Of a DNA stretch of 55,175 nt, positions 1-55,175 are shown piece by piece (position 1 is the stretch's first letter; each line of letters opens with the position of its first letter). The stretch comes from Nitrospirota bacterium. GTDB taxonomy: Bacteria; Nitrospirota; Thermodesulfovibrionia; Thermodesulfovibrionales; UBA1546. The notes under the pieces were generated by a model, which did no database searches, was not told the DNA's origin, and saw only the letters and a list, made by a program, of their open reading frames with translations. A program made the translations under genes and the position numbers. The stretch lies in assembly GCA_016208915.1 (NCBI GenBank), contig JACQXE010000082.1, positions 1-55,175 of the forward strand, given 5' to 3'.

Positions 1-1
1 G

Positions 2-145
2 TTGGAGATGGTGATGCCAGGAGATAATGTAACCATTTCGGTGGAGCTTATAGGGCCGATAGCGATGGAGAAAGAGCTGAGGTTTGCAATAAGAGAGGGC
101 GGTCGTACTGTCGGAGCAGGTGTCGTCACAGAGGTTATAGAGTAA
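2..145 (+). CDS. tuf: Elongation factor Tu, C-terminal fragment (cut by window edge)
   Basis: This is the last 47 residues of EF-Tu, the GTPase that delivers aminoacyl-tRNA to the ribosome. The reading frame is open from base 2 and ends at TAA 143-145. The visible part is the end of beta-barrel domain 3: [19 protein letters not shown], then [15 protein letters not shown], which are hallmark stretches of bacterial EF-Tu, ending in VVTEVIE. The GTPase domain lies upstream of the window. The position just before rpmG, tRNA-Trp, secE and nusG is the common bacterial order, which supports the call. Confidence 0.95.
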
Positions 146-201
146 TTAACTTTTAGCTATAAGCTGACGGCTGAAAACCAAAGTAAACGGAGAGAACGAT
201 A

Positions 202-354
202 ATGCGGGATATAATACTTTTTCAGTGCACTGAATGCAAAGATAGAAATTATTCGAGTATGAAGAATAAAAAGAATACAACAGAAAAGTTACAGCTTAAA
301 AAATACTGCAGGCATTGCAGAAAACATACTTTGCATAAGGAGACAAAGGCATAA
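202..354 (+). CDS. rpmG: 50S ribosomal protein L33
   Basis: A 50-residue basic protein starting at ATG 202, preceded by AGAGAA. It has the zinc-ribbon form of L33: a CTEC pair near residues 9-12 and a CRHC pair near residues 36-39, followed by a basic tail ending HKETKA. The length is normal for the family. It sits between tuf and tRNA-Trp/secE as in many bacteria. The four cysteines suggest a zinc-binding (C+) paralogue. Confidence 0.93.
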
Positions 355-428
355 GGATAATAACCAATAACCAAATTACAATAACCAGATTTGGAATTTG
401 TAATTTGGAGTTTGGAAGTTTACAGGAT

Positions 429-502
429 AGGCCAGTAGCTCTAACGGCTAGAGCGTCGGACTCCAAATCCGAGGGTTGGGGGTTCAAATCCCTCCTGGCC
501 TG
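429..502 (+). tRNA. trnW: tRNA-Trp (anticodon CCA)
   Basis: A complete cloverleaf can be folded by eye. The acceptor arm AGGCCAG (429-435) pairs with CTGGCCT (495-501), with discriminator G502. The D arm is GCTC/GAGC. The anticodon stem TCGGA/TCCGA encloses the loop CTCCAAA with anticodon CCA at 463-465. The T arm is GGGGG-TTCAAAT-CCCTC. No CCA end is encoded. A tRNA-Trp directly before secE-nusG is a frequent bacterial arrangement. Confidence 0.97.
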
Positions 503-561
503 CTATACTCAGTTTATAGCTTGTGGCTGATAATTTTAAGCCACGGCAAAAAGGAGAGCGG

Positions 562-747
562 ATGCTGAATAAAGTAAAAGAATTTTTAAATGAAGTAAAA
601 ATCGAAACGAAGAAAGTCGTATATCCGAACAGGGAGGAACTTATTGGTTCAACCTGGGTGGTCATAATAACGGTTTTTTTAGTGTCTTTTTACTTAGGGG
701 CTGTTGATATCGGGCTTTCTAACGTTGTTAGTAAATTATTGAGGTAG
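562..747 (+). CDS. secE: Preprotein translocase subunit SecE
   Basis: A 61-residue inner-membrane protein, the small essential subunit that clamps SecY in the SecYEG translocon. ATG 562 is chosen because an AAAAAGGAGAG ribosome binding site lies just before it. A longer frame from GTG 523 would add residues encoded by a repeat-like spacer. The amphipathic N-terminal helix contains EVKIETKKVVYPNREE, the conserved SecE region. It is followed by one transmembrane segment (VVIITVFLVSFYLGAVD). The size is typical of single-span SecE. It ends 2 bases before nusG. Confidence 0.94.
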   Translation: MLNKVKEFLNEVKIETKKVVYPNREELIGSTWVVIITVFLVSFYLGAVDIGLSNVVSKLLR

Positions 748-749
748 AA

Positions 750-1274
750 ATGGAAAAAAACTGGTACGTAGTGCATACATACTCAGGTTCGGAAGAAAAG
801 GTTAAGCAGGCTATAGAAGATAAAGCTGAGAAAAGACATATTCAGGATAGGATATCAAAAATCTTGGTGCCAACTGAGCGCGTAGTCGAGCTGAGAGGAG
901 GAGGAAAAAAGGAGAGCGATAAAAAGTTTTATCCCGGATATATACTGATTGAGATGGAGCTTGATGATGAATCATGGCATCTCGTTAGAAAGACTCCCAG
1001 GGTTACAGGTTTTGTAGGTGGTTCGAATCCTGTACCTTTATCTCAGGAGGAAGTTGATGTAATAATCCAGCAGATGGAAAAAGGCCATGCTGTTCAGTCC
1101 AAGACAATATATCAGAAAAACGAGACTGTCAGAATAACGGATGGGCCGTTTACCAACTTTGTCGGATATGTCGAAGACGTTGATTTAGACCATGGGAGAC
1201 TTCGTGTAATGGTTAGTATTTTCGGCAGACAGACGCCTGTTGAGCTTGGTTTTTTTCAGGTGGAGAAAGCATAA
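750..1274 (+). CDS. nusG: Transcription termination/antitermination protein NusG
   Basis: A 174-residue NusG that binds RNA polymerase, modulates pausing and links transcription to Rho or the ribosome. The N-terminal NGN domain starts [16 protein letters not shown] and contains [10 protein letters not shown] and PRVTGFVGG. The C-terminal KOW domain (about residues 120-174) contains [21 protein letters not shown] and ends [11 protein letters not shown]. Length and motif order are standard. It is immediately downstream of secE with its ribosome binding site inside the secE end, so the two are probably co-translated. Confidence 0.97.
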
Positions 1275-1324
1275 TAAGAATAAGTCGTATAAGACCTATA
1301 TGACTTATATTGAGGAGGAAATAA

Positions 1325-1753
1325 ATGGCAAAGAAAGAAGTAACCGCTCAGGTAAAGCTTCAGATACCGGCAGGAAAGGCGAATCCAGCGCCTCCTGTGG
1401 GCCCGGCTCTTGGTCCACATGGTATCAACATAATGGAATTTTGTAAGACATTCAATGCACAAACCCAGGCATTGGGAGATACAATTATCCCTGTTGTTTT
1501 AACCATATATGCAGACAGGTCATTTACATTCATTACCAAAACGCCGCCTGCATCTGAACTTATTAAAAAAGCAGCAGGAATAATCAAGGGTTCAGGCGTT
1601 CCAAACAAGGATAAAGTTGGCAAGATAACTTCGGTTCAGGCAAAGGAAATAGCACAAACGAAACTTCCTGACCTTAATGCACATTCTATCGAACAGGCAG
1701 AGAAGATTATACGCGGCACTGCGCGGAGCATGGGAGTTGATGTAGTAGACTAA
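1325..1753 (+). CDS. rplK: 50S ribosomal protein L11
   Basis: A 142-residue L11, the protein of the GTPase-associated centre that contacts 23S rRNA helices 43/44. ATG 1325 follows a strong GAGGAGG site. The N-terminal domain has [18 protein letters not shown], the signature loop. The C-terminal rRNA-binding domain includes [13 protein letters not shown] and ends in the family-typical [12 protein letters not shown]. It is the first gene of the rplKAJL-rpoBC group, 50 bases after nusG. Confidence 0.98.
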
Positions 1754-1811
1754 CCCAGAAGTTTGAAAGTTAGAAGTTAAAAGTTGAATTTTCAAAATGA
1801 GGTGAAGATAG

Positions 1812-2510
1812 ATGGGCAAAAAGATTATAGCAGCTAAAGAAAAGATTGAAAGAGGGAAAGAGTATTCTTTAGAAGATGCAATAGCATTCTTAAAGGAGGC
1901 ATCCTTTACAAAGTTTGATGAGACCGTTGATATGGCAATTAATCTTGGAATCGATGCAAAGAAAACAGACCAGATGGTAAGGGGAGCTATTGTATTGCCT
2001 AACGGTATAGGCAAAAAGGTAACGGTGATTGTTTTTGCAAAGGGAGAGAAAGAGAAAGAAGCGAGAGATGCAGGGGCTGACTATGTAGGTGCAGAAGACC
2101 TTATTGAAAAAATTCAGCAGGGATGGCTGGATTTCGATAAGGCAGTTGCAACTCCTGATATAATGGGGCTTGTTGGAAAACTCGGCAAGCTGTTAGGACC
2201 AAGAGGACTCATGCCTAATCCAAAGCTCGGAACAGTTACATTTGATTTGGCAAAGGCTGTAAAGGAGATAAAGTCAGGGAAGGTAGAGTACAAGACTGAG
2301 AAGGCAGGAGTTATCCATGTGCCGATAGGTAAGGTTTCTTTTGATAAACAAAAACTTTTGGAAAATGCCATGGCAGTAATTGATTCGATAATAAAGGCCA
2401 AGCCGCCTACAAGCAAGGGAAGATATCTCAAAAAAGTGTCGGTCTCATCTACAATGGGGCCTGGCATTGCACTCGATGTTGCAAAGCTGACAACAGCTAA
2501 AGTGAGTTAG
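1812..2510 (+). CDS. rplA: 50S ribosomal protein L1
   Basis: A 232-residue L1, the rRNA-binding protein of the L1 stalk and, in many bacteria, a translational repressor of rplKA. The start at ATG 1812 follows GAGGTGAAG. Family motifs visible are [33 protein letters not shown], the domain II segment [19 protein letters not shown] and the C-terminal [11 protein letters not shown]. The spacer from rplK carries a short AAGTT-rich repeat rather than a gene. Confidence 0.98.
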
Positions 2511-2517
2511 TAGTGTA

Positions 2518-2558
2518 CAGTTGAAAGTTTAAAGTTTTTAACTTCTGACTCTCAACTG
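2518..2558. repeat. Hairpin repeat between rplA and the L10 leader
   Basis: An AAGTTTAAAGTT-type repeat just after the rplA stop. Outer arms CAGTTGA (2518) and TCAACTG (ending 2558) pair, and AAGTTTAAAG faces TTTAACTT inside. No U-tract follows, so it reads more as a processing or stabilising hairpin than a terminator. Confidence 0.6.
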
Positions 2559-2570
2559 CTTAATTTTAGA

Positions 2571-2763
2571 AACTGTCAGAGACAGTAGGTACGAGCAGTG
2601 ATAAGTGAATAGTATTTAGTTTTAAAACTAACGACTATTCACTGATGTTTAATTGTCCGCCTTGGAAGGACAGCCTACCGAGACGCTTTCCTCGACGAGT
2701 CATAGACCTGTCAGGTCATTGACCAGCGGGTCAGAGATATGTCTCTGGGAAAGGAGGGATAAA
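2571..2763 (+). promoter_or_regulatory. L10 (rplJL) autoregulatory mRNA leader
   Basis: The untranslated leader of rplJ has the hallmarks of the L10 leader, the structured mRNA region bound by L10-L12 to repress its own operon. Visible are an AGTAGGTACGAG strand facing GCCTACCGAGACG (2673-2685), a GTCC-GCCTTGGAA-GGAC hairpin (2655-2671) and stems GACCT/AGGTC, TGACC/GGTCA and CAGAGA/TCTCTG leading to the ribosome binding site AGGAGG (2752-2757). An open frame from TTG 2653 into rplJ exists, but it would translate these conserved RNA elements. The variable arm (2604-2643) is filled by a palindromic repeat. Identification is by eye; a covariance search against the L10_leader model would settle it. 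Confidence 0.75.
2604..2643. repeat. Palindromic repeat inserted in the variable arm of the L10 leader
   Basis: AGTGAATAGT (2604-2613) pairs perfectly with ACTATTCACT (2634-2643), enclosing the palindrome AGTTTTAAAACT (2618-2629). The same lexical family (sequences like 'actattcact') appears inside the giant surface gene at 39254-39289. Confidence 0.7.
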
Positions 2764-3291
2764 CTGAAAAGGGAAGAAAAAACACACCTAATAGCGGATC
2801 TTAGGGACAAATTCAGCAGAGCAAAGGCAGTTGTCTTGACAGACTATAAGGGTCTTACTGTTGCTGAGATTTTTGACTTGAGAAAGACCTTGCGCGGAGC
2901 GAACATTGAGTATAAAGTTGTCAAAAATACACTTGCAAAGGCAGCCGCTGAGAATACACCTATCTCAGTTGCCGGTGACATGTTTAAGGGGCCTGTCGGC
3001 ATTGCTGTAGGCTATCTGGAACCTGTTATGGTTGCCAAAAAAGTTCTTGAGTATTCGAAGAAGAACAATAAGCTGAAAGTTAATGGCGGAGTAGTCGAAG
3101 GCAGACTATGCAGTGCTGCAGACATTAAGTCAATAGCAGACCTGCCTCCGAGAGAAGTTCTGCTGAGCATACTCGCGGGGGTTCTGAACGCGCCGCTTAG
3201 CAAGATGGCCGGCGCACTTTCAGCAACAGTCAGCAGCTTTGCTTATGCAATGAAGGCATTGGAACAAAAAAAGATAGAAGTTGGAAGTTAA
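2764..3291 (+). CDS. rplJ: 50S ribosomal protein L10, apparent CTG start
   Basis: A 175-residue L10, which anchors the L12 dimers on the ribosomal stalk base. Protein homology begins KREEKTHLIADLRDKFSRAK. The codon just before it is CTG at 2764-2766, placed 6 bases after a perfect AGGAGG (2752-2757). No ATG, GTG or TTG lies at a usable distance: the only upstream candidate, TTG 2653, would run through the conserved L10 leader RNA and has no ribosome binding site. The core contains VVLTDYKGLTVAEIFDLRK and VKNTLAKAAAE, typical of L10. The C-terminal helix for L12 binding is present. The last codons merge into a hairpin repeat that contains the stop codon. Confidence 0.93.
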   Translation: MKREEKTHLIADLRDKFSRAKAVVLTDYKGLTVAEIFDLRKTLRGANIEYKVVKNTLAKAAAENTPISVAGDMFKGPVGIAVGYLEPVMVAKKVLEYSKKNNKLKVNGGVVEGRLCSAADIKSIADLPPREVLLSILAGVLNAPLSKMAGALSATVSSFAYAMKALEQKKIEVGS

Positions 3292-3325
3292 AAGTTTTAA
3301 AACTATCAACTGTAAACTTTTAACT
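3286..3325. repeat. Hairpin repeat spanning the rplJ stop codon
   Basis: AGTTAAAAGTTT (3286-3297) pairs perfectly with AAACTTTTAACT (3314-3325), a 12-bp stem. The rplJ TAA (3289-3291) is within the left arm. It ends 26 bases before rplL, so it could influence rplJ-rplL translational coupling or mRNA processing. There is no U-tract. Confidence 0.7.
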
Positions 3326-3351
3326 CTTAACTCAAATAAAAGGAGGATTAC

Positions 3352-3741
3352 ATGTCAGTAACAAAGGAACAGGTTTTAGAATTCTTCGACAATATGACAG
3401 TGCTTGATATGTCGAAGTTTGTTAAGGAATTTGAAGAGAGATACGGTGTCACTGCTGCTGCACCCATTGCGGTAGCGGCTATGCCTGGAGCTGCGGCTGC
3501 AGGAGCAGCTGCAGGAGCAGCAGAAGAGCAGACAAGTTTTGATGTAATTCTTGTTGCTGCAGGTGATAAAAAGATACAGGTAATAAAGGTAGTGCGTGAA
3601 CTCACAAGTCTGGGACTGAAGGAGGCAAAAGACCTGGTGGATGGCGCTCCAAAACCAGTGAAGACAGGCGTTACAAAAGAGGAAGCAAATTCGATAAAGG
3701 CAAAGCTTGAAGAACAGGGAGCAAAGATAGAAATAAAATAG
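3352..3741 (+). CDS. rplL: 50S ribosomal protein L7/L12
   Basis: A 129-residue L7/L12, the multicopy stalk protein that recruits translational GTPases. The start at ATG 3352 follows AAAAGGAGGATTAC. It has an N-terminal dimerisation helix pair, then a very alanine-rich hinge ([15 protein letters not shown]), then the globular C-terminal domain with [20 protein letters not shown] and [17 protein letters not shown]. Domain order and size are standard. It is followed by a hairpin and then rpoB. Confidence 0.98.
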
Positions 3742-3751
3742 GTTTTTAGGA

Positions 3752-3786
3752 GCAAGGGTCAAGGGATGCAATTCCCCTGACCCTTG
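3752..3786. repeat. Hairpin between rplL and rpoB
   Basis: CAAGGGTCAAGGG faces CCCCTGACCCTTG around an ATGCAATT loop. There is no U-tract. The rplL-rpoB gap is a known site of attenuation and RNase III processing in other bacteria. Here the position is occupied by a repeat of the 'caagggtcaaggg' family, also seen at 11884-11948 and 38374-38410. Confidence 0.6.
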
Positions 3787-3822
3787 ATAGTGTCTCAGGA
3801 ACCTCAATTAAGAAGGAGAAAC

Positions 3823-6800
3823 ATGGCAAGAGTTCTTAGAGAAAGGAAAAATTTTGGAAAAGTACCCTCTTTTCTGGAAGTACCCAACCTTATAGAAATA
3901 CAGAAGAATTCGTTTCATAAGTTTTTGCAGAAAGATGTCCCTGTGGATAAAAGGGAGGATACAGGACTGCAATCAGCCTTTCTGAGTGTTTTCCCTATAA
4001 TGGATTATAATGAAACAGCCTCTCTTGATTTCCTGGGCTATATTGTAAAAGAACCTAAGTTCGGCGTAAGGGACTGTCTTCAAAAAGGCATTACTTATTC
4101 AGCCCCGTTAAAAATAAAGGTGCGACTCAATCTTTATGAATCGGACGGAAAAAATAAAAGGCTGAAAGAATCGAGGGAACAGGAGGTCTATCTTGGCGAG
4201 GTGCCATTGATGACGGAAAAAGGCACGTTCGTTATAAATGGTACAGAGCGTGTTATTGTCAGTCAGCTCCATAGGTCTCCCGGGGTATTCTTCAGCCATG
4301 ACAAAGGAAAGACCCATGCAAGCGGAAGGATTCTGTATGCAGCCCGTGTTATCCCCTCGAGAGGCTCTTGGCTTGATTTTGAGTTTGATACAAAGGACAT
4401 CCTTTATGTCAGGATTGACAGGAGGAAAAGATTACCGGCTACCATAGTGCTCAAGGCTCTTGGTTTTACGAATGAGGCCCTGCTTAAGGAGTTCTATCCT
4501 GTAGAGACAGTAAAAATGAGCGGCTCCGCATTTACACGGGTTGTGAGCGATATTCTTGTCGGTATGAAGGCTTTTCAGAATATAATTGCCCCGCAGACAA
4601 AGGAACTTATTGTAAAAGAAGGAAGCAAGATTACCAGGGTAGCGATAAAGAAAATGGAGGCCTCTAATATAAAGGAAATACCAATTTCTAAAGAAGACAT
4701 AATAAACAGGATTACACTGAAAGACATAGTTGATCCGGAGACAGGCGAGATAATACTCGAAGGAAACGAGTTGATAACCGAAGAGATATTCAAGAGGATA
4801 CTTTCTTCCAAGACAGCTACGCTTAATCTCCTTTTTATAGATAATGTGCATTATCTATCATCCCTAAGGGATACACTTTTGACCGATAAGGTGAATAGCA
4901 AGGAAGACGCTCTTGTTGAAATATACAGGAAATTACGGCCAGGCGAACCCCCAACTATTGATGCAGCGAGGGAGCTGTTCAGCGGACTTTTCTTTGATCC
5001 CAAGAGATACGATCTTTCTCCTGTTGGAAGATTGAAACTCAATAAGAGGCTTGACCTGGATAGTTCTCTTGATACAAAGGTTTTGACAGAGAAGGATATT
5101 GTTGAGATTGTGCGGTGTCTTCTTGCCCTAAGGACAGGCAAAGGCGATGTGGATGATATAGACAATCTCGGGAATAGAAGAATAAGAGGAGTAGGAGAAC
5201 TTCTTGAAAATCAGTTCAGGATAGGGCTTGTCAGAATGGAGCGCACAATAAAAGAAAAAATGTCTCTCGCAGAGCTCGAAACTGCAATGCCCCATGACAT
5301 GATAAATGCAAAGCCTGTTATGGCTGCTATTAAGGAGTTTTTCGGAACAAGTCAGCTTAGCCAGTTTATGGATCAGACAAATCCGCTGTCCGAGATAACC
5401 CACAAGAGAAGGCTCTCAGCTCTCGGGCCTGGCGGACTTACAAGAGAGAGGGCAGGTTTCGAAGTGAGAGATGTTCATCCCACACATTACGGCAGGATAT
5501 GTCCTGTAGAGACGCCGGAAGGCCCGAACATCGGATTAATAACCTCACTAGCAACATATGCAAAGGTCAATGACTTTGGATTTATCGAAGTGCCATACAG
5601 AAAAGTGGTCAACGGCAAGGTGACAGAAGCTGTAGACTATCTTTCTGCAATTGAAGGAGAGAAGTATGTTATTGCAGAGGCAACCTCGCCTATGGATAAA
5701 AAAGGATATCTTGAAGGTGAGACCATCTCTACAAGGGTAGGTGGTGACTTCAGGATAGTGTCACCGCAGGAAGTGCAATATATGGACGTGTCCCCAAAGC
5801 AGATTGTTGGAGTATCTGCTTCCCTTGTTCCATTCCTTGAAAATGATGATGCAAACAGGGCATTGATGGGTTCTAACATGCAGAGACAGGCTGTTCCGCT
5901 TCTCTGTTCAGAGGCGCCTGTTGTTGGGACGGGAGTGGAGTATGTAGCAGCAAGGGATTCAGGCGCAATCATAATTGCAAAGAGACCAGGAATCGTAGAA
6001 AGTGTTGACGCCTCAAGAATCGTAGTGAAGGTTTCAGAAGATGGCGGCGGTGTTGATATATACAGCCTTATAAAGTTTCAGAGGTCTAACCAGGCCACAT
6101 GCATAAATCAGAAACCGATAGTGAATGTTGGTGATACGGTTGTAAATGGTAGTGTCCTTGCTGACGGCCCTTGCACTGATTTAGGTGAACTTGCCCTCGG
6201 TAAGAATGTGCTCGTCGCATTTATGCCATGGGGCGGATATAATTTTGAGGATGCAATTCTCATAAGCGAAAGGCTTGTAAAAGAGGATGTTTTTACATCA
6301 GTACATATAGAAGAGTTCGAGATCGAAGCAAGGGAGACCAAGCTTGGGCCTGAGGAGATTACACGAGATATTCCCAATATAGGTGAAGAGGCGCTTAAGG
6401 ATCTGGATGAAAGCGGAATAATCAGAATCGGCGCTGAGGTTAAGCCAGGCGATATACTCGTAGGCAAGGTGACGCCAAAGGGAGAAACCCAGCATACCCC
6501 TGAGGAAAAGCTCTTAAGGGCGATATTTGGAGAAAAAGCTGAGGATGTTAGAGAAAGTTGTCTTTATGTGCCGCCAGGCATTGAAGGCACTGTTGTAGAC
6601 GGCAGGGTTTTTTCGAGAAGGGGAATAGAGAAGGACGAAAGGGCAAAAAGCATAGAGGAAGAAGATATACTCAGACTCCAACGTGACCTTGAAGAGGAAG
6701 TAAGAATTGTAAAGGAAGATAAGTTCTCCAAGATAAGACAGTCGCTTATAGGGCAGAAGGTTACAGATGATGTGAAAGATTCAAAAACAAAAGAGGTTGT

Positions 6801-7752
6801 CTGCCAGGATGGCAAGAGACTTACAGAAAAGCATTTAGAGAGGATAAAGGACGAACATCTCATTATCATAAAGATAGCTGACGTTGATGTAAAGGAAAAG
6901 ATCAATGTCATAAATAATGAGGCTAATCAGTATATAAGGTATCTCGAATTGAGATATGATGAAACGATTGAAAGGGTAAAGAGAGGAGATGACCTCCCGC
7001 CAGGGGTCATTAAGATGGTAAAGGTATATATAGCCATGAAGCGTAAGCTTCAGGTAGGCGATAAAATGGCAGGAAGGCATGGGAATAAAGGCGTGGTGGC
7101 GGTGGTGATGCCGGAAGAGGATATGCCATATCTTCCTGACGGAACCCCTGTAGACACAGTCCTGAATCCTCTTGGAGTTCCTTCGAGAATGAATGTCGGG
7201 CAGATACTCGAGACACATTTAGGATGGGCTGCAAAGGCATTGGGCCTCCATGTTTCAACGCCTGTTTTTGAGGGCGCAAAGGAAGCAGAGATAAAAGAAT
7301 TACTTAAAAAGGCGGATTTGCCGACTTCCGGACAAATTACTCTCTATGACGGCAGGACAGGGGAACAGTTCAAAAAGCCTGTGACTGTTGGATACACGTA
7401 TATGCTGAAGCTTCATCATCTCGTTGACGACAAGATGCATGCCCGCTCCATAGGCCCTTATTCACTGGTTACACAACAGCCATTGGGAGGAAAGGCACAG
7501 TTTGGAGGACAGAGGCTTGGTGAGATGGAAGTCTGGGCGCTTGAGGCATATGGAGCTGCCCATACGCTTCAGGAATTCCTTACTGTGAAAAGTGACGATG
7601 TCACCGGAAGGACGCGCACATATGAAGCAATAGTAAAAGGAGACGTGACTTTGGAACCTGGTGTTCCTGAGTCTTTCCATGTGTTAATAAAAGAGCTCCA
7701 GAGTCTTGCGCTTGATGTTGAACTTCTGGAGAGAAAAGACAAGGGGGAGTAA
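3823..7752 (+). CDS. rpoB: DNA-directed RNA polymerase subunit beta
   Basis: The 1309-residue beta subunit. ATG 3823 is chosen over an upstream in-frame codon at 3784 because it follows AAGAAGGAGAAAC and gives the usual N-terminus [27 protein letters not shown]-like. Motifs in order include [19 protein letters not shown], the rifampicin region [17 protein letters not shown] followed by [22 protein letters not shown], the catalytic-side GYNFEDAI and [17 protein letters not shown], and the C-terminal [20 protein letters not shown]. The rif region reads as drug-sensitive type ([18 protein letters not shown]). It is one base upstream of rpoC. Confidence 0.98.
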
Positions 7753-7753
7753 T

Positions 7754-10700
7754 TTGGCAAAAGGAGTCTACACCATTTTTCAGAGGCCCAAAAATCCTAC
7801 TGACTTTGATGCAATAAGAATAAAGATTGCCTCGCCTGAAAAGATAAGGGAATGGTCATATGGCGAGGTTAAAAAACCGGAGACAATAAACTATCGTACA
7901 TTCAAACCGGAGAGAGATGGCCTGTTCTGTGCAAAGATATTCGGACCCATGAAGGACTGGGAATGTATATGTGGAAAGTATAAAAGGATGAAGCACAGAG
8001 GTGTTGTGTGTGACAAGTGCGGCGTCGAGGTTATACAGTCAAAAGTAAGGCGTTACAGGCTTGGACATATAGAGCTTGCAACTCCGGTTGCTCATATATG
8101 GTTCCTTAAAGGTGTCCCAAGCAGGATAGGGACACTGTTGGATATGACAATGAGACACCTTGAAAAGGTGCTGTATTTTGAGAACTATGTCGTTATTGAT
8201 CCTGGTGAGACCCCGCTGAAGGAAAAGGAACTCCTTACAGAAGAAGAATACAAGAAAAAAACTGCAGAGTTAGGTACGCGGTTTAAAGCAGGTATGGGTG
8301 CTGAGGCTATAAGGGAAATGCTAAAGAAAGTTGACCTGGAGGTCCTAAGTGCTGAACTAAAGCTGAAGATAAGAGAATCGGTAGCCATCGGTATTAAAAA
8401 GAAACTTACAAAGAGACTGAAGGTTGTCGAGGCATTCAGAAACTCGGGGAATAAACCTGATTGGATGATAATGGATGTAATTCCTGTACTGCCTCCTGAT
8501 CTCAGACCTCTGGTGCCCCTCGAGGGAGGACGATTCGCTACCTCGGATCTCAATGACCTGTATAGAAGGGTCATAAACAGAAATAACAGGTTAAAGAGGC
8601 TGATGGAGTTGAAGGCTCCAAGCGTGATCATAAAGAATGAGAAGAGGATGCTTCAGGAAGCGGTAGATGCGCTTTTTGACAATGGGAGGCGAGGGCGTGT
8701 TCTGAAGACTTCGACCAAGAGGCCGCTGAAATCCCTGAGCGATATGATAAAGGGCAAGCAGGGTCGTTTCCGGCAGAATCTTCTCGGAAAACGTGTAGAC
8801 TATTCTGGAAGATCTGTTATTGTTGTAGGTCCTGAGCTTAAGCTCCACCAGTGCGGTCTTCCGAGAGGGATGGCGTTAGAATTATTTAAGCCTTTTGTAT
8901 TCAATAAACTTGAGGAAAAAGGCTACGCAACTACTATAAAAGCTGCTAAAAAACTTGTTGAGAAGGAGATTCCAGAGGTGTGGGATGCCCTTGAAGAGGT
9001 CATAAAGGAACATCCGGTGCTTCTGAATCGTGCGCCGACCCTTCACAGGCTTGGGATACAGGCATTTGACCCTTTGCTTGTTGAGGGAAAGGCTATTAAG
9101 CTGCATCCTTTGGTATGCACTGCTTTCAATGCTGACTTTGACGGCGATCAGATGGCTGTTTATGTTCCGTTATCAGTGGAGGCACAGATTGAGGCAAGAG
9201 TCTTGATGATGTCTGTAAATAACATACTTTCGCCTGCGAACGGAAAGCCGATAGTATTGCCGACTCAGGATATGGTTCTCGGCATCTATTACCTTACCAA
9301 AGAAAAAAGCGGTGTAAAGGGAGAGGGCAAGATATTTGCAGATTCCGAAGATGTGAGGACTGCTTATGATTCAAAAATGCTCGATGAGCATGCAAAGATA
9401 AGGGTAAGAATAAACGGACAATTGGTTGATACAACGTGCGGCAGAGTGCTTTTCAGCGAGATAATACCGAAGGAGATATCATTTGCAGCTATAAATAAAG
9501 AAATGACAAAAAAAGAACTGGGGAAGATAATAGAGTACGCTTACAGTAAGGCAGGCAGAAGGGCCACCGTGGTATTTCTTGACAACCTCGAAAAACTCGG
9601 GTTTGAGTATGCAACAAAGTCAGGAATATCAATATGTATGGATGATATGCACATACCCTCGACAAAGGCAGAGCTTATAAGAAATGCTGAACAGGAAGTC
9701 ATAGAAGTTCAGAAACAGTATGCAGATGGATTTATCACACAGGGAGAAAGATACAATAAGGTCATAGACATATGGGCTAATGTTACAGAGAAGGTAGCTG
9801 ACGAGATGATGAAGGAACTCGGGGCTGAGAAGGGCAAGCATTTTTCCGAGGATGAACTCAGGGAGAGAAGATCATTCAACAGTATATTCATGATGGCGGA
9901 TTCAGGTGCGAGAGGAAGCGTTGCTCAGATAAGGCAGCTTGCAGGAATGAGAGGTCTGATGGCAAAGCCCTCCGGCGAGATTATCGAAACCCCCATAACT
10001 GCGAATTTCAGGGAAGGACTGACGCCGCTTCAGTACTTTATCTCTACACACGGTGCAAGAAAAGGACTTGCTGATACCGCGCTCAAGACTGCTAACTCAG
10101 GTTATCTTACAAGGAGACTTGTTGATGTCGCACAGGATATGATTATAACTGAAGAGGACTGTGGAGCTACTGACGGTATAACAGTTACTTCTCTTATCGA
10201 GGGCGGTGAGATAATCCAGCCGATTGAGGAAAGGATTCTTGGGAGAAGGGCGGCTGAAGATATAAAAGACCCTATAGGGAAAGCAATAATTGCCAAAAGG
10301 AATACCATGATAGATGAGGACCTGACACAGAGAATAGTAGAAGCTGGAATAGACAGGCTAAAGATAAGGTCTGTCCTTACATGCCAGACAAAGCTTGGCA
10401 CGTGCGCAGCATGCTATGGAAGAGATCTTACAAAGGGAGAACATATCAGTCTTGGAGAGGCTGTTGGTGTCATAGCGGCGCAGTCAATAGGTGAGCCAGG
10501 CACTCAGCTTACAATGAGAACATTCCATATCGGTGGTGCTGCGTCAAAGATTGTGGAACAGACAGTTCTTGAAGCGAAGAACTCAGGCACTATAAAGTTC
10601 ATCAACATCAGCACTGTCAAAAACAGAGAAGGGCTTCTTGTTGTGATGAACAGAAATGGCAATATTGCTGTAGTCGATTCAAAAGGCAGGGAGAAAGAGA

Positions 10701-11872
10701 AATATCCCATTGTTTATGGTGCAAAACTTTTGGTGGATAGCGGACAGAAAGTTGAGATAAGCCAGAGACTTGTTGAGTGGGATCCGTATTCAACCCCGAT
10801 ACTTACAGAATTGGGCGGCAAAATAGCGCTCGGCGATATTGTTGAGAACGTGACTGTTAAGGAAGAGGTTGACGAGATAACAGGACTTTCACACAAAGTC
10901 ATTATAGATTATCCTTCTAATATGAGGCCAAGGATTTCCATAAAGGATGAGCACGGGAAAGTAACCCTCAAGATACCAGGCACGAACAACCTTGCGCGTT
11001 ATCTGCTTCCTTCAGGAGCGCATGTGCTTGTTGATAAAAATTACCTTGTTGCACCGGGCGATATCCTTGCGAAGATTCCAAGAGAGACGACAAAGACAAA
11101 GGATATAACAGGCGGTCTCCCGAGGGTTGCCGAACTCTTTGAAGCAAGACGTCCTAAAGAACAGGCAATTGTTACAGAGATTGACGGAATGGTCGAATTC
11201 AGAGGAGCCCATAAAGGCATGAGGGTTGTTGTAGTGAAAGGAAGCACCGAATCAAGGGAGTACCTGATACCAAAGGGAAAGCACGTCAGCGTTCATGAGG
11301 GAGAATGGCTGAAGGCAGGCGAGCCTCTTATGGATGGCGCTGTAAATCCGCACAGCATACTTGATATACTGGGGCCAAAGGAACTTCAGGGATACCTTGT
11401 TGACGAGGTTCAGAAGGTTTACAGACTGCAGGGTGTCTCTATAAACGATAAGCATATTGAAGTAATAGTAAAGCAGATGATGAAGAAGGTCAGGATAGAA
11501 GATCCTGGCGATACAGAACTTCTTGTTGGCGAACAGGTTGACAGGGTAGTCTTCCAGGAGGCAAATGCAAAGGCAAAGGCTGAAGGGAAAAGACCTGCTC
11601 AGGGTAAACCGTTACTTCTGGGTATAACAAAGGCATCACTCAGTACTGAAGGGTTTGTATCAGCGGCGTCATTCCAGGAGACAACGAGGGTTCTTACCGA
11701 GGCTTCAATAAACGGAGCCACTGATGAGCTGAGAGGACTTAAGGAAAACGTGATAATGGGAAGAATCGTCCCTGCTGGAACAGGTCTGACAAAATATCGT
11801 AATACATTCGTAACGAGAGAGTTACAGCCACCGTTGCTCGTTGCGGAAACAGTAGCTGAAGCTGAAGAATAA
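7754..11872 (+). CDS. rpoC: DNA-directed RNA polymerase subunit beta'
   Basis: The 1372-residue beta' subunit. The likely start is TTG 7754, one base after the rpoB stop, with GGGGGAG upstream; the frame extends further back, but only inside rpoB. It carries the N-terminal zinc site ([20 protein letters not shown]), the catalytic [11 protein letters not shown] with three metal-binding aspartates, the bridge-helix/trigger-loop region ([19 protein letters not shown]), the second zinc cluster [16 protein letters not shown] and the C-terminal [20 protein letters not shown]. No insertion or break was seen. Confidence 0.98.
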
Positions 11873-11883
11873 TAAAGGGTAGA

Positions 11884-11948
11884 AAAGGGTTCAAGGGGCC
11901 AAGGGTTTCCAGTGGCCAAGTGAAGATAGTTAAAACCTTGAACCCTTT
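11884..11948. repeat. Long hairpin repeat after rpoC
   Basis: AAAGGGTTCAAGG (11884-11896) pairs perfectly with CCTTGAACCCTTT (11936-11948). Further 'aagg'/'ccttg' units continue to 11968. It may serve as the 3' end signal of the rpoBC transcript, although there is no classic U-tract. Confidence 0.65.
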
Positions 11949-11970
11949 ATCCCTTGAATCCTTGAACTTT

Positions 11971-12462
11971 TTGGGCAGAACGAAATTTATTGCCGATGCA
12001 ATGCTTGGCCGCCTTGCAAGATGGTTGAGACTTTTAGGTTTTGATACGCTCTACTACCGCGATATCAGCGATGCCCATTTTTTCAGAATCGCAAAACAGC
12101 AAAACAGATTTATCCTGACAAGAGACACACATTTCCTGCGCTTTAAGAACTTTAGTGATTTTCTTCTTATCAAATTAAATGATACCTTTGATCAGCTGGT
12201 TGAATTAATAAAGATTTTGGGCTTAAAGGAATTTGGTGTAAGCAGGTGCGTCAGATGTAATGGTGTTCTGCTCGAACTGCATGAGAAGAAAGAGATAAGG
12301 AGCCTTGTCCCTGGGCATGTCTATCTGCATTCCAGTAAGTTTCTAAGGTGCAAGGACTGCAATTGGATTTACTGGGAAGGGTCGCATATGAAGAGGTTCA
12401 GGGAGAGGGTGTGCGAGGCATTGCACTGTCAGAATGGTGGATGGAGCGACTCCAAAGTTTAG
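11971..12462 (+). CDS. Mut7-C RNase-like (DUF82) PIN-like domain protein
   Basis: About 163 residues. The N-terminal PIN-like Mut7-C domain contains FIADAMLGRLARWLRLLGFD, with a conserved aspartate in the FIAD position, and FILTRDTHFL. The C-terminal zinc ribbon has CVRC (about residue 95) and CKDC (about residue 130) followed by WIYWEGSHMKR. Family knowledge suggests a ribonuclease fold, with no firm substrate. The true start is unclear: the frame is open back to GTG 11920, but that stretch is the right half of a hairpin repeat and gives unrelated residues. TTG 11971 or TTG 11962 are the nearest candidates, and ATG 12001 would remove the conserved aspartate. No clear ribosome binding site was found. 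Confidence 0.8.
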   Translation: MGRTKFIADAMLGRLARWLRLLGFDTLYYRDISDAHFFRIAKQQNRFILTRDTHFLRFKNFSDFLLIKLNDTFDQLVELIKILGLKEFGVSRCVRCNGVLLELHEKKEIRSLVPGHVYLHSSKFLRCKDCNWIYWEGSHMKRFRERVCEALHCQNGGWSDSKV

Positions 12463-12565
12463 ACCGAATATTAGGAATAACACAAACCCTTCTTTTTTTC
12501 TCAAGTAACCGGTAAAACACCTGAATACATAATAGTAAAGGACGTATATGTTTTTTGAAGAGCTT

Positions 12566-14560
12566 CTATGCTTCAGTAGTTTTTGACAGATAGCGATTCA
12601 GTATCCTGGCCAAATCAGTCATTCTATACGGTTTGCGGATGCTATCAGTGAAGCCGTAATCAGAAGGCAAGGATATTACGGGATCTTCAGAATATCCGCT
12701 TGAAGCAAAAACTGGGATGCTGGGATTCAGTTTACGAATCTCTAGAATGGCTTCTTTTCCACCCATTCCTCCTGGAACAGTCAGGTCAAGAATAATAGCA
12801 TCGAATGAATGACCTGACTGTTTTACTTCAGCCAGCAAGTCCAATGCTTGATGCCCATCTCTTGCGCATAGCACAGAGTATCCCATGGTCTTTAGCATTT
12901 CACTAATGACTCCACGGATAAAATCCTCGTCATCCATGACAAGGATTCTTCCACTGCCTTTGTGGATGGAGATGGGCTGCTGTGCTGTGACAGCGACACT
13001 GCCTTTTTGAGAAGACGGAAGGTATAAGTGAAACGTGCTCCCCTCACCAGGCACGGATTCAACGTCAATGCAGCCTTTATGTTTCTTGATAATGGAATAG
13101 GCTGTGGCAAGACCAAGGCCGCTGCCTTGTTCTTTCGTAGTGAAGAACGGCTCAAAAATCCGGGTCATATTTTTTTTGGGTATGCCTGTACCGCTGTCTT
13201 TTACGGAGATCCTGACATAATTGCCTTTAAGCAGACGGGATGAACAGCAGGTGTCACCTTCCTTAATACTAATGTTTTCAGCTGAAATGACTATGTTTCC
13301 TCCCTTTGGCATGGACTGTCGAGCGTTGATGACTATATTGCCTATAACTTGGCTAATCTGGTTCTCGTCAAAGTCACAGAGCTGGAGATTGTCCGGTATA
13401 TCAAACCGGCAAAATACATTGGTACCGCTGAGTGCAAACTCCACCGGTTTCTTTAGAAAAGGGAAGAGTGTATTTGTTTTTAGTATTGGGTCGCCGCCTT
13501 TAGCGAACGTGAGAATCTGTTGAGTAAGACTTTTGGCCTGGCCAAAGGGCTGCATTGCCTTTGCAAGATAGTCAGCGACTTTGCTGTCGTTCGTCGCTTT
13601 GATAGCCATTTCGATATAGCCGAAGATGCCTTCGAAAAGGTTGTTAAAGTCGTGCGCAATGCCAGCGGCCAGCACAGCGATAGATTCGAGTTTCTGACTT
13701 TGTTGCAGCAGATGCTCCGTTTGCTTTTGCTCAGTGATGTCACGCGCTGAAGACAGCGCACCTGTTACGTTTCCATTTTTATCCTTGAGCACTCGGCACC
13801 ACCAGGCTATCAATCGCTTTTGTCCATCTTTGCGTCGCTGCCAGCTCTCAATATAAATTATGTTTTCATTGCCGTTAAAGAGAGGCTGTACCATGTTATA
13901 AGTGCTCTGTTCTCCTTTAAAGTAGAAAGCAGCCTCTTTGCCTATCACATCTTCGCCAAAAAACTCATAGCCGGCCTGATTCGCCCAAGTGTAGACCTTG
14001 TTGTTGTCCACTTCCATAATGATGTCTGGGATTGCAGCCAGAAGGGCTTTCTGGCGTGAAGAAAGGGAAAGCAACGACTCCTCTATCTTTTTGCGCTCTG
14101 TGATGTCACGGATGATTCCATCATATGATATAAGATTGCCGTTTATGTCATGTTTTGGAACAATAGAACTCTCTACCCAGCGCAGGGCGCCATCCTTGCG
14201 AATTATCCGATGCTCTATTGGCGAAGGATATCCCCCTGAAAGAATGTCCTCAGCCTGTTTTATTGCAATGTTACGGTCTTCTTGCGCAATCATCTTTAGC
14301 CACAAATAAGGATCAGCTGCAAATTCCTCTTTTGTATAACCAGTCACAGCAACACAGGCTTCGCCGTGTGTTGTTTCAACCGGCCTGCTGTTTTCGATTC
14401 GAACGGAATAAATATAATCCGTAATAGCTTCAGTGATTCGCCTGTATCTCTCTTCTGATTCTCTTATGATTTTTTCTGTCTTCTTGCGCTCGGTGTTGGC
14501 TTTAAGTGCTGATTCTGATGTGTGGGCTGTTTTGCTCTTGCCTTTAGTCTTTTTTGTCAT
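12566..14560 (-). CDS. Hybrid PAS-PAS histidine kinase with receiver domain
   Basis: A 664-residue soluble hybrid sensor kinase. After a basic, coiled N-terminus come two PAS/PAC modules (about residues 38-155 and 165-285, each closing with a DITE(R/Q)K(K/Q) PAC end), a HisKA domain with the phospho-acceptor histidine in GIAHDFNN (about 303), an HATPase domain (VINARQSMPKGG, DSGTGIP, GSGLGLATAYS) and a C-terminal receiver (VMDDEDFI, phosphorylatable aspartate in ILDLTVPGG near 588, conserved lysine in RKPY). No membrane segment is seen. It stands alone with no neighbouring regulator, so the output is unknown; the receiver may pass phosphate to a separate histidine phosphotransferase. Confidence 0.9.
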   Translation of the reverse strand: MTKKTKGKSKTAHTSESALKANTERKKTEKIIRESEERYRRITEAITDYIYSVRIENSRPVETTHGEACVAVTGYTKEEFAADPYLWLKMIAQEDRNIAIKQAEDILSGGYPSPIEHRIIRKDGALRWVESSIVPKHDINGNLISYDGIIRDITERKKIEESLLSLSSRQKALLAAIPDIIMEVDNNKVYTWANQAGYEFFGEDVIGKEAAFYFKGEQSTYNMVQPLFNGNENIIYIESWQRRKDGQKRLIAWWCRVLKDKNGNVTGALSSARDITEQKQTEHLLQQSQKLESIAVLAAGIAHDFNNLFEGIFGYIEMAIKATNDSKVADYLAKAMQPFGQAKSLTQQILTFAKGGDPILKTNTLFPFLKKPVEFALSGTNVFCRFDIPDNLQLCDFDENQISQVIGNIVINARQSMPKGGNIVISAENISIKEGDTCCSSRLLKGNYVRISVKDSGTGIPKKNMTRIFEPFFTTKEQGSGLGLATAYSIIKKHKGCIDVESVPGEGSTFHLYLPSSQKGSVAVTAQQPISIHKGSGRILVMDDEDFIRGVISEMLKTMGYSVLCARDGHQALDLLAEVKQSGHSFDAIILDLTVPGGMGGKEAILEIRKLNPSIPVFASSGYSEDPVISLPSDYGFTDSIRKPYRMTDLARILNRYLSKTTEA

Positions 14561-14816
14561 TTTTTTCTCTCTGTATGGTCTTATCTCTGCCTGCCCAAGA
14601 ATGTGCAGAAATCAAGGACTCTATATAACTGTAAGAGCCTAGCGATGTGTTTATAGACTTGTTGAGTATGTACCGCCAAATTGGAGGGATAGACACAAAG
14701 AAGATATCCTGATTGGATAATTCTCTCTGCTTCCATAGATTAAAATATATCACATTTATTTTATAATCTGCAAGTTTCGAGCAAGTGAGAGAGGCTGAGT
14801 TAGATACTTGTCGGAT

Positions 14817-16076
14817 TTACTTATTCATCATATCAAGAAAGTCCTTGTTGGTTTTTGTGCCGGTGAGTTTTCCGAGGAGAAACTCCATGCTCTCGACAGT
14901 GCTCAAAGGATTCAATACCTTTCTCAGTATCCACATTTTGTTGAGGACGTCTTTTTCAACGAGAAGTTCTTCTTTTCTTGTGCCGGATGCATTTATATCT
15001 ATGGTCGGGAATATCCTCTTATCAACAAGCTTTCTGTCGAGATGAAGTTCCATATTTCCTGTGCCTTTGAATTCTTCGAATATGACATCATCCATCCTGC
15101 TTCCAGTGTCAACGAGCGCAGTTGCGAGGATAGTGAGGCTGCCGCCGTTTTCTATATTCCTTGCTGCTCCGAAAAATCTTTTTGGTTTCTGAAGGGCATT
15201 TGAGTCAAGTCCACCTGAGAGAACCTTGCCGCTTGTGGGTATGATTGCGTTATAAGCCCTCGCAAGTCTGGTTATGCTGTCGAGGAGTATGACAACATCC
15301 CTCTTGCTCTCAACAAGCCTTTTTGCCCTGTCTATGACCATCTCGGCTACCTGACAGTGTCTCTGGGGAGGCTCATCAAAGGTTGAACTTATAATCTCTG
15401 CTCCAGGAACCTGTCTTTTCCAGTCAGTCACCTCTTCAGGCCTTTCATCAATGAGCAGGATTATGAGGTGTATCTCCCTGTTATTTTTCTTCACTGCCTT
15501 TGCAATGGACTGAAGGAGCACAGTCTTACCGGTTCTGGGAGCGGCAACTATCATTCCCCTTTGTCCTTTGCCTACAGGGGTTATGAGTTCCATGACCCTC
15601 GTTGAATAATCATTCTGGTCATATTCAAGTTTTAACTTTTCAGTAGGATAATATGGGGTGAGATTATCGAATAAAGCTCTGTTTACGTTATCCTCCGGAG
15701 ATTCGTGGTTTACTGCTTCTACCTTGAGGAGCGCAAAATATCTTTCGCTCTCTTTTGGGGGTCTTATCTGCCCTGAAACTAGGTCTCCGGTCCTGAGGGT
15801 AAATCTTCGTATCTGAGAGGGTGAGACATAGATATCGTCAGGACCCGGCAGATAACTATAGTCAGGCGATCTCAGGAAGCCAAACCCGTCAGGCAGAATT
15901 TCCAGAACACCGGCTCCGAACACATTTCCAGTTTTTTCTGCCTGTGCCTGAAGTATTGCAAATATGACATCCTGTTTTCTCATGCCGGATGCGCCTTCCA
16001 CGTTAAGGGTTTTTGCCAAAGTAGTAAGCTCATCAATAGTCTTTTCCTTAAGCTCTGAGATAGAAATATTTTCCAT
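14817..16076 (-). CDS. rho: Transcription termination factor Rho
   Basis: A 419-residue RNA-dependent ATPase that terminates transcription. It has an N-terminal Rho_N helical domain ([20 protein letters not shown]), a cold-shock RNA-binding domain ([36 protein letters not shown]), Walker A AAPRTGKT near residue 180, Walker [17 protein letters not shown] and the C-terminal [13 protein letters not shown], ending near the family length. The start codon on the minus strand follows AAGAGGAGCTAATA. It is a monocistronic gene with no insertions. Confidence 0.98.
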
Positions 16077-16270
16077 TATTAGCTCCTCTTAGGATTTTTT
16101 CTGGTGGTTTTATACAACTAATTTTGGTTTATATTGTTATACCCGGTAGGTCTTTTCCGCCTTAGCGGATCTCTGAGCCTATCCGTGGGGAACTAAAACT
16201 TACAAAAGGATTTATATTAAAGATACTAAAGACAGTTGCTTTTGTCAATACCCACATGGTAAATTTTTTA

Positions 16271-16651
16271 ATGAGATACGGCGAGAGGTCAATAAAGGCG
16301 GCGAAGTTAGAGCTATGGAATAACCCCTATTCTAAAAGAGATTACGACATAAATATACATTTTCCTGAATTCACATGTCTCTGTCCCCGCTCAGGCTATC
16401 CTGATTTTGCAACAATAAATATCAGTTATGTGCCTGACAAAAAGATTGTGGAACTGAAGTCCCTGAAGCTTTATTTTAATTCCTTTCGTGATGTCCATAT
16501 TTCCCATGAAGAGGCGACAAATAAAATCTATTCTGAGTTGAGTAAAAGGCTCAAACCCCGATTTATTGAGGTTATAGGCGATTTCAATCCGAGAGGAAAT
16601 GTTAAGACAATTATAAGAGTTTGTTCAGAAGATGCTCAAATGAAAAAGTAA
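16271..16651 (+). CDS. queF: NADPH-dependent 7-cyano-7-deazaguanine reductase (preQ0 to preQ1)
   Basis: A 126-residue unimodular QueF (YkvM type) that reduces the nitrile preQ0 to preQ1 in queuosine synthesis. The catalytic cysteine is in [16 protein letters not shown], and the NADPH/fold motif [20 protein letters not shown] follows it. The C-terminal [13 protein letters not shown] is family-typical. ATG 16271 ([14 protein letters not shown]) gives the usual length; an earlier ATG at 16256 adds five residues. Neither has a clear ribosome binding site. No other queuosine genes are adjacent. Confidence 0.93.
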
Positions 16652-16659
16652 GTTTTATT

Positions 16660-17283
16660 TTAGTAGCGGATTCCCTTGGCCCTCTCTATAAAAAGTTTTA
16701 TCAATCTGTGGTCTTTTTTTCCTTTTTCTGCTTCAACGCCGCTGCTCACGTCAACGGCATAAGGATGTACCCATTTTATAGCCTGCTCAATATTTTTCGG
16801 CGTTAGGCCGCCTGCGAGGATGATCCTGCCGAACTGTTTTGCCTCCAAGGCAATATCCCAGTTGAATATCTGTCCTGTTCCGCCGAGGACTTCAGGTGAG
16901 TGTGTATCAAGAAGGAATGCCGAGACCTTATCCCTATAGTCTGAGATTACTTCAAGGCTTTCGAGTGATTTTACCCGTATGGCTTTTATTACCTGATGTT
17001 TTGGGAATCTGCATGCTTTTGGAGATTCATCGCCATGGAGTTGGATTGCATTGATGCCGGTTTGCTTAGCTATCTTCTCAATATTATTCTTCTTTTCATT
17101 CGCGAATACACCGACTGTTATGATGAATGGAGGGAGCTTTTTTATTATTGCCTTAGCCTTAGCAGGAGTAATGTATCGCGGGCTTTTTTTGAAGAACATG
17201 AATCCAAGCGCGTCAGCGCCGCAATCCACTGCTGCAAGAGCATCATCGATGTTAGTTATACCGCAGATCTTAACCTTCACCAT
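16660..17283 (-). CDS. trpF: Phosphoribosylanthranilate isomerase
   Basis: A 207-residue single-domain TIM barrel catalysing the Amadori rearrangement of PRA to CdRP in tryptophan synthesis. The N-terminal [20 protein letters not shown] holds the catalytic cysteine. [35 protein letters not shown] (catalytic aspartate) and the phosphate-binding end [15 protein letters not shown] and AVDVSSGVE are all present. It is convergent with queF (8 bases apart) and divergent from hisG. No other trp gene is nearby, so it is a stand-alone trpF. Confidence 0.96.
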
Positions 17284-17354
17284 TATTGAAATTATAACAT
17301 ACTATTTCTATCAACCTTTCAAATACTATCCCCACCTTTTAAAGCAAAGACAAT

Positions 17355-17384
17355 TTGAATAATTCCTTCACCCTTGTGTATTAT
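17355..17384 (+). promoter_or_regulatory. Candidate sigma-70 promoter of hisG
   Basis: TTGAAT (17355-17360), an 18-base spacer, then TATTAT (17379-17384). This predicts a start near 17391, about 50 bases before the hisG ATG. It lies in the divergent trpF/hisG gap. Confidence 0.4.
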
Positions 17385-17440
17385 AAAAAGTGCAAAAGCG
17401 CAAAAGTGCGATAGTTCGAAATAGAAGAAAGGATTCAGAT

Positions 17441-18316
17441 ATGAATAAGCTTTTAAATATCGGCATTCCCAAGGGAAGTCTTCAGGAATCAACATTAAAG
17501 CTTTTTAAGAAGGCAGGGTACCAAATTGCGGTATCGAGCCGTTCTTACTATCCTTCTTTCGATGACCCTGAAATTGAGGCGATGCTGATAAGGGCGCAGG
17601 AGATGGCAAGGTATGTGGAGGATGGCATACTGGACTGTGGGCTAACCGGCTATGACTGGATTCTCGAACAGAATGCAGAGGTCCATGAAGTGGCAGAACT
17701 TAATTATGCCAAGGAAGGATTGAGGCCGGTGCGGTGGGTTATTGCTGTCCCGAATGATTCAAAGATTAAGAGCGTAAAGGGGCTCAAGGGGAAGCGCATT
17801 GCAACAGAGCTTGTTGGGTTCACTAAGAGATATCTCAAATCAAAAGGCATAAAGGCAGAAGTGGATTTTTCATGGGGAGCAACAGAGGTGAAGCCGCCGC
17901 ACCTTGCTGATGCAATCGTTGAGCTTACAGAGACAGGGACGTCTCTGAAGGCTAACAACCTGAGGATTGTGGAGACAATTCTCAAGTCGAGCACGAGGTT
18001 TATTGCAAATAAAAAGGCATGGCAGGATAAGTGGAAGAGACAGAAGATGGAGAACATTGTCATGCTTCTGAAAGGAGCGCTCTCTGCCGAGGAAAAGGTT
18101 GGGCTAAAGATGAATGTGTCTGATAAATCGTTTAAGCGCGTGATGAGCCTTCTCTCTGCAATGCACTCGCCGACGATTTCGCAGCTCTCTGATAAGGGGT
18201 GGTATGCGCTTGAGGTTATCATTGATGAGAAGACTGTGCGGGATATTATCCCGAAGCTTAAGATGGCAGGCGCATCAGGAATAGTTGAATATCAACTGAA
18301 TAAGGTGATCCCGTAA
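17441..18316 (+). CDS. hisG: ATP phosphoribosyltransferase, long form
   Basis: A 291-residue HisG, the first and feedback-regulated enzyme of histidine synthesis. ATG 17441 is preferred over an in-frame codon at 17390 because it gives the standard N-terminus [22 protein letters not shown] and follows AGAAAGGATT. The catalytic half has [15 protein letters not shown] and the PRPP loop region [23 protein letters not shown]. The C-terminal ~75 residues form the allosteric HisG_C domain ([19 protein letters not shown], then SPTISQLSD), so HisZ is not expected. It is separated from hisC-hisB by an accessory insert of about 2 kb. Confidence 0.97.
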
Positions 18317-18457
18317 ATCAAGCAGCTCATGCTGCAAGTGGAAAATACCTGAACTCTGCAGGTGATGTGGCTTATCTCTGGGTTTTCATGGCGATTGAAG
18401 ATCATCTCTTTAAAAACACTGGCAGAAAAATTGCCTAAAAAATTTGTTAACCCTTTT

Positions 18458-18763
18458 TTATAATTCCTCTTTTCTGAGGCGAGTTTTCCAAGTTTGAGGC
18501 TCACGACTCAGATGCATTACTGCTACGATAAGTAGTGTTTCTTTTCTCACCTGATAAATAACTCCATAGGGAAATCTGTTAGTTCTGCAACGACGGGTAC
18601 GTTTTGAAAGCTTGACCCATGCTTCAGGATACTGAATAATTCGTTCAATTGTCCTCTTTATTTCCGCAGCAAATTCATAGCCAAGACCTTCGCTCTGCAT
18701 GTTGTAATAATAAATAGCATCAGCAAATTCAGCTTCGGCAGGAGCAAGAAATTTAATTTCCAT
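18458..18763 (-). CDS. RelE/ParE-family toxin
   Basis: A 101-residue protein of the ParE/RelE toxin superfamily. It starts MEIKFLAPAEAEFADAIYYYN, contains YEFAAEIKRTIERIIQYPEAW, and has the conserved FPYGVIYQVRKETLLIVAVMHLSR strands where the fold's C-terminal beta-sheet and basic residues lie. It overlaps the upstream antitoxin gene by one base (18763), the classic toxin-antitoxin layout. Whether it targets gyrase (ParE-like) or ribosome-bound mRNA (RelE-like) cannot be told from sequence alone. Confidence 0.9.
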   Translation of the reverse strand: MEIKFLAPAEAEFADAIYYYNMQSEGLGYEFAAEIKRTIERIIQYPEAWVKLSKRTRRCRTNRFPYGVIYQVRKETLLIVAVMHLSREPQTWKTRLRKEEL

Positions 18764-18993
18764 TACTTTTTGTGTTTCTCAATTTTTGCAAATACTTCTT
18801 TTGCCGGGATTGCTGATATGTCGCCACGGTCAAATGCGTCAATACGGCTTTCGGCTTCTTGAGCCCATAAAGCATCAATTTTTTCCCGAGAAGTAAACTC
18901 GAAACTAGACAAAAGATTTTCAACAAGCTCTGCGCGTTCTACGGGTGGCAATTTCAATGCTGCAGATAGAATCTGCGCTCCATGTTTAGGCAT
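18763..18993 (-). CDS. Addiction-module antitoxin (TIGR02574/Unstab_antitox type)
   Basis: A 76-residue acidic helical protein, with LKLPPVERAELVENLLSSFE near the N-terminus, then EIDALWAQEAESRIDAFDRGD-like sequence and SAIPAKEVFAKI. These are the hallmarks of the 'putative addiction module component' family that pairs with ParE/RelE-type toxins. A good GGGAGG site precedes the start. It is translationally coupled to the toxin. No DNA-binding motif is obvious beyond the short N-terminus. Confidence 0.88.
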   Translation of the reverse strand: MPKHGAQILSAALKLPPVERAELVENLLSSFEFTSREKIDALWAQEAESRIDAFDRGDISAIPAKEVFAKIEKHKK

Positions 18994-19199
18994 ATATACC
19001 TCCCTTTTACTTTGATATTTTATAGTTTAGCATATCACAGAGGTATGGTAATAATTGTTATTAGGGCGAACTCGAAAGCTAAGGGGCGCGGCGGCTTTAT
19101 GCCGCGTAGATCTTGAGCGTTCTTGAGAGGGTTGGACCTGACCCCATCTACTATCTATGAATAAACACCGCTGGTGCGCATTCTTTGTGCATGAGATTG

Positions 19200-20159
19200 T
19201 TAGGTGCTGTATTGTCCTTCCAACGCATCCCAATCAGTGACAGGATGACCATTAACTTTCCATATTTTTTCCAAAGCGTCCAAGTTACCAACCATAAAAT
19301 TTATGCGTCCATCTTGATCGAAAGTTAAATTTATAGCTCTTCTTTCAGATAGTTGACGAGTATATGTAGCCTTATTACCATTTGAAAAGTGAACATTGAA
19401 ACCAAACGCACCATCTTCTTTTGAAGACAGTATTTCAAGCACCTCATACTGAGGCCATTTGTGAAAACGCCTCAAGCTACCAAAAGCTTTAAGCCAGTCT
19501 TTATGTCTGATCATAAAACAGCCAAAAAACTGCAAACATAAATTTATTTTCTCTCCTAATTTATCAAGTTCTATCTCTTGGGATAAACCACCTTCTGTCC
19601 AGCGAAAATGATCGTCCGTAATAATATAATCAGAATGGGAAAAGGCATTTCTAACACGATTATCAAAAAATGAGTCAATTATGTCTACTAACTTTTTTTC
19701 TTCAATTGAAGAAGCCAACTTTCTAATTTCTTTAAATTTAATTGTGGCACTTGGAGGAATATATTCATAAATTTTATTCTTTTTCGATCGCTTCAGATGG
19801 TCGAATGGTCCTATAATGTAACTTTGACCAGCAATGCACCTCATTAAATTGGCCAGCATTACATGCGGAGCTGTCATTTCAATAGCATGACAATACATCA
19901 ATAATGCAACACGTAGAGACGATATATCGCTCCTTTCAGAATGGGCCTTTTGAGATAACCAGTTATAATCCTCAAATGCTTTTTTCGATTCCTCGAAGGG
20001 ATCCAGGTTTTTATATGACATTCCTCCTACACGCAGCAAGGTACATAATGTGCCGAACGGATCAGCATCAAAAGCCCTCTTAAATATTGAATCAAGATAT
20101 TCAATATAATCTTTCTGTATTTCATTAATATCGATTGGATTATCGTTAACATCAACCAT
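19200..20159 (-). CDS. Uncharacterised 319-residue protein with HEPN-like R-x4-H motif
   Basis: No named family is recognised. The first ~240 residues look all-helical and contain DNRVRNAFSHSDY near residue 165-170, matching the R-x4-H signature of HEPN ribonuclease domains. The last ~75 residues look beta-rich (FNVHFSNGNKATYTRQ, INLTFDQDGRINFMVGN). It has low GC compared with its neighbours and no partner gene. Its stop codon lies in CACCTAACAATC, and a GTTAGGTG stands 30 bases before the start, resembling integron cassette boundaries. A defence or RNase function is possible but is inferred only from the motif. Confidence 0.7.
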   Translation of the reverse strand: MVDVNDNPIDINEIQKDYIEYLDSIFKRAFDADPFGTLCTLLRVGGMSYKNLDPFEESKKAFEDYNWLSQKAHSERSDISSLRVALLMYCHAIEMTAPHVMLANLMRCIAGQSYIIGPFDHLKRSKKNKIYEYIPPSATIKFKEIRKLASSIEEKKLVDIIDSFFDNRVRNAFSHSDYIITDDHFRWTEGGLSQEIELDKLGEKINLCLQFFGCFMIRHKDWLKAFGSLRRFHKWPQYEVLEILSSKEDGAFGFNVHFSNGNKATYTRQLSERRAINLTFDQDGRINFMVGNLDALEKIWKVNGHPVTDWDALEGQYST

Positions 20160-20352
20160 TATAGAGTCTTCTTTTTAATGATCACCTAACATATGATTAT
20201 ACGAACTTCTTGTTCACTACCATTAATGTAAGCAATATAGCATAAAAAGAAACGCTAAGGAAGACAAATGTTCAATAAAAACAATGAAACAATTTAATGG
20301 CATTTCGTATTTTATGGTAATAAGGACTAAAAGCAAAATTCATATTGTATGG

Positions 20353-20358
20353 TATAAT
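20353..20358 (+). promoter_or_regulatory. Perfect -10 box just upstream of hisC
   Basis: TATAAT at 20353-20358 would place transcription start within a few bases of ATG 20368, implying a leaderless or nearly leaderless hisC-hisB mRNA. No ribosome binding site is visible. A convincing -35 box was not found. Confidence 0.35.
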
Positions 20359-20367
20359 TCAGCTACT

Positions 20368-21399
20368 ATGAATATTAAAATGTTAGTAAGGCCTAATATT
20401 CGGTCTTTGTCAGCATACGAGGCAAAGGAGATTCCATGCAGGGTGAAGCTTGATGCGAATGAAAGCCCTTATGGATTTAAAATAGATGATGCTGTTCTGA
20501 AGCAGATAAAGACCAATCGTTATCCTGATCCAGAAGGCAAAAAAATAAAACAAATTATTTCTAAAAATCTTGGAATAAAACCTGCGAATATCCTTCTGGG
20601 TAATGGCTCTGATGAACTTATTTATTATCTTATAACCACGTTCGGAGGTCCTGTTCTTTATCCCACGCCCACCTTTTCCATGTATGGGATCATAGCAAAG
20701 GCGCTTAAGGAAAAATGTATAGCTATCAAGTTGGATAATGAGTTCGATATTGATATCGAAGCTGTTTTAAAAGCCATAAAAAAGGATAAACCAAGATTAA
20801 TATTTCTGAGCTCTCCAAACAATCCGACCGGAAACTGTTTCTCCTCAGAAAAGATCCTCAAAATTATCGGGATGTCAAAAGGGATTGTGATTGTTGATGA
20901 GGCGTATCAGCCTTTTTCAAGCGAAAGGGGTTTTCTTCCATTGCTTAAGGATTATAGGAATCTTGTGATTATGAGGACACTTAGCAAGATTGGAATGGCA
21001 GGCTTAAGAACAGGTTTTTTAATAGCTGACGCAGAAATAACAGAAGAAGTAAATAAAGTAAGGTTGCCATTTAATGTTAATTCTTTATCGCAGGCAATCG
21101 CATCTAAGGTTCTTAAGGACAAAGGCAAATTAAACTCTTTTATAAGGTCAATTGTTTCTGAAAGGGAGAGATTGTTTGAAGAAATGGAAAAGATAAAGGT
21201 AATAAAGCTGTATCCCTCAGAGGCTAATTTTATTTTATTCAGAACAGGAAATGCAGATAAGGTGTATCAGGAGCTTTTGAGAAAAGGCGTGCTTGTGAGG
21301 AACATGAAGGGAGTTGTGAATGGTTGTCTAAGGGTTACGGTAGGGACAAAAAAAGAAAATGAAGTTTTTCTTAAAGCGCTTAAAGAGGTGGTATTATGA
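20368..21399 (+). CDS. hisC: Histidinol-phosphate aminotransferase
   Basis: A 343-residue PLP-dependent class I/II aminotransferase, converting imidazole acetol phosphate to histidinol phosphate. It has [12 protein letters not shown] and [12 protein letters not shown] near the N-terminus, [24 protein letters not shown] and the Schiff-base lysine in [14 protein letters not shown] (about 204). The frame is open back to 20284, but homology begins at [14 protein letters not shown], so ATG 20368 or ATG 20380 fits best. It overlaps hisB by 4 bases (ATGA). Confidence 0.95.
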
Positions 21400-21983
21400 G
21401 AAAGGCAAAGATTGAAAGAAAGACAAAAGAGACCAGTATCAAATTAGAACTGAATCTTGACGGTTCAGGGCGATATTCAATCAGCACCTCTATCCCATTC
21501 CTTGACCATATGCTTTCCCTGATGAGCAAGCATGGACTTTTTGACCTGAGACTTAGGGCAAAAGGTGATATTGGTATTGACGACCATCATACTGTTGAGG
21601 ATATAGGGATTGTTCTCGGTAAGGCAATAAAGCAGGCGCTGGGAAATATGAAGGGGATATCACGCTATGGTCAGGCATCAGTGCCTATGGATGAGACTCT
21701 TGCATCTGTCAGCCTTGATGTAAGCGGAAGGCCTTATCTTGTTTATAATATAAATTTTCCTAAAAAAGCAAAGATTAAGGATTTTGACCCTGACCTTATC
21801 GAGGATTTTCTTCAGGCATTTGTGAGCAACAGCAGTATTACTCTCCATGTAAACGTGATGTACGGCAGAAACATCCATCATATGATTGAGGCAGTTTTTA
21901 AAGGACTCGGAAGGGCATTAAGAGAAGCTGTTTCAATAGATAAACGGATAAAGGGAATTCCGACGACAAAGGGCTTGATATAG
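21396..21983 (+). CDS. hisB: Imidazoleglycerol-phosphate dehydratase
   Basis: A 195-residue monofunctional IGPD (no phosphatase domain), manganese-dependent, for the sixth step of histidine synthesis. The metal-ligand motifs are [13 protein letters not shown] and [34 protein letters not shown] is also typical. It overlaps the hisC stop by ATGA, showing translational coupling. Eleven bases after its stop a structured repeat begins. Confidence 0.97.
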
Positions 21984-21994
21984 CCAAATTAGAG

Positions 21995-22144
21995 AGGCAG
22001 GGTATGGTATTCGAGCGGTTTTATTTTGCTGATATGCCGACAGTAAGTTTTTTTAATAATCGAGAGGCAAAATACCTCGGAGGCCGTAAGGACCGACCTG
22101 CCTGCCGGCAGGCAGGGAATGAGCGAGAATGCTATACCTTGCCT
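21995..22144 (+). repeat. Structured repeat element, copy 1 (after hisB)
   Basis: Terminal arms AGGCAGGGTATGGTATTC (21995-22012) and GAATGCTATACCTTGCCT (22127-22144) form an imperfect stem. Inside, TTATTTTGC pairs with GCAAAATA, and CCTCGGAGGCCGTAAGG forms a further arm. Copy 2, inverted, is at 45953-46125 and shares most of the core. Copy 1 carries a nested 20-nt palindrome (22097-22116) absent from copy 2. Confidence 0.85.
22097..22116. repeat. Perfect 20-nt palindrome nested in the structured repeat
   Basis: CCTGCCTGCCGGCAGGCAGG is self-complementary. Its position in copy 1 corresponds to an uninterrupted GCCGAGAATGAG in copy 2, so it looks like an insertion. Confidence 0.8.
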
Positions 22145-22166
22145 AATATCCAATAAGGGAATATTC

Positions 22167-22832
22167 ATGTCATTGATTTCTAAAATTCCGCTTCATGAGA
22201 TTAAGTATGTCCTTCTTGATATGGACGGCACTCTCCTCGATAAATATTTTGACGACTATTTTTGGGAGCATCTTGTCCCTGAAAAATATTCTGAGAAGAA
22301 CGATATTACATTCGGCAGGGCAAAAATAGAGCTTTTTAAGAAATATAAGCATCACGAGGGAACGCTTAATTGGACGGACATAGATTTCTGGTCAAGGGAA
22401 CTCGATCTTGACATCCCAGCGCTGAAAGAGCAGATAAGGCATATGCTAGATATTCATCCGCATGTAGAGGATTTTCTTAAAATGCTTCGAAGGCATAAAA
22501 AGAAGGTTTTTCTTGTTACAAATGCCCACTATAAGGTACTTGACATGAAACTTAAGAAGACAGAACTTGGGAAATACTTTGACACAACTATAACGTCGTT
22601 TGAGATGGGATATCCCAAGGAGATTCCTGAATTCTGGAAGAAGGCTGAAAAAAGGCTCGGCTTTGATAAGGATAAGGCGCTGTTTATTGATGATACAGAG
22701 GAAGTATTGAGAGCAGCAAAAGAGTACGGTATTAAATATATACTGCATAAGGTAGTAGCAAGTTCAAAACAAAAACCAAAACTCTCAAAGGATTTTATGC
22801 ATATATTTGATTTTAAGGAATTAATGGAGTGA
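22167..22832 (+). CDS. HAD-superfamily phosphatase (YrfG/GMP-IMP nucleotidase-like)
   Basis: 221 residues from ATG 22167, which follows AAGGGAATATTC; an upstream in-frame start at 22119 would translate repeat sequence. HAD motif I is LLDMDGTLLD (nucleophile aspartate), motif II VFLVTNAH, a conserved lysine in GYPKEIPEFW and motif IV ALFIDDTEEVLRAAKEYG. The alpha-helical cap (residues ~25-95) and the closing VASSKQKPKLSKDF resemble the YrfG nucleotidase subgroup. The substrate is inferred only. It lies between hisB and nadB, flanked on both sides by structured repeats. Confidence 0.85.
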   Translation: MSLISKIPLHEIKYVLLDMDGTLLDKYFDDYFWEHLVPEKYSEKNDITFGRAKIELFKKYKHHEGTLNWTDIDFWSRELDLDIPALKEQIRHMLDIHPHVEDFLKMLRRHKKKVFLVTNAHYKVLDMKLKKTELGKYFDTTITSFEMGYPKEIPEFWKKAEKRLGFDKDKALFIDDTEEVLRAAKEYGIKYILHKVVASSKQKPKLSKDFMHIFDFKELME

Positions 22833-22850
22833 AAAGTTTAATAGACAGGA

Positions 22851-23004
22851 TTGGATTCCGCTTGCTACGAGATTTTTCGACAGTTCTAATCTCTTTCCAC
22901 TACAGCTTCGAAACTCGCCTTTCAGGCTCAGACAGTCGAAGCTGTTTAACGCTTCAATTCGCTAAGAACTGTTACCGAAAAATCTCTGATGCCGCTTAAT
23001 CCAA
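22851..23004. repeat. Large imperfect hairpin element between HAD gene and nadB
   Basis: The left arm (22851-22887) begins TTGGATTCCGCTT and ends CGACAGTTCT. The right arm (22965-23004) begins AGAACTGTTACCGAAAAATC and ends CTTAATCCAA. The two pair over ~37 positions with a few mismatches. An inner perfect stem CAGCTTCGA/TCGAAGCTG (22903-22911, 22936-22944) makes it a branched fold. It contains no coding sequence and looks like a MITE-type or structured RNA repeat. Confidence 0.8.
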
Positions 23005-23033
23005 CCCTGCCTATAGAGAAATGTGAGAGATGA

Positions 23034-24605
23034 ATGAAAACTGAAATAATTGATTATTTAATCATTGGAAGCGGGGTTGCTGGACTCAGGGCTGCGATAG
23101 AGCTTGCGCCTTTTGGGGATGTCCTTGTGGCTACAAAGGATATGCCAACAGAAAGCAGCACTGAATATGCACAGGGAGGCATTGCTGTTGCCCTCAGTGA
23201 CGAGGATGAGGTTGGGATACACTATGATGATACGCTAAGGGCAGGTGACGGTCTATGCAGGGAAAAGGCTGTAAAAATTCTTGTTGAAGAGGGTACCGAG
23301 AGAATACGCGAGCTTATTTCATGGGGCGCTGAATTTGATAAAGCAGGCACAAAGCTCGATTTTACGATAGAGGCAGCACATTCACGGAGAAGGATTCTCC
23401 ATGCGCATGGCGATTCCACAGGCAAGGAACTCGAACGCGTGCTTTTAAACAAGGTGCGTTCTTTTCCCTCAGTGAAAAAATATTCATTTGCATTCACTGT
23501 TGATCTCATAGTGGGCGAGGGCAGGTGTTATGGCGCTTATGTACTGAAAGATAGGAAGATAATTGCTGTCCTTGCAAAGGCAACAGTTCTCTGCACAGGA
23601 GGTGCAGGCCAGATATTTCTGAGAACAACAAATCCATTAGTGGCAACAGGTGATGGCATTGCAATAGCACTCCGCTCAGGCGCACTGCTTGAAGATATGG
23701 AGTTTGTGCAGTTTCACCCTACAAGCCTATATTCGCCGTATGCCCCGCAATTTTTGCTCAGCGAGGCTATGAGAGGCGAAGGCGCAATACTGAGAAATAT
23801 AAATAAGGAGCCCTTTATGAAGAATTATCATAAAGACGCAGAGCTTGCTTCAAGGGATGTAGTATCAAGGGCAATAATATCAGAGATGGTTAGGACGCAG
23901 AGTAATCATGTATATCTTGATATGACCCACCTCGAGAAGAATTTTGTCCAAAAAAGATTTCCAAAAATCTATTCTACATGCCTTCAGTATAATTTAGACC
24001 TGACAGATACCCTTATCCCTGTATCCCCAGCAGCCCATTATATAATGGGAGGCGTCAAGACCGATAACAATGGCGCTACAAGTATAAAAGGGCTTTATGC
24101 AGCAGGAGAAGTGGCCTGCACCGGCGTGCATGGCGCGAACAGGCTTGCAAGCAACAGCCTTCTTGAAGGGCTTGTTTATGGTGCGAGGGCAGGCAAGGCA
24201 GCTTTAGAGTTCGGAGTTCGAAGTTCGAAGTCAGGAATCCCTGAGGTTACAGGAGAGTACATTCCAACTTATCATTCCATTCCTGAACATGATGAGATAA
24301 GAAGAACATTAAGAAAGCTTATGTGGGAAAGGGTAGGGATAATAAGATGCAGAGAGTCTCTCGATGATGCTATAAGAAGTCTTTCTGAGTGGTCATTCAT
24401 TCTCGATAAGGCATTTTTTACAAGGCGCGAACTGGAACTGAAGAATATGCTCACAGTGGCTATAATAATTACAGAATCTGCATCTTTAAGAAAAGGAAGT
24501 GTTGGTGCGCATTACAGGTCTGATTTTAAGGAGAAGGGAGAAAACTGGCAGAAGCATATTATGTGTGAAAAAGAAGATAATGCTATACGTTGTAACATTG
24601 AATAG
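23034..24605 (+). CDS. nadB: L-aspartate oxidase
   Basis: A 523-residue FAD enzyme oxidising aspartate to iminoaspartate, the first step of bacterial NAD synthesis. It has the FAD dinucleotide fold DYLIIGSGVAGLRAAIELA, then ESSTEYAQGGIAVA, the AAHSRRRILHAHGDSTGKEL region, LEDMEFVQFHPT, and the C-terminal FAD motif YAAGEVACTGVHGANRLA plus NSLLEGLVYGARAG. After this, a repeat-derived stretch (GVRSSKSG, 24207-24234) is inserted before the helical C-terminal domain. nadA and nadC are not adjacent. Confidence 0.96.
   Translation: MKTEIIDYLIIGSGVAGLRAAIELAPFGDVLVATKDMPTESSTEYAQGGIAVALSDEDEVGIHYDDTLRAGDGLCREKAVKILVEEGTERIRELISWGAEFDKAGTKLDFTIEAAHSRRRILHAHGDSTGKELERVLLNKVRSFPSVKKYSFAFTVDLIVGEGRCYGAYVLKDRKIIAVLAKATVLCTGGAGQIFLRTTNPLVATGDGIAIALRSGALLEDMEFVQFHPTSLYSPYAPQFLLSEAMRGEGAILRNINKEPFMKNYHKDAELASRDVVSRAIISEMVRTQSNHVYLDMTHLEKNFVQKRFPKIYSTCLQYNLDLTDTLIPVSPAAHYIMGGVKTDNNGATSIKGLYAAGEVACTGVHGANRLASNSLLEGLVYGARAGKAALEFGVRSSKSGIPEVTGEYIPTYHSIPEHDEIRRTLRKLMWERVGIIRCRESLDDAIRSLSEWSFILDKAFFTRRELELKNMLTVAIIITESASLRKGSVGAHYRSDFKEKGENWQKHIMCEKEDNAIRCNIE
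24207..24234. repeat. In-frame short repeat within nadB
   Basis: GAGTTCGGAGTTCGAAGTTCG followed by AAGTCAG is a low-complexity 'agttcgaagttcg' unit, read as EFGVRSSKSG at the boundary between the FAD domain and the C-terminal helical domain. Confidence 0.6.
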
Positions 24606-24657
24606 ATTGCTGTCAGCAGGTAAACTAATTTTTTCACTAATAGCGGAGAGTTGAACT

Positions 24658-26100
24658 ATGAACATCAGAAAAGCAAAGATCGTCTGCACAATAGGACCTG
24701 CGTCAGGAAACAGAGAGATGCTCCGTTCTCTAATTAAGAATGGAATGGATGTTGCTCGTCTAAATTTTTCGTACGGAGACCATAAATTCCACAGGAATAT
24801 TGTAAGGCTGATAAGGAGAGAATCTGAAAAAAATAAGAAGCCTGTTGCCATACTGCAAGATCTGCAGGGTATTAAGATAAGGGTCGGAACTCTCGCCAGT
24901 GGAGCGGTTGAACTTAAAAAGGGGACTGAGATATTCCTCCATGAAGGTGCAGAGACAGGTAATAGCAGGCATATATTTGTCTCATACCCTGCTCTTAGAA
25001 AAGATACAAAAATAGGCGACAGGATACTTTTTGACGACGGACTTATACAGACCCGTGTAATAGGCAAGAGCCGTGACAGTGTCAGGATAAGGATTACAGA
25101 AGGCGGAATATTAAGAGATAAAAAAGGCGTAAATCTTCCGGATATGAAGACCACGCTCCCTGCATTTACTGAAAAGGACAGGAACGACCTCAAATTAGGT
25201 TTGGAGATGGGTGTTGATTATGTGGCACTTTCATTTGTAAGAAGTGCAAAGGATATAAGGCTTGTAAAAGACTGGATTATGAAAAGACATAAGATAATGC
25301 CTCTCATTGCAAAGATTGAAAAACCAGAGGCTCTTGATGACATTGATAATATACTTGATGAGGTAGAAGGGATAATGATCGCGAGAGGCGATCTCGGAGT
25401 TGAGACCTCACCTGAAAAAGTTCCTGTTATCCAGAAGATTCTTATAAATAAGGCTAATGAGAAAGGCAAGCTCGTTATAACAGCGACCCAGATGCTTGAG
25501 TCTATGACAGAACATATGAGGCCGACAAGGGCAGAGGCAGCAGATGTTGCAAACGCTGTTATTGATGGAACTGATGCACTTATGCTTTCAGCAGAGACTG
25601 CAACAGGAAAATATCCTTTAGATGCAGTGGAGATGATGAACAAGATAATAAGATATACAGAATCAGAATTCAAAATTCAGTCTCCTTCGGCGACTCGCCG
25701 AAGCGAGAAGCCAGAACTAAGAATGAATGGTATGAATTTTTCTGCGGCTGTTGCTGAGGCTGCATGCACTGCAGCAGAAGATATCAAGGCAAAGGCTATT
25801 GTTGCATTCACCCAAACAGGGTTCACGGCAAGGCTTGTCTCAAAATTCAGGCCGAATGTTCCGATAATCGCTTTTACGCCCTATCTTGATATTAAACACA
25901 GGATGTCTTTATATTGGGGAGTAATTCCATCTCTTATGCGGCATTTGTCAAACACAGATGAAATGATAAAAGAAGTGGAGAAGTCCCTGCTTAATTCTCA
26001 TATAGCAAAGAAGGGCGACCATATTGTTATTACAGCAAGTTCGCCGCTATTAACACGTGGAAAGACTAATCTTATGAAACTGCACAGGATTGGCGAGTAA
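24658..26100 (+). CDS. pyk: Pyruvate kinase
   Basis: 480 residues; converts PEP and ADP to pyruvate and ATP. The N-terminus is RKAKIVCTIGPASGNREMLR, followed by GMDVARLNFSYGDH (family usually LNFSHG), KIEKPEALDDIDNI, IMIARGDLGVE and ATQMLESM with RPTRAEAADVANAV. The C-terminal effector domain begins after a 22-residue repeat-derived insert (25667-25735) and contains AIVAFTQTGFTARLVSKFRP. The last ~80 bases are duplicated downstream at 26910-27005. The start follows AGCGGAGAG. Confidence 0.96.
   Translation: MNIRKAKIVCTIGPASGNREMLRSLIKNGMDVARLNFSYGDHKFHRNIVRLIRRESEKNKKPVAILQDLQGIKIRVGTLASGAVELKKGTEIFLHEGAETGNSRHIFVSYPALRKDTKIGDRILFDDGLIQTRVIGKSRDSVRIRITEGGILRDKKGVNLPDMKTTLPAFTEKDRNDLKLGLEMGVDYVALSFVRSAKDIRLVKDWIMKRHKIMPLIAKIEKPEALDDIDNILDEVEGIMIARGDLGVETSPEKVPVIQKILINKANEKGKLVITATQMLESMTEHMRPTRAEAADVANAVIDGTDALMLSAETATGKYPLDAVEMMNKIIRYTESEFKIQSPSATRRSEKPELRMNGMNFSAAVAEAACTAAEDIKAKAIVAFTQTGFTARLVSKFRPNVPIIAFTPYLDIKHRMSLYWGVIPSLMRHLSNTDEMIKEVEKSLLNSHIAKKGDHIVITASSPLLTRGKTNLMKLHRIGE
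25667..25735. repeat. Palindromic repeat inserted in frame in pyk
   Basis: The core CTTCGGCGACTCGCCGAAG (25685-25703) is a perfect 8-bp hairpin with loop ACT, bracketed by AATTCAAAATTCAG and a 'gaactaagaatgaatgg' tail. It is read as IQSPSATRRSEKPELRMNG between the pyruvate kinase barrel and its C-terminal domain. Confidence 0.75.
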
Positions 26101-26118
26101 CAAGAATTAGCTCAAAAT
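26023..26118 (+). repeat. Direct repeat A: native 3' end of pyk
   Basis: 96 bases covering the last pyk codons, stop and 18 bases beyond. They match 26910-27005 with about four mismatches. Confidence 0.9.
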
Positions 26119-26193
26119 TACATCACTTTCTTTCTTACCCTTGGCCTTCCATGTTTTCGGCACTTCTGTGATTTTGACTATTGCAGTTTAAAT
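26118..26193 (-). pseudogene. Possible remnant of a RAYT transposase C-terminus
   Basis: On the minus strand a short frame reads KCRKHGRPRVRKKVM and then stops at 26118. This resembles the basic tail of REP-associated tyrosine transposases (the intact one here ends RRRGRPKKEMRG). A stop codon interrupts the frame a few residues upstream. The rest of 26194-26393 has no gene; it contains GGGGAAATGGACGTCTATAT and a nearby TTTTGGACGT, of unknown role. Confidence 0.35.
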
Positions 26194-26426
26194 GGGGAAT
26201 AGGTAATATTGAGGGGAAATTGGGGAAATGGACGTCTATATTTAGAGGTTTTTTGGACGTGTTATGATTTTATGGGCATGATGAGGACATGAGAGAGAAT
26301 GTTATTATCCATAAGTTTTATAATAAGCGGGAAGGATAGGGAGAAGAAAATGTCAATAATCAAGTCTGACCGTAACATCCACTGTGTTAAACTTTGAGTG
26401 AATCTGAAGAGCAAGGAGGCGATACC

Positions 26427-26723
26427 ATGAATAAAGAACGGGCACTTGAGATATTAAGGAAGAATAGTGATATTCTCCGCGGCTTTCATGTGAAGGCTCT
26501 ATATCTGTTCGGCTCTCTTGTGCGCGGTGATGAAAAGCAGACAAGCGACGTTGATCTGCTCGTGGAGTTTGAACCTGAAGCGCAGGTCGGGCTGTTCGAG
26601 TTTTCACGTCTTCAGCGGACGCTGTCGGAAATGCTTGGATGTGAAGTTGACTTGGCGACCCCCGATGCCCTGCACAAAGCGCTGAAGGGACAAATCATGG
26701 AGGAAGTCGTCCGTGCCGCTTAG
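26427..26723 (+). CDS. MntA-type minimal nucleotidyltransferase antitoxin
   Basis: 98 residues from ATG 26427, which follows a strong AAGGAGGCGATACC. It has the nucleotidyltransferase motif YLFGSLVRGDEKQTSDVDLL, i.e. GS-x-(A/R)-G then DxD, and a later CEVDLATPDAL with a third acidic position. MntA proteins AMPylate HepT toxins to neutralise them (family knowledge). It overlaps the HepT-like gene by 11 bases. Confidence 0.9.
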   Translation: MNKERALEILRKNSDILRGFHVKALYLFGSLVRGDEKQTSDVDLLVEFEPEAQVGLFEFSRLQRTLSEMLGCEVDLATPDALHKALKGQIMEEVVRAA

Positions 26724-26940
26724 GGACTGGCTGTTCCGGATAAACGATATCATGGACGCCGTCTCCGCCGTCGAACAGTATATCAAAGGCATGTCTTATG
26801 AAGACTTCACTGCAGACCGAAAGACTGTAGATGCGGTGATCAGGAACCTGATCATCATAGGCGAAGCTGCCTCTCATATTCCTGAAGAAATTTCCCTGAG
26901 TCACCCCGAATTGTTATTACAGCAAGTTCACCGCTATTAA
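26713..26940 (+). pseudogene. HepT-like HEPN toxin, truncated by recombination
   Basis: From GTG 26713 the frame gives a HepT N-terminus: RDWLFRINDIMDAVSAVEQY, then MSYEDFTADRKTVDAVIRNL and IIGEAASHIPEE. It breaks at HPE, where sequence identical to the 3' end of pyk begins (26910), adding LLLQQVHRY out of frame. The missing half should contain the R-x4-H catalytic motif of HEPN RNases, so the toxin is presumably inactive. It is still coupled to the intact antitoxin gene by overlap. Confidence 0.85.
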
Positions 26941-27005
26941 CACGTGGAAAGACTAATCTTATGAAACTGCACAGGATTGAATAGTAACAAGAATTAGCTC
27001 AAAAT
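26910..27005 (+). repeat. Direct repeat B: duplicated pyk 3' end
   Basis: A 96-base near-copy of 26023-26118 (about 96% identical by eye), including the pyk stop region and the downstream CAAGAATTAGCTCAAAAT. It fuses into the truncated hepT frame. Confidence 0.9.
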
Positions 27006-27066
27006 GCTTTCCTTTTTCCCCTAACCCCCTGATTAATAAGTAAAAATTTAAAAGAAAAAATTCCTC

Positions 27067-27094
27067 TTGACAGGAATTAATTTTGTGATATACT
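27067..27094 (+). promoter_or_regulatory. Near-consensus sigma-70 promoter of the surface-protein island
   Basis: TTGACA (27067-27072), a 16-base spacer, TATACT (27089-27094). The predicted start is ~27101, 56 bases before the first gene at 27157. All genes to 41804 are co-directional, so this may drive a long transcript. Confidence 0.65.
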
Positions 27095-27156
27095 TTTTAA
27101 TATAAAGTAATACAATATAATAAAATGAAAGACAAATATATAAATATGGAGGTAAG

Positions 27157-27390
27157 ATGAAAAGATCAAGAAAGAAAAAAGAATACAGGTATGCCACATC
27201 CTTTACCATGAGATTCGATTCCTTTACCCTTGCGATGCTCGAAAAAATCGCCCATGACGAAGACAAGATGAGGCCGGAGGTAATCCGTGCAGCAGTCAAA
27301 TACCTTTTTATAAAGAAATACGGATTGCCAGAACTGGAGAATCTTAGAAAAGAATATCGGCCTGAGATTTTGAGGGAAAGGGAAGGGTAA
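27157..27390 (+). CDS. Small ribbon-helix-helix-like protein
   Basis: 77 residues with a very basic N-terminus (MKRSRKKKEYRYATSFTMRF) and a pattern suggestive of a CopG/Arc RHH fold: a beta strand (TSFTMRFDSFTLAML) then two helices (EKIAHDEDKMRPEVIRAAVKYLFIKK). GGAGGTAAG precedes the start. It is the first gene after a strong promoter and overlaps by one base an upstream reading of the next gene, so it may regulate the island. No toxin partner is present. Confidence 0.7.
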   Translation: MKRSRKKKEYRYATSFTMRFDSFTLAMLEKIAHDEDKMRPEVIRAAVKYLFIKKYGLPELENLRKEYRPEILREREG

Positions 27391-27431
27391 TGGGAAAGAT
27401 TAAATTGAAGCAATTTTATATGGAGGGGAAG

Positions 27432-28298
27432 ATGACGAAGATAGCGATTATTTTGGCAGCATTGATGTTCGTTTTTGTTTTGACATCTGGCAGCCATGCA
27501 GGTTTATTAAAAAGTACTATCCCTACCGGCAAAGAAATCAAAGACCCATACCTTGAGCAACTATTCGCACCTGAGTTTCCTTATGAGAGTATAAAGGTTA
27601 TTGAGACGAAAGAAGGGAAAAGATACGTGATTATCAAGGCAAAAGAAACTGTTAGCGATGAGACACGCCTGCATTATGAGGAGAATACTCTGCGTAATAG
27701 AGGAATTGTCATTTTCAGATCAGGCAGTCCAAGAACTGATGAGCTTTTAATCTCAGAGATGAGGCTATACAGGAAAGTTTCTGAGATACCGTATGTGGTT
27801 GAATATTCTGAGGTTAAAGGAGATATCATAGAACTTAATCGCAAACGCAAGGTTGAAAGTGTAGTGAGAAATGAAGGCAAATACTTAATAGTATTGATTG
27901 ACAAAAATTTTGGCAAAGTATTTAAGAAAGTAGAGATATATCCTGAAAAAGATGCAAATTGCCCTGAACCTCCTTTTGTAGGGAAATACCCTAATTCAAG
28001 GAGTATTTCATGTACAGAAAAAAACAAATTAATTTCATTTGTTTATGTTTCAAAAAATAAGGCAGAGGATATTTATAATTTTTACAAAGATAGACTTAAT
28101 GCCCATTATAAGGAGGTAGGCTTTAATTTTCCCGAGAGAGCGTGGAAGTATTCGGGGGGGTTACATAACCTAGGAATGCAAATTGAATCTACTGAAGTTG
28201 CTAATTTAGGGAAATTCTTCAATCTTTTGAAGAAAGAATCTTTTATAAAATCACCCCCCCCCCTCAAATGGTATGGTCTTTCACATTATTATTACTAA
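27432..28298 (+). CDS. Secreted protein of unknown function, C-terminus frameshifted at a C10 tract
   Basis: ATG 27432 follows ATGGAGGGGAAG and starts a signal peptide (MTKIAIILAALMFVFVLTSG, cleavage probably after SHA). The mature part is mixed alpha/beta with no recognised domain. The present frame ends in SPPPLKWYGLSHYYY at 28298, after a run of ten C (28254-28263). With nine C the frame would continue to TAA 28405-28407, reading NGMVFHIIITKIGLKPTIED and then YSFIEVYYSISPEHIEK. That is clearly protein-like. The gene is therefore either phase-variable, inactivated, or affected by a sequencing error. Confidence 0.75.
   Translation: MTKIAIILAALMFVFVLTSGSHAGLLKSTIPTGKEIKDPYLEQLFAPEFPYESIKVIETKEGKRYVIIKAKETVSDETRLHYEENTLRNRGIVIFRSGSPRTDELLISEMRLYRKVSEIPYVVEYSEVKGDIIELNRKRKVESVVRNEGKYLIVLIDKNFGKVFKKVEIYPEKDANCPEPPFVGKYPNSRSISCTEKNKLISFVYVSKNKAEDIYNFYKDRLNAHYKEVGFNFPERAWKYSGGLHNLGMQIESTEVANLGKFFNLLKKESFIKSPPPLKWYGLSHYYY
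28254..28263. repeat. Homopolymer C10 tract in coding sequence
   Basis: Ten consecutive C in the 3' part of the secreted-protein gene. Loss of one C (or gain of two) restores a longer reading frame. A G-run (about 7) lies ~100 bases upstream in the same gene. Confidence 0.85.
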
Positions 28299-28452
28299 AA
28301 TAGGTCTAAAACCCACAATCGAAGATTATTCCTTTATAGAAGTATATTATTCAATAAGCCCTGAGCATATTGAAAAAACGAAAACGCTATATTCAGAGAG
28401 GGAATAATGATGAAAACAAAAATACTTATTATATTTTTTATAAGCAGAAGAA

Positions 28453-29182
28453 AAAGGGGACAGGCTACTTTTTAAGCTGGCAGGATAAGAGATGCCGAGG
28501 ATAGTAAGAGGATTAGGAGACAATATTGTGTACCATGTTATTAATCGTGGAAATGGGAAACAAAAAGTTTTTCATACAGAAAAGGATTATGGGGCTTTCA
28601 TGGAATTGGTGAAGGAGGCAAAAGAACGTCATTCTGTAAAGCTCTATGGATATTGTCTGATGCCGAACCATTTTCATATGGCTGTGGAACCTGATAAAGG
28701 TGAGAATTTGAGTCGTTGGATGCAGTGGTTAATGACAAGCCATGTGCGACGGTATCATCGTTACTACAATAGCAGCGGCCATGTATGGCAGGGCCGGTAT
28801 AAGAGTTTCATGATTCAGGAAGATAGCCATTTATTGATGGTTCTGAGATATATTGAGGGGAATCCGGTGCGGGCGAAGATTGTGCAAGGGGCGAGGGAAT
28901 GGCAATGGTCGTCTCATGGGGAAACATCGGGCATGAAGGAAAGATTACTCACCGATGAGGTGCCGATTGAATTGCCGGAAAAGTGGACGCTCTACGTTGA
29001 TAAACCATTTGAAGAATCGGAACTTGATTGTCTGCATAAGAGCGTCAATCGACAAACACCCTTTGGCGATAGTACCTGGCAGGTGAAAATATGCAAAAAA
29101 TTTGGTTTGGAATCAACATTAAGAAGGAGAGGAAGGCCGAAGAAGGAGATGAGAGGATGAGAAAAAGTAGCCTGTCCCCTTT
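28453..29182 (+). mobile_element. RAYT (IS200-like) element with 21-bp inverted ends
   Basis: AAAGGGGACAGGCTACTTTTT (28453-28473) is repeated inverted at 29162-29182, exactly bracketing the transposase gene. Related 'ggggacagtcccc' units occur at 38984-39032 in the giant surface gene and a half-unit at 46906. These may be recognition palindromes or relics of the same system. Confidence 0.8.
28492..29160 (+). CDS. REP-associated tyrosine transposase (IS200/IS605 Y1-like)
   Basis: 222 residues. The Y1 transposase core is visible: YHVINRGNGKQKVFHTEKDY, then LYGYCLMPNHFHMAVEP with the metal-binding HFH pair, and GHVWQGRYKSFMIQEDSHLL, where the catalytic tyrosine lies in the RYKS/RYIEGNPVRA region. 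The basic tail RRRGRPKKEMRG is typical of RAYTs. It lies between 21-bp inverted repeats and appears intact. Unlike IS200, no second orf (TnpB) is present. Confidence 0.92.
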   Translation: MPRIVRGLGDNIVYHVINRGNGKQKVFHTEKDYGAFMELVKEAKERHSVKLYGYCLMPNHFHMAVEPDKGENLSRWMQWLMTSHVRRYHRYYNSSGHVWQGRYKSFMIQEDSHLLMVLRYIEGNPVRAKIVQGAREWQWSSHGETSGMKERLLTDEVPIELPEKWTLYVDKPFEESELDCLHKSVNRQTPFGDSTWQVKICKKFGLESTLRRRGRPKKEMRG

Positions 29183-29377
29183 ATTCTTCCTGTTGTACAA
29201 ACAGTACGAGGGGGCCATGTCCTGCCCTCCCAACAAGTTGATGAATCCCTGAGATTTTTTAAGGAAGTGAAAGATGCGCAAAGTTTTGAATGAGAGGCTG
29301 ATAAATGAATAATGAAGGTTTGACCCCAAGAGCAAACAAGAGCAAAAGAGGAAAGAGGATTTTTTATGGAGGATAAG

Positions 29378-30151
29378 ATGAAGAAGACCATATATTTGAT
29401 TTCTATCCTGGTATTACTTTCCGCATGCAACATCAGAACACCTGAGATTCATGGTGTTGTCCTTGATGCAGAAACGAAGCAGCCTGTTGAAGGGGCGTGG
29501 ATTACCGCGACATTAGAAATAGCAAGCAAAACTGTTCAGGGCGATGTTCATAACTCTTTATTTGTCGGAAAGACATGGACTGATAAAGACGGGAAATTTG
29601 TATTGCCCTCGAAGGAATTTCAAAAGCCGTCTTTTCCCGTGAGCTTTGGAACGAGAGTGGAAAGACTTAGTGTAAGTGTAGCAGCTATTGGTAAAAGAGG
29701 TGGGTTATCTCTGAAGGAACTTAGAGAAAAGGACAGTCTGAATATTTACTTAAAACCTTTAACTTTAAAAAATGAATTAGAAACTGAAAAGGGCGGGTCT
29801 TCAGAAATTCGATGGTTATATGAATATTGTCTGTCAGGTCGTATTGGACTATCTATTCCAATAGTGGAGGGTGGTTGTGACAATAAGGAATTGAATCTTA
29901 CCATTGCTGAGTATGAGCGGTATTTGGAGAAATTTAAAAAATATGGCGAAGAAGGAAAGGTTGAAGGGTATAGCGTTTACTTAGAACAGATGGCTTATTT
30001 ATATGAAAAGAAAGGCGATTATGAGAGGGCTATTGAAACGCTTCAGCAAACAATAGCATTTATGGAGAGGCATAACTTGCAGTTTGGCAAAGCAGATATT
30101 GAATGGAAGATTAAAAAGCTTCAACAAAAACTGGATAAAAAACAAAGGTAG
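29378..30151 (+). CDS. Lipoprotein with carboxypeptidase-regulatory-like domain (copy A)
   Basis: 257 residues from ATG 29378 (site GGAGGATAAG). The lipoprotein signal is MKKTIYLISILVLLSAC, with the lipidated cysteine in LSAC. A beta-sandwich regulatory-like domain follows (IHGVVLDAETKQPVEGAWI, TWTDKDGKFVLP). The C-terminus is helical with a TPR-like pair (YLEQMAYLYEKKGDYERAIE, TLQQTIAFM). It precedes a phospholipase-C-like gene; the same pair is repeated at 30870/31608. Function is unknown; an envelope-anchored partner of the adjacent enzyme is a guess from context. Confidence 0.8.
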   Translation: MKKTIYLISILVLLSACNIRTPEIHGVVLDAETKQPVEGAWITATLEIASKTVQGDVHNSLFVGKTWTDKDGKFVLPSKEFQKPSFPVSFGTRVERLSVSVAAIGKRGGLSLKELREKDSLNIYLKPLTLKNELETEKGGSSEIRWLYEYCLSGRIGLSIPIVEGGCDNKELNLTIAEYERYLEKFKKYGEEGKVEGYSVYLEQMAYLYEKKGDYERAIETLQQTIAFMERHNLQFGKADIEWKIKKLQQKLDKKQR

Positions 30152-30160
30152 GGGGTAGAT

Positions 30161-30883
30161 ATGACTAAGAGATTTTCTATAATTATTCTTGCTGCAGTTC
30201 TAACTTTATCCTCAGTTTCTTTATTAGATGGTTTTGACAACAACCCTAATAGAGAGGGTGGAACGTGGATACCTTATACGAAAGAAAATATTGATAGCGG
30301 AAAAATCAAAGGGGGGCATGACACCATTACTTATGAAGGGATGGAACTTAAAAAAAAGGTTCACCAACAAACAGACACAGATGGAGGCAACAATTTTATA
30401 AATAGATTTGCAAAAGACGCCTTAGAATCTCTCCGCATCGGCGCGCATGATGAGGATTCGACGAAGATATTAGGGATACCTTTTGACGATCCTCCCATCG
30501 GTTCTACAGGCTGGGGAGGTTGGTTAGATCATTTTTATAATCCAGAAACAGGAAAAGGACTCAAAGGAGGGTTGGGAGGAAGACCAGCTACCGAAAAAGC
30601 AAAAGATTACGCAGTGGAAATAAAGAAACTTCTATGCAAATCTCAAAAGACACCCTTGACAGATGCGGAGAAAAAAACGCTCTATGAACTTTTCGGCAAA
30701 ACCGGGCATTTACTTCAGGATATGGGATCGCCTTTTCATGTCGGCGATGCCACACATGCATTTCAGCAATTTTTTCCTACATGGGGATTTGAGAATTATG
30801 TATCGAATAACTGGGGTAGTTTAGGAAGTCAAATCATTACAAAAAACTTAGAATTAACGGAGGTATTAAATGAAAAGGAATAA
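30161..30883 (+). CDS. Zinc-dependent phospholipase C-like protein, C-terminally truncated
   Basis: 240 residues with signal peptide (MTKRFSIIILAAVLTLSSVS). The visible core is like the zinc PLC / S1-P1 nuclease superfamily: GGHDTITYEGMELKKKV, WLDHFYNPETGKGL and HLLQDMGSPFHVGDATH with the H/D metal ligands. It then matches the giant protein's PLC domain almost exactly (52 identical bases, 30773-30824 = 32076-32127) and ends soon after. Relative to the paralogue, one base appears missing near 30850, and the ribosome binding site and ATG of the next gene lie within the lost part. Probably a decayed tandem copy. Confidence 0.75.
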   Translation: MTKRFSIIILAAVLTLSSVSLLDGFDNNPNREGGTWIPYTKENIDSGKIKGGHDTITYEGMELKKKVHQQTDTDGGNNFINRFAKDALESLRIGAHDEDSTKILGIPFDDPPIGSTGWGGWLDHFYNPETGKGLKGGLGGRPATEKAKDYAVEIKKLLCKSQKTPLTDAEKKTLYELFGKTGHLLQDMGSPFHVGDATHAFQQFFPTWGFENYVSNNWGSLGSQIITKNLELTEVLNEKE

Positions 30884-31598
30884 GATCATTATCATAATTA
30901 TTCTCTTATTAGTTTTAGGATTAATCGCATGGGGAAGCATCATCAATATCCCCAAAATAAAAGGCAGAGTTGTTGATGCAGAGACCGGAAAGCCGATGAA
31001 AGGGGTGAATGTAAGGGCAGGATGGGTGACGGGATATGCAGACCCTGGGGGAGGCTCTTTCAGAACTTTTAAAGTGCATGCAACGAAAACAGATGAAAAT
31101 GGAGAGTTTATACTGCCGAAGACAATAAAGATAAAGATTCCTGTAATTGAACATTATCAAGGGGTAAATCTTCTGATTTATGAGCATGGGTATTCTGCTA
31201 TATATAGAGAAACCACGGGGAATGCTTCTTACTTAGCTACAGGTCATTATATCCGAAAGATTTACGGGCATTTTATAGATGTAAAATTGCCGAAATTAAA
31301 ATCAGATAAAGAATACTTTAAAAATATGGAAGAAATATATTTGTGGATGTTGACTGTTGGTGAAAACTTGCAGTTTCTCATCGATGAACGCAGATCATTT
31401 TCAAATAAATATCCAGAAAGTCCCTTGTTAGACGAAAACCAACTTATCTTAGCAGAATATTATGTTCGGCTTAAAGATTATACAAGTGCACTAAAAGAAT
31501 ATGAGAAATTGATTAAAGAATACCCAAAATCTAAATTTATACCATTAGTAAAAAAAGATATCGAAGATCTCAAACAAAAGAATCTTAACCACAAATAG
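30870..31598 (+). CDS. Membrane-anchored protein with carboxypeptidase-regulatory-like domain (copy B)
   Basis: 242 residues from ATG 30870, which overlaps the previous gene by 14 bases and follows CGGAGG. The N-terminal anchor is a hydrophobic helix (NKIIIIIILLLVLGLIAWGS) without a lipobox cysteine. Next comes IKGRVVDAETGKPMKGVNVR and TKTDENGEFILPKTIK, the same beta-sandwich as in copy A. The C-terminal helices (AEYYVRLKDYTSALKEYEKL) are TPR-like. It is paired with the PLC-headed giant gene that starts 9 bases later, mirroring copy A. Confidence 0.78.
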   Translation: MKRNKIIIIIILLLVLGLIAWGSIINIPKIKGRVVDAETGKPMKGVNVRAGWVTGYADPGGGSFRTFKVHATKTDENGEFILPKTIKIKIPVIEHYQGVNLLIYEHGYSAIYRETTGNASYLATGHYIRKIYGHFIDVKLPKLKSDKEYFKNMEEIYLWMLTVGENLQFLIDERRSFSNKYPESPLLDENQLILAEYYVRLKDYTSALKEYEKLIKEYPKSKFIPLVKKDIEDLKQKNLNHK

Positions 31599-31607
31599 AG
31601 GTGTATT

Positions 31608-34600
31608 ATGAAAAAACTTTATGCCATTGTTCTAACATGCTTAATTTTTGTACTATTTGCTTCTGCAGTATTCCCATATAATACCAAAGAGAAGGGTGAA
31701 GGCGGTCATGTAGGTTTAGCAAAAAAATCTATCGAACTTAAAAAGACAAAAGATGTCGGGTTACAAAAGGATCTTAGCGATCCTAATTATTATGATAAAA
31801 TTATCAATGCTGTTTCCTCCGAAGACGCTGTCTTTACTTCTGAAGTTATCCCACGATGGATGCATCATTTTTACAATCCAATCAGCGGCAAAGGCTTGCC
31901 ATATTTTAAAAATGCAAGGGAAAGGGCAGATGATTTCTATAAAGGCGCGGTAAATTCATACTGCACCAGTGACAAGCAAAAAGGCTGGGAAAAGCTCGGG
32001 CATGCATTGCATCTGCTTCAGGATATGGGATCACCCTCTCATGTGGGTGATGCTACGCATGCATTTCAACAATTCTTTCCTACATGGGGATTTGAGAATT
32101 ATGTATCGAATAACTGGGGTAGTTTAGAGAAGGAAATTGTTGCTGAGGACTGTGAACTTAACGGTGGAATCAATGATTATATCCAGAAAATGTCGTCCTA
32201 TACGTATAATAACTATGCAAAGCATGACAGGGAATATGTAACAATAGACCCTGGCCCACCCCCAACTATTAATTATGTTCCAGTACCAGTAACTAAAGGG
32301 GAAGATCCTTATCCTAATGAGCCATATAACACAATAGCCTTGCTTAATAATACTGTCTGCTACAGCGCTGGGCTTATTGATACCTTCTGGAATGATGTTT
32401 ATGTTGATAAATGCTCTCCGAAACTTTTTTCACTATCACCTGGAGGTGATCATCCAGATGAAACTTATGATGTCAGCATACCATTGCAGTACGATATAAA
32501 TGAGGCCGATTATCAATGGATCAACATGAGACTTGCAATGAAAAAAGGGAGAATTGGTTATTATTGGGCTTATTTGTATGGCAATAAATTTCAAGAGATA
32601 TACAATCTGCCTTCTGATACTCCTAACGAGGTTATAGCTCAGAAATTCGTTGAGCTGAAGGACATTGAAGATTTTCTAATTAATTATCCGTATAATGAAA
32701 CAAGCGATACAATCGCAGCTCCAGACGTTGCACTTTTAGAAAATGGGTTTTCTGGAGAAGCAGCAAAATTTTTGTTTAAGAATAAAGAAACTGCAAGATT
32801 GATTGAACCACAGTTTTCCTTTGATGAGTTAAAGAACCAACCCGTATTAGTTATCCCCTCCGGTGGTCTTTATGGAATGGAAAACTCCATCTACCTCAAA
32901 GCCTCGCTTTCCGAATACGTAAAGCAAGGCGGGACTTTGATTGTCTTTGCACAACAGCATGGGTATGAATTCTCTATTCTCCCGGTTCCGCAAGAACAAG
33001 ATGGGACATTTAAAACAATCACTGGCTATGGATGGACAGAGGATCAATCATGTTTATGGAACGGAACTTATGTGGATACTTATCATCAAATACTTTCGGC
33101 AATGACGACCTCAACGGTCTCTGCCAATGTTGATGGATATTTTACAAGCTATCCTTCAAGCTCGACCATTCTTTTAAGAAGAACAGCCAACGGCCAGCCT
33201 GCGATGATTATGTATGATTACGGGATGGGGAAAGTTATCATCTCCTCGATGTTCTCTGATTGGGGATATGCGCATTCACAGGCAACACAGGATGAGATAA
33301 AGATCGTGAGAGACATAATCTCATGGGCGAAGGCGCCTGCGCAACTGCCAGAGATAAAACCGGGCCAATCAGTGCAAGTGCAAGTGGAAGTGAAGAATAA
33401 TACAACAACTGATGCGACATCTATAAAAATACAAATTTACAATCCAGATAGGGCAACAGCCGTCAGCGAACAGCAATTAGCTGTCAGCATACCTGCTGGC
33501 TCTTTTTCTCAACTCGTCACTGATTACTCATCACTGATCACTGATGCTCTCGGCATCTACCACATTGACTACGAACTCTATGATTCAAACGGAATCCTTA
33601 TTCAGCCCCAGGCAGAGACCGACACGGGCCGTTTCATCGTCAGCAATCCACCGAGCAATCCGTATAAGTCCGCGGATTTACTATATACCATAAACACACC
33701 AAGCGAAGATGTCTTGGAAGGCCAGGATGTAGCCTATACAGTAAATATCTGGAATAGGTCTGCATACGACAAGCGACTGAGACTCTGGAAAAACCTATCA
33801 CATTTCTGGCAGGTGGGATTCCTTGACGAAATAATCGTGCCGGCCAATGGGTCTGTATCGAAAACATATATGCAGAAAATGAGTGGTTTATATGACTGGG
33901 CATTTACCTGGGCGACAATCTGGGTTGATTTTTACGAAGAAAACAGTACCGGTACCTATAAACCATGGTATATTTATTCATCAGAAACCCATCCATATGC
34001 TTATGTAGGGACTATTGGGAAGAGATTAAAACTTTCTTATCCATCAGTAGACCTTTTAGTGAAGCCTGAAAAATCTCTCTATGATAAGGGAGAAACTGTT
34101 AACCTCAGTTTAACAATCCAAAATAAACAGAACATTACGTATACATCTACTCTGAAAGTGCGTGCTACAGATCCATCCAATACTATTGTCAATAATACTA
34201 GTCTTAATATAACCCTTCCTGCCAACGGATCAACAACGCAAAATCTGAGTTTTATGCTGCCTTCAACTGCACAGATTGGCTTTTATACAATTTTAGTGGA
34301 AGCTCTTGATGCATCAGGCAAGAAAATAGGCATGGGGTCATCAAGCTTTGAGATTCCTCAGAGCCAGATTTCAGTTACACCAAATCTGCCATCCTTAACC
34401 ACTGGTTCAAACACTATCCCATTCCTTTTAAACAACACAGGCAGAATCAATGTGAATTCAGGGGTTATTGATGTAAGTTTTAAAGACCCTAATGGAAATA
34501 TTGTTTATTCAGGCAGCCAGCCTTTCTCATTGCAAGTCGCAGAGAGCAAAGCGCAGAGCGTCAACATATCAATTCCCTCTCTGAAATTCGGGAATTACAC

Positions 34601-35108
34601 ATTGACTTATAGTCAGTCTGATGAGACAAGGACAGGCAGTCCAACAAATATTACTATCCCCAACTCTGCTACCCTTGCGCTTGCTTTTGACAAGTCTTCT
34701 TACAAAATCGGAGAAACAGCAGGAATTGTTATAACAATAAATGATAAAGGCAAGTTTGTGCAGAACGGCACATTAACAATTGATGCGCCATTTCTTGGGT
34801 TCACAGATACAAAAAACATAACAGTTAACCCATCAAATATAGCAAATATTCCTTATGCTATTTTGCTTCCTGCTACTCTGATTTCAGGCGGAAATATTAC
34901 TGCGACGTTTACTGCATCAGGTTATCAATTGACAAAAACTCTGTTGCTTTCGATTGCGCCTATAACTATCAACCAGAATATAGCCTTTGATAAGTCATCT
35001 TACAGGATACGAGAAAACCTCGGCATGAACTATATCGTCACAAACAATGCCAAGCCAATTTCGCCTCTTCTCTTAATGCATCTTTCAATATTTCCATTCC
35101 GGATATGA
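31608..35108 (+). CDS. Giant surface protein, segment 1: PLC-like + GATase-like + Ig/CARDB-like repeats
   Basis: 1166 residues before a frameshift. A signal peptide (MKKLYAIVLTCLIFVLFASA) leads to a zinc PLC/S1-P1-like domain (residues ~20-290; RWMHHFYNPISGKG, LLQDMGSPSHVGDATH). At ~405-575 a class-I-glutamine-amidotransferase-like fold follows (VLVIPSGGLYGMENS, EYVKQGGTLIVFAQQHGYEF, YGMGKVIISSMFSDWG). From ~595 on there are repeated Ig/CARDB-like sandwiches with phrases such as SYKIGETAGIVITIND. The frame ends at 35108, but a -1 base near 35054 is suspected: the next frame continues the same repeat (ASSLNASFNISIPDM) without break. It is presumably cell-surface or secreted. Confidence 0.85.
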   Translation: MKKLYAIVLTCLIFVLFASAVFPYNTKEKGEGGHVGLAKKSIELKKTKDVGLQKDLSDPNYYDKIINAVSSEDAVFTSEVIPRWMHHFYNPISGKGLPYFKNARERADDFYKGAVNSYCTSDKQKGWEKLGHALHLLQDMGSPSHVGDATHAFQQFFPTWGFENYVSNNWGSLEKEIVAEDCELNGGINDYIQKMSSYTYNNYAKHDREYVTIDPGPPPTINYVPVPVTKGEDPYPNEPYNTIALLNNTVCYSAGLIDTFWNDVYVDKCSPKLFSLSPGGDHPDETYDVSIPLQYDINEADYQWINMRLAMKKGRIGYYWAYLYGNKFQEIYNLPSDTPNEVIAQKFVELKDIEDFLINYPYNETSDTIAAPDVALLENGFSGEAAKFLFKNKETARLIEPQFSFDELKNQPVLVIPSGGLYGMENSIYLKASLSEYVKQGGTLIVFAQQHGYEFSILPVPQEQDGTFKTITGYGWTEDQSCLWNGTYVDTYHQILSAMTTSTVSANVDGYFTSYPSSSTILLRRTANGQPAMIMYDYGMGKVIISSMFSDWGYAHSQATQDEIKIVRDIISWAKAPAQLPEIKPGQSVQVQVEVKNNTTTDATSIKIQIYNPDRATAVSEQQLAVSIPAGSFSQLVTDYSSLITDALGIYHIDYELYDSNGILIQPQAETDTGRFIVSNPPSNPYKSADLLYTINTPSEDVLEGQDVAYTVNIWNRSAYDKRLRLWKNLSHFWQVGFLDEIIVPANGSVSKTYMQKMSGLYDWAFTWATIWVDFYEENSTGTYKPWYIYSSETHPYAYVGTIGKRLKLSYPSVDLLVKPEKSLYDKGETVNLSLTIQNKQNITYTSTLKVRATDPSNTIVNNTSLNITLPANGSTTQNLSFMLPSTAQIGFYTILVEALDASGKKIGMGSSSFEIPQSQISVTPNLPSLTTGSNTIPFLLNNTGRINVNSGVIDVSFKDPNGNIVYSGSQPFSLQVAESKAQSVNISIPSLKFGNYTLTYSQSDETRTGSPTNITIPNSATLALAFDKSSYKIGETAGIVITINDKGKFVQNGTLTIDAPFLGFTDTKNITVNPSNIANIPYAILLPATLISGGNITATFTASGYQLTKTLLLSIAPITINQNIAFDKSSYRIRENLGMNYIVTNNAKPISPLLLMHLSIFPFRI
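33459..33546. repeat. Two text-like repeats in the giant gene
   Basis: 33459-33489 is of the 'gtcagcgaacagcaattagctgtcagc' type, read as AVSEQQLAVS. 33508-33546 is 'cgtcactgattactcatcactgatcactgat', read as LVTDYSSLITD. Both sit in frame inside a beta-sandwich domain. Confidence 0.6.
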
Positions 35109-38100
35109 ACTACACTTACAACGGTTCTCTGACACTTGAACCTGGCAAGTCAATAGAAATGCCGTTTAACATCGCAATACCAGCGACAGTTTTAGCAGGC
35201 CAGCATCAGGTTTTAACATCAATAACCATCCCTTCTGGTGTGATTTATCAGGGCGCTTTCACCTTTGTAGTGCCGGAATCGTCGCTGGAGATTGCTTCGT
35301 CGCTACCGCTCCTCGCAATGACAGCAGGAGATACGATAAATTTGACAATAGAGAATACAGGCGGAGTTGATACAACTTATACAACAGAAAAACTTTCTAT
35401 TACAGATGAGAAAGGTGTAACTATTTATCAAGGAAATGTTACAGGAACTATCTTGGCTGGAGAGAAAAAGACACTGGTGGATATCCTGATTCCCCAGCAA
35501 ACAGCGAAGGGCTTTGCATTTTTGAATACACAGATTAAGGATGCTAAGACATCAAAGCAGTCCTATCTTTACAAGACATATGAGATCACAGGCATAACAG
35601 CGACATTAGAAACGAAGACGGATAAGAGCACTTATTTGAAGACAGAGGCAATCACAGGCATTTCGAATATTTTGAATGGGCAGTTTGGGATAGAGAGTGG
35701 AAGTTTGAAAATCACAGTGAACAGGACAAAGAGTGCTTTGCAATCTTATCAATTTATTAATAAATTTGGTTCTTCTGGTTCAGGTAATGGACAGTTTAGA
35801 AGCCCTGCGAGCATAGCGGTAGATAACAACTATATCTATGTGACTGATAATAACAACAACCGAGTTCAAATCTTCAATAAAACCACCTATGCCTTTGTAG
35901 GTAAGTTTGGCTCATATGGTTTTGGAGATGGACAGTTTTATTACCCTTCTGGTATAGCAGTAGATAATAGCTATATTTATGTAACTGATGGTAGCAACCG
36001 AGTTCAAATTTTCAATAAAACCACCTATGCGTTTAAAGGTAGTTTCGGCTCATATGGTTCAGGGGATGGACAATTCAAATATCCTTATGGCATAGCTGTT
36101 GATAATAATTACATTTATGTTGCTGATGCCGGCAACTACAGAATCCAAATATTTGACAAAACCACCTATGTATTTGTTAACAAATTCGGCTCATATGGTT
36201 CAGGGGATGGACAGTTCTATTACCCTTTGGGTATAGCAGTAGATTCTAACTATATTTATGTGCCTGATTGGAGCAATCAGAGAGTTCAAATCTTCAATAA
36301 AACCACCTATGCATTTGTAGGTAAATTCGGCTCTGATGGTTTTGGAGATGGACACTTTAATAGCCCTGTGAGCATAGCAATAGATAACAACTATATCTAT
36401 GTGACTGATTGGGGCAACCAGAGAGTTCAAATCTTTAGTAAAGATACATATGCAGTAGGCGGTACCGAAAAACTCTTTGAAACTACCATCCCCATCACCC
36501 AATCCGCCAATACAGCTCAGGACTACACAACCAGCATCGGCACATTAAATGCCGCAGGCAAGCTCTATCTCAATGCGGAACTAAAGAACAGCATTGGCCA
36601 GACCATTGCAACCTCTGAATACCCATTCTATGTCATTCAGGGCAATACAGTTCTTTTATTCTCGACCGACAAGAAAGCATATAAGCCCGGCGAGACGGTA
36701 ACGATTACTGGAGAAGTACAGAATAGCGCTTCTATCACTGCGACAGCGCTCAGCATTCAGCTATCAGCTAATAGCCAAAATATTTATACAGAAACTTTTG
36801 ACATTCCTGCAAATGGAAGCCATCCATTCACAACCACCGCTACTGCATCTACAGAAGGCACATATACGCTTACTGGAAAGGTTACACAGAACACATCTAC
36901 ACTTGTTGAGATTGCAGACCAGTATGAGGTTGCAAATCCAAAGGCAACAGCAACAGTGACAGCGCCTGAGGTGGCTGGCAGTGAATTGTTTACGATGAGT
37001 GTTGAACTGAAAAATACAGGAAAAGTTCCAACGACAGTACAACTCGTAGTTACCCCCTCACCCTCGCCCTCTCCCACAGGGGGAGAGGGGAATGTCTGGA
37101 GTGGAGACTCACAGACAATTTTGATACAGGTTGGTGAGACGAAGGTAATACAATATAGTCAGCAGATAACGACTAACACAACTTACACATTCACATTTAC
37201 CGGTGATATTGAGCAGACTATACAGAAGCAGGTTGTCTTTGGAGAAAAAGCAGCAATACAACTTGACAGGCAGCCTTTATATAAAGAAGGAGATATCGCA
37301 ATACCTTTCATCCTCAGTAATTCAGGATTGATAGAGGCAACGTATCCTGTTACCTTCACATTGTACAGGAATGGGGCGGAGACGGCAAAGACGGTTGGAA
37401 GTTTTGTTCTCCCTGTCAACGGAAGCGTTTCAAGCTCTTTAGTTTATAACCTTGTCGAAGGTTTATATACTTTGAAATGTGAGACAACCGGTTTCCAGAG
37501 CGAATCTCAGATAAATGTAGTTAAAGCTGGTCAGGGCGTGATAGCGCTTTTAGTTAATGAGGCGTATCCGGAAGGGACAATCAGTATCCCGTATACAATA
37601 ACAAACACCGGGCAGTTTGACTCGGATTTCACAGTTAATTTTGAACTCGGGGCAGCTGTAATTACAAAATCAATCTTTATACAAAAAGCCGGAAACTATA
37701 CAGGTGAACTCTCATATCCACTCTCCTCAGGGAACTATGCGATTAGCGCACAGCTTATATCTTATCCTTCTATTCCTGTAAGCAAGAGCTTTAAGGTATT
37801 AAAAGAAAATTATGCGACTATGGCAGTAGCCGTTGGCTCACAGACAAGCGAACTCTTGCCTGTCACAGTCAATCTCACAAATGTTGGATACAATGAAATT
37901 AACGGCAGCGTTCAGTTGTCAGTTGTCAGCAGTCAGGGAACGGCTGTATGGAATGGTTCTCAGGATGTTTCTTTGCCCTACTCCCTATCCCCTACACCCT
38001 ACACGCTTACTTTCAACATTAACCCATCTGCTATTGCGCCAGGAGACTACACGCTGAAGGCAGAGCTTCTCAACAACAGCAATCAGCAGATAACAGTCAG

Positions 38101-39637
38101 CAGTCAACCATTAACAATAAAAGGCTCTGTATTCCAGATAACACAATTGCCTTCATACCAGACCTTCACAGTGGGACAGGAAGCAAGCTTTACATTCAAA
38201 ATCAAAAATACAGGGAATCAGGAAGGCTCAACCAATCTTGTTTTTAAGGCATATGACCTTATAAACTCTACACGGACAGAATGGCTCAAGCCCGGAGAGG
38301 AAAAAGAAATTGCTTTCAGTTTCATGCTGCCGGAGGATTTGGAAGAGAAGGATTATTATGCAGATTATGAGTTGAAGGGTTCAAGGGGTCAAGGGGTCGA
38401 GGGTTCAAGTATTAAGGGGCAGGTGAAATATCATGTTGCGGGGATTAATCTCAATGTGAATGCAACTCTGGACAAACAATATTATACAGAAGGAGAAACA
38501 TCGCATCTTACGATAGCAGTCAGTCCAGCCTCAGGCGGATCCGCCGGGGCGGACACTCAGCAGGCAGCACTCAGCCAAAAGCTTTTTGCAAGGGTGAACT
38601 ACAATGGATACGAAAATCAGCAGGCATTCACCTTAGCCTCAGCCTCGACCTTAACTTTCGATATTCCTTTGAATCAGATCACGGGTGAAAAACTCTTCTA
38701 TGGAATCTACCATGAAGGCGGAAGGTCAATACATCTGAACTCACTTTATATTTACAAGGCAGGAGAAGCGATAACGATAACAACGGATAAGCAAGTATAC
38801 AATTCAAGTGAAACAGTGTCTGTGACAGTGAACAGTGTCAGTGGAGTTACCGGGACAATGACACTAACAGCGCCGAATTATGAAGAAACATTTGAGTTCT
38901 CAGGCGTAGCGACAAAGAGCTTTACATTGCCGTCAACCATGACCGCAGGAACGTATAATATAAGCGCAACGCTTATCAGTGCCGGGGACAGTCCCTATTC
39001 TACGACTTCGTCCGTAAATGGGGACAGTCCCCTGACGGCAAGTCATTCATTTGATGTTAATGGAATACAGGTTAAGGTTCTTGAATGCAAAAACGACAAA
39101 GGCAAATATGCCTCAACAGATACAATAACTACGAACTTCACAATCTCAAGCAACACCACAATGCCGGCAATATTAAAGGCATGGATAGTTGACCCTGAGG
39201 GCAAATATACAAGCGCAGGCGAAAGCAGCATTCAACTTTCATCTTCTGAGCCTTTACTATTCACTAATCACTATTCACTATTCACTTCCTCAAGCGGCAT
39301 TCACCGTCTTGTCTATGGAATATATAGCAACGAACTGCTATTAGTCTCAGGGAGTGAGGCGTTTGACGTTGGAGATGCAGTATTGCTTGGACTTTCAACT
39401 GATAAAACAGATTACCCGACAAATACGGAACCTGTGAATGTAAAAGCAAGCATATTTGGAACAATCGCCGCTAATTTTGAACTTCAGCTTGATGGCACGA
39501 CTGTAAACAGTGAATCAGTGGTTCTAAACGGCTTTCAAGCTGTCAGCAGTCAGCTTTCAGCAGTCAGCGATCAGCAAAGACAATACAATGCAGATAATAA
39601 TAACAGTAACAAATCAGGGGAGAACACCTTCAACTGA
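35105..39637 (+). CDS. Giant surface protein, segment 2: CARDB-like repeats and NHL propeller
   Basis: 1510 residues in the frame that continues segment 1; there is no ribosome binding site at ATG 35105, so it is not an independent gene in any obvious way. Residues ~213-448 contain five ~47-residue NHL blades (FGSYGSGDGQFYYPLGIAVD, NYIYVPDWSNQRVQIFNKTT), a beta-propeller. The rest is serial Ig/CARDB-like sandwiches with CARDB phrases (YKPGETVTITGEVQNSAS). Many short palindromic repeats are embedded in frame. The frame collapses at 39537-39576, a 'gtcagcagtcagc' repeat, after which the domain resumes in another frame. Confidence 0.82.
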   Translation: MNYTYNGSLTLEPGKSIEMPFNIAIPATVLAGQHQVLTSITIPSGVIYQGAFTFVVPESSLEIASSLPLLAMTAGDTINLTIENTGGVDTTYTTEKLSITDEKGVTIYQGNVTGTILAGEKKTLVDILIPQQTAKGFAFLNTQIKDAKTSKQSYLYKTYEITGITATLETKTDKSTYLKTEAITGISNILNGQFGIESGSLKITVNRTKSALQSYQFINKFGSSGSGNGQFRSPASIAVDNNYIYVTDNNNNRVQIFNKTTYAFVGKFGSYGFGDGQFYYPSGIAVDNSYIYVTDGSNRVQIFNKTTYAFKGSFGSYGSGDGQFKYPYGIAVDNNYIYVADAGNYRIQIFDKTTYVFVNKFGSYGSGDGQFYYPLGIAVDSNYIYVPDWSNQRVQIFNKTTYAFVGKFGSDGFGDGHFNSPVSIAIDNNYIYVTDWGNQRVQIFSKDTYAVGGTEKLFETTIPITQSANTAQDYTTSIGTLNAAGKLYLNAELKNSIGQTIATSEYPFYVIQGNTVLLFSTDKKAYKPGETVTITGEVQNSASITATALSIQLSANSQNIYTETFDIPANGSHPFTTTATASTEGTYTLTGKVTQNTSTLVEIADQYEVANPKATATVTAPEVAGSELFTMSVELKNTGKVPTTVQLVVTPSPSPSPTGGEGNVWSGDSQTILIQVGETKVIQYSQQITTNTTYTFTFTGDIEQTIQKQVVFGEKAAIQLDRQPLYKEGDIAIPFILSNSGLIEATYPVTFTLYRNGAETAKTVGSFVLPVNGSVSSSLVYNLVEGLYTLKCETTGFQSESQINVVKAGQGVIALLVNEAYPEGTISIPYTITNTGQFDSDFTVNFELGAAVITKSIFIQKAGNYTGELSYPLSSGNYAISAQLISYPSIPVSKSFKVLKENYATMAVAVGSQTSELLPVTVNLTNVGYNEINGSVQLSVVSSQGTAVWNGSQDVSLPYSLSPTPYTLTFNINPSAIAPGDYTLKAELLNNSNQQITVSSQPLTIKGSVFQITQLPSYQTFTVGQEASFTFKIKNTGNQEGSTNLVFKAYDLINSTRTEWLKPGEEKEIAFSFMLPEDLEEKDYYADYELKGSRGQGVEGSSIKGQVKYHVAGINLNVNATLDKQYYTEGETSHLTIAVSPASGGSAGADTQQAALSQKLFARVNYNGYENQQAFTLASASTLTFDIPLNQITGEKLFYGIYHEGGRSIHLNSLYIYKAGEAITITTDKQVYNSSETVSVTVNSVSGVTGTMTLTAPNYEETFEFSGVATKSFTLPSTMTAGTYNISATLISAGDSPYSTTSSVNGDSPLTASHSFDVNGIQVKVLECKNDKGKYASTDTITTNFTISSNTTMPAILKAWIVDPEGKYTSAGESSIQLSSSEPLLFTNHYSLFTSSSGIHRLVYGIYSNELLLVSGSEAFDVGDAVLLGLSTDKTDYPTNTEPVNVKASIFGTIAANFELQLDGTTVNSESVVLNGFQAVSSQLSAVSDQQRQYNADNNNSNKSGENTFN
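35287..35322. repeat. Text-like repeat ('attgcttcgtcgct...cctcgcaatgacag') in frame
   Basis: GAGATTGCTTCGTCGCTACC then GCTCCTCGCAATGACAG is read as EIASSLPLLAMTA. The arms ATTGC and GCAAT frame the unit. This unit recalls a repeat common between genes of other bacteria (from memory, unverified). Confidence 0.65.
35743..36450 (+). repeat. Five tandem ~141-bp NHL-blade repeats
   Basis: Each unit begins near 'aa(a/g)ttcggctcatatggttc' and encodes FGSxGxGDGxF...IAVDxxYIYVxDxxNxRVQIF. Units 2-5 are very similar at the DNA level, suggesting recent expansion. Confidence 0.85.
36758..36776. repeat. Short text-like repeat in frame
   Basis: CAGCTATCAGCTAATAGCC, of the 'agctatcagct' family, is read as QLSANS in the giant gene. 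The same family occurs near 153-180 after tuf. Confidence 0.5.
37051..37094. repeat. 'ccctcaccctcgccctctccc' palindromic repeat in frame
   Basis: CCCTCTCCC and GGGAGAGGGG pair around an ACAGG loop. The stretch is read as PSPSPSPTGGEG. Similar repeats are intergenic in many genomes (from memory). Confidence 0.7.
37911..38006. repeat. Two text-like repeats in frame
   Basis: 37911-37940 'ttcagttgtcagttgtcagcagtcag' is read as VQLSVVSSQ. 37975-38006 'ccctactccctatcccctacaccctac' is read as LPYSLSPTPYTL. They lie 35 bases apart in one sandwich domain. Confidence 0.6.
38374..38410. repeat. 'gggttcaaggggtcaagg' repeat in frame
   Basis: Read as LKGSRGQGVEGSS. It is the same family as the hairpin after rpoC (11884-11948) and the rplL-rpoB hairpin. 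Confidence 0.65.
38534..38553. repeat. 'ggcggatccgcc' palindrome in frame
   Basis: GGCGGATCCGCC is a perfect 12-nt palindrome, read as GGSAG. A similar TCCGCCTTAGCGGA hairpin is at ~16157-16170 upstream of queF. Confidence 0.55.
38984..39032. repeat. Pair of GGGGACAGTCCC palindromes in frame
   Basis: GGGGACAGTCCC (38984-38995) and GGGGACAGTCCCC (39020-39032) flank a 24-nt spacer. The block is read as GDSPYSTTSSVNGDSPL. The units resemble the GGGGACAGGC core of the RAYT inverted repeats at 28453 and 29182. Confidence 0.65.
39254..39289. repeat. 'actattcactaatcactattcac' repeat in frame
   Basis: Read as LLFTNHYSLFTSSS. Same lexical family as the insert in the L10 leader (2604-2643). Confidence 0.6.
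39537..39576. repeat. 'gctgtcagcagtcagctttcagcag' repeat at a frameshift
   Basis: Tandem 'cagcagtcag' units occupy the exact place where segment 2 of the giant protein loses its frame and segment 3 takes over. The repeat insertion probably caused the shift. Confidence 0.65.
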
Positions 39638-41804
39638 AACAACAATATCGCTATATGACAACCCCTCTATATTCCCCCCTTATCAAGGGGGGACACAGGG
39701 GGGTGTAATAGACACAAAACCTGTGCGCGCCCTTAATTCAGAAGAATCACAGGAAATAACCTTTATCTGGAATGTTCTTGGGAAAGCCGGGGAGCATACA
39801 ATAAAAGCAATTACCGACCCAGAAAATATAGTTATAGAATTTAATGAGGAAAATAACACATCTCAAATGAATATATTGATACCTGATATAGTGCTAATAA
39901 CAGAGACTGACAAAAATATTTATAAGATAAGGCAGAAGGTAAATATCAACTCAATTATAACAAATCTGACGCCATCAAAGACCTATAGCAACCTTATATT
40001 GATAACATCAATTAGCAGCCCTACAGGAGAAGAAGCATATCAGAACAGCACGCCTCTTACTGCTATTCAGCCTTCAGTCACAACAGCACATTCAGCGATA
40101 TGGAATACAGCAGGACTTACTGCTGAGGGAATATATACAATCACACAGAAAGTAATTTCTGATTCGCAACTCATAACTCAAAACTCAAAACTTATAACTC
40201 TTGAGAAGGCACCTGACTTTATTTTGAACACAGATACTGACTATAGGAAGATAAAACAGGGTGAAGGGGCAACGTATACAGCCTATCTCAAACCTGTAAA
40301 TGGATGGACATCGGATGTTACACTCAATATAGGGGGGCTTCCTTCAGGCACATCAGTTTTATTTAATCCAGACAATCTTACCTCTTCAGGAGAGGCGATT
40401 ATAACAGTTATAACAACAGATTCGACAACCATAGGCACACACGTCCTGAATCTCAGTGCAGAAGGCATTGATGAAGGAGAAATAGTTACTCACACATTAC
40501 CATTGACACTGGATATATCAGGTTTTAGATTAATTGCAGAACCATCAAACCAGACAATTAAACAGCTCAATGCAGCAATATTTGACATTAATATTAATTC
40601 AATAAATGGTTATGAAGGAAAGGTAAATCTAAGCATAGACAATGTACCTTATGGCACAAAGATATTTTTTGATATTACAAATACAATAGTTCCGGGAAAT
40701 GTAAAATTAACAATTCTCACATCAAAATATGTAAGACCCGGCAATTATACATTTACTATCGCAGGAGATGATAGACTTGTGAAACACATGCTAAACCTTA
40801 ACCTCAACCTATTACCTAATCCTGAGATTAGAGCAGGTATCATTACAGCAGAGGGTCCAGGCCCAAACAATGAGGCGTGGATAAGGCTTTTTAATATAGA
40901 TCCTGAAACAAGTTCAGGACAGCCTGTGCTTGATCTAACTGCCTTTGACACAAAATACGGTGCATACGTAACTTCTGCTGATATAGATGGAGATGGTTAT
41001 GACGAGATTATCGTTTCTCAAGGGGCTGCTCCAAAAAATAAGGCCATATTAAGGGTATTCAAACAGGATGGAACCTTAATTGCAGAGCATACAGCCTTTG
41101 ACACGAAATATGGCTTAACATTTTCCACAGGAGACCTTGATGGAGATTGGGAGGATGAGCTTATAGTTGGAATGGGGCCTGATCCAAAAAATCCTGCAAC
41201 ATTAAAAGTCTTGAAATACAATGGTAACGGATTTACAGAGGAGATGACCTATACAGCATTTGATACAAGATATGGGCTTAACACAGCTGTTGGAGACATA
41301 GATGGAGATGGAACACCTGAGATAATTACAGCGCCAGGCCCAGGGCCTAATAATCCTGCTATTATTAAAATGTGGAGACAATCCGACTCAGGCGGAGAAC
41401 AAAATCTAACAGAACTTTATAGTTTTGAAGCCTTTGAAGGAAATTACGGAGCAAATATAGCAACCGGAGACATAGATGGAGATGGAAAGGCAGAGATAAT
41501 TACAGGCACAGGCCCTGATCCAAAGAATCCTGCGATAGTAAGAGTATATAAGGCAGATGGGACTTTAATCAGAGAGTTTACGCCTTATGACGTTGAATAT
41601 GGATATGGAGTGGAGGTAGCTGCGGTGGATATAAATGGAGATGGAATAGATGAGATAGTAACAGGGCTTGGCCCCGGACCTCAGAACCCTTCTTGGGTGA
41701 AGGTCTTTAATTCTGATGGTTCAGAGATTTATAGTTTTATCAGTTATCCAGATGATATAGAATATGGCGTAAGAGTATCAAAGGGGAATATGGGAACTGA
41801 ATAG
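39588..41804 (+). CDS. Giant surface protein, segment 3: CARDB-like and FG-GAP repeats
   Basis: 738 residues, overlapping segment 2 by 50 bases in another frame, with no ribosome binding site. It starts in mid CARDB sandwich (IIITVTNQGRTPSTETTISL). A mid region has CARDB/Ig-like units. From ~420 to the end there are five FG-GAP/integrin-alpha-like calcium-binding repeats: DIDGDGYDEIIVSQG, DLDGDWEDELIVGMG, DIDGDGTPEIITAPG, DIDGDGKAEIITGTG and DINGDGIDEIVTGLG, each followed by P(K/N/Q)N(P/K). No sorting signal or anchor is seen at the C-terminus. This is the natural end of the giant gene. Confidence 0.82.
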   Translation: MQIIITVTNQGRTPSTETTISLYDNPSIFPPYQGGTQGGVIDTKPVRALNSEESQEITFIWNVLGKAGEHTIKAITDPENIVIEFNEENNTSQMNILIPDIVLITETDKNIYKIRQKVNINSIITNLTPSKTYSNLILITSISSPTGEEAYQNSTPLTAIQPSVTTAHSAIWNTAGLTAEGIYTITQKVISDSQLITQNSKLITLEKAPDFILNTDTDYRKIKQGEGATYTAYLKPVNGWTSDVTLNIGGLPSGTSVLFNPDNLTSSGEAIITVITTDSTTIGTHVLNLSAEGIDEGEIVTHTLPLTLDISGFRLIAEPSNQTIKQLNAAIFDININSINGYEGKVNLSIDNVPYGTKIFFDITNTIVPGNVKLTILTSKYVRPGNYTFTIAGDDRLVKHMLNLNLNLLPNPEIRAGIITAEGPGPNNEAWIRLFNIDPETSSGQPVLDLTAFDTKYGAYVTSADIDGDGYDEIIVSQGAAPKNKAILRVFKQDGTLIAEHTAFDTKYGLTFSTGDLDGDWEDELIVGMGPDPKNPATLKVLKYNGNGFTEEMTYTAFDTRYGLNTAVGDIDGDGTPEIITAPGPGPNNPAIIKMWRQSDSGGEQNLTELYSFEAFEGNYGANIATGDIDGDGKAEIITGTGPDPKNPAIVRVYKADGTLIREFTPYDVEYGYGVEVAAVDINGDGIDEIVTGLGPGPQNPSWVKVFNSDGSEIYSFISYPDDIEYGVRVSKGNMGTE
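39674..39704. repeat. 'cccccttatcaaggggggac' palindromic repeat in frame
   Basis: CCCCCCTTATCAAGGGGGG is a 7-bp hairpin followed by ACACAGGGGGGT, read as PPYQGGTQGGV. The same family is nested in structured repeat copy 2 (46014-46058). Confidence 0.75.
40165..40202. repeat. 'caactcataactcaaaactc' repeat in frame
   Basis: Read as QLITQNSKLITLE. It is of the AACTTTTAACTC-like family seen at the rplJ-rplL junction. Confidence 0.55.
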
Positions 41805-41853
41805 AAATAAATATTCTGTACAAAGTAATATAGAAAGAAAAGTTTATTGTAGA

Positions 41854-43200
41854 TTACGGAGTTTTTATGTCATACGCTTTTATCTTGCGATGAAGATTGC
41901 TTCTTTCTATATCTAAGACCTCTGCTGTTTTAGATATGTTCCAGTTGCTTTCCTCGAGCTTTTTTGTTATGTAGTCTTTCTCGAATGCATCGCGGGCATC
42001 CTTTAGTGTCTTATATGTGAAATAATTCTGATTCTCCTGCACTTCTGAGACAAGGATATGCTTACTGTTTATGACATTTGAGGATGTCATGATAAAAAGC
42101 CTTTCTATAACATTCTTTAATTCTCTTACATTCCCTTTCCAGTCGTATGCCTGAAGGCTTTTCAGGGTCTCAGGCATTATTTTTTTAGGGGGTTTCCCGT
42201 ATTCTGCTGCAAAGGCTTTGATGAAGTAGTCCACGAGCAGAGGTATGTCTTCTTTTCTTTCTCTTAAAGGAGGTATGAAGATAGGTATTACGTTTAACCT
42301 GAAATAGAGATCTTCCCTGAAATTGCCTTTTTTGGCCTCTTCCATTAGATCCTTATTTGTTGCTGCAATGATTCTGACATCAACACTTATGTTTTTATTT
42401 CCGCCAACCCTCTGGAATTCCTGTGTCTCTATTACACGTAAGACCTTTGCCTGCGTCTGCAGGGACATATCGCCTATCTCGTCGAGAAATAGCGTTCCTC
42501 CGTCAGCGAGTTCAAATTTCCCCTGTTTTTTTTCGAAAGCCCCTGTGAAGGAGCCCTTCTCATGCCCGAACAGTTCACTCTCGATAAGTTCCTGTGGTAT
42601 GGCAGCGCAATTCACTTCGATGAACGATTTTTTTAAACGCGGGCTTTGTTCATGGAGGAGCCTTGCAACAACCTCTTTGCCTGTTCCGCTTTCACCAAAT
42701 ATGAGCACCCGGCTATTGCTGTGTGCGGCCATGCCTATCTGTTCTTGCAGATTTTTCATCTTCTGTGACTCGCCAATGAGATTCCATTTTACTACAAGGT
42801 TTTTCCTGAGCTCTATATTTTCGATTTCAAGAGTTCTTTTTTCAAGAGCCCTTTTGGATACGAGCACTACTTTTTCCAGTGACAGAGGTTTTTCGAGAAA
42901 GTCATATGCGCCGATCTTTGTTGTCCTTACTGCAAGTTCAATATTGCCGTGCCCTGATATCATTATTACCGGCACATCCGGCGTGATTGTCTTTATTTCC
43001 TGAAGCGTCTGAATACCGTCCATTCCTGTAAGCCATATGTCGAGCAGTATCAGGTCAGGCGGGTATTCCTTGAGCATTTTTATTGCCTCTTCACCTGATT
43101 GTGCAGTCAATACATCATAGCCTTCGTCTTCAAAAATACCAGAAAGGCTCTCTCTTATTCCTTCTTCGTCATCAACTACAAGAACTATTGGTTTTGACAC
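41854..43200 (-). CDS. ntrX: Sigma-54-dependent response regulator, NtrX type
   Basis: 448 residues from GTG 43200 with AGGAGAAG upstream. It has a receiver domain (VVDDEEGIRESL, phospho-aspartate in ILLDIWLTGMDG, lysine in FLEKPLSLE), an AAA+ activator domain with Walker A FGESGTGKEVVA, the sigma-54 loop as GSFTGA, Walker B GTLFLDEIGD and RLNVIPIFIPPLRER, and a C-terminal Fis-type HTH (NISKTAEVLDIERSNLHRKI). It lies downstream of the NtrY kinase on the same strand, forming a two-component pair. A possible target is the sigma-54 promoter at 54309, though no direct evidence links them. Confidence 0.93.
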   Translation of the reverse strand: MSKPIVLVVDDEEGIRESLSGIFEDEGYDVLTAQSGEEAIKMLKEYPPDLILLDIWLTGMDGIQTLQEIKTITPDVPVIMISGHGNIELAVRTTKIGAYDFLEKPLSLEKVVLVSKRALEKRTLEIENIELRKNLVVKWNLIGESQKMKNLQEQIGMAAHSNSRVLIFGESGTGKEVVARLLHEQSPRLKKSFIEVNCAAIPQELIESELFGHEKGSFTGAFEKKQGKFELADGGTLFLDEIGDMSLQTQAKVLRVIETQEFQRVGGNKNISVDVRIIAATNKDLMEEAKKGNFREDLYFRLNVIPIFIPPLRERKEDIPLLVDYFIKAFAAEYGKPPKKIMPETLKSLQAYDWKGNVRELKNVIERLFIMTSSNVINSKHILVSEVQENQNYFTYKTLKDARDAFEKDYITKKLEESNWNISKTAEVLDIERSNLHRKIKAYDIKTP

Positions 43201-43256
43201 TTTTCTTCTCCTGATCCCTCTGTCCTGACTTCTCTATTGAAGCGGCAGGAGGAATT

Positions 43257-45311
43257 TCACAATAAATCCTGATCCTGTATAGGCATCTGTATTGTAAAAA
43301 TTGTCCCTTGGGGAACATTGTCCCTTACCATGATAGAACCTCTATGCCCTTTAACGATCTTGTTTGCGATAGCAAGGCCAAGCCCTGTTCCTCCTTTTTT
43401 GGTAGAAAAATACGGACGAAATATCCTTCCTTTGTCCTCCTCGCTTATTCCCAGCCCGTCATCAGCGATATCAATATACATCATGCCTGTTGTTTTGTCG
43501 ATCAGCACTTTGATCTCTATATTGCCGGCGTCTCCCATTGCCTGAAAAGCATTTTCAAAGATATTAATCAGCACCCGCTTGAATTGCTCGCCGTCTATTT
43601 CAATTGGCGGCATATCATCAGGTATCGCAATCATAATATTGAAGCCCTTATGGTCTTTATATAGTTCAATTACCTCATCTATTATGATAGCAAGATTTAC
43701 AGGTGTTTTTTTAATCTCAGGCATCTTGCCCAATCTTGAATATTCGTCCACAAGCCTTTTGAGGCTATCGACCTCTTTTACTATTGTCTTTGTAGAACGT
43801 TCAAATATCTGGCCAAAGTCCTTGTCTTTCTGTTCCCATTTTTTTATCATCCTCTCGGTCGAAAGCTTTATCGGCGTAAGCGGATTTTTTATTTCATGCG
43901 CAATTCTGCGTGTTGCCTCTTCCCATACAAATGTCTCCTTTGCCCTGATGACATCTGTGAGGTCATCAAAGACAACAAGCAATCCTGTAGGCTTAGAATT
44001 GCTTTCTCTGAGAGTGGCGACGAAAACCCTCACTGTCAGGTGTTTATCCACGACTGTTATCTTTACCTCTCTTTCTATGCTCTTGAGATCTTTGATGATG
44101 ATTCCTTTTATCAGATTATGGAGTTCTTCCGAATTAATCTTTGACATCAGTTCTTTATAATTTTTGCCTGTTATCTCCTCAGTTTTTACGTTCAGGATAG
44201 AACACGCCGAATCATTAATAGTCAGTATGTTTCCGGATATATCAAGGAACACTACTCCTGAGTTAATATTTTTCAGTATATTTTCCATCCATAATCTTCT
44301 GCGGTCAGACTCCATGTATGCATTCTGGAGTTTCTCTTTGCCTTCCCTTAGTCCTGATACCATGCTGTTGAAAGAGGTTATAAGCAACCCTATCTCATCT
44401 TCGCTTTTTAATGCGTGTTCGACCTTCACCCTAAGATTACCTTTAGCCACCTCTTCTGTTGCCTGCGCGAGACTCTGTATAGGATCTGTGATGCCTTTTG
44501 CAATCCTCAGTGCGGCCCATAGGGACATGAAAACGATTATCAATGTAAAAAAGGCAAGTATCAGAAGATAATTCATCTTCAGGGGAACTTTCCAAGATTC
44601 TAATTTTATATAATCTTCATATGCTGATTTTATTTTTTCTACATTGACCTGAATGTCTTTTGGGAGTCTTGTCTCAACAACCACTATCCCCGTCTGCCTT
44701 GTGCCGGAATATTCAGGCATCACAGCCCTTATTATATCCCCGTTGTCTTCTGATATAACCTCTGTCCCCTCACGGCCTTCAAAGGCAGACTTTATGGTCT
44801 CGGTCGGGTTTTCAGGGATTTTGTTCATTCGCATTATTTTGTAGGCTGAAGAAGTTTTTTCGCCTGATAGAATAGTCTTTGCGAATTCTGTGGTCTTTTC
44901 TCTTTCCATCTCATAAACTGACTTTGCGACATCGAGTGAGCTTGTGAGGGGTTGTCTGAACTGAGGAGTAAGAAGCCTGTCTATGTAATTTGTGACAAGC
45001 CCGCTCGCTACAAAGAAAAGGAGCGCTGCAGGTATCAGCGTAATGACTACGAACATGACAACGATCTTTGTCTTGAATTTATATCCGAGAACCTTATGCT
45101 TTCTTTCGATATAAAGCCTTGCAAGGTTTTTGCCGACATAGAACATCAGTGTCAGAAGCGCTATCAGGTTCAGGTTAAAAAGGGTGAGCAGAAGCATTCT
45201 TATCATAATTGATACTGATTCGAGCCTCATGTAATGAAGCTCAGCTATGGAGGCGGCTATTATAAAGATAAAAAAGCCTAAAGGTATTAGTATGTTTTTT
45301 AGGTTTTTCAT
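43257..45311 (-). CDS. ntrY: NtrY-type membrane sensor histidine kinase
   Basis: 684 residues. The N-terminus has three membrane spans (ILIPLGFFIFIIAASIAEL, LLTLFNLNLIALLTLMFYVG, IVVMFVVITLIPAALLFFVA), then an extracytoplasmic region (~100-245) and a fourth span (LLILAFFTLIIVFMSLWAAL). HAMP, PAS (residues ~345-450; LDISGNILTINDSACSILNV), HisKA with ATRRIAHEIKNPLTPIKLS, and HATPase (NIFENAFQAMGD, DDGLGI, KGGTGLGLAIANKIV) follow. It overlaps the upstream DUF4390 gene by ATGA and precedes ntrX. Domain order matches NtrY. Confidence 0.93.
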   Translation of the reverse strand: MKNLKNILIPLGFFIFIIAASIAELHYMRLESVSIMIRMLLLTLFNLNLIALLTLMFYVGKNLARLYIERKHKVLGYKFKTKIVVMFVVITLIPAALLFFVASGLVTNYIDRLLTPQFRQPLTSSLDVAKSVYEMEREKTTEFAKTILSGEKTSSAYKIMRMNKIPENPTETIKSAFEGREGTEVISEDNGDIIRAVMPEYSGTRQTGIVVVETRLPKDIQVNVEKIKSAYEDYIKLESWKVPLKMNYLLILAFFTLIIVFMSLWAALRIAKGITDPIQSLAQATEEVAKGNLRVKVEHALKSEDEIGLLITSFNSMVSGLREGKEKLQNAYMESDRRRLWMENILKNINSGVVFLDISGNILTINDSACSILNVKTEEITGKNYKELMSKINSEELHNLIKGIIIKDLKSIEREVKITVVDKHLTVRVFVATLRESNSKPTGLLVVFDDLTDVIRAKETFVWEEATRRIAHEIKNPLTPIKLSTERMIKKWEQKDKDFGQIFERSTKTIVKEVDSLKRLVDEYSRLGKMPEIKKTPVNLAIIIDEVIELYKDHKGFNIMIAIPDDMPPIEIDGEQFKRVLINIFENAFQAMGDAGNIEIKVLIDKTTGMMYIDIADDGLGISEEDKGRIFRPYFSTKKGGTGLGLAIANKIVKGHRGSIMVRDNVPQGTIFTIQMPIQDQDLL

Positions 45312-45880
45312 TGAACAGGCTCTACCTTGAAATTATGAGAATCTTTCGACTTTTTAAACTCTTTTTCAGGAAGAAAAAAGAACAGATAGCTGATGACCGG
45401 GGGAAGTCTTCTTAATCTCGATTCGACTGTTATTTTGATGAAATAATCAGCAGGCTCGAGTTCCTTTATGTTTGTAAGTTTGAGTTCATTGATGTTCAAC
45501 GACCACTTTAGCAACGAGTCGAAGTCCTTGAACCTCCTTTCTATCATTGTCATCCCGTCAAAAGATGTGGCAACATGCTCTTTTTTTACAGGATCTGATT
45601 TTAGTGTCTTTGAGATGGTTTTTCCAAGAACAAACTCATCAGGCCACATGCGCCATATCCGGAACAGATCTATATAGAACGTAATCTCTTTTGATATGCC
45701 ATTTTTCAGATCCTGCACCTGCTGTTCATTTAGGTCCAAGCCTGTTGTGACATATATCTCATTATTCAGAATCTTCACTTCAGGTCCTGTTATTTCTGCG
45801 CTGTATACAGGGCAGGGCGAGATTAATAAGCAGAAGATGAATATAGAGAAACAGAAAATGAGTTGCCAGTTCTTTAGCAA
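45308..45880 (-). CDS. DUF4390 secreted/periplasmic protein
   Basis: 190 residues. The only plausible start is TTG 45880, with GAGGAG rather far upstream. A signal peptide is evident (IFCFSIFIFCLLISPCPVYS). The body has beta strands with EVKILNNEIYVTTGLDLNEQ, GISKEITFYIDLFRIWRMWP, TMIERRFKDFDSLLKW and YFIKITVESRLRRLPP, matching DUF4390 as remembered. Genes of this family usually sit directly upstream of NtrYX, as here, with a 4-base overlap. It may contribute to signal input to NtrY; function is unproven. Confidence 0.85.
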   Translation of the reverse strand: MLKNWQLIFCFSIFIFCLLISPCPVYSAEITGPEVKILNNEIYVTTGLDLNEQQVQDLKNGISKEITFYIDLFRIWRMWPDEFVLGKTISKTLKSDPVKKEHVATSFDGMTMIERRFKDFDSLLKWSLNINELKLTNIKELEPADYFIKITVESRLRRLPPVISYLFFFLPEKEFKKSKDSHNFKVEPVQ

Positions 45881-45952
45881 TTTAAACTTGACATCTCCTC
45901 CGGAAAAATTTATGTTTATTATAACATATCAAAGATGTATTGAGGATTTAGT

Positions 45953-46125
45953 GCAGGCAGAACATAGCATTTTCACTCATTCTCGGCCTTACAGCCTCCG
46001 AGGTATTTTGCCTCACCCCCCTCATATCCCCCCTTTGTAAGGGGGGACGAAGGGGGGTACTGTTGGTCCTGAATCAAGTTCAGGATCGGCAAAATAATGC
46101 CGCTCAAATACCATGTTCTACCTGC
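45953..46125 (-). repeat. Structured repeat element, copy 2 (between DUF4390 and the adenosine-specific kinase gene)
   Basis: Read on the minus strand it starts GCAGGTAGAACATGGTATTT and ends AAAATGCTATGTTCTGCCTG plus C. It shares GAGCGG, TTATTTTGC, CAACAGTA and GGCAAAATACCTCGGAGG with copy 1. The terminal stem differs in sequence from copy 1 but still pairs. It has two nested inserts: 46014-46058 and CCTGAATCAAGTTCAGG at ~46069-46085. Confidence 0.85.
46014..46058. repeat. 'cccccctttgtaaggggggac' palindromic insert in copy 2
   Basis: CCCCCCTTTGTAAGGGGGG hairpin with CCCCCC/GGGGGG flanks, related to 39674-39704. Copy 1 has unrelated T-rich sequence here. Confidence 0.75.
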
Positions 46126-46157
46126 ATGCAAAAAACTTATAATTTAAGGAGGGCTTT

Positions 46158-46640
46158 ATGGAATTTAAAACAGTAAAACTGGAGATACCTGATGGCTGTA
46201 ATGTGATACTCGGACAGACTCATTTTATAAAGACAGCAGAAGACCTTTATGAGATTATCATCACTACTGTGCCTAATGCGCGTTTCGGGATAGCATTTAC
46301 AGAGGCATCAGGTCCCTGTCTTATAAGGACCGAGGGAAATGACAGGGGGCTTATTGAGGTATGTGTTAAGAACTTGCAGGCAGTAGGCGCAGGGCATGTG
46401 TTTTGCATATTATTGAGAGATGCATATCCTATAAATGTCCTTAACCAGATAAAGAACTGTGCAGAGATATGCACAATATTCTGTGCGACGGCAAATCCTG
46501 TTGAAGTTATTGTGGCAACTACATCGCTGGGGAGCGGCGTTGCAGGGGTTATTGACGGTTCTGCGCCAAAGGGTGTGGAGACATCAGAAGACAGAACCAT
46601 AAGGCAGGAATTTCTGAGAAAGATTGGTTATAAACTATGA
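46158..46640 (+). CDS. Adenosine-specific kinase-like protein (PF04008 type)
   Basis: 160 residues from ATG 46158, which follows AAGGAGGGCTTT. It has DGCNVILGQTHFIKTAEDLY, FGIAFTEASGPCLIRTEGND and TANPVEVIVATTSLGSGVAG with VIDGSAPKGVE, matching the 'adenosine specific kinase' family known mainly from archaea and thermophilic bacteria. The biochemical role is poorly established. It overlaps the next gene by 4 bases, suggesting co-translation. Confidence 0.88.
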   Translation: MEFKTVKLEIPDGCNVILGQTHFIKTAEDLYEIIITTVPNARFGIAFTEASGPCLIRTEGNDRGLIEVCVKNLQAVGAGHVFCILLRDAYPINVLNQIKNCAEICTIFCATANPVEVIVATTSLGSGVAGVIDGSAPKGVETSEDRTIRQEFLRKIGYKL

Positions 46641-46993
46641 GAGTCAGAGGAAGGGGAGGAGAGGCCAAATGCCCTTTTTGCGGAAATATATTCGAAATAC
46701 CCGGTGAGATAAAGGCTAAACTGGGAAATGTCTTCAGCGGAGGACGGTGCTCGTGCGGGGCAGTTTATGTGTTTGACCGTACAGGCCACAATTTTGGAGA
46801 GGCATATGTTGATGCCCTTGTATTGTCCTGCGATGGAGACTGGGATATGGCATGGAAATTGACACCTGATGTTGATTATAAGATAGAGTCATGTTATTAT
46901 GACGGGGACAGTCATCAGATATTGGATAGCAGAAGCAGCGGCAGATTTGGCCGGGCAGTAGAAAATCTGCTTTTTATAAAGTTAAATAAGTAA
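46637..46993 (+). CDS. Small zinc-ribbon protein of unknown function
   Basis: 118 residues. The N-terminal zinc ribbon is CPFC (about residue 12) and CSCG (about residue 38). It continues GAVYVFDRTGHNFGEAYVDA, then VLSCDGDWDMAWKLTPDVDY and a C-terminus ending LLFIKLNK. No family is recognised with confidence. It overlaps the adenosine-specific kinase-like gene by ATGA and lies ~190 bases before dsrC, so it may be functionally tied to the former. Confidence 0.75.
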   Translation: MRVRGRGGEAKCPFCGNIFEIPGEIKAKLGNVFSGGRCSCGAVYVFDRTGHNFGEAYVDALVLSCDGDWDMAWKLTPDVDYKIESCYYDGDSHQILDSRSSGRFGRAVENLLFIKLNK

Positions 46994-47184
46994 ATGTCAT
47001 TTTTAGATAAGTTTTTTTTATTTGACCGAAAATAGAGGAATATATTAAAGTTTATAGTTTTTGAACTATATTAAAGGGATTCTATTTTTTATACAGCATA
47101 TAGATTTCGGTGTGAAGTATTTTAGTCGGGAGAGTTCTCCCTTAATTTTAAAATTTCTTAGGTGAAAGAAGGAGGAACCTAAAA

Positions 47185-47520
47185 ATGCCATTAATGGAAT
47201 TTCAGGGAAAACAGATCGAGGTTGATGACGACGGATATATCATTAATCTGGATGACTGGACCAAGGAGCTTGCTCAGCATTTAGCTTCTCAGGATAGTGT
47301 TACACTGACTGAGTCTCACTGGGAAGTTATCAATTTTTTGAGGGATTATTACAAACAGTATCAGATTGCTCCTATGATAAAGATCCTCGTTAAGGAAATC
47401 GGAAAGGTAATGGGACCTGAAAAGGGGAACACAAAATACCTTTACGAGCTTTATCCTGGCGGTCCTGCAAAACAGGCTTGTAGGTATGCAGGGCTTCCAA
47501 AGCCAACAGGCTGTGTATAA
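47185..47520 (+). CDS. dsrC: DsrC sulfur-carrier protein (DsrC/TusE family)
   Basis: 111 residues. The C-terminal arm has both redox cysteines, C99 and C110 in CRYAGLPKPTGCV (C-x10-C), the signature of true DsrC, which carries the sulfite-derived sulfur as a trisulfide. It also has WEVINFLRDYYKQYQIAPMI and PGGPAKQAC. It starts at ATG 47185 after AAGGAGGAACC. Upstream (46994-47184) is AT-rich with a GGGAGAGTTCTCCC hairpin and probably the promoter. It is separated from the rest of the dsr genes by a strong hairpin. Confidence 0.97.
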   Translation: MPLMEFQGKQIEVDDDGYIINLDDWTKELAQHLASQDSVTLTESHWEVINFLRDYYKQYQIAPMIKILVKEIGKVMGPEKGNTKYLYELYPGGPAKQACRYAGLPKPTGCV

Positions 47521-47530
47521 GATTATATAA

Positions 47531-47570
47531 ATTAAACTGGTAACGATTTAAAGGTCGTTACCAGTTTAAT
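47531..47570 (+). terminator. Strong hairpin after dsrC (intrinsic terminator or attenuator)
   Basis: ATTAAACTGGTAACGA (47531-47546) pairs perfectly over 16 bp with TCGTTACCAGTTTAAT (47555-47570), then TCTGTTTTGCTGTTTTATTG. The U-tract is interrupted, so partial termination is likely, which would give more dsrC mRNA than dsrMKJOP mRNA. Confidence 0.75.
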
Positions 47571-47638
47571 TCTGTTTTGCTGTTTTATTGTCTTTTAGGT
47601 TTTCTTGGCATCAAATTATATGAAGGAGCACCTGTATA

Positions 47639-48184
47639 ATGAGCCTGAAAAATCTTTTGGAAGAAAATAAAGGTAAGATTATAGCAAAGTGGTTTGATGC
47701 AATAATAGAGACCTATCCTTCCGATACCGCAAACTTCCTGAAAAGTCAAGAAAACCGTTTTGCAAACCCTGTCGGCGCAACGATCTCTCAGGGAATAAAC
47801 AATCTTTTCGATATAATTATGAACGGCTCGGATAACGAAGAGGCTTATGCTTTTCTTGACAATATTGTGAGGATCAGGGCCATCCAGGATTTCACACCTT
47901 CTCAGGCAGTCTCCTTTATGTTTTTTTTGAAACGGATCATCAGGGAAGAACTCAGGAAGGCAATACAGGAAAAACATATATATGAAGAATTGTTTGCGTT
48001 CGAGGCTAAAATAGATGTTCTTGCCTCCTCGGCATTTGATATCTATATGAAATGCAGGGAGAAACTCTATGAGATAAAAGCGAGTGAGTTGAGGAGGATG
48101 ACATTCAGGCTTTTGCAAAGGGCAAATCTTTTATCCGAGGTCAAAGGTCAGGACTCTGATTTTAAAGAAGGCAATGACGGTTAA
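47639..48184 (+). CDS. RsbRD N-terminal-domain-like protein in dsr operon
   Basis: 181 helical residues: LKNLLEENKGKIIAKWFDAI, ENRFANPVGATISQGINNLF, RIRAIQDFTPSQAVSFMFFL and KRIIREELRKAI resemble the RsbRD_N (RsbT co-antagonist) sensor domain. It lacks the STAS domain of stressosome proteins. Genes like this are found directly before dsrM in several sulfate reducers (family knowledge). The role is unknown; a redox or regulatory function for the Dsr complex is inferred from position. Confidence 0.85.
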   Translation: MSLKNLLEENKGKIIAKWFDAIIETYPSDTANFLKSQENRFANPVGATISQGINNLFDIIMNGSDNEEAYAFLDNIVRIRAIQDFTPSQAVSFMFFLKRIIREELRKAIQEKHIYEELFAFEAKIDVLASSAFDIYMKCREKLYEIKASELRRMTFRLLQRANLLSEVKGQDSDFKEGNDG

Positions 48185-48208
48185 TATTAAAAGAAGAGAG
48201 GTAACAAA

Positions 48209-49201
48209 ATGAAAATCTTTTTCCCATTGGTTATAGTTATGATACTTGTTCTGCTTGTTTTCGCAGGGATAAAGGCGAATCTTTACTTCCTCTTTGGCGT
48301 GGTTATACCATATGCAGCTCTTGCAGTGTTTGTTTTAGGTTTTATCTACCGTGTTCTTAAGTGGGCGAGTTCTCCTGTTCCCTTCCACATACCGACCACC
48401 TGCGGGCAGGAAAAAACATTGCCATGGATCAAGCAAAACAAGATCGAAAACCCGTCATCTGCTCTCGGTGTTATTATAAGGATGGCGCTCGAAGTTTTTG
48501 CATTCCGTTCCCTGTTCCGGAATCTCAAGACTGAATTGCGGGACGGAAAGATTGTCTATGGTTCTGAGAAATGGCTCTGGGCAGCAGGTCTGGCTTTTCA
48601 CTGGTCATTTCTTATAATTTTGGTCAGGCATTTAAGATTTTTTATGGAGAATGTCCCTGTGGTTCTAAAGACAATTGAAGGTCTTGACAGTTTTCTGCAG
48701 ATAGGAGTGCCGCTTTTTTATATGACTGATGCTGTAATCCTTGCTGCAGTCACCTATCTTTTCCTGAGAAGGCTTTATCTCCCACAGATAAAATATATTT
48801 CTCTTGCAGCAGATTATTTCCCTTTATTCCTGATCTTCGGGATTGTGCTTTCAGGCGTGCTCATGAGATATTTTTTCAAGGTACATATCGTAGGCGTAAA
48901 GATACTGGCCATGGGGCTTGTCGGTTTTAATCCTGACCCGAAGATACTCAGTGAAATAGGCGCTATATTTTACGTGCATCTTTTCCTTCTCAGTATTCTT
49001 TTCGCATATTTTCCGTTCAGCAAGCTGATGCATCTTGGCGGAGTCTTTCTGAGCCCTACAAGAAATCTTTCTAATAACAGCCGCGAGGTTAGGCATATAA
49101 ATCCTTGGAATTACCCGGTGCATGTCCATACATACGAGGAATATGAGAATGACTTCAGGGATAAAATGAAAAAGGCTGGAATCCCAGTAGAAAAGGAGTA
49201 A
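48209..49201 (+). CDS. dsrM: DsrM, membrane cytochrome b subunit
   Basis: 330 residues, NarI-like di-heme cytochrome b subunit. It has an N-terminal span (FFPLVIVMILVLLVFAGIKA) and several more membrane segments. Candidate heme histidines are visible in AAGLAFHWSFLIILVRHLRF, YVHLFLLSILFAYFPFSKLM and HLGGVF. It ends with the soluble tail HVHTYEEYENDFRDKMKKAG. It is followed 2 bases later by dsrK, its functional partner, and probably oxidises menaquinol and passes electrons to DsrK. Confidence 0.93.
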   Translation: MKIFFPLVIVMILVLLVFAGIKANLYFLFGVVIPYAALAVFVLGFIYRVLKWASSPVPFHIPTTCGQEKTLPWIKQNKIENPSSALGVIIRMALEVFAFRSLFRNLKTELRDGKIVYGSEKWLWAAGLAFHWSFLIILVRHLRFFMENVPVVLKTIEGLDSFLQIGVPLFYMTDAVILAAVTYLFLRRLYLPQIKYISLAADYFPLFLIFGIVLSGVLMRYFFKVHIVGVKILAMGLVGFNPDPKILSEIGAIFYVHLFLLSILFAYFPFSKLMHLGGVFLSPTRNLSNNSREVRHINPWNYPVHVHTYEEYENDFRDKMKKAGIPVEKE

Positions 49202-49203
49202 GT

Positions 49204-50823
49204 ATGGCAAAACTTCCAAAACCAGAAGAGCTCTCAAAAATAGATTTAAAGCCTCCCAAGACAGACTGGATGGATACTCCAGTTGAGTTTAAGGAGGATA
49301 TGTATTGCTGGGGAGCAAAAGGTAAGAATCTTAAGGTAGTTGAATTTCCAAATGCCCGCGACTGGTCGCCAAAAGAAGAGGACTGGAAACTTCCAGAGAA
49401 CTGGAAAGAAATTGTCATGGAAGCCTTTGGAGACCGCCTGAGCAAGTACCGTTCGTTCAAGCTTTTTATGGATATATGCGTAAGGTGTGGCGCATGCGCT
49501 GACAAATGTCACTTCTTTATCGGAGGCGGAGATCCAAAGAATATGCCTGTGCTCAGGGCAGAGCTGATGCGTTCGGTATATAGAAAACACTTTACAACCG
49601 GCGGAAAGATATTCGGCAAGACCGCAGGAGCGAGAGAGCTTACCCTTAATGTGCTTAAGGAGTGGTGGTACTATTACTATCAGTGCACAGAATGCCGCCG
49701 CTGCTCTGTGTTCTGCCCTTATGGCATTGACACTGCTGAGATAACAATGATGGGCAGGGAATTTTTGAACCTCCTCGGCCTGAACATAGACTGGATCGCA
49801 GGCCCTGTTGCCAATTGCTATATGAAAGGCAATCATCTCGGGCTTGAGCCGCATACAATCAAGAACAGTATCGAGTTTTTCCTCGATGACATAGAAAACA
49901 TAACCGGTATCAAGATAGAGCCTACTTTTAACAGAAAAGGCGCTGAGATACTTTTTGTGACCCCTTCAGGGGATCTCTTTGCTGACCCTGGAACCTATAC
50001 TGCAATGGGTTATCTGATGCTGTTCCATGAACTCGGTCTTGATTACACCTGGAGCACCTATGCCTCAGAGGGCGGCAATTTCGGATTCTTCACATCAAAT
50101 GAAATGGGCAAAAGGCTTAATTCAAAGATATACGCTGAGGCGAAAAGGCTTGGTGTTAAGTGGATACTCGGAGGAGAATGCGGCCATATGTGGAGGGTTT
50201 TACATCAGTACATGGATACATGGAACGGTCCTGCTGATTTCCTTGAGGTTCCAAAGTCACCGATAACCGGCACGGTGTTTGAGAATGCAAAGGCCACAAA
50301 GATGGTTCATATAGCAGAGTTTACAGCGGATCTTATAAAGCATGGCAAACTCAAGCTCGATCCAAGAAGAAACGACCACCTCAAGGTGACATTCCATGAT
50401 TCATGCAATACCTCAAGAGGTATGGGAATCCTGGAAGAGCCGCGTTATATTATCAAAAATGTATGTAAAAACTTCTATGAGATGCCTGAAAATACTATAA
50501 GGGAATATACGTTCTGCTGCGGAAGCGGCACAGGCCTGAATGCCTCAGAGAATATGGCGCTTAGAATGAGAGGCGGGTTACCGAGGGCAAATGCCGTGAA
50601 ATATGTCCATGACAATCACGGCGTGAACATGCTCGCAAATATCTGCGCAATCGACAGGGCTACTTTAAAGTCGGCAATGGAATACTGGGTTCCGGATGTG
50701 CAGGTCTGCGGCATCCATGAGCTGGTTGCAAATGCTTTGGTAATGAAAGGCGAAAAAGAGAGAACGCTTGATCTGCGCCTCGAACCTCTGCCGGGAAAGG
50801 CAGAAAAGGAGGGCAACGAATAA
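49204..50823 (+). CDS. dsrK: DsrK, heterodisulfide-reductase-like FeS subunit
   Basis: 539 residues, HdrD-like. It has two [4Fe-4S] motifs, CVRCGACADKC (about residue 91) and CTECRRCSVFCPYG (about 159), and CCG-type sites for the noncubane cluster in HDSCNTSRGMGI and FCCGSGTG (about 438). It contains no membrane span and is thought to sit on the cytoplasmic face and reduce DsrC trisulfide. The stop overlaps the dsrJ start by one base. Confidence 0.96.
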   Translation: MAKLPKPEELSKIDLKPPKTDWMDTPVEFKEDMYCWGAKGKNLKVVEFPNARDWSPKEEDWKLPENWKEIVMEAFGDRLSKYRSFKLFMDICVRCGACADKCHFFIGGGDPKNMPVLRAELMRSVYRKHFTTGGKIFGKTAGARELTLNVLKEWWYYYYQCTECRRCSVFCPYGIDTAEITMMGREFLNLLGLNIDWIAGPVANCYMKGNHLGLEPHTIKNSIEFFLDDIENITGIKIEPTFNRKGAEILFVTPSGDLFADPGTYTAMGYLMLFHELGLDYTWSTYASEGGNFGFFTSNEMGKRLNSKIYAEAKRLGVKWILGGECGHMWRVLHQYMDTWNGPADFLEVPKSPITGTVFENAKATKMVHIAEFTADLIKHGKLKLDPRRNDHLKVTFHDSCNTSRGMGILEEPRYIIKNVCKNFYEMPENTIREYTFCCGSGTGLNASENMALRMRGGLPRANAVKYVHDNHGVNMLANICAIDRATLKSAMEYWVPDVQVCGIHELVANALVMKGEKERTLDLRLEPLPGKAEKEGNE

Positions 50824-51227
50824 TGTACAACGCTGGAAAGATAATATTCGGACTGCTTATATTCTTAGCTCTTGTCACATTCCCTTTCTATAACAACATA
50901 GGAAAGGTCAGTGCAAAACCCGAACCAAAGATTGATACGCCTGAGATTCAGAAACTGCCTGAAAATGAAAGAAAGTGCGTTGAGCCAAAAGACTTCATGA
51001 GAGGCGAGCATATGCAGATGCTAAATGACTGGAGGGATTCAGTTGTCCGGGAAGACAACGGAATTTATATGAGCTCTCAGGGGAAACAGTTTAACATGAG
51101 CCTTCAGAATACATGCATGAAATGTCATTCTAACAAAAAAGAGTTTTGTGATAAATGTCACAATTATATGGCTGTAGCACCTTACTGTTGGACTTGTCAT
51201 ATACAGCCAAAGGAGAATAAGTCATGA
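50823..51227 (+). CDS. dsrJ: DsrJ, periplasmic triheme cytochrome c
   Basis: 134 residues with an uncleaved N-terminal anchor (IIFGLLIFLALVTFPFYN). It has three c-type heme sites, CMKCH, CDKCH and CWTCH, all within the C-terminal third, the expected count for DsrJ. It overlaps dsrK by one base and dsrO by four. Confidence 0.96.
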   Translation: MYNAGKIIFGLLIFLALVTFPFYNNIGKVSAKPEPKIDTPEIQKLPENERKCVEPKDFMRGEHMQMLNDWRDSVVREDNGIYMSSQGKQFNMSLQNTCMKCHSNKKEFCDKCHNYMAVAPYCWTCHIQPKENKS

Positions 51228-52045
51228 GCATGAACAGACGAGAATTCTTAAAGATAGCCGGAATCTCCACAATAGCAGGTCTCGGGAGCGTCTCACTGTT
51301 CAGCAGGCTGCAGGACAAAACACTGGAGGCAGCGCCGTATTTGCAGAACCCTGAGGCTATGAAAGCCAGAAGATGGGGGATGGTCATTGATGTAAGTAAA
51401 TTCAGAGATGAGGATTACAAGAAAGTAATAGAGGTATGTCACCGTACGCATAATGTCCCTGATTTTAAGAATCCTAAAGATGAGATTAAATGGATCTGGA
51501 CGGATACATTCAAACATACGTTTCCGGGCCAAGAACATGAGTTTATGCCCCAAGAAATAAAAGAGAGAAACTTCCTTCTGCTGTGCAACCACTGCGCAAA
51601 TCCCGCATGCGTAAGGGTCTGCCCCACAAAGGCAACATTTAAAAGACAAGACGGCATTGTAATGCAGGACATGCATCGCTGTATAGGATGCAGATTCTGC
51701 ATGGCAGCATGTCCGTTCGGCGCAAGGAGTTTTAACTACAGGAATCCCCGTGAATTTATCAAAGAGGAAAACGAGAATAAGGAATATCCTGCAAGGATGA
51801 TAGGAGTAGTTGAAAAATGTACTTTCTGCACAGAACGTCTTGCAATAGGTAAAATGCCTGCATGTGTTGAGGCAGCTCCCAAAGGAGGGCTAATCTTCGG
51901 TGATATGGATGACACTAACTCTGAGGTAAGGAAGGCCCTTAAGGAAAACTATACAATAAGGCGTAAACCTGAGCTTGGGACTGAGCCAAGTGTCTTTTAT
52001 GTTATAGGAGGTAATGGATATGCTGTTGTTCCTGAAAAGTCATGA
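51224..52045 (+). CDS. dsrO: DsrO, periplasmic FeS protein with Tat signal
   Basis: 273 residues. The Tat signal is NRREFLKIAGISTIAGLGSV. Ferredoxin-type clusters are in CNHCANPACVRVCP, CIGCRFCMAACPFG and CTFCTERLAIGKMPAC, like HmcB/PhsB. It starts in the last codons of dsrJ. It probably shuttles electrons between DsrJ and the membrane subunit DsrP. Confidence 0.95.
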   Translation: MSMNRREFLKIAGISTIAGLGSVSLFSRLQDKTLEAAPYLQNPEAMKARRWGMVIDVSKFRDEDYKKVIEVCHRTHNVPDFKNPKDEIKWIWTDTFKHTFPGQEHEFMPQEIKERNFLLLCNHCANPACVRVCPTKATFKRQDGIVMQDMHRCIGCRFCMAACPFGARSFNYRNPREFIKEENENKEYPARMIGVVEKCTFCTERLAIGKMPACVEAAPKGGLIFGDMDDTNSEVRKALKENYTIRRKPELGTEPSVFYVIGGNGYAVVPEKS

Positions 52046-52077
52046 GGCTCTTAAATACATAGAAGGAGGTAATAATA

Positions 52078-53250
52078 ATGCTTGAGAAAGCTCTCACAGG
52101 AAGTAAGAAATACTGGACATGGATATTTTTCCTCCTTATTTTAAGCGGCATTGGTACATTCGCATATTTGAAACAATTCAGTTATGGTTTGGGTATAACA
52201 GGTCTTAGCAGGGATGTATCATGGGGCTTGTATATAGGGCAATTTACATTTCTTGTTGGTGTGGCAGCCTCAGGAGTCATGCTGGTTCTTCCGTACTATC
52301 TGCATAACTTCAAACAGTTCGGCAAGATAACCATACTTGGAGAGTTTTTAGCGATTGCAGCCGTGACCATGTGCATCTTGTTCATCTTTGTGGATATGGG
52401 GCAACCGATGAGGATAATGAATGTTATGCTTTATCCGACTCTAAATTCTGTTATGTTCTGGGACAGTGTTGTTTTGGGCGGCTATCTTTTTCTTAATCTT
52501 ATTGTCGGCTGGACTGTGTTAGGTGCTGACAGCAAAGGTATTGCGCCTCCAAAATGGGTAAAACCTCTGATATATCTTTCGATTGCATGGGCGCCTTCAA
52601 TACATACTGTTACAGCTTTTCTTTATGCAGGTATCCCGGGAAGGCATTTCTGGCTTACAGCTATTATGGCAGCACGATTTCTTGCCTCAGCATTTGCAGG
52701 GGGCCCGGCGTTGCTTATAATCCTCGCCCTGATTATAAGGAAGTTTACCAAGTTTGATCCTGGCAAAGAGGCTGTTCAGACGCTCGGAAAGATAGTAACC
52801 TATTTTATGATTACAAATGTGTTCTTCGTCGGGTTAGAGCTTTTTACAGCGTTTTACAGCGGAATACCCGGACATATGCATCCGTTTAAATATCTCTTTG
52901 TAGGATTAGAAGGCGCACATAAACTCGTCCCATTGATGTGGGCATCAGTTATTATGGCAATTGTTTCACTCCTGATTCTCATATTCCCTGCTGCAAGAAA
53001 GAATGAGAGTGTTCTGGCTGTTGCATGCGCAATGGTATTTTTATCATTGTGGATTGATAAGGGATTTGGTTTGATTATCGGCGGCTTTGTTCCGAACATG
53101 TTCGAAACAGTGACAGAATACTGGCCGACACTGCCTGAGACATTGATAACAATCGGTGTGTGGGCAATAGGTTTTCTCGTGCTCACAGTCCTTTATAAGA
53201 TTGCTATTTCCGTGAGGGAAGAGACAGCAGGGATTGAGATAGAACACTAA
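52078..53250 (+). CDS. dsrP: DsrP, NrfD-like membrane subunit
   Basis: 390 residues with about ten membrane spans and NrfD features: WGLYIGQFTFLVGVAASGVM, FVDMGQPMRIMNVMLYPTLN, FWDSVVLGGYLFLNLIVGWT, and the late DKGFGLIIGGFVPN. ATG 52078 follows AAGGAGGTAATAATA. It is the last gene of the cluster, followed 30 bases later by a terminator. It probably exchanges electrons or protons with quinones. Confidence 0.95.
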   Translation: MLEKALTGSKKYWTWIFFLLILSGIGTFAYLKQFSYGLGITGLSRDVSWGLYIGQFTFLVGVAASGVMLVLPYYLHNFKQFGKITILGEFLAIAAVTMCILFIFVDMGQPMRIMNVMLYPTLNSVMFWDSVVLGGYLFLNLIVGWTVLGADSKGIAPPKWVKPLIYLSIAWAPSIHTVTAFLYAGIPGRHFWLTAIMAARFLASAFAGGPALLIILALIIRKFTKFDPGKEAVQTLGKIVTYFMITNVFFVGLELFTAFYSGIPGHMHPFKYLFVGLEGAHKLVPLMWASVIMAIVSLLILIFPAARKNESVLAVACAMVFLSLWIDKGFGLIIGGFVPNMFETVTEYWPTLPETLITIGVWAIGFLVLTVLYKIAISVREETAGIEIEH

Positions 53251-53280
53251 GAATCTGCATTATTATTTTTGAATTTATAA

Positions 53281-53316
53281 GAAGGGCGCATTTGAATGCG
53301 CCCTTCTTTATTTTCT
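53281..53316 (+). terminator. Intrinsic terminator after dsrP
   Basis: GAAGGGCGCAT (53281-53291) pairs with ATGCGCCCTTC (53296-53306), then TTTATTTTC. A GC-rich stem and U-tract mark the end of the dsr operon. Confidence 0.92.
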
Positions 53317-53340
53317 AAGTTTCCCTCAAAAATGCCTTAA

Positions 53341-53369
53341 TTGACACTTCACATAAAAATGTGTTACAC
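53341..53369 (+). promoter_or_regulatory. Candidate promoter of the vapBC-like pair
   Basis: TTGACA (53341-53346) and a 17-base spacer to TTACAC. The -10 is poor. ACATAAAAATGTG and GTTACACATAAATACGTG nearby could be an antitoxin operator. Confidence 0.35.
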
Positions 53370-53400
53370 ATAAATACGTGAATAGGAAGGAGGAATAGGG

Positions 53401-53646
53401 ATGGAAAAGCAAAATGTTACATTATCTCTGCCTAAGCCCCTTTTAAAAAAGGCAAAGACAATTGCTGCAAAAAACGAAAAGTCATTGAGTGAGCTTATAA
53501 GAGAATCCCTTGAGGAGAAGGTGAGAGAATCAACTGGTTATAAAAAGGCAATGGAGAGACAATTAAGGCTTATGAAAAAGGGATTTGACCTTGGAACACA
53601 AGGTAAGATTAAATTTACGCGGAAAGAACTTCATGAAAGAAGATAA
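53401..53646 (+). CDS. Ribbon-helix-helix antitoxin (VapB-like)
   Basis: 81 residues. The RHH pattern is MEKQNVTLSLPKPLLKKAKT then EKSLSELIRESLEEKV. The C-terminus (KKAMERQLRLMKKGFDLGTQ) is helical and suits toxin binding. The site GGAAGGAGGAATAGGG precedes it. It overlaps the PIN toxin by 14 bases. Confidence 0.88.
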   Translation: MEKQNVTLSLPKPLLKKAKTIAAKNEKSLSELIRESLEEKVRESTGYKKAMERQLRLMKKGFDLGTQGKIKFTRKELHERR

Positions 53647-54061
53647 GATATTTCTGGATACTAATGTCATTGTTTACGCCTATGATGCCTTTGCCGGTAA
53701 AAATCATGAGACAGCCATGAAGATAATGGAAGGCCTGTGGCGTTCAGGTCTTGGTATTGTCAGCACACAGGTGCTGCAGGAATTTTTTGTCGTGGTAACC
53801 AGTAAAAGAAACAATTTATTAGATACAAGAACAGCCAAGGAGATTGTGAGCGATCTTTTAAAATGGAATATTATTGTTAATGACGGGAACTCTATATTAG
53901 ATGCTATAGAAATACAGCAGAAGCATAAATATTCCTTCTGGGATTCCATGATTATAGAGTCTGCCATCAGGGGCGGTGCATCAATCTTATTAAGTGAAGA
54001 TCTCTCTGATGGGCAGATAATCGAAGGCTTAAAGATAAAAAACCCATTTTTGGGACATTAA
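53633..54061 (+). CDS. PIN-domain ribonuclease toxin (VapC-like)
   Basis: 142 residues from ATG 53633 (site GGAAAGAAC), within the end of the antitoxin gene. PIN acidic motifs are IFLDTNVIVYAYD, the mid glutamate in TQVLQEFFVV, and SFWDSMIIESAI with LLSEDLSDG. All four expected acidic positions are present, so it should be active. It is coupled to the RHH antitoxin. Confidence 0.92.
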   Translation: MKEDKIFLDTNVIVYAYDAFAGKNHETAMKIMEGLWRSGLGIVSTQVLQEFFVVVTSKRNNLLDTRTAKEIVSDLLKWNIIVNDGNSILDAIEIQQKHKYSFWDSMIIESAIRGGASILLSEDLSDGQIIEGLKIKNPFLGH

Positions 54062-54064
54062 CAC

Positions 54065-54249
54065 TGTCGGAAAACTTTACACTTTCTTTACACTTCTAAA
54101 AAATGTTCAATTATGCAGATTTCTAACAATTCTCTTTAAAATAAAAGAGTTAAAGCTTAAACCTCATCTTTTTGTTGAAGCTGTCCCCAGCGTTTCTGTC
54201 AGAATTCTTTACACTCAATCCTCAAAAGTATCGGAAAACTTTACACTTT
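54065..54249. promoter_or_regulatory. Three copies of TGTCGGAAAACTTTACACT (activator-site-like)
   Basis: TGTCGGAAAACTTTACACTT (54065), TGTCAGAATTCTTTACACT (54197-54215, three mismatches) and TATCGGAAAACTTTACACTT (54229). They lie 60-245 bases upstream of the sigma-54 promoter at 54309, the usual place for enhancer-binding-protein sites. No gene is present in this stretch. Confidence 0.7.
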
Positions 54250-54308
54250 TTAGTTCCTCCAAAAATCTTCTTTTGAAAAATCATTTAGAATCAATGAGTT
54301 ATAAATCA

Positions 54309-54322
54309 GGCATGATAGTTGC
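54309..54322 (+). promoter_or_regulatory. Sigma-54 (-24/-12) promoter
   Basis: GGCATGATAGTTGCT matches the RpoN consensus (GGCAC-N5-TTGCW) at all but one position. GG is at 54309-54310 and GC at 54321-54322, with the required 10 bases between. Predicted start is ~54334. Confidence 0.7.
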
Positions 54323-54382
54323 TTTACTCAATAAGGGGATTTATTTTCTTTGGGGGGCGGTTTGTGGTATATAAGTTGCATA

Positions 54383-54408
54383 GACAGACAGACAGACAGA
54401 CAGACAGA
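54383..54408. repeat. GACA microsatellite
   Basis: Six tandem GACA units plus GA in the untranslated region between the sigma-54 promoter and the terminator. Such tetranucleotide runs can vary in length by slippage. Confidence 0.95.
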
Positions 54409-54509
54409 ATTTAAGGCTTAAGAGATCATTAAAATCTTGTAGCATTCAAACACAATGCAATTCCGTTAAATGCAGTTGTTTTTTTAAACCCATTACCTTT
54501 AATGTTAGC

Positions 54510-54547
54510 AAAAGGCATTTTCTGTTAAGTCAGGAAATGCTTTTTTT
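54510..54547 (+). terminator. Intrinsic terminator before the BamE-like lipoprotein gene
   Basis: GCATTTTCTG (54515-54524) pairs with CAGGAAATGC (54531-54540), extended by AAAAG against the following T run (54541-54547). It lies ~210 bases after the sigma-54 start and ~50 before the next gene. It therefore could end a small RNA or attenuate the lipoprotein gene. A second AAGCGGATTCCGCTT palindrome follows at ~54555-54569. Confidence 0.7.
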
Positions 54548-54599
54548 GTTTTTTAAAGCGGATTCCGCTTATTAAACTTATTTTTTTATGGGGGAAAGC

Positions 54600-54965
54600 A
54601 TGAGAGGAATGAAAGTCTTTTTAGCTGCAATGCTGAGTGTTTGTATGGTTATTGGTTTTGGCTGTTCTTATAAGTCTATTAAGCATGGGGAAGAAATTTC
54701 AGATGAACAAGTTGCAAAGATTATTGATGGTAAGACTACAAAGGAAGAAATTTTTATAGAATTTGGCAACCCCAGCAAGACAATGGACAATGAAAAAGTC
54801 TTTTTCTACAACTGGACAAGGGGAAGCAAATCAAGTCTTCTTGGATTAGGGGGCGGCTCAGCTTATACCCACAGCCTTGTAATAGTTTTTGATGAAAAAG
54901 GAACAGTAAAGAGTCACAAAATCACACGTGGTGCAACAGAGGGCGGCGTAAGCGTTCATGATTAA
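54600..54965 (+). CDS. SmpA/OmlA (BamE-like) domain lipoprotein
   Basis: 121 residues from ATG 54600 (GGGGGAA upstream); ATG 54588 or 54609 are alternatives. The lipoprotein signal ends IGFGCSYK, with the lipidated cysteine at about residue 22. The body has the SmpA/OmlA pattern: ISDEQVAKIIDGKTTKEEIF, EFGNPSKTMDNEKVFFYNW and SLVIVFDEKGTVKSHKI. It probably lies in the outer-membrane envelope; a role in Bam assembly is not implied by the fold alone. It stands downstream of a possible sigma-54 regulatory region. Confidence 0.8.
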   Translation: MRGMKVFLAAMLSVCMVIGFGCSYKSIKHGEEISDEQVAKIIDGKTTKEEIFIEFGNPSKTMDNEKVFFYNWTRGSKSSLLGLGGGSAYTHSLVIVFDEKGTVKSHKITRGATEGGVSVHD

Positions 54966-55047
54966 AGTTTAGATATAAATACAAAAAAGAAGGGTTTGTG
55001 ATGAATAGGATTACTGAAAACTTGAAATTATTCTTTAAAGGAGTCAA

Positions 55048-55175
55048 CTATAAAGAATTCTCCTTAACACGGAAATGAGTTTTATGAGAAAGCATAGCAA
55101 AAATAGTTCTAATCAACTTATGAGCAGTAGCCATGACAGCCTTTCTAAAAGGCAGTCCGTCCTGTTTTCTTTTAA
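55048..55175 (-). CDS. IS110-family transposase, C-terminal fragment (cut by window edge)
   Basis: On the minus strand, an open frame enters from the window end and reads KQDGLPFRKAVMATAHKLIR, then TIFAMLSHKTHFRVKENSL and stops at 55048. The (A)xAHKLxRxIFxMLxxKTHFR ending is characteristic of IS110/IS116/IS902 transposases. The catalytic DEDD part lies outside. The element's left end in this window is not definable. Confidence 0.7.
   Translation of the reverse strand, partial: KRKQDGLPFRKAVMATAHKLIRTIFAMLSHKTHFRVKENSL

Follow-up and report, generated by a model that had tools for sequence, protein, structure and literature searches.

It has been suggested, from the sequence alone, that two inverted copies of a repeat in the window (the whole stretch of 55,175 nucleotides that was analysed) represent a new structured family, either a multi-junction RNA or a MITE, which itself serves as a target for smaller repeats. 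The locus thus raises the question of what kind of element this is, whether it is kept for a function near its neighbouring genes or whether it moves, and if so, which of its parts travel.

A three-armed fold with constant joints and free helices

It is firmly established that both window copies belong to one family of structured repeats sharing a three-armed fold; the element is non-coding and has a length of about 140 bases (copies of ~140-180 bases). The positions given for the copies (21995-22144 on the forward and 45953-46125 on the reverse strand) and the core motifs listed as common to both are correct, and their terminal stems are, as described, unlike in sequence and paired in both, with exact ends. 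Copy 1 does contain a single nested 20-nt palindrome and copy 2 two other nested hairpins (46085-46067 and 46058-46015), both in arm P2. The pairing was also compared with shuffled controls, giving z = -6.1 for copy 1 and z = -10.0 for copy 2, and none of 200 shuffles folded equally well. Copy 1 lies beside genes for imidazoleglycerol-phosphate dehydratase and a HAD hydrolase, and copy 2 beside a DUF4390 gene and an Adenosine_kin gene. The parts of both copies are listed below, with reference to the alignments A2 (38 copies without nested inserts from this genome, G000, which is the basis of covariance model R1) and A8 (a model-fitted alignment of 38 diverse copies from across phyla).

21989..22150, + strand: copy 1, whole element (bounds from covariance model R1; 110.9 bits, E 2.3e-23)
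21995..22012, + strand: copy 1, 5' arm of terminal stem P1 (AGGCAGGGTATGGTATTC), with 18 pairs to 22127-22144 in the minimum-energy fold
22013..22018, + strand: copy 1, joint GAGCGG (tandem G.A, then junction-closing pairs), near-invariant in A2 and A8
22019..22074, + strand: copy 1, arm P2 (TTTTATTTTGC ... GGCAAAATA) and variable loop, from the covariation analyses of A2 and A8
22075..22096, + strand: copy 1, joint CCTCGGAG and arm P3 as far as the nested insert, from the covariation analyses of A2 and A8
22097..22116, + strand: copy 1, nested palindrome of 20 nt (CCTGCCTGCCGGCAGGCAGG) that separates P3 from the last joint (same insert type in 25 of 101 copies)
22117..22126, + strand: copy 1, joint GAATGAGCGA, near-invariant in A2 and A8
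22127..22144, + strand: copy 1, 3' arm of terminal stem P1 (minimum-energy fold)
45949..46129, - strand: copy 2, whole element (bounds from covariance model R1; 97.8 bits, E 2.9e-20)
46106..46125, - strand: copy 2, 5' arm of terminal stem P1 (GCAGGTAGAACATGGTATTT), pairing with 45953-45972; the three non-Watson-Crick positions of this stem are all G-T on the element strand
46067..46085, - strand: copy 2, nested hairpin TCCTGAACTTGATTCAGGA in arm P2 (from the fold)
46015..46058, - strand: copy 2, nested hairpin ACCCCCC...GGGGGGT in arm P2 (from the fold; this kind in 19 of 101 copies)
45953..45972, - strand: copy 2, 3' arm of terminal stem P1, pairing with 46106-46125

The proposed multi-junction fold is borne out, as the consensus is a three-way junction with covariation in all three helices. 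Its order is terminal stem P1 (18-20 bp in nearly all copies, with pairing at chance level past about position 22), tandem G.A positions, two G-C pairs, arms P2 and P3, an unpaired AAUGA and the return strand. Only about 27 bases are near-constant; the joints GAGCGG, CCUCGGAG and CGAGAAUGAGCGA are near-invariant, while the helix sequences vary almost freely yet remain paired. Both sides have changed in 31 of the 47 pairs of A2, a number reached by none of 500 shuffles, the covariation score is 0.36 versus 0.07-0.09 in slid controls, and RNAalifold recovers P1, P2 and the base of P3 unaided. The corresponding values for A8, which as a structure-fitted alignment is biased towards that structure, are 43 of 47 pairs and a score of 0.72 versus 0.12-0.13 (0/500 shuffles as high). 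Compensatory base changes, a criterion of functional structured RNA, are thus present in all helices. GC-rich genomes have the same joints and wholly different helices, and the P2 and P3 loops of many GC-rich or divergent copies (L275, L287, L108, L113, L110) are ARGGAU-like between C and G.

The two strands are not equivalent in this respect. Among non-Watson-Crick pairs of P1, G-T and A-C stand at 151:34 in this genome, 123:15 in G004 and 140:23 in 68 further Nitrospirota copies, whereas A-C is no rarer than G-T in the flanks that served as control, and the forward strand has the more stable fold in 35 of 38 copies. The excess is found mainly in the inner half of P1 and is partly shared by descent. 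Since it is equal in copies sense and antisense to genes, it is no by-product of transcription. Pairing in the Nitrospirota sets is therefore strand-specific, and one strand folds into the three-way junction; 21 copies from GC-rich phyla gave 39 G-T versus 31 A-C, register slips included, which is no clear bias.

Copy number and distribution

A search of the genome by blastn with copy 1 gave 64 matches, corresponding to about 40 separate copies, and R1 found 118 matches at E<=1 in the 2.5 Mb genome, of which some 110 are below 1e-4 and occupy about half a percent of it. Relatives carry the element as well: of 246 sampled genomes of the phylum, 45 have R1 matches. The exact pattern of the three joints matched more than 100 stretches among GTDB species genomes, chiefly from Nitrospirae/Thermodesulfovibrionales MAGs and also from MAGs named Latescibacterota, Gemmatimonadetes, Parcubacteria, Melainabacteria and Nitrospinota. 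Copy counts outside Nitrospirota, obtained with the cross-phylum covariance model R2, were 3-58 in Latescibacterota, 57 and 78 in Gemmatimonadetes, 2 and 6 in Parcubacteria and 16 in Melainabacteria. One copy from a MAG labelled Nitrospinota (L334, JAHILQ010000059.1) is almost identical to a copy from a Nitrospirota genome (L095), and that MAG or contig may be mis-binned. Viral contigs contained no exact match to the joint pattern, which leaves carriage by phages unsupported.

The family was rightly called new: it is previously uncatalogued, with no Rfam 15 match at gathering score (only tRNA reached threshold) and no published description found in literature searches of incomplete coverage. 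Because Rfam lacks it and the arms of copies in GC-poor and GC-rich genomes have no sequence in common, it would escape an ordinary sequence search.

Turnover and exchange of parts

Presence and absence were compared in fetched stretches, comprising 785 kb of G004 and about 100 kb of G011 together with single loci. These two genomes have flanks that are ~95% identical, and their comparable sites are partly shared. Some sites are empty in one of them (L185/L214, with 9 nt left, L187/L204 and L203/L243), and four gaps hold an unrelated copy in opposite orientation (L161/L202, L169/L214, L245/L216 and L181/L227 in G011/G004). Shared copies may also have one arm exchanged, namely P3 in L159/L226 and P2 in L243/L203 and L244/L202, and a single P2 hairpin was found with three different P1 and P3 arms. 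Pairing changes at copies shared by G004 and G011 comprise, in a very small sample, 7 that keep a pair versus 6 that break or make one. Between G000 and G004, which belong to different genera, about half of some 30 alignable sites are filled in both, and three of the 'empty' sites contain remnants. Hence the element behaves as mobile DNA, with quick gain, loss and arm swaps between close species; intermediates of excision or insertion were not seen.

The core and the ends of the element have separate histories. Copies from the same genome show almost no correlation between identity in the core and identity in P1 (rho 0.08 and -0.03), P1 identity between copies is about 0.55 even where cores are near-identical, and a pair of G004 copies separated by 1.3 kb have unlike but well-paired stems around the same 83-nt core. 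At orthologous sites of G000 and G004, on the other hand, P1 identity is 0.66 versus 0.55 for random pairs (p 0.004), and the cores are no more alike. This uncoupling, together with a P1 that is bound to its site, indicates that cores pass from site to site, by movement or by conversion, while their ends stay behind. The palindrome CCTGCCTGCCGGCAGGCAGG likewise argues for core-end uncoupling: it is present in 25 of 101 copies in this genome, about 20 times at exactly one joint and in copies with differing ends, and it was not found within 300 bp of copies, elsewhere in the window or in the 785 kb of G004. The idea that the element is a target for smaller repeats is accordingly right in that smaller palindromes are nested in it; the 20-nt palindrome itself was found only inside the element, which suggests a module belonging to one subfamily rather than a repeat that invades independently. 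Palindromes of the types CCCCCC...GGGGGG and TCCGCC..GGCGGA occur outside the element too. The former, found inside the element (window 46015-46058) and at 39673, constitute a separate small repeat family.

Stems lacking a core were also encountered. In three of them (L228, L229 and L207) P1 is closed by GAGCGA, AAGCGA or GAGCAA, as would be expected had the core been lost through a deletion between the GAGCG repeats on either side of it. One case can be dated: G007 has a full element, G011 and G004 have a 31-bp palindrome, and more distant genomes have neither. A deletion between two TGTC repeats would turn the G007 sequence into exactly the G011 palindrome, and is a simpler reading than insertion with a 4-bp duplication. 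Insertion of cores into pre-existing hairpins was considered and rejected, because stems without a core are few (G000 has two clear examples) and the dated case better fits deletion.

These observations may be explained, with a confidence that we put at about even, by a family of modular, non-coding and non-autonomous mobile elements, in which a folded single strand is recognised at its junction by a trans-acting factor and cores are copied. The factor would bind the junction of single-stranded RNA or DNA, and cores would then be copied, by transposition or gene conversion, into other sites, either new or already occupied. Arms P2 and P3 would tolerate any hairpin, and small palindromes would for that reason collect there. 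This explanation is favoured because of the covariation, the G-T excess, the many intergenic copies and the presence in other phyla, as well as the clean presence and absence, the unrelated copies in reverse, the swapped arms, the uncoupling of core and P1 and the insert at one joint. Counted against it are the failure to find a mover among the tested families, the lack of visible intermediates, the copies kept with related P1 at some orthologous sites between genera, copies in thiamine-gene gaps that have matching orientation in two distant genomes and could mean a local function, and the strand ratio of 39 to 31 in GC-rich phyla. A bolder version is possible, albeit doubtful: the junction would define a separate class of mobile elements, whose factor reads only the single-stranded three-way junction, so that all helices, ends included, are rebuilt or exchanged and the element persists across phyla with almost no conserved sequence.

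Alternatively, the element may be a passive repeat with no dedicated mover, whose copies are spread and made alike through ectopic recombination, through gene conversion or through template switching at stalled forks, with the aid of the shared joints, where switches within a palindrome keep the arms complementary. Homogenisation of cores within genomes while P1 remains at its site is what such processes would leave, and arm swaps located at joints, core deletions between short direct repeats and the lack of a mover among the families tested point the same way. However, these processes alone make no copies at clean empty sites, palindrome correction yields Watson-Crick pairs and does not predict an excess of G-T over A-C, and spread across phyla is hard to picture, which makes this alternative rather unlikely.

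Functional alternatives and known systems

Structured RNAs typically combine a constant junction with free helices. The element has the same architecture, and its fold is specific to one strand irrespective of gene orientation, as would be the case for independent small RNA genes with their own promoters and a role in trans, such as that of a protein sponge or a ribozyme. The GGA loops of the ARGGAU type in arms of GC-rich copies resemble the CsrA binding motif and suggested a CsrA sponge of the CsrB/RsmZ type, although several hosts have no CsrA. This candidate was rejected, as CsrA is missing in most Thermodesulfovibrionales tested, including this genome, G004, G011 and G002. Given in addition that 110 copies with fast turnover are unusual for small RNA genes, this explanation is improbable.

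Copies are intergenic, with more than 20 bp of overlap with a predicted gene in only 3 of 101 (gene calls from a simple codon model), and the median distance from the end of the element is 7 nt to an adjacent stop codon and 27 nt to a start codon. Such proximity to stop codons and ribosome-binding sites, together with the strong RNA-like covariation, could be expected of a cis-acting regulatory or processing RNA of the neighbouring genes, such as a riboswitch, an attenuator or an mRNA stabiliser. In G004 and the more distant G255, moreover, successive gaps between genes resembling those of thiamine biosynthesis (thiE, thiG and thiC) contain one copy each, always in the same orientation, which may represent recurrent insertion or retained function:

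L098 486-2776 (G255) and L202 8957-12762 (G004), same orientation in both: thiamine-gene gap copies

Nevertheless, between co-directional genes of G000 and G004 the folded strand is antisense in 88 cases and sense in 35 (88 of 123; p 2e-6), the genes between clustered copies are ordinary, unrelated housekeeping genes, and turnover is rapid. Both orientations occur, even at one site in sister species, so that a cis-regulatory role is unlikely; it appears decidedly improbable once all the evidence is considered, and the copies are probably dispensable for expression of the neighbouring genes. The antisense excess possibly reflects selection against the folded strand in mRNA, or else an insertion preference; a small GC-rich sample has the opposite trend (antisense 3 versus sense 9).

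The other half of the original suggestion, a MITE, is highly improbable in the classical sense of an element moved by a DDE transposase, and so is a REPIN moved by a RAYT: the element is small, non-coding and intergenic, has terminal inverted repeats and is present or absent between species, and this genome has ten Y1 transposase matches, but its terminal repeats have no fixed sequence (P1 identity of ~0.55 despite near-identical cores), direct repeats beside P1 in 154 copies equal the shuffled control for target-site duplication, and there is no partner in the tested families. A RAYT/IS200 partner was rejected because Y1 is missing from several copy-rich genomes (G263, G264, G265 and G268, with 16-78 copies), each such absence being limited by MAG incompleteness. 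RVT_1 had no match in G000, G011 and most copy-rich genomes, under the same limitation for each absence, and a retroelement mechanism (group II intron, retron) was therefore rejected. The fetched sequence contained no autonomous copy with a gene in an arm, and a GT[AG]G foot 5' of a hairpin is not among the element's invariant columns. At 28450-29180 the window itself has a gene for a Y1 transposase as large as a RAYT (222 aa), flanked by inverted GTAG-type repeats of its own (GGGGACAGGCTACTTTTT / AAAAAGTAGCCTGTCCCC) that are unrelated to the element.

The preferred explanation thus remains a mobile element recognised at its junction. A bacterial small interspersed repeat is usually defined by its sequence and has been described from a single species or genus. 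In contrast, one fold here recurs at many copies in MAGs of several phyla while turning over within a genus, which offers a natural system to study how repeats spread with neither ends nor arms fixed. The element can also confuse the annotation of operons, terminators and non-coding RNAs in these lineages.

Some likeness to known systems is evident. Cyanobacterial small dispersed repeats include palindromes of about 20 nt nested in other repeats, similar to the CCTGCCTGCCGGCAGGCAGG insert; the latter, however, occupies a single joint of one element family in nearly every case, and the sequence examined contained none outside that family. The BOX elements of Streptococcus (PMC3049150) are, in architecture only and by description, alike in being modular, intergenic and present in many copies, with a predicted stem-loop RNA whose outer modules form the base and whose middle is exchangeable, but BOX modules have a defining sequence and have been described in streptococci, whereas the present family, which extends over several phyla, is constant in its joints alone and has an outer stem of free sequence. 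REP, BIME and REPIN sequences with their RAYT (PMC3116915, PMC6006769) are also palindromic, extragenic, high-copy and strand-specific, and are thought to be moved as single-stranded DNA hairpins; the element differs from them in that it lacks a GTAG foot and folds into a three-way junction where they form paired hairpins, and in that several copy-rich genomes have no Y1 transposase. Bacterial MITEs (Correia, RUP, Nezha, ERIC; PMC3049150) are similarly small and non-coding, with inverted-repeat ends, many copies and presence or absence among relatives, but the present element has neither a target duplication nor a conserved terminal sequence. In conclusion, the element is described here as a small interspersed repeat of a new variety, which acts in the manner of a non-autonomous mobile element and is not assigned to MITE, REPIN or BOX.
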